Below the pieces are notes generated by a model, which was given only the letters and a program-made list of their open reading frames with translations, did no database searches and had not been told where the DNA came from. This document shows positions 1-34,944 of a stretch of 34,944 nt of DNA, piece after piece. Made by a program: the position numbers and the translations under genes. Location of the stretch: NCBI GenBank assembly GCA_030679805.1, contig JAUXST010000440.1:1-34944 (forward strand), written 5' to 3'. The first letter of the stretch is position 1; every line of letters begins with the position of its first letter. The DNA comes from Reyranella sp. (GTDB taxonomy: Bacteria > Pseudomonadota > Alphaproteobacteria > Reyranellales > Reyranellaceae).

Positions 1-744
<744 letters not shown>

Positions 745-754
745 GTACGCTGCC

Positions 755-1648
755 TCATGTCCGTTCTCGGGGATCGAGAATGTCGCGCAGCGCGTCGCCC
801 AGCAGGTTGGTGCCGAACACGGTGAGGCTGATGGCGAGGCCGGGGAAGATCACCAGCCACGGCGCCGAACGGACATACTCGGCGGCCGACTCCGAGAGCA
901 TGCGGCCCCACGAGGGATGCGGCTCGGGGATACCCAACCCGAGGAAGGAGAGCGAGGCCTCGACCAGGATCGCCGAGCCGAGCTGCGCGGTGGCCAGCAC
1001 GATGAGGGGCGCCAGGGTGTTGGGCAGGACATGGCGGACGGCGATGCGCAGTTCGCCCATCCCCACCGCGCGCGCGGCCTCGACGAAGGGTTGCTCGCGC
1101 AACGACAGGGTACTCGAGCGCACGACGCGGGCAACGCTCGGCACCAATGGAATGGCGATGGCGATGATGGTATTGCGCAACGACGGTCCCAGAGAGGCCG
1201 CCATGACGATGGCCATGACCAGCAGCGGCAGCGACTGCATGATGTCCATCAGCCGCTGCGTGGCGAGATCGACCCAGCCACCGAGATAGCCGCTCATCAG
1301 GCCGATCGAGACACCGAGAATGCAGCCCAGGCTCATGGCGCCGACGCCGACGGCCAGCGAGATGCGCGCGCCGTGAACGATGCGGCTGTACATGTCGCGG
1401 CCCATGAAATCCGCGCCCAGCAGATGGACGCCGCCCGGCTTGGCGAGCGAAGCGCGGGCGTTGGTCGCCGTCGGGTCGATCGGTGCCATCACGCTGGCGA
1501 AAACCGCCGTCAGGATGAAGGCCAGCACGATCAGCGCGCCGACAGCTCCCAGCGGATAGCGGCGAGTGAAGAAGACGATCTGGCTCCAGCCACCGGTGAC
1601 ATAGGCACCGGCGCGGGTGAGTTCGGCATCGTGGTCAATGTGGGCCAT
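755..1648 (-). CDS. ABC transporter permease (DppC/OppC-like)
   Basis: 297 aa, multi-[27 protein letters not shown] and [24 protein letters not shown]-loop motif; operon context. Confidence 0.94.
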
Positions 1649-1651
1649 GTT

Positions 1652-2599
1652 TCAGTCCGCGTATTTGATGCGCGGGTCGAGCGCCATGTAAGCCATGTCG
1701 ACCAGGAAATTGACCATGACCACGACGAAGGCGATGAGCATCACCAGGTTCTGCACGATCGGATAGTCGCGCCACAGGATCGCCTCGACCAGGAAGCGGG
1801 CGACGCCGGGAATGTTGAACACAGTCTCGGTGACGATCAGGCCGCCGACCAGGAACGCCGCCTCGATGCCGATGATGGTGACCACCGGCAGCAGCGCATT
1901 GCGCAGAGCGTGATCGTAGTTGACCGAGGTCTGCGATGCGCCCTTGGAGCGCGCGGTGCGGATGTAGTCCTGGCGCAGCACTTCGAGCATGGACGATCGC
2001 GTGAGCCGCATGACCAGCGCCGAACTTCGAAATCCGACGACGGCCGCGGGGATCGAGAGGAGCCCCACCTCCTGGAGGAAACTTCGCGGCTCGTTGCTGT
2101 AGATGGGAATGGTGCCGAACCAGTGCACAGAGGCCATCAAGACCAGCAGGCCGAGCCAGAACGACGGCAACGACAGGCCGCTGAGACTGATGACTCGCAG
2201 GAAGTAATCGAGAGCCGTGTTCTGCCGGACCGCACTGATGACGCCGAAGGGCACGCCGATCAACACCGACAACAAGAGCGCCATGCCGGCCAGCTTGGCG
2301 CTGATCGGGATGCGCGGCGCAATCTCTTCGAGGGCCGGCCGCTCGGAGACATAGGCGAAGCCGAGGTCGCCGCGCGCCAGCCCGCCGATCCACTGGCCGT
2401 ACTGTTCAACGATCGGCCGGTCGAGCCCGAGCTCGTGGATGATCTTCGCCTTCTCCTTGGGGTCCGCGATCCCGGCAGCATCGACCAGGATATCGGCGAT
2501 GTTGCCCGGAACGAGGCGCAGCATGACGAAGATCAGCACCGACATCCCGAACAGTGTCAGGACCATCAGCAGGAAGCGCCGGGTGAGATAGGCTCCCAT
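1652..2599 (-). CDS. ABC transporter permease (DppB/OppB-like)
   Basis: 315 aa; N-terminal MGAYLTRRFLLMVLTLFGMSVLIFVMLRLVPGN typical of DppB; EAA-like loop RTARSKGASQTSVNYDHALRNALLPV. Confidence 0.94.
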   Translation of the reverse strand: MGAYLTRRFLLMVLTLFGMSVLIFVMLRLVPGNIADILVDAAGIADPKEKAKIIHELGLDRPIVEQYGQWIGGLARGDLGFAYVSERPALEEIAPRIPISAKLAGMALLLSVLIGVPFGVISAVRQNTALDYFLRVISLSGLSLPSFWLGLLVLMASVHWFGTIPIYSNEPRSFLQEVGLLSIPAAVVGFRSSALVMRLTRSSMLEVLRQDYIRTARSKGASQTSVNYDHALRNALLPVVTIIGIEAAFLVGGLIVTETVFNIPGVARFLVEAILWRDYPIVQNLVMLIAFVVVMVNFLVDMAYMALDPRIKYAD

Positions 2600-2609
2600 C
2601 GAGGTGCGC

Positions 2610-4211
2610 TTACTTGTCCAGCCAGATGTCTTCGAAACGCCAGCCGTTGTAGATGCTGTTGTGCTGCAGCACGAGGCCCTTCACCTTGGGATCCCAGCAG
2701 GTATTGGCGACGTTCTGGTTGATGACCGGACGGGCGCCGTCCTCGATGAGCCTCTTCTCGACTTCCCAGACGAGCTTCTGGCGCTTGCCGCGATCCGTTT
2801 CCGCCGACTGCTGCTCGATCAGCTTGTCGACCTCGGGATTCTTGTAGCCCGTATAGTTGCGGTCCGACGTCGAGTAGAAATTCTCGTAGAAGTTGGTGTC
2901 GGGATCGTCGACACCCAGGCCGGTCAGGTTCAGCCCGATCGAGTACTTCTTGCTCTGGACCTTGGTGTACCAGACCGTCGTATCGATCGGCTCGAGTTCG
3001 CCCTCGATGTAGATCTGCTTGAGCTGATCGATCAGGATGACAGCGGGGTCGCGATAGATCGCGATGTTTCGCGTCGAGACCTTGATATTGAGCGGCTTGT
3101 CCTTGGTATAGCCAAGCTTCGCCATGATCGCCCGGGCTTCGGCAAGGTTCTTGTCCCGGTCGGGCGAAAAGCCCGGCATGGATTCCAGCATCTCCTTGGA
3201 CATGCCCCATACACCGGCTGGCGGCGGCAGCATCGACGCACCGGTCAGCGCGTGACCCTGAAACAGGATGTCGTTGAACGTCTTCCTGTCGAGCGACAGG
3301 GCGAGCGCGCGCCGCAGTTCGGGACTGTCGAAGGGCGGAGCGTCGCGATTGACGAGCAGGTTGGTGTTGACGTTGCTCGGCCGCGCTTCGCAGACAGCGT
3401 CAGCCTTCTGCGCCTTGACGTCGGCCAGCATCGGGAAGGTGATGTCGGAATCGAACGTCATGTCGAACTCGCCGGCGATGAAGCCCAGCATGCGCGTGCT
3501 GCGGTTGGGCACGATCTTCCAGTCGATGGCGTCGAGGTAGGGACGGCCCTTCTTCCAGTAGTCGGGATTGCGAACGAGCTTGATCGCCTCGTTGCGTTTG
3601 AAGTCGACGACCTTGAAGGGGCCGGTGCCGATCGGCTTAGAACGCATGTCGCGGCCGTTGGCGTGGCAGGCATAGACCGGCGAGTAGCCCGCCGCCAGCA
3701 TCGACAGGAATGAGGGCTGCGGCCGGCCGAGCGTGAAAGTGACCTCGGTGTCGGACCCGGCAGTCACTTCCTTCAGGTTGCTGTACCAGACCTTGCGCGG
3801 GTTCTTGCGGATCAGGTCGGACTTCTCGTCAGCCTTGCCGATCAGCGAATCCCACGTGCACTTCACGTCCTTGGCGGAGAACGGCTTGCCGTCGTGCCAC
3901 TTCACGCCCGAACGCAGCTTGAAAGTGAGCTTGGTCTGGTCGGGGCTCCATGACCAGCTTTCGGCAAGGTCGGGAACGATCTTGTCGGGACTGTTGATCT
4001 TCTCCTTGGGATCGAACACGACGAGGTTGTTGAACACCGCCATGAACGGCTGGACGACGGAGATCGTCGCCTCTTCGTGGATCGAGGCGCTGGGCGGGTT
4101 GTCGCGATGCGAGATACGCAGCGTGCCGCCCTGCTTCTGGGCGAACGCCGGTGATGCAACGGAAACAGCGGCAGCCAAGCTGCCGGCCACGAGTGCCAGG
4201 CAAATACGCAC
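2610..4211 (-). CDS. ABC transporter substrate-binding protein (SBP family 5, peptide type)
   Basis: 533 aa with signal peptide (LALVAGSLAAAVSVASPAFAQ); SBP_bac_5-like features (VVFDPKEKI...VPDLAESWSWSPDQTKLTFKLRSGVKWHDGKPFSAKDV). Confidence 0.94.
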   Translation of the reverse strand: MRICLALVAGSLAAAVSVASPAFAQKQGGTLRISHRDNPPSASIHEEATISVVQPFMAVFNNLVVFDPKEKINSPDKIVPDLAESWSWSPDQTKLTFKLRSGVKWHDGKPFSAKDVKCTWDSLIGKADEKSDLIRKNPRKVWYSNLKEVTAGSDTEVTFTLGRPQPSFLSMLAAGYSPVYACHANGRDMRSKPIGTGPFKVVDFKRNEAIKLVRNPDYWKKGRPYLDAIDWKIVPNRSTRMLGFIAGEFDMTFDSDITFPMLADVKAQKADAVCEARPSNVNTNLLVNRDAPPFDSPELRRALALSLDRKTFNDILFQGHALTGASMLPPPAGVWGMSKEMLESMPGFSPDRDKNLAEARAIMAKLGYTKDKPLNIKVSTRNIAIYRDPAVILIDQLKQIYIEGELEPIDTTVWYTKVQSKKYSIGLNLTGLGVDDPDTNFYENFYSTSDRNYTGYKNPEVDKLIEQQSAETDRGKRQKLVWEVEKRLIEDGARPVINQNVANTCWDPKVKGLVLQHNSIYNGWRFEDIWLDK

Positions 4212-4298
4212 TTACAGTCCTCCCAGACTCACGCAATTCGAGCGTGTTGTTATTCCCCGTTGCCGTGAGGCTAGCACATCATGTGCAACGGCCAAGAA

Positions 4299-4685
4299 CT
4301 AATGCGCCGCGGTCGAGGGGCCTTTGAGCTCGATCTGGTTGCCTTCCGGATCGTGGAAATAGACCGACGGTCCATTCCCTTCCGCGCCGTAGCGCTCAAC
4401 GGTTTCGCCGACCGATATGCCGAACGGCGCCAGCTGCGTGACGATGGCGTCACGATCGAATGGCGCCACGCGAAAGCAGAGATGGTCCATGTTGGGAGCA
4501 GCTTCGGCGCGCTCGCCGGCGACAAGGTCGAGCATCGAGGCGCCGGCCCGCATCTGCACGAGGCTGATCCTCTCGATCCGCCTCTCGACGCGAAATCCCA
4601 GCGCCTGCTCGTAGAAATGCACCATTGCCGCGAGATCGCGGACCCGCAGCACGACATGGTCGATTCGTTCGACATGGAAAGTCAT
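4299..4685 (-). CDS. VOC family (glyoxalase/dioxygenase superfamily) protein
   Basis: MTFHVERIDHVVLRVRDLAAMVHFYEQALGFRVERR...HDPEGNQIELKGP; start trimmed to ATG at 4685 within the longer ORF 4299..4880. Confidence 0.88.
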   Translation of the reverse strand: MTFHVERIDHVVLRVRDLAAMVHFYEQALGFRVERRIERISLVQMRAGASMLDLVAGERAEAAPNMDHLCFRVAPFDRDAIVTQLAPFGISVGETVERYGAEGNGPSVYFHDPEGNQIELKGPSTAAH

Positions 4686-4733
4686 GGCGACTAGCTTACC
4701 TCGTCCAGAGAGACGAATGCCACGGGAGGAAAC

Positions 4734-5519
4734 ATGGCCTTTGCGATCAATGCTGCCAAGGCGCGGCTGAAGAAAAACCAGCTGGCGGTGGGTATCGGCA
4801 TCCGCCTGGTGCGCAACGTCGACATCATCAAGGTCATGAAGGCGGCGGGCTTCGATTGGCTGTTCCTCGACCTCGAGCATGGTTCGATGTCGATCGAGAC
4901 GGCCTGCGAGATTTGCGTGGCCGCCCAGGATTCAGGCATCGCGCCGATCGTACGCGTGCCCTACGGCGAACTCGCTATGGCGACGCGCGTCCTCGACGGC
5001 GGTGCGCTCGGCATCGTCATCCCCCATGTCGACACCGCCGAGGAGGCCAAGGAGATCGCCAACCGGCTGCGCTACCCGCCGCGCGGCCATCGCTCGGTAG
5101 GCGGCGGCCAGGCGCAGTTCGACTATGCGCCGATGCCGATGGGCGAGATGACCAAGCTGAGCGACGACAACACGCTGATCACCGTGATGATCGAGACGCC
5201 AAAGGCGGTGAAGAATGCCGCCGCGATCGCCGCCGTGCCGGGCATCGACTGCCTGCTGGTCGGCGCCAGCGACCTGTCGATGGAACTCGGCATTCCGGGC
5301 GAAACCGGACACCCCAAGGTCCAGGCCGCCGTCGACAAGGTGGTCGCGGCTTGCAAGAAGCACGGCAAATGGCCGGGCATGGGCGGCGCCTACAGCGAGG
5401 AACTGCTGAAGCTCTACACCGGCAAGGGCATGAAGCTGCTGCTGGCCGGCAACGACCTGCCGATGCTCACCGGCGCCGCCCGCGCCCACCAGGCGAAGGT
5501 CCGGTCGTTCCAGAAGTGA
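4734..5519 (+). CDS. HpcH/HpaI aldolase/citrate lyase family protein
   Basis: 261 aa; FDWLFLDLEHGSMSIE, RVPYGELAMATRVLDGGALGIVIPHVDTAEEA, MIETPKAVKNAAAIAAVPGIDCLLVGASDLSMELG are family-typical. Confidence 0.92.
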   Translation: MAFAINAAKARLKKNQLAVGIGIRLVRNVDIIKVMKAAGFDWLFLDLEHGSMSIETACEICVAAQDSGIAPIVRVPYGELAMATRVLDGGALGIVIPHVDTAEEAKEIANRLRYPPRGHRSVGGGQAQFDYAPMPMGEMTKLSDDNTLITVMIETPKAVKNAAAIAAVPGIDCLLVGASDLSMELGIPGETGHPKVQAAVDKVVAACKKHGKWPGMGGAYSEELLKLYTGKGMKLLLAGNDLPMLTGAARAHQAKVRSFQK

Positions 5520-5628
5520 CAGCGAAGCTGTCATCCCGAGTGTAGCGAGGGATCCTTGTCTTTTCTGCACCGTGCGGGCTCTCGCGCCTCAGAAGGCGCT
5601 GCCGCCCGCCCGCGCGTATGAACGCGCG
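5518..5628. repeat. Cluster of intergenic palindromes between convergent genes
   Basis: GACAGC-GAA-GCTGTC (5518-5532, overlaps the stop codon); GTCATCCCGAGTGTAGCGAGGGATCC (about 5530-5555), a pattern resembling a widespread interspersed motif; GCGCCT-CAGA-AGGCGC (5584-5599); CGCGCGT-ATGA-ACGCGCG (5611-5628). Confidence 0.55.
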
Positions 5629-5630
5629 CG

Positions 5631-7295
5631 CTACCTTTTCCCTTCGATCTCGATTTCGATCAGGTGCGGCTTGCCGGTCTTGAAGGCGGCCGCGACGGCG
5701 GCCTTGATTTCGTCGGCCTTGGCGACGTAGGTGCCGGCCACGCCCATGCCCTTGGCCATGTCGACAAAGCCCATGGTCGGGCTGCCGAGATCCATGTGCA
5801 TATAGGGCTTGTTCGACTTCACGTCGAAGCGCGCGCGATAGGCGTCGATATTGTGCTTCAGCACGCGATATTCACGGTTGGCCAGGATTACGAACACGAT
5901 CGCGAGATCGTGGTGCGCGGCGGTCCATAGCGCCTGGATGGAATACATCGACGAACCGTCGCCCGAGAGGCAGAGCACCGGCCGCTTCGGCTGGGCGACC
6001 GCCACGCCGATGGCGCCGGCCAGTCCCTGCCCGATGCCGCCGCCGCGGCCGCTGAAATAGTCGTCGGCGCCCGCAAAGGTGAAGGTCTTGAAGAGGTCGA
6101 GGTTGGCCGTGATCGTCTCGTCGGCCACGATCGCATTCTCCGGCGTGCCGGCGCGAATCTCGGCCATGGCGCGCGCCATCGACGTCGGCGTGCGCGCCCA
6201 GGCCTTCTCGACGCGAGCCTTCTGGGCCGCGGCTTCGGACTCTTTCAGCGCCTGCAATGCCGCGTTGCGCTTGGCCGCCGCGGTGTCGAAGTCCTCGCCG
6301 GCGACGGTCGCGAGGGCGACATCGAGAGCGGCGAGGCCGGCGCCGACGTCGGAAACCACGCCGGCATCGAGGGCGAAGTTGTAGGCGAGACGCGAGGGCG
6401 CGGCCTCGACCTGCAGCACCTTGGTGCCGGATGCGAATGGCGAGCCCGGGGCGTACCAGACCTCCTCGAAGAACGGACCGCCCACCATCAGCACGAGATC
6501 GTTCGACGCGAACTGCTTGGCGACGCCGGGCGCATCGAAGGCGAGCGTGCCGCGCGCGGAGGCATGATCGGTCGGAAAGGAATTGCGGCCGCGCAGGCCT
6601 TCGAACCACACCGAGGCGCCGAGCTTCTCGGCAAGTCTCACGAGCGTGTCGACAGCGCCGGCCCGCGCGACATCGTCGCCCGCGACGATGGTCGGGCTCG
6701 CCGATGCCAGCAGCAGCCGCGTCATGGCGGCGATGCCCGCCGGATCGGGCCGGGTTGCCGCAAAGGAATGGCCGGGCTTGCCGGCGGGAATGGTCGTCTC
6801 CTGCTCCATGACGTTGATGGGCAGCGCCACGAACACCGGCCCGGCCGGCGCCTCGTTGGCAATCTTGAAGGCGCGCTGCAGGATCGGACCCAGCTCGTCA
6901 GCCGTCTCGACCTGCACGCTCCACTTGGTGACGGGGGCGGCGATGGCCGCGAGATCGTGGCCGAGCACGGGATCGCGCAGCCGCAGCCGCGTATCCTGCT
7001 GGCCCGCGGTCACGACCATCGGCGAGTTGTTCTTGAGCGCGCCATAGATCATGCCGATGGCATTGCCGAGGCCGGGCGCCACGTGAAGGTTCACGAAAGC
7101 CGTCTTGCCGCTCGCCTGGGCATAAAAGTTCGCGGCACCTGTTGCCACGCCCTCGTGCAGATGCACGATGTATTGGATCTGCGGATAGTCGAGCAGCGAG
7201 TCGAGCAGCGGGCTCTCGGTGGTGCCGGGATTGCCGAAGATGCGATCGACGCCGTGATTGAGCAGCGTCTCGAAGAATACCTGACGACCGCGCAT
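5631..7295 (-). CDS. Thiamine pyrophosphate-dependent enzyme (benzoylformate decarboxylase-like)
   Basis: 554 aa; N-terminal GVDRIFGNPGTTESPLLDSLLDYPQIQYIVHLHEGVATGAANFYAQ and C-terminal LCLSGDGSSMYSIQALWTAAHHDLAIVFVILANREYRVLK TPP-binding motif. Confidence 0.9.
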   Translation of the reverse strand: MRGRQVFFETLLNHGVDRIFGNPGTTESPLLDSLLDYPQIQYIVHLHEGVATGAANFYAQASGKTAFVNLHVAPGLGNAIGMIYGALKNNSPMVVTAGQQDTRLRLRDPVLGHDLAAIAAPVTKWSVQVETADELGPILQRAFKIANEAPAGPVFVALPINVMEQETTIPAGKPGHSFAATRPDPAGIAAMTRLLLASASPTIVAGDDVARAGAVDTLVRLAEKLGASVWFEGLRGRNSFPTDHASARGTLAFDAPGVAKQFASNDLVLMVGGPFFEEVWYAPGSPFASGTKVLQVEAAPSRLAYNFALDAGVVSDVGAGLAALDVALATVAGEDFDTAAAKRNAALQALKESEAAAQKARVEKAWARTPTSMARAMAEIRAGTPENAIVADETITANLDLFKTFTFAGADDYFSGRGGGIGQGLAGAIGVAVAQPKRPVLCLSGDGSSMYSIQALWTAAHHDLAIVFVILANREYRVLKHNIDAYRARFDVKSNKPYMHMDLGSPTMGFVDMAKGMGVAGTYVAKADEIKAAVAAAFKTGKPHLIEIEIEGKR

Positions 7296-7369
7296 GGCAT
7301 TATCTCCCTGGCCATTTCTCAGCAGAGTGTGCCCTGCTATTGAATGGGGCAGAAGGTGAGAAGCACGGC

Positions 7370-8851
7370 ATGGACGATGTTGTCGAGAGTGAACAAGCAG
7401 AAGGTGATCAAGGCTTAGCCGCGCTGCGGAAGAGCGCGCGCCACGACCTCGCCCGGCTAAATTATCCGGCGGCCAACTGGGTGCCCGAACGCACCGATCC
7501 CGACGGCCAGCGGGTCCTCGATGTGCTGGTGGTGGGTGCCGGCATGTGCGGCCAGACGGTCGGCTACGGCCTGCTGCGCGAAGGAATCGGCAACATCCGG
7601 GTCATCGAACGCGAGACACATGGCCGCGAAGGGCCGTGGAACACCACGGCGCGCATGCCGATCCTGCGCTCGCCCAAGCACCTGACCGGCCCCGATCTCG
7701 GCGTTCCTTCCCTCACCTTCCGCGCCTGGTACGAGGCGCAGCACGGGGCGGGCGGCTGGGACAAGCTCTACAAGATCGCGCGTCTCGACTGGCTCGCCTA
7801 CCTGCTGTGGGTGCGCGAGGTCGTGGGCCTAAAGGTCGAAAATGGCGTCGGCCTGCTCAAGGTCGAGCCGGCGGGCGATCTGCTGCGCGCCACGCTGTCG
7901 ACTGGCGAGATTGTCCATGCCCGCAAGGTCGTGCTGGCGAATGGCCGCGACGGATCGGGCGGCTTCCGCTTTCCATCGTTTCCCTCGTTCGATCCCGGAA
8001 ACCCCGTCCGCCACGGCCGCGTGTTCCACACGCTGGAAGAGATCGACTTCGCCAGGCTGGTGGGCAAGCGCATCGGCGTGCTGGGCGTACTCGCCACGGC
8101 CATCGACAATGCCTGCACCGCGCTCGAAGCGGGCGCGGCCGAGGCGGTGTGCTTTGCACGACGGCCGCACCTGCCGCAGGTCAACAAGTCCAAGGGCGTG
8201 TCGTTTCCCGGCTTCCAGCGCGGCCAGGGCATGCTCGACGACGATTGGCGCTGGAAGATTTATACCTACATGCTGGCCGCCGGCTCGCCGCCACCCCACG
8301 AGTCTGTCTTGCGCGGACAGAAGCTGCCGGGCTTTTCCTTCCGCTTCGCTGAGCCGTGGCTCGACGTGGTCGTCGACAAGGACGGCGTCACGGTGAAGAC
8401 AGCCAAGGGCACGGAGCATTTCGACGTCGTGCTGTTCGGCACGGGCTTCGACATCGACATGGGCCGCGTCAAGGAAATCAACTCGTTCTCGCCGAACGTG
8501 AAACTATGGGCGGACGCGCGCAGCGCCGAGGAGGCCGAGGCCAACGCCGAAGCGGCGCGCTATCCCTATCTCGGACCGGGCTTCGAGTTCGTGGAGAAGG
8601 TGCCGGGCCGAACGCCGGGCCTCGGCAACATCCACCTCTTCAACTGGGGCAGCATCCTGAGCCAGGGCGCGCTGGCGGGCGACATCCCGGGTCTCTTCTT
8701 CGGCGTCAACCGGCTCGTCCCCGCGATCTCGAACGCGCTCTTCAGGGGCGATGTCGCCCGCCACGTGCAGAACATGGTCGAGCTGGAAGATCCGGAACTG
8801 GCGCCCACCGACTACTTCGTGCCGCGCAATAAGCGGGCAGGAACACTCTAG
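7370..8851 (+). CDS. FAD/NAD(P)-binding oxidoreductase (flavin-containing monooxygenase-like)
   Basis: VLVVGAGMCGQTVGYGLLREGIGNIRVIERE Rossmann motif and a second GVLGVLATAIDNACTALEAGA; start at ATG 7370 preferred to the TTG at 7340. Confidence 0.85.
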   Translation: MDDVVESEQAEGDQGLAALRKSARHDLARLNYPAANWVPERTDPDGQRVLDVLVVGAGMCGQTVGYGLLREGIGNIRVIERETHGREGPWNTTARMPILRSPKHLTGPDLGVPSLTFRAWYEAQHGAGGWDKLYKIARLDWLAYLLWVREVVGLKVENGVGLLKVEPAGDLLRATLSTGEIVHARKVVLANGRDGSGGFRFPSFPSFDPGNPVRHGRVFHTLEEIDFARLVGKRIGVLGVLATAIDNACTALEAGAAEAVCFARRPHLPQVNKSKGVSFPGFQRGQGMLDDDWRWKIYTYMLAAGSPPPHESVLRGQKLPGFSFRFAEPWLDVVVDKDGVTVKTAKGTEHFDVVLFGTGFDIDMGRVKEINSFSPNVKLWADARSAEEAEANAEAARYPYLGPGFEFVEKVPGRTPGLGNIHLFNWGSILSQGALAGDIPGLFFGVNRLVPAISNALFRGDVARHVQNMVELEDPELAPTDYFVPRNKRAGTL

Positions 8852-8861
8852 GGAGAACGCG

Positions 8862-10457
8862 ATGCAGGCCGACTACGTTGTCGTGGGCGCCGGCTCTGCC
8901 GGCTGCACCGTTGCCGCACGTCTCAGCGAGACCGGCGCGTCGGTCGTGCTGCTCGAGGCCGGGCCCACCGACTGGCACCCGATGATCCACATCCCGGCCG
9001 GCATGCGCTCGCTGATCCGCAATCCGCTGGTCAACTGGAACTTCACCACCGAGCCCGAGAAGGGCACCGGCGATCGCCGCATGGAATGGCCGCGCGGCCG
9101 CACGCTGGGCGGCTCGAGTTCGATCAACGGCATGCTCTATGTGCGCGGTGCGCCGGCCGACTTCGATGGCTGGGCCCAGATGGGCTGCCGCGGCTGGAGC
9201 TACGACGACGTGCTGCCCTACTTCATGAAGTCCGAGGACTACATCCAGGGCGGAGATCCCGCCGTGCGCGGCCAGGGCGGGCCGCTCAAGGTCGAGGACT
9301 ACCGCACCATCCTGCCGCTGACCCACCGCTTCGTCGAAGCCGCCCAGCAGGCGGGCTTCGCCTTCAACCCCGATCTCAACGGCAGGACGCGGCACGGCGT
9401 CGGCTACTCCCAGATGACGCGGCGCGGCCGCTTCCGCGGTTCTACAGCGCAGACCTATCTGCGTGAGGCCAAGGGCCGGCCCAATCTGCGCGTCGAAACC
9501 AACGCCCAGGCGGGCAAGCTGCTGTTCGACGGCAAGCGCTGCGTCGGCGCCACCTTCCAGCGCAACGGCAAGCTCCACGAGGTGCGCGCCAACCGCGAGG
9601 TGATCGTCTCGGGCGGGGCCATCAACTCGCCGCACATCCTGCAGATCTCCGGCATCGGTCCGGCCGCGCACCTGCAATCGTTCGGCATCCCGGTGACGCA
9701 CGACCTGCCTGGAGTCGGCGCCAACTTGATCGACCACTACGTCATCCGCGTCGTCCATCGCGTGCACGGCGCCGAGACGGTGAACGAGGTCGCGCGCTTC
9801 CCGCGCGTGCTGCCGGAGATCCTGCGCTTCTTCTTCACCGGCAAGGGCGCCCTCACCTTTGGCGTCACCACCTCGCAGGTCTTCTGCGACAGCCGCGAGG
9901 GCCTGGCCTCGCCCGACCTGCAGCTGCTGTTCACGCCGGGCAGCACCCATCCGCTGAAGTTCGGCCAGCTCGACGAGAAGCCTGGCATGAGCTGCGTCGT
10001 CTGCGTCGTGAAACCCGACAGCCGCGGCACCATCATGGCGGCGTCGTCCGATCCCTTCGCCCGTCCCGCGATCAAGCCCAATTACCTCTCGACGCACACC
10101 GACGAGCTTGCCCTGCTGGGCGGCGTGCGCCACGCCCGCCGCATCTTCGCCGCGGCGGCGCTGGCACAGCACAGCTCGGGCGAAATCCAGCCCGGCCCCG
10201 ACCTCACGAGCGATGCCGACCTGCTGGCATATGCCCGCCGTGCCGGCAACACGCTCTATCACCCGGTCGGCACCTGCAGGATGGGCGAGGACCCGCGCGC
10301 CGTCGTCGACTCCCGCCTGCGCGTGCGCGGCATCGAAGGCCTCCGGGTCATGGACGCCTCGGTGATGCCGACGTTGACCACCGGCAACACCAACGCCCCC
10401 ACCATCATGATCGCCGAGAAGGGCGCGGCGATGATCCGCGAGGACGCCAGGGCCTGA
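8862..10457 (+). CDS. GMC family oxidoreductase (choline dehydrogenase-like)
   Basis: MQADYVVVGAGSAGCTVAARLSETGASVVLLEAGP, GRTLGGSSSINGMLYVRG, GGAINSPHILQISGIGPA, C-terminal NTLYHPVGTCRMG and VMPTLTTGNTNAPTIMIAEKGA; start at ATG 8862 after GGGAGAA, in place of the 8751 start in the track. Confidence 0.95.
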   Translation: MQADYVVVGAGSAGCTVAARLSETGASVVLLEAGPTDWHPMIHIPAGMRSLIRNPLVNWNFTTEPEKGTGDRRMEWPRGRTLGGSSSINGMLYVRGAPADFDGWAQMGCRGWSYDDVLPYFMKSEDYIQGGDPAVRGQGGPLKVEDYRTILPLTHRFVEAAQQAGFAFNPDLNGRTRHGVGYSQMTRRGRFRGSTAQTYLREAKGRPNLRVETNAQAGKLLFDGKRCVGATFQRNGKLHEVRANREVIVSGGAINSPHILQISGIGPAAHLQSFGIPVTHDLPGVGANLIDHYVIRVVHRVHGAETVNEVARFPRVLPEILRFFFTGKGALTFGVTTSQVFCDSREGLASPDLQLLFTPGSTHPLKFGQLDEKPGMSCVVCVVKPDSRGTIMAASSDPFARPAIKPNYLSTHTDELALLGGVRHARRIFAAAALAQHSSGEIQPGPDLTSDADLLAYARRAGNTLYHPVGTCRMGEDPRAVVDSRLRVRGIEGLRVMDASVMPTLTTGNTNAPTIMIAEKGAAMIREDARA

Positions 10458-10550
10458 GCCCGGATTGGACCGTTTTTGGGCACACCTCGTTGTGCCACAG
10501 GCTGTGCCACCGGCGCCGGCGACTTTCGTTCATCGGTGTCCGCACTCACG

Positions 10551-10588
10551 TAAAGAAAAACGCCCGGAACGGCGATCGTCCGGGCGTT
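10551..10588 (-). terminator. Rho-independent terminator, minus strand
   Basis: Perfect 10-bp stem AACGCCCGGA/TCCGGGCGTT (10559-10568 / 10579-10588), 10-nt loop, followed on the minus strand by TTTTTCTTTA. Confidence 0.8.
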
Positions 10589-10738
10589 GCCAGCAGTGCC
10601 TGCAAAGAAGCTCCGACTGTAGCGGAAAACCAGCGCAAAACCTGCTGAACCTGCAAACTAGTAGCTCTGGCCGGAGCCGCGAAGCGATAGAGCTTCGAGC
10701 GACAGGCTTCCCTCCTTCGAGCGCGTTGTCGGATGGAC

Positions 10739-11968
10739 CTACAAAGCGGCGGTGACGGCACCCCCGACGGCACAGAGAACGACGACCAGCCAGGGCGGCG
10801 TCTTCCACATGAACAACAGGAGAAACGCGCCGGCGCCGAGCGCGAAGTCGGCGGAACTGGTGATCCCCGCCGTCCACACCGGATCGTAGAGAGCCGCCAG
10901 CAGGATACCGACGACGGCGGCGTTGACGCCGCGCAGCGCCGCCTGGGCGGCACTCCGCCTCCGGAGTTCTTCCCAGAACGGCAGGGCACCGATGACCAGC
11001 AGGAAGGACGGCGCGAACGCCGCCACGAGGCAGAGGGTGGCGCCCACCACGCCGTTGGGTTGCGGCGTCATGATCGCGCCGAGGTAGGCTGCAAAGGTCG
11101 TCAGCGGACCGGGTATGGCCTGGGCGGCGCCATATCCGGCGAGGAAGAGGTCGTTGCTGACCCAGCCGGGCGGGACGACCGCTTCCTGCAGCAGCGGCAG
11201 GATCACATGCCCGCCGCCGAACACCAGTGCCCCCGCGCGATAGAAGGCATCGAACAGTTTTACGCCATGCGAAGGAGTCGCGGCGGCAAGCAGGGGCAGG
11301 CCGGCCAGCAGGACGAAGAAGATCGCCAGCAGGACGGCGCCGGTGCGGCGGCTCACGGGTAACGGCAAGGAGACGTGATCGGTCGGCGCCTCGGCGCGAA
11401 GCAGCAGGGTCCCGACGATGCCGCCCACCAGGATCATGCCGACGAGCGCCAAGGCCGACGGCAGCGCCAGGACGACGACGGTCGTGACGACGGCGATCGT
11501 GGCCCGATCGCGATCGGGTGTCAGCGTCCGCGTCATCCCCAGCACCGCCTGGGCGACAACAGCCACGGCGGCGACTTTCAGCCCGTGCAGCCATCCGGAG
11601 CCGCCGAGACCGCCCAGCGCATCGACGCCATAAGCGAAGGCCACGAGCGCGATGGCCGACGGCAACGTGAAACCCACCCAGGCCGCGAAGGCACCGGCGT
11701 ATCCTGCCCGCGACAGGCCGAGGGCGATGCCGACCTGGCTCGATGCCGGGCCGGGGAGAAACTGGCAGAGGGCGACGATATCGGCGTAGGTGCGATCGTC
11801 GATCCATCGCCGCTTGGCGACGAATTCCTCGCGGAAATAGCCGAGATGGGCGACCGGACCGCCGAACGACGTGAGGCCGAGTCGCAAAAAAATGGCGAGG
11901 ACCTCGGCCCAGGTCCCGGGCGCGCCGCCCGTGGAGGCGGCGGGTGTCTTTTCGGTAACCTCGGTCAT
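10739..11968 (-). CDS. chrA: Chromate efflux transporter ChrA (two CHR domains)
   Basis: 409 aa; FLRLGLTSFGGPVAHLGYFREEFVAKRRWIDDRTYADIVALCQFLPGPASSQVGIALG and second-half FGGGHVILPLLQEAVVPPGWVSNDLFLAGYGAAQAIPGPLTTFAAYLGA. Confidence 0.95.
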   Translation of the reverse strand: MTEVTEKTPAASTGGAPGTWAEVLAIFLRLGLTSFGGPVAHLGYFREEFVAKRRWIDDRTYADIVALCQFLPGPASSQVGIALGLSRAGYAGAFAAWVGFTLPSAIALVAFAYGVDALGGLGGSGWLHGLKVAAVAVVAQAVLGMTRTLTPDRDRATIAVVTTVVVLALPSALALVGMILVGGIVGTLLLRAEAPTDHVSLPLPVSRRTGAVLLAIFFVLLAGLPLLAAATPSHGVKLFDAFYRAGALVFGGGHVILPLLQEAVVPPGWVSNDLFLAGYGAAQAIPGPLTTFAAYLGAIMTPQPNGVVGATLCLVAAFAPSFLLVIGALPFWEELRRRSAAQAALRGVNAAVVGILLAALYDPVWTAGITSSADFALGAGAFLLLFMWKTPPWLVVVLCAVGGAVTAAL

Positions 11969-12285
11969 CGACGCTTGTCCAATTCGTTGAAGAGTTCACG
12001 CACTTTTTCCGTCGCCACCGCAAGCGCTGCCCGCCCTTGGCGTGTTGCCCGATAGTGCCGGCGCGCGCGCCGGCCGGCGCCCTCGGTCCTGGACTTCAGG
12101 TAGCCCTTGCGCTCGAGGCCATGCAGCATGGGATAAAGCGTTCCCGGGCCGATCCTGTAGCCATGCTCGCGCAGCTCCTCGAGCATCCAGTTGCCGAAGA
12201 ACTCGCCCTCTGCCGCATGATGCAGGATGTGGAGCCGGATCAACCCGGCAAGAATATCGTGATGCTTTGCTGCCGCCATGCCCAC
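11965..12285 (-). CDS. PadR family transcriptional regulator
   Basis: 106 aa; HHDILAGLIRLHILHHAAEGEFFGNWMLEELREHGYRIGPGTLYPMLHGLERKGYLKSR winged-helix typical of PadR; 4-bp overlap with chrA. Confidence 0.92.
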   Translation of the reverse strand: MGMAAAKHHDILAGLIRLHILHHAAEGEFFGNWMLEELREHGYRIGPGTLYPMLHGLERKGYLKSRTEGAGRRARRHYRATRQGRAALAVATEKVRELFNELDKRR

Positions 12286-12310
12286 AGTGCCACGCCAATC
12301 GAAGTCCGTA

Positions 12311-12435
12311 ATCGAATTTCGATACTAATCTTGCTTTCTTGACCTGACAACAGAGCCGAGGATCCACGCTCAAACCATTGCGCTGCGAAATTGCAGCCCT
12401 TTGATCGATATTCGATATCGAGATACGATATTAGT
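12311..12435. promoter_or_regulatory. Putative regulator-binding palindromes between padR-chrA and the TSUP transporter
   Basis: ATCGAATTTCGAT (12311-12323); GATCGATATTCGATATCGAGATACGATATTAGT (12403-12435), with overlapping TATCG/CGATA half-sites; CTGCGAAATTGCAG (12384-12397). AT-rich island in an otherwise GC-rich divergent intergenic region. Confidence 0.55.
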
Positions 12436-12465
12436 GGCAGTTTTCTCCGCGAGGGGCCTGCGTCC

Positions 12466-13251
12466 ATGGATCTCTTCGTCATCGGTGCGGCGGCGCTCCT
12501 GGTGTCGGGCCTGACCCTGTTTTCGGGGTTCGGCCTCGGTACGGTGTTGATGCCCGTGTTCGCGCTGTTCTTTCCGGTGCCCGTGGCGATCGCTGCGACG
12601 GCCGTCGTCCATCTCGCCAACAACCTGTTCAAGATCGCGCTTGTCGGACGGCAGGCGGACTGGGGCGTGGTGCTGCGCTTCGGCATTCCTGCGGCGGCGG
12701 CGGCAATGGTCGGTGCGAGCACGCTCTTCCTGTTCGCGGATTTGCCTGTGCTTACGACGTACGAGCTGGGTGGACGCAAGCACGCGATCACCGCGCTGAA
12801 GGTAGTCATTGGCGCGCTGATCATCGCGTTTGCCGGTCTCGAGCTGATCCCGCGCCTTGCGAAGCTGGCCTTTCCGCCGCGCTACCTGTTCATCGGCGGC
12901 CTTCTCTCGGGATTCTTCGGCGGTCTGTCCGGCAACCAGGGCGCCTTCCGGTCGGCGTTCCTGATCAAGGCGGGACTCGACAAGGAAGCATTCGTCGGCA
13001 CGGGCGTCGTGTCGACCGTGATCGTCGATACCGTGCGGTTGATCGTTTACGGCGTGTCCTTCTACACTTCCAGTTTCGTCGCACTGGAGGCGAGTGTCGC
13101 CGCTTCCGTCGTGGTGGCGGTCGCGAGCGCCTTCGTTGGCGCCTATGCTGGAGCGCGCCTGCTGGAAAAAGTGACCCTGCGTTTCGTGCAGCTCATCGTC
13201 GCCGTCGCGATGGTCGCCTTCGGCATCGCCTTGGGTGGGGGGATCATCTAG
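12466..13251 (+). CDS. Sulfite exporter TauE/SafE (TSUP) family transporter
   Basis: 261 aa, multi-TM; FIGGLLSGFFGGLSGNQGAFRSAFLIKAGLDKEAFVGTGVV; start at ATG 12466 preferred to the ORF start at 12391. Confidence 0.88.
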   Translation: MDLFVIGAAALLVSGLTLFSGFGLGTVLMPVFALFFPVPVAIAATAVVHLANNLFKIALVGRQADWGVVLRFGIPAAAAAMVGASTLFLFADLPVLTTYELGGRKHAITALKVVIGALIIAFAGLELIPRLAKLAFPPRYLFIGGLLSGFFGGLSGNQGAFRSAFLIKAGLDKEAFVGTGVVSTVIVDTVRLIVYGVSFYTSSFVALEASVAASVVVAVASAFVGAYAGARLLEKVTLRFVQLIVAVAMVAFGIALGGGII

Positions 13252-13277
13252 GCAACAGAGTCCATGCAGAGGAGAGG

Positions 13278-13790
13278 ATGATGAAACGCTATGCTCTCGC
13301 GTCCCTGACGGCGATCTGCCTGGCCAGCGGACTGGGATACGTCCATGCACAGACCGACCAATCGCGTCGCATGTCTAATGCTTGGCTGCTCGATGCGCCC
13401 AATGACACCGAGCGGTTCCGCCTGCTTCAGCGGTATCTCCGGGGCTTCGATCAACCGATGTGGGAGGTCGGCGAGCGCTACCAGAAACTCTATGACGCGC
13501 TCAAGCTGGAGAACTACGACATGGCGCTGTACCAGTGGGACAAGATCAAGGTGACGATCCAGAGCGGATATCTCAAACGGCCCGCCCGCAAAGCCAACGC
13601 CGACGCGTTCCTGCTCGACCAGAACTGGGCCGTGGTGGACGCGGCTTTCAAGAGCCGGAACAAGGCGAAAGCTTGGGACGGCTTTGAATTGGCGCGCAAT
13701 TCTTGCATGTCGTGTCATGAGGCGGAGAAGGTCGCGTTCATGAATAATCAGCCGCTGTTCCATGACACGGTGCCGCCGGCCAAACGGTGA
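13278..13790 (+). CDS. Secreted small protein with one CxxCH heme-binding motif (cytochrome c-like)
   Basis: 170 aa; signal peptide MMKRYALASLTAICLASGLGYVHAQ; C-terminal ARNSCMSCHEAEKVAFMNNQPLF. Confidence 0.75.
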   Translation: MMKRYALASLTAICLASGLGYVHAQTDQSRRMSNAWLLDAPNDTERFRLLQRYLRGFDQPMWEVGERYQKLYDALKLENYDMALYQWDKIKVTIQSGYLKRPARKANADAFLLDQNWAVVDAAFKSRNKAKAWDGFELARNSCMSCHEAEKVAFMNNQPLFHDTVPPAKR

Positions 13791-13847
13791 CGCAACGAGG
13801 CGTCCAGGGCGTATCGACGCCATAGCCGAAGCAAGAGGAATGATTTC

Positions 13848-14033
13848 ATGAAGCCGCCGATCAAGATCGACGACAAGGTGATGGCCGGAGCGCAGCCGGG
13901 CGAGGACGACTTGGCCGTGCTCGCAAAGCAGGGCATCACCACGATCATCAACCTGCGCCGGACGGGCGAGTCCAATCAGCCGATCGCGCCGGCCGCTACG
14001 CCTTCCCGCCCCACAGCCGACGCGTGGCGATAG
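13848..14033 (+). pseudogene. Truncated Blh/DUF442-type (TIGR01244-like) sulfur transferase/phosphatase remnant
   Basis: MKPPIKIDDKVMAGAQPGEDDLAVLAKQGITTIINLRRTGESNQPIAPA resembles the N-terminal third of the family; the remainder PATPSRPTADAWR is out of character and overlaps the 3' end of the convergent gene. Confidence 0.6.
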
Positions 14034-15177
14034 CGGCGCCCTCGCTGCAACTCTTGAGCTTGGCCCACACCACGTCCTCGGTGACCATCTCGCCGCCGGC
14101 GAAAGTGCAGAAACCGCAATCGCTCGAGGCGATGACGCGACTCCTGTCGCCCACGGCGTCGACCGCCTCGCAGATGCGATTGGCGATGACCTCGGGATGC
14201 TCGACGAAGTTGGTGGTCGAGTCGATCACGCCGGGCAGCAGCAGGAAACCGTCGGGAAGCTTGTTCTTCTTGAGCGCAGCGTACTCGTGCTGGTGGCGCG
14301 GGTTGGCGAACTCGATGGAGAGCGCGCCGACCTTGGCCTGGTAGAGCGCCGGCAGAATGTAGTGCATAGGGATGTCGTCGACGTGCGGGCCCTCCCAGTT
14401 GCCCCAGCAGCAATGAAGCCTGACGCGCTCGCGCGGGATCCCGGCGAGCGCCTCGTTCAGCGCCGCGACATGCATGTCGACGATCTTCAGGAACTCGGGC
14501 GTGCTCTTGTCCTGGAACAGGGTGGTGCGTTCCATGGCGAGGTCGGGTGCATCGATCTGCAGGATGAAGTCGCGTGCAATCAACTCGTATTCCTTGGCGA
14601 TCTGACGGGCCAAGGCGAAAACATAAGCCTCGTGGCTGTCGTAGTGCGCGTTCAACAGGGTGGTGGCGATGATGCCGGGCGAAGGCGCCGTCATGAACGT
14701 CTCGACGGGCTTCCCGGCCTGTTGGGCGAGTGCGGCCTTGAACAGGCGGCATTCTTCCTCGGCCGAACGAAGATCGTCATAGACGACTTCGCCGATGGCC
14801 TGCGGCGCATTGCGGACCTTGGTGCGCCGGGGTGCGCGGCGGGCCCACTGGGCCGCAAACATCGGGAAGTTCGCGTAGTCGGTCGGCGAGGGCCGCTTCG
14901 ATTCGCCGCCAAAGCCCTTCATGCGCTGGGCGACATAGGTCTGGAAGCCGACTCGCGGCTGCTCGCCATCGTTCACGATATCGATCCCGGCTGCGCATTG
15001 CTGGGCCACGACATGATGCACGGCTTCCTCGCCAAGGCGGGCCAGCCGCGTTTTGTCGATGGCCTCGCCCGCCTCGTCGCGGATCAGCAGATCGCTGAGC
15101 TCGGGGTTGCGCGGCAGGCTGCCGACATGCGTGGTGAGGATCCGCTCCTCGCTGCGATGCATAAACCTCTCCCCCAC
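13996..15177 (-). CDS. Cobalamin-independent methionine synthase II family protein (MetE C-terminal-like)
   Basis: 393 aa; ILTTHVGSLPRNPELSDLL, GIDIVNDGEQPRVGFQTYVAQRMKGF, RVRLHCCWGNWEGPHVDDIP, VIASSDCGFCTFAG. Start may be the ATG at 15162. Confidence 0.87.
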   Translation of the reverse strand: MGERFMHRSEERILTTHVGSLPRNPELSDLLIRDEAGEAIDKTRLARLGEEAVHHVVAQQCAAGIDIVNDGEQPRVGFQTYVAQRMKGFGGESKRPSPTDYANFPMFAAQWARRAPRRTKVRNAPQAIGEVVYDDLRSAEEECRLFKAALAQQAGKPVETFMTAPSPGIIATTLLNAHYDSHEAYVFALARQIAKEYELIARDFILQIDAPDLAMERTTLFQDKSTPEFLKIVDMHVAALNEALAGIPRERVRLHCCWGNWEGPHVDDIPMHYILPALYQAKVGALSIEFANPRHQHEYAALKKNKLPDGFLLLPGVIDSTTNFVEHPEVIANRICEAVDAVGDRSRVIASSDCGFCTFAGGEMVTEDVVWAKLKSCSEGAAIATRRLWGGKA

Positions 15178-15181
15178 CCGG

Positions 15182-16153
15182 CTAGTCGATCGTGGCGCCG
15201 GCCGCCTTCACCACCTCGGCCCATTTGGCGCGGTCGGCCTTCACCGTGGCCTTGAACTGCGCGAGCGTCTCGTAACGCGGCGTGTTGCCGAGTTCGACCA
15301 GCTTCTTGGCAACCTCGGGATCCTCGATTGCTATCTTGAGCGCGGCGTTCATCTTGGCGGCGATCGCCGGATCGAGCCCCTTGGGTGCGAAGATGCCGAA
15401 CCAGATGTAGCTCTCGTAGCCCGGCAGGCCCTGCTCGGCGATGGTCGGCAGGTCGGGCATGGCGCCGACGCGCTTGGCCGTGGTGACGCCCAGCAGGCGG
15501 ACCTTGCCGGCCTTGGCGTGCTGCATCATGGCCTGCAGCAGCGCGAAGACGCAGCAGGTCTCGCCCTTCAGCACCGAGTTGGTGGCGTCCGGCCCGCCCT
15601 TGTAGGGCACATGGACCATGTCGAGGCCGGCCTGCTTGTTGAAGGCGGCAAAGGCGAGATGCGTACCGGTGCCGTTGCCGGTCGAGGCATAGCTGTACTT
15701 GCCGGGCGCCGCCTTCACCTTGGCGATGAAGTCCTGAACGTTCTTGGCGTCGATCACCGCGGGATTGATGGCCAGCACGTTGGGAATGTCGGCGATGGTC
15801 GAGATCGGCGTAAAGTCCGCCTCGACGTCGAACGGCAGCTTCTTGTAGAGCGCGGCATTGACGCCATGCGTCGCCGCCGTGCCGAGCAGGAAGGTGTAGC
15901 CGTCGGCCGGTGCCCGGAAGACCGTCTCCGAGGCGACGTTGCCGCCGGCGCCGCTCTTGTAGTCGATGACCAGCCGCTGCCCGAGCGTCTTCTCCAGCGA
16001 CGGCTGCAGTAGGCGCGCCACGACATCGACCCCCGAGCCAGCGGGGAAGCCCATGTAGATGGTGATCGGCCGGCTCGGCCACTCCTGCGCCTGCACCTGC
16101 ATCGATGCCGCAGAGAGGAAGAGTGCGAGCGCGCCCAGCAGAAGTCTCAGCAT
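15182..16153 (-). CDS. Bug-family tripartite tricarboxylate transporter substrate-binding protein
   Basis: 323 aa with signal peptide; WPSRPITIYMGFPAGSGVDVVARLLQPSLEKTLGQRLVIDYKSGAGGNVASE is the Bug/TctC signature. Confidence 0.92.
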   Translation of the reverse strand: MLRLLLGALALFLSAASMQVQAQEWPSRPITIYMGFPAGSGVDVVARLLQPSLEKTLGQRLVIDYKSGAGGNVASETVFRAPADGYTFLLGTAATHGVNAALYKKLPFDVEADFTPISTIADIPNVLAINPAVIDAKNVQDFIAKVKAAPGKYSYASTGNGTGTHLAFAAFNKQAGLDMVHVPYKGGPDATNSVLKGETCCVFALLQAMMQHAKAGKVRLLGVTTAKRVGAMPDLPTIAEQGLPGYESYIWFGIFAPKGLDPAIAAKMNAALKIAIEDPEVAKKLVELGNTPRYETLAQFKATVKADRAKWAEVVKAAGATID

Positions 16154-16214
16154 GCCTGTCTCCTAAAGCTCCATGATTTGGATACTATGCTGCGGCAACG
16201 CAGAGGGAAAAGCC

Positions 16215-17381
16215 ATGGGCTACATGACCGACGAGCGCCGCATGATCCAGGAGACGGCGCGCGCCTTCGCGATGAAGGAGGTGCTGCCGGTCGCCAACAG
16301 GCTAGATCCCGAGAAAGGTGACATCCCGCGGGAGCTGATCCAGAAGCTGGCCGACATGGGCTATTTCGGCATCGTCATCCCCGAGGAACATGGCGGCATG
16401 GGCCTCGGCGTCTTCGAGTATTGCCTGATCACCGAGGAGCTGGCGCGGGCCTGGATGAGCGTCGCCTCCATCATCGCCCGCGGCAACGGCCTCGCCGCCG
16501 GTCGCGGCATGACCGAGGCCCAGCGCAAGGTGTTCCTGCCACGCGCCGCCCGCGGCGAATTCCTGGGCGCCGCGGCCATGTCCGAGCCCAATGTCGGCTC
16601 CGACCTCGGCAGCATCTCCTGCCGCGCCAAAAAGGACGGTGACGACTGGGTGATCAATGGCAACAAATACTGGTGCACGTTTGCCGACGGCGCTGACTAC
16701 ATCATGCTGGTGGCGCGCACGTCGGACTCGCCCGACCCCAAGCGCAAGCATGTCGGCCTCTCCTCCTTCCTGATCGAGAAGCCCCGGGGCCAGCTGCCCA
16801 AGGGCGTGAACGGCGCGCCGATCCCGAAGATCGGCTACTTCGGCTGGAAGACCTGGGAACTGGCCTTCGACGACTGCCGCCTGCCCGGCTCGGCGCTGAT
16901 CGGCGAGGAAGGCCGCGCCTTCTATTACATCTCGGCCGGTCTCGAACGCGCCCGCGCCCACACCGCGGCCCGCGCCATCGGGCTTGCCCGCGGTGCGCTG
17001 GAGGACGCCACCGCCTATGCCCAGGAGCGCCGGCAGTTCGGCCAGGCAATCGGCGAGTTCCAGAACACGCGCTTCCGGTTGGCCCGCATGGCAACCGAGA
17101 TCGAGGCGGCGCGCCAGCTCATGTACTTCGTCTGCGACGAGATCGACCAGAAGCGGCGCTGCGACAAGGAGGCGGCGATGGTGAAATTCTTCGCCTCCGA
17201 GATGGCCGAGCGCGTGACGTCGGAGGCGCTGCAGGTGTTCGGCGGCGCGGGCTACACCACGCTGCATGCCGTCGAACGCTACTGGCGCGACGCCCGCCTC
17301 ACCAAGATCTTCGAGGGCACGTCGGAGATCCAGCAGCGCATCATCTCGGACCATCTGCTGGGCAAGCCGAAGGCGGTGTAA
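16215..17381 (+). CDS. Acyl-CoA dehydrogenase family protein
   Basis: 388 aa; AAMSEPNVGSDLGSISCRAKKDGDDWVINGNKYWCTFADGAD; QVFGGAGYTTLHAVERYWRDARLTKIFEGTSEIQQRIISDHLLG. Confidence 0.95.
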   Translation: MGYMTDERRMIQETARAFAMKEVLPVANRLDPEKGDIPRELIQKLADMGYFGIVIPEEHGGMGLGVFEYCLITEELARAWMSVASIIARGNGLAAGRGMTEAQRKVFLPRAARGEFLGAAAMSEPNVGSDLGSISCRAKKDGDDWVINGNKYWCTFADGADYIMLVARTSDSPDPKRKHVGLSSFLIEKPRGQLPKGVNGAPIPKIGYFGWKTWELAFDDCRLPGSALIGEEGRAFYYISAGLERARAHTAARAIGLARGALEDATAYAQERRQFGQAIGEFQNTRFRLARMATEIEAARQLMYFVCDEIDQKRRCDKEAAMVKFFASEMAERVTSEALQVFGGAGYTTLHAVERYWRDARLTKIFEGTSEIQQRIISDHLLGKPKAV

Positions 17382-17554
17382 GAGAGCCCCTGACGGCCCG
17401 GCGTTGCGCCTCGGTGCCCTATAGCCGTCGGCGGCCGGCATCGCTTCCAGTCAATTGGGAGACACTACGACGCTTGCCGTCCCTCTAGGTGGCGCGCCAT
17501 GGGGCATATAGACTGGAATGAAATTCAGAAGCATCCATCTACGGAGATACGCGC

Positions 17555-18532
17555 ATGTTCAGGGTCATCGCTGTGTTTCGACGCTTGATATGCATCGGGG
17601 TATGCTTTCTGAGTTCAGCGTGTGCCAGCACCCAACTGAACTACAATACGGCGGACTTGGCCTCTTCGTTGAATTCCCTGACGAAGAAGCAGGTTTTCTT
17701 CAATCTTGCCCAAGCGCTCGAGGATCCGGATTTCGTTCCATCGCAGGTGACGATTTCCATCGGCACCGCCCAGACGATCAACTCGGTCAGTCCGTCGATC
17801 AGCATACCCCTTTCCCCTGCCATTGCCACGACCACGCGATTTACGAGCGCAGGGAACCCCAGTGCCCAATACGGAGCCCAGATAGGGTCCGGCAGCCCCA
17901 CCCTGGGCGTCCAGGTGACCGATGCCTGGAATCAAAGCTGGACAATGGTTCCCGCAAATTCCTCGAACCAACTGAGGCGCCTGCGAACCCTCTATCAATA
18001 CGTCACGGGAACGATGTCGCGCAGGAACCCCGGCACAGACCTCAGCCAGGAAGAGGCAGAGAAGCAGTTCCTGTGCGACTATCCCCTGCAGGCTCTGTCG
18101 GTTTCTCCGAACAACGAGAACGTCATATTCCGACTGGAGGGCTGCCAAGACAACAACCCCAAGTCGCCGCGCTCGCGCGTGATTCATGCCGATCCGACTT
18201 TCACCCAAGGGCCGAACTGCATCGTATGCATAGACGATCTCAATGCCCGGTCGCTTCGGCCCTATGTCAATCCGAACTTGAAATACCACTTCATACGCAC
18301 CGCAGCCAAGAAGACCGATGATATGATCAGGGTCGGCGGGCATGGCACGACGGCCTTCTATGTCTGTGGGGCGGCCCAGGGAAATTGCGCCCTTGTCGCC
18401 CACCAGGAAGCCTTCGATGGCCGCAAGGCGTTCAGCGACTTCATCCTGTTCGTGTATGAGGCGATGAGCGTTCCGAGCTCGAGCGGGAGCGGACGATCGA
18501 CGGGCGGCTCGTTCGTCTACTCGGTACGATGA
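17555..18532 (+). CDS. Hypothetical lipoprotein
   Basis: 325 aa; lipobox-like FLSSAC at the N-terminus; no family recognised; lower local GC than neighbours. Confidence 0.65.
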   Translation: MFRVIAVFRRLICIGVCFLSSACASTQLNYNTADLASSLNSLTKKQVFFNLAQALEDPDFVPSQVTISIGTAQTINSVSPSISIPLSPAIATTTRFTSAGNPSAQYGAQIGSGSPTLGVQVTDAWNQSWTMVPANSSNQLRRLRTLYQYVTGTMSRRNPGTDLSQEEAEKQFLCDYPLQALSVSPNNENVIFRLEGCQDNNPKSPRSRVIHADPTFTQGPNCIVCIDDLNARSLRPYVNPNLKYHFIRTAAKKTDDMIRVGGHGTTAFYVCGAAQGNCALVAHQEAFDGRKAFSDFILFVYEAMSVPSSSGSGRSTGGSFVYSVR

Positions 18533-18609
18533 AGCGAGAAGCGATCCTCTACGCGAAGGCGAACCGATCGTGAGAGATGTCGACAGTTTCATGTCGACGG
18601 CACCCGCAC

Positions 18610-18632
18610 ACCCGATAGGGTGGCGATCGGGT
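18610..18632. terminator. Weak stem-loop between convergent genes
   Basis: ACCCGAT (18610-18616) / ATCGGGT (18626-18632), 9-nt loop, followed by TTTC; lies between convergent CDS. Confidence 0.35.
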
Positions 18633-18666
18633 TTCACGAGGTGCTGTAGTTTTCTGCGAGCGAACG

Positions 18667-20511
18667 CTACCGCCCGATCAGATTCGACCTGACGTTCGCC
18701 CAGAAGCCCGGCGTGCGCGGGGTGGCGCGACTGGCGGCGGCCATCTTGCGGTAAATGTCGCCGAGCGAGCGCGCGGCGGTGTGAGCCCGGAGCTTGGTGC
18801 CGTCGGCGCCGGGCACCAGGGTCAGCTCGCGGGTGTGGAAGGCTTCGAGGCCCGGACGGTGGCCGATGCTCACCACCGAGGTTCCGGGTAGCTCCTCGAT
18901 CAGGAGCTTCATGACGTTCTCCTGGCCGGCCTCGTCGAGCGCCGAGGTCGCCTCGTCCATGAAGATCCAGTCCGGCTTGTGGACCAGCACGCGCGCGAAG
19001 GCGACACGCTGCTGCTCGCCGCCCGACAGGATGTGATCCCAGCGCTCGGTCTCGTCGAGCCGGTCGCGCAGGTGATCGAGGCCGACCTTGTGCAGCATGT
19101 CCTTCAGCATCTCGTCGCCGATGCCCTCAGGGGCCGCGGGATAGAGCATGATGTCGCGCAGCGCACCGAGCGGGAAATAGGGCTTCTGCGGCATGAAGGT
19201 GATGGCGCCGGTCGGCAGGTGGATGGCGCCGCGGCCCCACGGCCAGACGCCGGCCACCGCGCGCATGATCGTGCTCTTGCCGCTGCCCGACTGGCCGCGG
19301 ATCAGCACCCTCTCGGGCCGCCGGATCTCGATTTCGGCTTCTGCCACCAGCATCTGGCCATCGGGACGCGCGACGCCCAGCTCGCGCATGATGAGGCGGT
19401 CGGATTCGGTGGCCGGATGGACGACGATTCGCGCATCGTCCGGCACCTCGGCGGCATCCTCCAGGTCGGTGAGTGCCAGGTGCAGATGCACGACGCGATC
19501 GGTCGAGGCGCGCCACTCGGCGAACTTGGGGAAGTTGTCGATCAGCCACGACAGTGCCCACTGCACGCTGGAGAAGGCCTGCGCCGTCTGCATCAGGCCG
19601 CCCAGTGCGATCTCGCCACCGAGATAGCGCGGTAGGGCCACGATCAGCGGCACGATGGGGGCGAGGTAGGCGAGCGAGCTGGTAAGAAGCGAGAGATTGC
19701 CCTGGCCACGCGTCTGCACGTTCCAGGCCGCGCGCAGGTCGAACAGCGAGCCGCGCAGCCGCTCGCGCTCGTCGACCTCGCCGCGCATCAGGGCGATGCC
19801 TTCGGCATGTTCGCGCGCCCGCGTCAGCCCCGAGCGGTAGTCGGCCTCGCGGCCCTGGCGGACGTTGCCGGCATGGATCAGGCCGCGGCCCAGCGCATAG
19901 GTCAGCAGTGAGCCGATCAGGGCATAGGCGATGGCGGCCCAGACCATGTAGCCCGGCAGGTCGAACTCGAAGTCGCCCAGTTTGATCCGCATCGATCCCG
20001 ACAGAATCCAGAGGACGCTGAGGAAGGTGACGAGCTGCAGGATGCACTGGAGGATGCTCTGGGCGAATTCGACGGCAAGCTCGGTGGAGACGCGGATGTC
20101 CTCGGCGATGCGGCCGTCGGGATTGTCGATCTCGTCGGCCAGCATGCCGAGCTGGTACTCGCGGCCTCCGTTCAGCCAGCGCCGGACGGTAACGTGCGAA
20201 AGCCAGGACCGCCAATTGATCTGCAGCCGGCGCTTGACGTGAAGCTGGATGGCGACGGCGACGCCGGCGGATCCGACGATGGCCGCCAGAATCCAGAGCA
20301 GCTGCAGGAGCTGCCCGACATCTTTCTTGTCGAGCGCGTTGAAGAAATCGCGGTTCCAGATGTTGAGCCAGAGGGCGATGCCGACATTGACGATGCCCAA
20401 CAGCACCATGCCGCCGGTCAGCGTCCAGGCGACGAGGCGATATCCGGGCGCCGTCCAATAGCCCGAGGCAACCGCAGCAAAAGCCCGTACCGAACTGTGC
20501 GGCGTATCCAA
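18667..20511 (-). CDS. ABC transporter ATP-binding protein/permease (YddA/SbmA-BacA-like, ABC_membrane_2 type)
   Basis: 614 aa fused TM and NBD; GNVGIALWLNIWNRDFFNALDKKD-like N-terminus; VLIRGQSGSGKSTIMRAVAGVWPWGRGAIHLP, LSGGEQQRVAFARVLVHKPDWIFMDEATSALDE. Confidence 0.9.
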   Translation of the reverse strand: MDTPHSSVRAFAAVASGYWTAPGYRLVAWTLTGGMVLLGIVNVGIALWLNIWNRDFFNALDKKDVGQLLQLLWILAAIVGSAGVAVAIQLHVKRRLQINWRSWLSHVTVRRWLNGGREYQLGMLADEIDNPDGRIAEDIRVSTELAVEFAQSILQCILQLVTFLSVLWILSGSMRIKLGDFEFDLPGYMVWAAIAYALIGSLLTYALGRGLIHAGNVRQGREADYRSGLTRAREHAEGIALMRGEVDERERLRGSLFDLRAAWNVQTRGQGNLSLLTSSLAYLAPIVPLIVALPRYLGGEIALGGLMQTAQAFSSVQWALSWLIDNFPKFAEWRASTDRVVHLHLALTDLEDAAEVPDDARIVVHPATESDRLIMRELGVARPDGQMLVAEAEIEIRRPERVLIRGQSGSGKSTIMRAVAGVWPWGRGAIHLPTGAITFMPQKPYFPLGALRDIMLYPAAPEGIGDEMLKDMLHKVGLDHLRDRLDETERWDHILSGGEQQRVAFARVLVHKPDWIFMDEATSALDEAGQENVMKLLIEELPGTSVVSIGHRPGLEAFHTRELTLVPGADGTKLRAHTAARSLGDIYRKMAAASRATPRTPGFWANVRSNLIGR

Positions 20512-20512
20512 G

Positions 20513-21310
20513 TTAGTCGCGGAAGCTCGGATCGATGCGATCGAGCTTCCTCAGCAATGCCGGCCAGTCGAGCACGCCGAACGGCCGGCGCGTCTTGGGC
20601 TGGTACATGGTGTAGGTGTCTTCGACCACCTTCTCCGGCACGCGCACCATCTGCGTATTGCAGGACATGGCGGCGATCTGGGTCTTGCAGGAGAGTTCCA
20701 GCCGGTGCATGGTGTTGAACGCCTCGGGAATGGTGGCGCCGGTCGTCAGCAGGCCGTGGCTGCGCAGGATGAGCGCATTGTTGTCACCCAGGCTCTTGGC
20801 CAGCGCCTCGCGCTCGGCGGTATCGAGCACCACGCCGGTATAGTCGTGATAGCTGATCTTGGCGAAGCGCATCGAGGTCTGGGTGTTGGGCAGCAACCCG
20901 CACTCCAGCGTCGAGACGGCCATGCCGGCATAGGTGTGAGTATGGATGATGCAGTTGACGTCGGGCTTGGCCATGTGGATCGCCGAGTGGATGACAAAGC
21001 CCGCGCGGTTGACGCCGTAGTCGAGGCCGTCGGGGAATTCGGGCTTGGCGAGGATGTTGCCGTCGTGATCGATCTTGAGCAGGCTCGAGGCAGTGATTTC
21101 CTCGTAGAGCAGCCCATAGGCATTGATCAGGAAGGCATGCGGCTCGCCCGGCACGCGCATGGAAATGTGGTTGGCGATCAGGTCGGACATGCCGTAGTGC
21201 GCAATCAGGCGATAGCAGGCGGCGAGATCGACCCGGGCCTGCCATTCTTCCGGTGACACTTCTGAGCCAAGGTTGGCGACTTTGGCTGGCTTGAGGGCGT
21301 GCACGGTCAT
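20513..21310 (-). CDS. Class II aldolase/adducin family protein
   Basis: ACYRLIAHYGMSDLIANHISMRVPGEPHAFLINAYGLLYEEITASSLLKID; INCIIHTHTYAGMAVSTL-type zinc-site motif; ALILRSHGLLTTG. Start chosen at ATG 21310. Confidence 0.9.
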   Translation of the reverse strand: MTVHALKPAKVANLGSEVSPEEWQARVDLAACYRLIAHYGMSDLIANHISMRVPGEPHAFLINAYGLLYEEITASSLLKIDHDGNILAKPEFPDGLDYGVNRAGFVIHSAIHMAKPDVNCIIHTHTYAGMAVSTLECGLLPNTQTSMRFAKISYHDYTGVVLDTAEREALAKSLGDNNALILRSHGLLTTGATIPEAFNTMHRLELSCKTQIAAMSCNTQMVRVPEKVVEDTYTMYQPKTRRPFGVLDWPALLRKLDRIDPSFRD

Positions 21311-21433
21311 GATAACGCTCCGGGGGGGCAAAATGGTTGCCAACGGTAACCCCGGAGGGCCTCGACCGGAAGGCCTTTGGGCCGCGTGGCGGGCTTGCCC
21401 GCCTTCCGCCCGTCCGTCGGCCCCGAAGAGGAG

Positions 21434-21937
21434 TCAGAGCTTCTTCTTGGCCGCCGGGCCGCGCAGCTCGGCCGGCAGGGGATAGGCCGTGGTCGACTTG
21501 ACCCGCTCCATGGAGAAGCGCGACGTCACGTTCTTGAGCGGCATGGTGTCGATCAGGCGCTTGTAGAAGGCGTCGTAGGCCTGCATGTCGGGCACCGCCA
21601 CGCGCAGCATGTAGTCGATGTCGCCCGCCATGCGATGGAATTCCATCACCTCGGGCATGGCGGTGACGGTCTGGGCGAACTTCGCCAGCCAGGCCGAGGA
21701 ATGGTCTCCGGTTTCGATAGAGACGAACACCGTGAGGCCGACGCCGATCGATTCTGGCGAGATCAGCGCCACGCGCTTCAGGATCACCCCGGCCTTTTCC
21801 AGGCGCTGGATGCGCTTCCAGCACGGGCTTTGCGACAGCCCCACCCGATGGGCGATCTGGGCCAGCGACAGGCTGGCGTCCTCCTGGAGGAGCACCACGA
21901 TCTTCCGGTCGATCGCATCCATTTTACCAGCACCCAT
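21434..21937 (-). CDS. Lrp/AsnC family transcriptional regulator
   Basis: 167 aa; MDAIDRKIVVLLQEDASLSLAQIAHRVGLSQSPCWKRIQRLEKAGVI HTH plus RAM-like C-terminus (MEFHRMAGDIDYMLRVAVPDMQAYDAFYKRLI). Confidence 0.95.
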   Translation of the reverse strand: MGAGKMDAIDRKIVVLLQEDASLSLAQIAHRVGLSQSPCWKRIQRLEKAGVILKRVALISPESIGVGLTVFVSIETGDHSSAWLAKFAQTVTAMPEVMEFHRMAGDIDYMLRVAVPDMQAYDAFYKRLIDTMPLKNVTSRFSMERVKSTTAYPLPAELRGPAAKKKL

Positions 21938-22007
21938 GATGAAATAGCCGAGCCACTGTCGGACCTACCGCCCCAAATCTCAACCAGGCAAAATCTCAAC
22001 AGATGGT

Positions 22008-22280
22008 TCAGCTCGGCAGCGATTCCAGGCACACCGGCCGGCCCAACCGGCCACCCAAAGCCGCGGCCAGCGCCTCGACGTCGTCGTCCAGCGGATCGGC
22101 ATAGGCCGTCAGTCGCGGGTCGGCGTCCTTGAACCATGCCAGGCGCCGGACGCCCGCTTCGCACAGCAGCGTGCCCACCACACGGCCATCGACCGCGATG
22201 GTCCAGAGTGCCGGGTCCTCGCGGTCCACGAATATCAGGCGGGTCGCGCGGGTCACGATATCGCTGGCAAGGCCAAACAT
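22008..22280 (-). CDS. Hypothetical protein (90 aa)
   Basis: ORF MFGLASDIVTRATRLIFVDREDPALWTIAVDGRVVGTLLCEAGVRRLAWF... with plausible protein-like composition; no family recognised. Confidence 0.5.
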   Translation of the reverse strand: MFGLASDIVTRATRLIFVDREDPALWTIAVDGRVVGTLLCEAGVRRLAWFKDADPRLTAYADPLDDDVEALAAALGGRLGRPVCLESLPS

Positions 22281-22486
22281 GCCCCAACTCTAAGGGCCGT
22301 CGCACGGCACCGGCAATGAAACCGGCAATCGAATTGTCCCGACCCTGCAGGAGAAAAATCTCCACGGCCGGCGCGGGGGAGAATTTTCGTCTCCCGGCGG
22401 TGACGGCGCGGCGCCGCTGAATTACGCTTGCAACGAAGATGGGCCCATCCGCGAGAGCCCGATCAGCCACCAACGGAGGCATCGCG

Positions 22487-22642
22487 ATGGCCCCGACCAA
22501 CCGTCTTATCGAAGCGCGTAGGGCCCAACTCCGGGCCCAGGATGAAGCCGACAAGCGCGGCAGCGCCAAGGCAGCGGCCGACGCCAACGGCCACAGACCG
22601 CCGACGGCCCGGCCAAAGGCGCGGCCGAAAGCGAAAGCTTAA
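22487..22642 (+). CDS. Small basic hypothetical protein (51 aa)
   Basis: ATG at 22487 preceded by GGAGG; MAPTNRLIEARRAQLRAQDEADKRGSAKAAADANGHRPPTARPKARPKAKA; low-complexity basic C-terminus. Confidence 0.4.
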   Translation: MAPTNRLIEARRAQLRAQDEADKRGSAKAAADANGHRPPTARPKARPKAKA

Positions 22643-22653
22643 GCGGTGGCGCA

Positions 22654-23610
22654 CTACGACAGCAGTCCGATTTCCCTGTAGTACGCCTCGACCCCGGGCT
22701 GCAGCGTGGCCGGCCGCGGCAACGCCGCCAGCGTGTTCTTCGCCGTCGTTTCGGAGAGTTGCTTGGACTCCAAGTGAAGGCGCTCGACCTTGTACAGTGC
22801 GGTAGCCACCCGATGGCCGACACTGTCGGGAAGTCCGGGCCGCGCCAGCACGAAACTCCACGAACCCACCGTCGGAAGCGGATCGGCTTGGCCGCGATAC
22901 ATGCCGGCTGGTACGGTGAGCCTCCTCAGGAATCCGTACTTGGCCAGAATGCGATCGATCTCACCGGCATCGGGCACGAGGAAGCGGGCGCCAGCCGGAC
23001 TGTTGGAGACGGCGACGAAGCCGGGCCAGCGGATGCCGCCACCCCACAGGGCGGCGACCTGGCCATCGATGACCATCGCCGGGCCGTCGCCGGCGCGATC
23101 GAGATAAACCGACTCGAAATCCTTCTCGGGATCGAGACCGATGCCGTCCACCACGGTGCGGCCCAGGATGACGAGATCGGAGCCGCGCGCGCCCCAGGCG
23201 ATGGGTTGGCCCTTGAGATCGGCGATGCGGCGATAGCGACTGTCGGCCCGCACGACGAACATGCCGGGCGAAGCGTACATGGCGGTGACGACCTTGAGCG
23301 CGGTCGGCGGCCGGCCGGCGCCCGTGAAGACCTCCTGCGCCACCTCACCCTGCACCAGCGCGAGGTCGAGCTTGCCTTGCTCGAGCAACGGCACGTTCTC
23401 GGTGCTGCCCTTGGTGTTGACCTCGTCGATCTCGAGCGTCGGGTCGGCGCCCCTCAGCGCACTGATGAAAGCCGCGCCATAGACCGGGAAGCCGCCGCCA
23501 GCGGTCGCCGTGCCGAGCTTGAGCGGCGGCGTCTGCGCGCCCGCCGGTACGTTCATGAGCGCAAGTCCAGGCAAGGCTGCAAGCAGGGAGCGGCGTCCGA
23601 AGCGGGGCAT
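22654..23610 (-). CDS. TAXI family TRAP transporter solute-binding subunit
   Basis: 318 aa with signal peptide; LKLGTATAGGGFPVYGAAFISALRGADPTLEIDEVNTKGSTENVPLLEQGKLDLALVQGEVA. Confidence 0.9.
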   Translation of the reverse strand: MPRFGRRSLLAALPGLALMNVPAGAQTPPLKLGTATAGGGFPVYGAAFISALRGADPTLEIDEVNTKGSTENVPLLEQGKLDLALVQGEVAQEVFTGAGRPPTALKVVTAMYASPGMFVVRADSRYRRIADLKGQPIAWGARGSDLVILGRTVVDGIGLDPEKDFESVYLDRAGDGPAMVIDGQVAALWGGGIRWPGFVAVSNSPAGARFLVPDAGEIDRILAKYGFLRRLTVPAGMYRGQADPLPTVGSWSFVLARPGLPDSVGHRVATALYKVERLHLESKQLSETTAKNTLAALPRPATLQPGVEAYYREIGLLS

Positions 23611-23619
23611 GATTTCATT

Positions 23620-24408
23620 CTAGGGCCTTACGCCGGGTGATTCGAGCATCATGCCCCGAGCCCGGTCCATGAGGAAAAGATCGAGCATGACGTATTCCGG
23701 AGCGTCGTAGGCGTAGGGCTCGGCCCGGATGCCGGCAAGGCAATTGCGCAGGCGGCGTTTCAGCGAGCCCAGCGTCTGCCATTCGAGCCGGTAGATCGGA
23801 TAGCCGGTGGGATGGGCCTCCGGGATCGTCACGCCGGCGAGCTTCTTGCCGGCATTGTCGTCGTGGCAGATCGCGCAGGACAGGTTGAGCTGGCCCTGGC
23901 GGGCCTGCCAGAGTTTCTCGCCTCGGGCGCGGAACGGCGCGAGTCGCGGATCGTCGGGCGGCGTGATCGGGAAGCCTCGCGACTGGTGTGCGACGTAGGC
24001 CGTGAGCGCCAGCAGCTCCCGGCTTTCGGAGGTCAGACTCCCGGCCCGCTGGTTGGCGGTGCGGCAGAGATCGATCCGGCCCTCGAGATCGACAGGCGCG
24101 TCGGCGCCTTTCGGGATGGCGGGATAGCGCGCGGCGACGCCCTTCATGCTGGCGACGCTGCCGTGGCAATCGGCGCAGGACTTTCCTGACGCGCCAGAGG
24201 CCTTGCCCCACAGCTCGCCGCCCAGCTGGACGAAAAGCATGCCAGGATTGGCCGTGTCGTCGTCCTGCATCTTCTGCAACACCCCGCCCATGTCCTGGGT
24301 GCCGGACCGGCGCTTGTCGGTTCCTCCCTTGTCAGCCATGCCTTGGGCCAGTGCGTAGGAGGCGATGAAGACGATCGCCAGCCCGATGCCGAAATGCCGC
24401 GCTATCAT
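23620..24408 (-). CDS. soxA: Sulfur oxidation c-type cytochrome SoxA (two CxxCH motifs)
   Basis: 262 aa from ATG 24408; signal peptide; SCADCHGS and SCAICHDD heme motifs; DLCRTANQRAGSLTSESRELLALTAYVAHQSRGFP; adjacent to soxZ (ATGA overlap). Confidence 0.9.
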   Translation of the reverse strand: MIARHFGIGLAIVFIASYALAQGMADKGGTDKRRSGTQDMGGVLQKMQDDDTANPGMLFVQLGGELWGKASGASGKSCADCHGSVASMKGVAARYPAIPKGADAPVDLEGRIDLCRTANQRAGSLTSESRELLALTAYVAHQSRGFPITPPDDPRLAPFRARGEKLWQARQGQLNLSCAICHDDNAGKKLAGVTIPEAHPTGYPIYRLEWQTLGSLKRRLRNCLAGIRAEPYAYDAPEYVMLDLFLMDRARGMMLESPGVRP

Positions 24409-24725
24409 TCGACGGCGATAGCGACCCGCTCCTCGACGACGAAGCCTTCGTCGCCGGTCCAGCGCAGGCCGACCGTGCCGCTCTCGCTCGCCACGGCGAA
24501 GAAGGAGACGAACGGATTGGCGGCGATCGCGGGCGACATCTCCATGTCGAAGATCTCGGTGCCGTTCCACGTCGCGGTGAAGCGCTCGATGATGTTGCGC
24601 GGAATGATCCGGCCATTCGGGCCCGGACGGAAGCCGGTCTCCATGGGATGAAGGATCAGCGCCTTGATCTCGACGATCGAGCCGCGCTTGGCCGTCTTCG
24701 GCGCGTTGACCAGGACGTTGGCCAT
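24405..24725 (-). CDS. soxZ: Thiosulfate oxidation carrier complex protein SoxZ
   Basis: 106 aa; VEIKALILHPMETGFRPGPNGRIIPRNIIERFTATWNGTEIFDMEMSPAIAANPFVSFFAVA. Confidence 0.94.
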   Translation of the reverse strand: MANVLVNAPKTAKRGSIVEIKALILHPMETGFRPGPNGRIIPRNIIERFTATWNGTEIFDMEMSPAIAANPFVSFFAVASESGTVGLRWTGDEGFVVEERVAIAVE

Positions 24726-25180
24726 CAGGTCGCCTCATCGAGGCAGGCGGCCAGCGTGACGATCACGTCGGCACTGGCGCTCCAGAACTGCCCACCTGAG
24801 GTTTCGGCGATGGCGACGATCTTCTGCGAATCGCCCAGCTTGATGCGTGTGCCGACGACGGCACGGCCATTGCGCGGCCCGAGCCGGGCGGTGAAGACGT
24901 TGGGCTGCGGGTTCTTCTCGTTGAAGACGTGAATCGCCTTGATGTAGTCGGCCTCCCTCATCGGGCTCTCGACCGACACGACCAGCGGCACGGTGCTGCC
25001 GTTCTCGACCAGCGGCGGCAGATCGAGGCTCACCCGTCCCTCGCGCACCTGGGAGGCGCCCACGACTTTGCGGATGGCGCCCGCCATGGCTTCGGGCGTC
25101 GCTGACGCGGTGCCCAAGGGCAGGACGACGATGGCCCCAATGGCGGTCGCGGTGCCGGCAAGGAAACGACGGCGGTCCAT
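24725..25180 (-). CDS. soxY: SoxY-type sulfur carrier protein with non-canonical C-terminus
   Basis: 151 aa; Tat-like signal MDRRRFLAGTATAIGAIVVLP; VPLVVSVESPMREADYIKAIHVFNEKNPQPNVFTARLGP; C-terminal TLAACLDEAT. Confidence 0.88.
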   Translation of the reverse strand: MDRRRFLAGTATAIGAIVVLPLGTASATPEAMAGAIRKVVGASQVREGRVSLDLPPLVENGSTVPLVVSVESPMREADYIKAIHVFNEKNPQPNVFTARLGPRNGRAVVGTRIKLGDSQKIVAIAETSGGQFWSASADVIVTLAACLDEAT

Positions 25181-25633
25181 TCAATCCTTCAAGGTTGCGA
25201 GATAGGCCACGACATCCTCGATCTGCGCGGCCGACAGGATGGTCTTGCCCTGGAAATTGCGGGCGACCCTCCGCAGGCCGCTCGTCCGATAGTAGGGCGG
25301 CATGATCGTGTCGGCATTGAGACGCGAGCCGTCGACGATGCGCAGCCGCAACTGGCCCTCCGACCAGCGCGACCCCGCGCCGGCAAGGTTCGGCGCCAGG
25401 TCGCCCTGGAAGCGCTCCTCGACGATCGGACCGGAGTGGCAAAGCAGGCAAAGACCGACGCCGCGGTTGGCCACGATTGCGCGGCCGCGGGCGGCGGCGC
25501 CCGGCTGGCCGGTGAGCGAGGCGGGAATGGCGTCGCCAACAATCTGTGGGGCGACCTGGAGGTCGACTTGCTGGGCGACCGCAGCCGGTGCGGCGAGAGC
25601 CAGGGCGGCGGCAAGCAGGCCCGGGCGCGACAT
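25181..25633 (-). CDS. soxX: Sulfur oxidation c-type cytochrome SoxX
   Basis: 150 aa; signal peptide; GRAIVANRGVGLCLLCHSGPIVEERFQGDLAPNLAGAGSRWSEGQLRLRIVDGSRLNADTIMPPYY. Confidence 0.9.
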   Translation of the reverse strand: MSRPGLLAAALALAAPAAVAQQVDLQVAPQIVGDAIPASLTGQPGAAARGRAIVANRGVGLCLLCHSGPIVEERFQGDLAPNLAGAGSRWSEGQLRLRIVDGSRLNADTIMPPYYRTSGLRRVARNFQGKTILSAAQIEDVVAYLATLKD

Positions 25634-25636
25634 CGC

Positions 25637-26899
25637 TCAGCCGAAGGTTTCGGCGGTGACGGTACGGAACCAACTCGAGGCATAAAGCGCCTCCTGGCCG
25701 CGCAAGCCGCCCACCGCGCTGAGCGCGCTCACGCCGCCCGCTCCCGGAACCTCCGCGAGCAGGCCCTTGTCCGGCCGGTAGACGCCGGCGATCGAGATGC
25801 CGTAGTCGGCGGCCAGCAGGCTGTAGCAGGTATTGATCAGCAGCGGCTGCTGTGGCGCGCGGCCGGCCAGCAGCTCGACGATGGCCGCGGCACAGACCTT
25901 TGCCTGCGCATTGGCCGCGAACGCCGACTTGGGCATCGCCCCCATGATGGCGGCATCGCCCAGCACATGGATGCCACGCTGCAGGGTCGACTCGAACGCC
26001 ACCGGCTCGACCGGGCACCATCCGGTGCGGTCGGCGACGCCCGCCTTGGCGGCGATGACGCCGGCCTTCTGCGGTGGGATGACATTGGCGACGTCGGCCT
26101 TGTGGCTGCCGAACTCGGTGACGAGCGTGAGCGTGGCCGGATCGACCGAGGTCACCTTGCCGCCCTTGCTGAGCGGCACCCACTCGATCATGCCGGGATA
26201 GAGTTGGTCCCAGCCGTTCTGGAACAGGCGCTGCTTGGAGAAGGTGTCCTTGGAGTCGAGCAGCAGGAGCTTGGATTTCGGCTTCCAGATGCTCAGCCAG
26301 TAGGCGATCAGGCTGGCGCGCTCGTAGGGACCCGGCGGACAGCGAAACGGATTGGGTGGCGACGACATCACGACCAAGCCGCCGTCCTTCATGTCCTGGA
26401 GCTGCTGGCGCAGCAGCACGGTCTGGGCACCCGCCTTCCAGGCGTGCGGCATCTTCTGGGCCGCCGCTTCGTCGTAGCCGGGGATCGCTCCCCAGTCGAA
26501 GTCGATGCCGGGCGAAAGCACCAGCCGGTCCCATGAGAGCTTCGTGCCGTCGGCCAGAGTCACGGTCCGCGCGGCGGCATCGACCGCGGTCGCCGACGTT
26601 TCGGCGACGGTGACGCCAGCCCCTTTGATGCCGTCGTAGCGGAACTGCTGCTGGGAGATCTCGCGCAGATTGGCGAGCACGGAGTTGCTGAAAGGACAGG
26701 CCGTGTAGATCGGGTTGGGCTCAACCAGGGTGACACTGAGCTTGGGGTCGAGCTGCTTCAGCGTGCGCGCCGCGATGGCGCCGCCGAAGCCGCCGCCCAC
26801 CACGACGACGCGGCCCGCGCCTTGGGCCGAGGCGAGCGATGGGGCCGCGAGACCGGCAGCGCCGGCGAGCTTGAGAAAGGTCCGACGCGTTGCCATCAC
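25637..26899 (-). CDS. soxF: Flavocytochrome c sulfide dehydrogenase flavoprotein-like (SoxF/FccB)
   Basis: 420 aa; Tat-like N-terminus MMATRRTFLKLAGAAGLAAPSLASAQG, VVVVGGGFGGAIAARTLKQLDPKLSVTLVEPNPIYTACPFSNSVL. Confidence 0.88.
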   Translation of the reverse strand: MMATRRTFLKLAGAAGLAAPSLASAQGAGRVVVVGGGFGGAIAARTLKQLDPKLSVTLVEPNPIYTACPFSNSVLANLREISQQQFRYDGIKGAGVTVAETSATAVDAAARTVTLADGTKLSWDRLVLSPGIDFDWGAIPGYDEAAAQKMPHAWKAGAQTVLLRQQLQDMKDGGLVVMSSPPNPFRCPPGPYERASLIAYWLSIWKPKSKLLLLDSKDTFSKQRLFQNGWDQLYPGMIEWVPLSKGGKVTSVDPATLTLVTEFGSHKADVANVIPPQKAGVIAAKAGVADRTGWCPVEPVAFESTLQRGIHVLGDAAIMGAMPKSAFAANAQAKVCAAAIVELLAGRAPQQPLLINTCYSLLAADYGISIAGVYRPDKGLLAEVPGAGGVSALSAVGGLRGQEALYASSWFRTVTAETFG

Positions 26900-27193
26900 C
26901 TACTCCGGTTGGGCCCCGAACCAGGCCGCGATCGCTTCGGTCTGCTGGTCGTCGAAGCCCTTGGCGATGCGCCCCATCACGCTGGAGGGCCACGCCCCGC
27001 TTCGGTACTCACGCATGAAGGTGACGATGTCGGCCACTTTGCGGCCGGCGATCCGCGGAATGACGGAGTCGGTCACCTTCATGGGCGCATGACAACCGGT
27101 GCACGAACTTGCACCCGGCGGAGCATCGGCCGCCTGCGCCGGGCCGCCCGACAACAATGCCAGGGCCAGCACCGACAACAGTAATCGACCCAT
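26900..27193 (-). CDS. Small c-type cytochrome (SoxE/FccA-like)
   Basis: 97 aa; signal peptide; SCTGCHAPMKVTDSVIPRIAGRKVADIVTFMREYRSG. Confidence 0.85.
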   Translation of the reverse strand: MGRLLLSVLALALLSGGPAQAADAPPGASSCTGCHAPMKVTDSVIPRIAGRKVADIVTFMREYRSGAWPSSVMGRIAKGFDDQQTEAIAAWFGAQPE

Positions 27194-29389
27194 TTACGCG
27201 CCTTTCTTCAGCTCGTGATGCATCAGCGGCAGGTTGCGTACACGCTTGCCCGTGGCTTTGGCAATCGCGTTCAGGACCGCGGGGGCGGCCACCGCGATGG
27301 TGGGCTCGCCGACGCCTCCCCAGAAATCCCCGGTCGGGACCAGCACGGTCTCGACCCGGGGCATCTCGTCCATGCGCATCACGTTGTAGCTGTCGAAATT
27401 GGTTTGCTCGACGGCACCGTCCTTGACGGTGATCTCGCCGTAGAGCGCCGCCGACAGGCCATAGACGAATGAGCCCGCGACCTGGCGCTCGATCTGCGCC
27501 GGGTTGACGACATGGCCGGGATTGGTGGCCGCCGTGATCTTGTGGATTTTCAGCGCGCCTTCGGGACTGACCGAAACCTCGGCGACGCCGGCCACGTAGC
27601 TGCCGTAGCCCATGACCTGCGAGATGCCGTGGAAATGGCCGGCCGGCAGTGGCTTGCCGTAGCCTGCCTTGTCGGCGGCGGCCTTCAGCACCGCAGCCCA
27701 CTTGGGCTTCAGCAGCTTCAGCCGGAACGCCAGTGGGTCTTGGCCGGCGGCGGCCGCCAGCTCGTCCATGAAGCATTCCATGTAGACGGCGTTCTGGTTC
27801 ACGTTCACGCCACGCCAGAAGCCCGGCGTGATGTGCGGGTTGCGCATCGCATGGTCGATCAGCAGGTTCGGCACGTTGTAGCCGTAGGCTGCCTCGACGC
27901 CGCTCGCCATCAGGCCCTGGAACGTCGCGGGGTCCATGCCGTTCACCAGGTTCCCCGGCAGCAGCGAGGCCAGGATCGACTGGCCGGAGATGCGGACCCG
28001 CAGTCCGACCAGGTTGCCCTGGGCATCGAGGCCGCCCGTGAGCTTGCACATCGTGATCGGATGATACTGGCAGTGGGTCATGTCTTCTTCGCGCGACCAG
28101 ATCAGCTTGACCGGCGTGCCGGGCATCTCCTTGGCAACCAGGACGGCCTGACGGACATAGTCCGAGCGGCCGCGCCGGCCGAAGCCACCGCCCAGCATGA
28201 GCTTGATGACATCGCATTTGGCGACCGGCAGGCCGGACGCCTCGGACGCGGCGGCCAGCGCCGCCTCGCCGTTCTGCGTGCCGCACCAGACCTCGCACTT
28301 GTCGGCCGTGACGCGCGCCGTGGCGTTCATCGGCTCCATGGTGACGTGGTGCTGGTAGGGAAAGCTATAGGTCGCCTCGACCTTCTTGGCGGCTCCGTCG
28401 ATGGCGGCCTTGGCGTCACCCACCTTGTTGCCGACGAAGGCTTCGGGCGCGTCGAGGCCTTCCGTCAGCAGGGCGGCGATGGTCTCGCTCGAGACCTTGC
28501 CGAGGTCGCCGATGTCCCACTCGGCGGGAAGTGCCGCGAGTGCGGTGCGGGCGTTCCAGTAGGTATCGGCCACGACCACGACGGCATTGCCGTCGATCGC
28601 CACGACCTTCTTCACACCGGGCATCTTCTCGACCCTGGCGGCATCGAAGCTCTTGAGCTTCCCGCCGATCACCGGACAGGCGCGCACGGTGGCCACGAGC
28701 ATGCCGGGCATCGTGAAGTCGATGCCGTAGATCTGCTTGCCGGTGACCTTGTCGAGCGTGTCGAGCCGCTTCACCGGCTTGCCGGCGATCTTCCAGTCCT
28801 TGGGGTCCTTGAGCTTCACCCCCTTGGGCGGCTCGATCTGGGCCGCTGCCGCTGCGACCGCACCGTAGGTGAGCTTCTTGCCCGAGGGCTTGTGGGTGAT
28901 GACGCTACTGGCAGCACTGCACTCCACCGCCGGCACCTTCCACTGCGCCGCAGCCGCGGCGATCAGCATCTCGCGCGCCATGGCGCCGCCTTCGCGGACA
29001 TACTGGTTGCTCTCGCGGATGCCGCGGCTGCCGCCGGTCGAGAAGTTCTTCCAGACGCGGCCACGCTTGAGGTTCTCGCCCGGCGTCGGATATTCGGTCG
29101 TGACCTTCTTCCAATCGCACTCCAGTTCCTCGGCGACGAGCTGGGCGAGGCCCGTCAGCGTGCCCTGGCCCATTTCGGAGCGGGCGATGCGGATCACAAC
29201 CTTGTCGTCGGGCATGACCACGACCCAGGCGTTGAGTTCCTTGGCCTCGGCGGCATGCGCCGTCCCGAAGGTACTGAAGCCCAGCGAGAAGCCGCCGGCG
29301 ACGGCGGCGCCGCTGACGAGGAAACCCCTACGACGAAGAGAGGGGTGGCGGAGAGAGGGACGGCGGAGGGACGTCTGATGGATGGTCAT
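27194..29389 (-). CDS. Xanthine dehydrogenase family molybdopterin-binding subunit (IorB/isoquinoline 1-oxidoreductase beta-like)
   Basis: 731 aa from ATG 29389; Tat-like RRRGFLVSGAAVAGGF; IRIARSEMGQGTLTGLAQLVAEELECDW; VIKLMLGGGFGRRGRSDYVRQAVLVAKE; FWRGVNVNQNAVYMECFMDELA. Confidence 0.92.
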   Translation of the reverse strand: MTIHQTSLRRPSLRHPSLRRRGFLVSGAAVAGGFSLGFSTFGTAHAAEAKELNAWVVVMPDDKVVIRIARSEMGQGTLTGLAQLVAEELECDWKKVTTEYPTPGENLKRGRVWKNFSTGGSRGIRESNQYVREGGAMAREMLIAAAAAQWKVPAVECSAASSVITHKPSGKKLTYGAVAAAAAQIEPPKGVKLKDPKDWKIAGKPVKRLDTLDKVTGKQIYGIDFTMPGMLVATVRACPVIGGKLKSFDAARVEKMPGVKKVVAIDGNAVVVVADTYWNARTALAALPAEWDIGDLGKVSSETIAALLTEGLDAPEAFVGNKVGDAKAAIDGAAKKVEATYSFPYQHHVTMEPMNATARVTADKCEVWCGTQNGEAALAAASEASGLPVAKCDVIKLMLGGGFGRRGRSDYVRQAVLVAKEMPGTPVKLIWSREEDMTHCQYHPITMCKLTGGLDAQGNLVGLRVRISGQSILASLLPGNLVNGMDPATFQGLMASGVEAAYGYNVPNLLIDHAMRNPHITPGFWRGVNVNQNAVYMECFMDELAAAAGQDPLAFRLKLLKPKWAAVLKAAADKAGYGKPLPAGHFHGISQVMGYGSYVAGVAEVSVSPEGALKIHKITAATNPGHVVNPAQIERQVAGSFVYGLSAALYGEITVKDGAVEQTNFDSYNVMRMDEMPRVETVLVPTGDFWGGVGEPTIAVAAPAVLNAIAKATGKRVRNLPLMHHELKKGA

Positions 29390-29403
29390 GATGCGTCCTC
29401 CCT

Positions 29404-29853
29404 TCAGACCTTGGCCGCGGCGTGGATGGCTTCGCGGACCTGCTGGTAGGTGCCGCAGCGACAGATGTTGGTCATGGCCGCGTCGATGTCGGCATCCGTC
29501 GGCTTGGGCTTGGCGGCGAGCAGCGCGGTGGCCGCCATGATCATGCCGCTCTGGCAGTAGCCGCATTGCGGGACGTCGAGTTCGACCCAGGCCTTCTGGA
29601 TCTTGGTGAGCGTGCCGTTGGCGGCCAGCGCCTCGATGGTCACGATCTTGCGGTTGCCGACGGAGTTGACGGGAACCTGGCACGAGCGGGTCGCCACGCC
29701 GTCGATGTGGACGGTGCAGGCGCCGCACTGGGCGATGCCACAGCCATATTTCGTGCCGGTGAGATTGAGTTGCTCGCGCAGGACCCACAGCAGCGGCGTA
29801 CGCGGATCGGCACTATGGTTGAGCGCCTTGCCGTTGACGTTAAGGACAGCCAT
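29404..29853 (-). CDS. (2Fe-2S)-binding subunit of molybdenum hydroxylase (IorA-like)
   Basis: 149 aa; [20 protein letters not shown] and [16 protein letters not shown]...[16 protein letters not shown] iron-sulfur motifs. Confidence 0.95.
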
Positions 29854-30169
29854 CCCGGTCTCCTGTTGTTTGGAGTATGGCGGTCAGCCTAACCGAGCGA
29901 GCGGGCGACGCCTATAGCGACGCCGAGCCTCACGGATGTGTGATAGCGGGCCGAGTCAGAATCTCCGGAAAGTCTTCCTATCTTGCGCGGCCCGTTCGAC
30001 CCCGGGGTATTGATTCAAAAGGATTTTCGCCGACGGGAATGGGAAAGAAAGTGTCGAATTTTTCGACTTCCATTCGCCCTGCCGAAACCCGTGATTCAAA
30101 TCGTTCGGACGATCGATAGAACGAGGCCAAGAAATCGGAAATCCGTAGGAAAAAGTCAAGGGCAGCCGG

Positions 30170-31501
30170 CTAGCCGATGCTGACTTCGAAGACGCGCCGG
30201 TAGTTGCCGCCCAGGAGTTTTGCCGTCTCGTCGGCGTTGAAGCGCGTTCGCAACGCGGCGGCGAGCTGCGGCAGGTCGGCGTAGCTCGGCATCGTACTGC
30301 CGCCGGGCAGGCCCATCTGGTCGGTGCCGAGCCCGACGTGGTCGATGCCGGCCACGTCGACCATCCGCGCGAAGCCGTCCATGGCATAGGACACGATGTT
30401 CGGGAAATAGGCCGGGATCGGCCAGATGCCGATGACGCCGCCGGTCGCGGCGATGGCCCGCGCATGGTTCGACGTGATCTGCCGCGTCCACGGCGTCTGC
30501 CGGTCGCTGAGCGAGGTGTGCGACAGGACGAGCGGCTTGGACGTCGCAGCGGCCGCCTTCTTCACCAGCTCGTAGGGGCCGTGCGCCACGTCGACCACGA
30601 TGCCCATCTGGTTGCAACGGCGGATCACCTCGGCACCGAACGCCGTCAGCCCGCCATGGATGCTGGGTTCGGTCTGGATGTCGCCCAGTTCGTTCGGCCG
30701 GTAATGCGTGAGCTGCAGATGGCGCAGCGCCCAGCGCTGATGGGCCTCGTCGAGACGCTCGATCCGGCCTTCGAGGAAATCCGCGCCTTCTGACGAGACG
30801 ATGACGGAGGGCCGGCTGGACCGGGCCGCGCGCAGTTCCGCCGCGGTCCGGATGATCGGCAGATCCTGGTCGCGGGCGAGCTTGTGCAGCGCCGAAAACG
30901 AGGATTGGCTGAAGCTGTATAGTTCGCCGGGCCTGGGGTCCCGCCCCGGCCGCAGGCGACCGCCGCTCGTCGTAATGATCGGCGAATCGGAAACAACCGC
31001 GAGGCAGATCGCAGAGACGCCGCCCCGGCTCATCGGACTGGCGATGTCGAGCGCCTGGCCACGGCCGAAGCTCATCTGGATGATGTTGCCGGCATGGCTG
31101 TGGACGTCGACCGCCGTGCCGTCGGCAGCTTGCGCCATCGCGGGCACCGGAAGACAGAAGAGCGGGCTCGCGGCCATCAGCGCGCGGCGCGTCATCCCGG
31201 GCTTCACGCTGGCGCCGTGCAGTTGATAGCGCCATCCTTCGCCATCGAACGACACCCGCCAGGTGCCGCTCAGCCGCAGCGCGCCGCGACCGCGCTCCAA
31301 CGGCCGATCGGCGAAGACCTCGACCACCGCCAGCGGATTGTTGGGCACGCAGCCCTGGCAGCAGCCGGGCTCGGCCATCATCAGGAAATGGCCGGTGCGT
31401 CCGGACGGCAGCGATGTGAGCGGAAAACCGGTGATCTCGACAGGCTTGCCATCGGCCTTGTCGGCGCGCGGCTTGCCGAGGTCTTGCCACGACAGGCGCA
31501 T
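30170..31501 (-). CDS. M19 membrane dipeptidase-type protein with N-terminal CCxxC domain extension
   Basis: 443 aa; dipeptidase part VDVHSHAGNIIQMSFG...QMGIVVDVAHGPYELVKKAAAATSKPLVLSHTSLSD...GVIGIWPIPAYF...IDHVGLGTDQMG; preceded by about 100 residues with MMAEPGCCQGCVPNNP and an internal signal-peptide-like MTRRALMAASPLFCLPVPAMAQA. Confidence 0.85.
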   Translation of the reverse strand: MRLSWQDLGKPRADKADGKPVEITGFPLTSLPSGRTGHFLMMAEPGCCQGCVPNNPLAVVEVFADRPLERGRGALRLSGTWRVSFDGEGWRYQLHGASVKPGMTRRALMAASPLFCLPVPAMAQAADGTAVDVHSHAGNIIQMSFGRGQALDIASPMSRGGVSAICLAVVSDSPIITTSGGRLRPGRDPRPGELYSFSQSSFSALHKLARDQDLPIIRTAAELRAARSSRPSVIVSSEGADFLEGRIERLDEAHQRWALRHLQLTHYRPNELGDIQTEPSIHGGLTAFGAEVIRRCNQMGIVVDVAHGPYELVKKAAAATSKPLVLSHTSLSDRQTPWTRQITSNHARAIAATGGVIGIWPIPAYFPNIVSYAMDGFARMVDVAGIDHVGLGTDQMGLPGGSTMPSYADLPQLAAALRTRFNADETAKLLGGNYRRVFEVSIG

Positions 31502-31510
31502 CTAATCTCC

Positions 31511-32569
31511 CTAGAGCTTGGGAGGTGGATAATAGGGCCTTTCGCCCAGAGCCTGCACGCGCTTCCAGAAATCCGGACCCGACGCCTTGCCGACCTCGTC
31601 GAGGTCTGCCGCCTGTCGCCACAGGCTCCACGACTCCGGATGCAGGTTGATCGCCTCGTTCATCTGGCGATCGCCCTCGACCGTGCTGCCATGGGCACGC
31701 AGCCAAACGCCGAGGCGGAACCGTACCCGCGCCTCGGCGATCTGGGGCGTCACCTTCGGCAGCCCCGCCCGGGCAGCGTCGGCCGGCAGCGCATGCTTGC
31801 CGGTGTTGACCCAGGCGCGCACGGCATCGAGATAGGCTTCGCGCGCCGCCAGCCGCTCGGCCTGGTCCTCGGGCGACATGGTCCTGGTCTTGAGATCCAT
31901 GCGGCGGAAATGGTCCGTCGATCCCGCTGTTTCGGGCGGGCGCACGATCCTGCCCTGCTCGTCGATCCAGATCGCCTGCGGCACGTTCACGAGATTATAG
32001 AGATCCTCAAGGCGATGCTCGGTGTCGACGAGCTGCCAGTACGACGATTTCGCCTGCTCGATCCAGGGGCGCGCATGATCGGCGCCGCGGCTTTCCTCGG
32101 CCACGGCCACCACCATGAAATTCTTGTCCTTCAGTTCGTCGTAGAGAGCCTGCCACACGGGCAAGTCAAAACGGCAGCCTCACCAACTGGCCCAGGTGGC
32201 GACGAAGACTTTCTGACCACGCAGCTGCGAGAGCGACCGCGGCGTGCCGTCGATGTCCGGCAGGGTGAAGTCCGGCGCCTGCAGCCCCTCGAGAGCGGCG
32301 TTGCGCTCATCGGCCGGGGCGCCCAGCGCCCACACGTCGCGCGCCTCGCTGGCGATCACGGGCCCGCCGAGCTTCGTCCAGAAGGCTTCGACGTCGACTT
32401 CGGTCCCCTTCACCGCCGACGCCGGCATCGCCACGCATGCCTCGGCGCGGCACATGCCCTCGGGCTTCAGCGTCCAGCCGGTAACGCGCTCGGCATCGGC
32501 AGCGGTCATCCACAGGCCGTCGCGGGTGACGACGTCGAATTCGTCAATGGGGGTAAGGATCTTTGTCAT
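31511..32569 (-). CDS. ResA/TlpA-like redoxin, probable selenoprotein (WAxxUGC motif) with in-frame TGA at 32180-32182
   Basis: Upstream ORF from ATG 32569 ends LQAPDFTLPDIDGTPRSLSQLRGQKVFVATWASW-TGA; the same frame continues GCRFDLPVWQALYDELKDKNFMVVAVAEESRGAD...VPQAIWIDEQGRIV to 31511. Together they form one continuous redoxin fold; the TGA occupies the active-site Cys position. Confidence 0.82.
32149..32165 (-). promoter_or_regulatory. Putative bacterial SECIS-like hairpin
   Basis: Minus-strand RNA CUUGCC-CGUGU-GGCAGG (6 bp including one G-U pair, 5-nt loop with GU), beginning 17 nt after the U of the UGA; similar in spacing to the E. coli fdhF SECIS apical hairpin. Confidence 0.5.
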
Positions 32570-32587
32570 GTGCTGGCTCCTCGTCTC

Positions 32588-32667
32588 GCCCCCCTCCCTA
32601 CCCTCCCCCTCCGGGGGAGGGTGAAGAAAAGCTCCCTCCCCCGGAGGGGGAGGGCTGGGGTGGGGGA
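32588..32667. repeat. GC-rich interspersed palindromic element
   Basis: CCCTCCCCCTCCGGGGGAGGG occurs directly and, across GTGAAGAAAAGCT, as its near-perfect inverted copy; sits between the TPP gene stop and the redoxin start. Confidence 0.75.
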
Positions 32668-34302
32668 CTACTTCGGCACCGAGATCGTCACTTCCTTGGA
32701 GGTGATGAACTCGAGCAGCACCGGCACGCCCTTCTTGGTCTGCTCGATGCCGCGCTTGATGGCGGGAATGATGTCCTCGGGCTTGGTGACCCGCTCGCCG
32801 TAGCCGCCGAATGCGCGGGCCATCGCCGCATAGTCGCCCGAGATGTCGGTCGAGCGGTACTTCTCGGTCGAGACCTTCATGATGTGAAGCTCGATTGCCA
32901 TCGAGAAATTGTTGAGCAGGATCGACATGATCGGAATGCGCTCGCGCACCGCGGTCTCGAAATCCATGCCGGTGAAGCCGATCGCGGCATCGCCCCAGAC
33001 GTTGATGCAAAGCTTGTCCGGGCAGGCGAGCTTGGCGCCCATGGCGAGGCCGAGGCCGTAGCCCAGCTGGGTGGTCTTGCCCCAGCCGATGTAGGTGTGC
33101 GGCGCCGTCGTCTTCCAGAACGGCGAGAGCTGGTCGCGCGGGCTGCCGGCATCGTGGGTGATGATGGTGTTGGCCTTGTCGACGGTATTCTGCAGGTCCC
33201 ACAGCACCCGGTAGGGGTTGAGCGGCGCCTCGTTGTTGGTGAGCTTGGGCATCCACTCCTTGAGCCACTCGTCGGCCATCGGCTTGATCTCGGCCACGAC
33301 GGGGCCCGAGTCGCGCTTCTTGCCGCCGACCAGCTTGCTGCACTCGTCGATCATGGCGCGCAACGCGAGCTTCGCATCGCCGATCAGGCCGTACTGGGCG
33401 CGCACGTCCTTGTTGAGATGGTTGGGATCCAGCGTCGTGTGGATCACCGTCTTGCCCTTGGGCATCGAGATGCCGAAGTTCGTCTCGGTGAAGGAGCAGC
33501 CGACGCCGAACAGCACGTCGCAATTGTCGAGGAAGTGCCTGACCTGCTTCGGATAGGCGCGGCCGCCCGAACCGAGCGACAGCGGATGGGTCTCGTCGAA
33601 GCTGCTCTTGCCCTGCAGCGAGGTGCAGACCGGAATGGCCAGGAGCTCGGCCAGCTCCTTCAGCTCGTCATAGGCCTCGGCCCAATGCACGCCATGGCCG
33701 GCATAGATGATCGGGCGCTTGGCTGCGACCAGCACCTTGGCGGCTTCCTTCACCGCCGCGGGATCGGGGCCGTATTTGGTCGCGACGACCGGCTCGTAGG
33801 TCAGCGGATCGGGCGCGTCCTCGACATTGGCCTCGGCCGGGAACTCGATGATCACCGGCGCGCCGCGGCCGTTGCGCAGCAGGCTGAAGGCCCGGCGCAT
33901 GATGTTCTCGATTTCCTTGCCCGACGTGATCGGCTCGGCGTGCTTGGCGACATGCGCCATGGCCAGCGTCGAATTGAAGTTGGGCGGCACGTGCGCGATG
34001 CGCCGCGGATAGCCCGCCGGGATCACCAGCAGCGGCACCGATTCGCCGAAGGCCTGAGCCACGCCGCCATAGGCGTTCTCCGAGCCCGGTCCGCTCTGCA
34101 TGCAGAAGACGCCCATCTTGCGGCCCTTGGTCAGGCGCGACATGGCGTCGGCCATGTGCAGGCCGATACGCTCCTGGCGCACGATGATCGGGCGGATGTC
34201 GATCGCCGCGCAATGCTCGATCAGATGGTTGACGGGATAGGCAAAGAGATATTCCACGCCCTCGCGCTTGAGGATTTCCGCGACTGCCGGACCGGTCTTC
34301 AT
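32668..34302 (-). CDS. Thiamine pyrophosphate-requiring enzyme (acetolactate synthase large-subunit-like)
   Basis: 544 aa; ILKREGVEYLFAYPVNHLIEHCAAIDIRPIIVRQERIGLHMADAMSRL; TPP motif INVWGDAAIGFTGMDFETAVRERIPIMSILLNNFSMA. Confidence 0.9.
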   Translation of the reverse strand: MKTGPAVAEILKREGVEYLFAYPVNHLIEHCAAIDIRPIIVRQERIGLHMADAMSRLTKGRKMGVFCMQSGPGSENAYGGVAQAFGESVPLLVIPAGYPRRIAHVPPNFNSTLAMAHVAKHAEPITSGKEIENIMRRAFSLLRNGRGAPVIIEFPAEANVEDAPDPLTYEPVVATKYGPDPAAVKEAAKVLVAAKRPIIYAGHGVHWAEAYDELKELAELLAIPVCTSLQGKSSFDETHPLSLGSGGRAYPKQVRHFLDNCDVLFGVGCSFTETNFGISMPKGKTVIHTTLDPNHLNKDVRAQYGLIGDAKLALRAMIDECSKLVGGKKRDSGPVVAEIKPMADEWLKEWMPKLTNNEAPLNPYRVLWDLQNTVDKANTIITHDAGSPRDQLSPFWKTTAPHTYIGWGKTTQLGYGLGLAMGAKLACPDKLCINVWGDAAIGFTGMDFETAVRERIPIMSILLNNFSMAIELHIMKVSTEKYRSTDISGDYAAMARAFGGYGERVTKPEDIIPAIKRGIEQTKKGVPVLLEFITSKEVTISVPK

Positions 34303-34338
34303 TTTGATCTCTCCCCTATTATGGAGCCCGACTGAAGC

Positions 34339-34432
34339 TCTCCCCCTCCCTGCCCTCCCCCTACGGGGGAGGAAAAGAAATCATATCCCCTCCCCTGTAG
34401 GGGGAGGTGCCCGAAGGGCGGAGGGGGAAGGC
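34339..34432. repeat. GC-rich interspersed palindromic element (second copy/variant)
   Basis: CCCTCCCCCTACGGGGGAGG ... CCCTCCCCTGTAGGGGGAGGTGCCCGAAGGGCGGAGGGGGAAGGC; same architecture as 32588-32667, flanking the other end of the TPP gene. Confidence 0.72.
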
Positions 34433-34442
34433 TACATGAGGG

Positions 34443-34944
34443 CTATTTGTTCAATTCCTTCATCGCGCTGTCGAGACCGCCCAGGGTGAGCGGGAACATG
34501 CGGTTGGAGCTCAGTTGCTGCAGCAGCTGGATCGACGGCGTGTAGCTCCAGTGCCGCTCGGGCACCGGATTGAGCCACACCATGCTGCGGTAGGTGTCGG
34601 CCACGCGCTGGATCCAGGTCTGGCCAGATTCCTCGTTCCAATGCTCCACCGAGCCGCCCGGATAGGCGATCTCGTAGGGGCTCATCGAGGCATCGCCGAC
34701 GAACAGCACCTTGTAGTCGGCCGGATAGGTATGGAGCAGCTGCGCCGTCGAGAAGGTGTCGACGTGGCGGCGGCGGTTGTCCTTCCACAGCTTCTCGTAG
34801 AGGCAATTGTGGAAGTAGAAGAATTCGAGATGCTTGAATTCGGAGCGCGCCGCCGAGAACAGCTCCTCGCAGACGCGGATATGCGCATCCATCGAGCCGC
34901 CGATGTCGAACAGGATCAGCAGCTTCACCTTGTTGCGTCGCTCC
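34443..34944 (-). CDS. VWA domain-containing (CoxE-like) protein, 5' end beyond window
   Basis: Frame open to the window edge (ERRNKVKLLILFDIGGSMDAHIRVCEELFSAARSEFKHLEFFYFHNCLYE...VLFVGDASMSPYEI); MIDAS-like DxGGSM. Confidence 0.8.
   Translation of the reverse strand, partial: ERRNKVKLLILFDIGGSMDAHIRVCEELFSAARSEFKHLEFFYFHNCLYEKLWKDNRRRHVDTFSTAQLLHTYPADYKVLFVGDASMSPYEIAYPGGSVEHWNEESGQTWIQRVADTYRSMVWLNPVPERHWSYTPSIQLLQQLSSNRMFPLTLGGLDSAMKELNK

Follow-up and report, generated by a model that had tools for sequence, protein, structure and literature searches.

Genes for SoxY are commonly taken as a marker of thiosulfate oxidation. A locus in Reyranella sp. raises the question of what this carrier serves when its C-terminal arm departs from GGCGG and no gene for the thiosulfohydrolase SoxB lies nearby. 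The stretch analysed here, called the window, comprises positions 1 to 34,944 of contig JAUXST010000440.1 (assembly GCA_030679805.1; 34,944 nucleotides). An initial annotation had described the arm as non-canonical and proposed that it should change access to the active sites of SoxAX and SoxB.

The carrier arm and its family

The soxY reading frame ends in DVIVTLAACLDEAT, the residues before the stop codon being ...SADVIVTLAACLDEAT, and the arm cysteine is Cys146 within VTLAACLDEAT. A frameshift hiding a GGCGG end is excluded, because the TGA stop of soxY overlaps the ATG of soxZ (TGATG) and homologues from many genomes share the tail; the unusual C-terminus is thus confirmed. Beyond its Pfam match (Table 1), the protein scores above the curated cut-off of NCBIfam TIGR04487, 'SoxY-related AACIE arm protein' (195.6 bits vs 172), and below that of the true-SoxY model TIGR04488 (103.7 bits vs 125). 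Where the true thiosulfate SoxY carries GGCGG, the window protein reads AACLDEAT, which has the AAC-x-acid form of TIGR04487. Its AlphaFold model resembles SoxY of 2oxg, 2ox5, 2nnc and 4uwq in a Foldseek comparison, and residues 145-151, cysteine included, are predicted to form a flexible arm (pLDDT <50).

The tail is not the novelty that it had seemed, since TIGR04487 already names it and public records bear that name; those of Neorhizobium galegae pNgVX and Methylobacterium sp. NMS14P have the same gene order. Judged by its sequence, the protein is of a known kind with a catalogued arm type: it shares the AAC-x-[ED] arm of the family, here AACLDE, and shows no difference from it. In the open-access literature we found neither a function nor a partner enzyme described for TIGR04487, no biochemical data for any SoxY with an AACIE arm, and no paper linking AACIE SoxY or SoxYZ with IorAB or xanthine dehydrogenase. 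The most extensive SoxY survey that we found discarded every sequence that has no GGC motif (PMC11237559), and the AACIE clade was therefore left out.

The 168 distinct SoxY sequences collected divide into 133 with an xAC tail and 35 with a GGC tail. The residue before the cysteine is Ala in all 133 of the former and Gly in all 35 of the latter; the second residue after it is Glu or Asp in 127/133 xAC sequences, and none of the 133 has Gly directly after it. This pattern indicates that the xAC tail is not a matter of chance and that the arm is strongly constrained rather than drifting. In a tree computed with the tail columns and one row (L251) left out, the xAC sequences are split from the rest by a branch with 93/95 support, slightly under the threshold for a firm result, so that the AAC-type tail marks a single SoxY clade, a point that the initial annotation had proposed to test.

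More divergent tails (GACVED with about 35 further residues, GACS, GACEGLGFTY) likewise occur without SoxB nearby. Several of these proteins adjoin an IorAB of 40-50% identity, and the pairing of the xAC arm with IorAB therefore extends beyond TIGR04487. In L262, L263 and L264 the arm reads GACVED or GACVEE, is followed by a C-terminal extension of 20-40 residues, and the gene adjoins IorAB, SoxZ, flavocytochrome c sulfide dehydrogenase (FCSD) and SoxXA. Four other SoxXYZA clusters (L269, L270, L278, L279) encode a SoxY ending in VTLGACS or VTIGACS and have neither SoxB nor IorAB nearby; a sulfide dehydrogenase lies near three of them, and they are possibly another SoxB-free Sox variant.

The operon

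The carrier genes belong to a tightly packed operon whose members overlap or stand a few bases apart, in the order iorA, iorB, small cytochrome c, FCSD flavoprotein, soxX, soxY, soxZ, soxA (Table 1). The same order recurs in Reyranella, Bradyrhizobium, Methylobacterium and other families.

Table 1. Genes of the operon and its downstream neighbour, with positions in the window
Feature	Position	Strand	Basis
TAXI-family TRAP solute-binding protein	22654..23610	-	TIGR02122 190.7 (cut-off 84.35)
soxA, dihaem SoxA-type cytochrome c	23620..24408	-	TIGR04484 200.7 (cut-off 110); start MIARHFG, read from sequence
soxZ, 106 aa	24405..24725	-	PF08770 93.8 bits; TIGR04490 82.6 (cut-off 76)
soxY, AACIE-arm type, 151 aa	24725..25180	-	PF13501 107 bits; TIGR04487; TAT-like signal RRRFLAG
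soxX, monohaem cytochrome c	25181..25633	-	TIGR04485 74.8 (cut-off 61)
FCSD flavoprotein subunit (FccB/SoxF-like), TAT-like signal	25637..26899	-	PF21706 161 bits, PF09242 81 bits
Small monohaem cytochrome c (CTGCH), FccA/SoxE-like by position	26900..27193	-	motif and position
IorB-like molybdopterin subunit, xanthine-oxidase family	27194..29389	-	PF02738, PF20256; start read from sequence
IorA-like 2x[2Fe-2S] subunit	29404..29853	-	PF01799, PF00111; closest solved 8gy3 chain B, small subunit

On the Sox side, both cytochromes exceed the cut-offs of their models (TIGR04484, TIGR04485), the SoxA product keeps the haem-ligating active-site cysteine in LRNC, and its closest solved structure is SoxA of 1h31. 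The locus thus resembles the canonical system of the Paracoccus pantotrophus type in having an exported SoxXA with an intact active site and an exported SoxYZ with one arm cysteine. It differs in having no SoxB and no SoxCD nearby, in reading AACLDEAT for GGCGG, and in the added molybdenum hydroxylase.

The added enzyme combines an Fe-S subunit with a molybdenum subunit that carries the catalytic Glu, as in molybdenum hydroxylases of the xanthine-oxidase family. IorB has the TAT signal RRRGFLVSG and the Glu in GVGE, and its closest solved structure is the large subunit of an aldehyde dehydrogenase (8gy3 chain C, 255 bits). With IorAB and the cytochrome-linked aldehyde dehydrogenase 8gy3 it shares two subunits, 2x[2Fe-2S] plus molybdenum, the GVGE glutamate and an export signal; it differs in that the window IorB belongs to a separate clade with residues of its own and in that the partner cytochromes are SoxX and SoxA. 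TAT-type export signals can be read from the sequences of SoxY, FCSD and IorB.

The FCSD flavoprotein contains both the central and the flavin-binding domain. Like the flavoprotein subunit of FccAB/SoxEF, it has a strong full-length match to 5n1t (460 bits), and it also matches 1fcd; unlike in those systems, it is only an optional part of the window-type operon. The small cytochrome c is optional as well (44/89 loci) and has no Pfam match and only a weak match to PdsA. The TAXI-family TRAP gene begins 9 bases downstream of soxA and is lineage-specific rather than core, being found in Reyranella-type loci and some others and lacking in most other families. Its product may import the substrate or product of the pathway in Reyranella-type loci.

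SoxB at the locus and in the genome

There is no soxB in the window and no SoxB match in the host genome (98.3% complete), which encodes a single SoxY, that of the window. Near the xAC loci SoxB was found in 0/118 cases, as against 19/22 GGC loci, and a soxC homologue within 10 kb is likewise absent from all 118, the window locus included. The absence of soxB from the neighbourhood, which the initial annotation had pointed out, therefore holds for the window and for the tail type at large. The wider expectation that the tail goes with a lack of soxB is borne out at the locus and fails at the level of the genome: of the 33 xAC genomes among Alphaproteobacteria, 7 also hold, apart from the xAC locus, a canonical sox cluster that includes soxB and a GGCGG SoxY, and the Bradyrhizobium-like and burkholderiacean genomes tested usually carry one too. 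(Genomes below the TIGR04487 cut-off are labelled xAC from the tails read in their loci.) We therefore reject an AACIE arm as a sign that soxB is missing from a genome; because some xAC genomes carry a separate soxB cluster, the rule concerns the locus.

Within Reyranellaceae, an AACIE SoxY exceeds the cut-off in 69 of 75 genomes and SoxB in 23 of 75, with one additional fragment at a contig edge. Every SoxB-bearing genome of the family has a second SoxY below the AACIE cut-off, and the twelve of these whose ends were read finish in GGCGG. Similarly, in 387 Alphaproteobacteria each of the 39 SoxB genes lies no more than about 6.5 kb from a SoxY that scores below the AACIE cut-off, and an AACIE SoxY is near none of the 39. 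That soxB was overlooked because of an incomplete genome is unlikely given the completeness of the host assembly, and other AACIE genomes in 1-6 contigs, such as G012, G049 and G011, also lack it. An extra gene such as SoxH that could supply the function of SoxB was not found among the recurrent neighbour clusters.

These counts bear on the simplest reading, an ordinary thiosulfate SoxY with a drifted arm that is served by a soxB elsewhere. SoxXA, SoxYZ and the arm cysteine are all conserved, and some carriers do have a soxB elsewhere in the genome. The host genome already contradicts this reading for the window, and 26/33 alphaproteobacterial xAC genomes likewise have no soxB; moreover, each soxB that was found is accompanied by a non-AACIE SoxY of its own, and an arm with an acidic residue two positions after the cysteine in nearly all sequences is not a drifting one. 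We regard it as extremely improbable.

A dedicated molybdenum enzyme

Within 10 kb and on the same strand, IorB accompanies 87 of the 89 xAC loci that have enough flank for the count and 0 of 22 GGC loci (Fisher 3e-21 for the contrast of loci, shared ancestry ignored), which upholds the proposed co-occurrence of the AAC-type tail with iorAB. One of the two exceptions, L167, comes from a genome that encodes a 64% identical IorB at another place. Among the 387 alphaproteobacterial genomes, xAC SoxY and the linked type of IorB occur together in 33/33 xAC genomes (p about 5e-47, shared ancestry ignored); one genome has a linked-type IorB without SoxYZ and none has an xAC SoxY without IorB. The SoxY-linked IorB proteins form one clade, separate from paralogs (SH-aLRT 100), and are 58-100% identical to the window IorB, as against at most 41% for paralogs of the same genome. 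No other protein of the operon is as well conserved as IorB (median identity 0.66, against 0.50-0.57 for the rest), and the distances of the genes are correlated with one another (SoxY-IorB r=0.71). Taken together, the locus counts, the dedicated clade and the genome-wide co-occurrence rule out iorAB as a random neighbour.

The genes for FCSD lie between iorB and soxX in 74/89 xAC loci and are absent from 15/89. Their position, and the kinship of the flavoprotein with the true sulfide dehydrogenases 5n1t and 1fcd, would suit a system for sulfide detoxification in which SoxXYZA is the acceptor and iorAB a neighbour of unrelated function. Yet IorB is kept in 14 of the 15 xAC loci without FCSD, FCSD is missing in at least six lineages that retain IorAB, and IorB is the dedicated, invariably co-occurring clade described above, all of which makes sulfide detoxification a very unlikely main role.

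Flanking genes outside the core vary and offer no common clue to the substrate. Recurrent flanks are, in some loci, TRAP/TctC solute-binding proteins and, in two, an XdhC-MocA fusion (molybdenum cofactor maturation) directly downstream of soxA (L216:11708-13204, L170:11759-13267). Small burkholderiacean genomes (L209-L212, Polynucleobacter-like) hold the core iorAB-soxXYZA without the sulfide dehydrogenase, and their IorB sequences nest among alphaproteobacterial ones, as if the unit had been transferred. One linked IorB (G263:C92:5355-7550) contains one in-frame TAA and is a possible pseudogene or assembly error.

Catalytic residues and a proposed pathway

Canonical SoxXA forms a disulfide between the sulfur substrate and the SoxY cysteine (PMC4423706). 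The SoxA active-site Cys and Arg, the haem ligands and Met of SoxX, and the SoxY Cys are invariant in both the xAC and the GGC group, and the coupling step thus looks preserved. Residues near the SoxA active site differ consistently between the groups (e.g. G193 vs Q, E176 vs K/S). Nothing here shows a block, so the suggestion of altered access to SoxAX finds no backing; a loss of recognition by SoxB is plausible. In the linked IorB clade the catalytic Glu of GVGE is invariant, and clade-specific residues include W695, T702 and I703 beside it and the cysteines C96 and C162.

We favour a SoxB-independent pathway in which an organosulfur substrate is carried on SoxY and oxidised by IorAB, and would give it an even chance. 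SoxXA would attach its substrate, a thiol or sulfane compound, oxidatively to the one cysteine in the SoxYZ arm, and the xACxE arm would bring the adduct to IorAB, the periplasmic molybdenum hydroxylase, which would oxidise it in place of the SoxB and SoxCD of canonical Sox. Electrons would exit via c-type cytochromes and, where present, FCSD would process the sulfur that reaches or departs from the carrier as sulfide or persulfide. The sequences show the family, the arm, the operon, the lack of SoxB, a seemingly obligate tie to one IorB clade, intact catalytic residues and signals for export to the periplasm; that SoxXA loads the arm and that the adduct goes on to IorAB, as well as the organosulfur nature of the substrate and the mode of release, we infer. 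Enzymes of the IorAB type hydroxylate carbon, as in aldehydes and N-heterocycles; an organic sulfur compound is therefore the most likely substrate, which is probably not thiosulfate. Against the pathway, the molybdenum family named acts on carbon, and the GAC-tailed loci L269, L270, L278 and L279 have neither IorAB nor SoxB nearby.

Evidence against it also comes from G052, a complete one-contig genome of the Reyranella family and of the same genus as the window. Here (L261, G052:C1:2346001-2366000) iorA-iorB-soxX-soxA are intact and adjacent, and soxY, soxZ and FCSD are cleanly missing. IorAB and SoxXA therefore belong together even without SoxYZ, and IorAB may be able to do without an adduct on SoxY. 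This weakens the case for a substrate that has to travel on SoxY; G052 is the sole example, and its loss may be recent.

G052 also lends itself to another reading, namely that IorAB is an ordinary periplasmic enzyme of the aldehyde-dehydrogenase kind, which SoxXA and SoxYZ assist, and that SoxY carries no substrate. SoxXA would then accept electrons from IorAB, and SoxYZ would perform thiol, persulfide or molybdenum-sulfido chemistry for it. The nearest solved relative, 8gy3, is indeed a cytochrome-linked aldehyde dehydrogenase, and PQQ alcohol and methanol dehydrogenases are found together with fused carriers of the SoxYZ kind (PMC12997753, PMC11237559). Such carriers are described by TIGR04557, the quinoprotein dehydrogenase-associated SoxYZ (SoxYZ-S2/S4), and resemble the window system in that the carrier is associated with a periplasmic enzyme that oxidises carbon, and not with SoxB. 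They are, however, SoxY-SoxZ fusions beside PQQ enzymes and SoxH, whereas the window encodes SoxY and SoxZ as two proteins, has SoxXA as well, and pairs the carrier with a molybdenum enzyme; the unfused window SoxY reaches 57.3 bits against a cut-off of 140. The SoxA thiol-coupling site and the arm cysteine, complete in every locus, and the sulfide dehydrogenase in most of them point to a sulfur substrate rather than plain electron transfer, and we consider an accessory role unlikely.

Alternatively, IorAB could replace SoxCD in an inorganic pathway, with SoxY-bound sulfane sulfur of thiosulfate or sulfide oxidised at the molybdenum and freed without SoxB. The operon does place a molybdenum enzyme and a cytochrome where canonical Sox has SoxCD; soxB and soxC are both absent from the xAC loci, and FCSD is often present. 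Set against this, the Glu of carbon hydroxylases is invariant in IorB, the core has no replacement gene for hydrolysis of the SoxB type, and we know of no precedent for sulfur oxidation by molybdenum hydroxylases of the xanthine-oxidase family. In addition, soxY2 of B. diazoefficiens is dispensable for thiosulfate oxidation (PMC5748708), and the gene content of related genomes suggests that it is of the AACIE type; this also favours the organosulfur pathway. A stand-in for SoxCD thus appears distinctly unlikely.

Implications

The new part is the genomic context, a Sox carrier system that comes with a molybdenum hydroxylase and lacks SoxB. It suggests a second use of the Sox carrier, with a dedicated molybdenum enzyme instead of SoxB. 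More tentatively than the pathway itself, we put forward a widespread and so far undescribed periplasmic route in which the dedicated molybdenum hydroxylase oxidises an organosulfur compound tethered to SoxYZ through an xACxE arm that SoxXA has loaded, which would make SoxYZ a general carrier of thiol substrates and not one of thiosulfate. Through its tie to one IorB clade, what was loosely a 'divergent SoxY' becomes a question that experiments can address, namely what the molybdenum enzyme oxidises and whether this substrate is carried on SoxY. Since the AACIE clade passes the general SoxY model and is never found beside soxB, calls of thiosulfate oxidation made from SoxY would be wrong for many Alphaproteobacteria, among them all but a few Reyranellaceae genomes.
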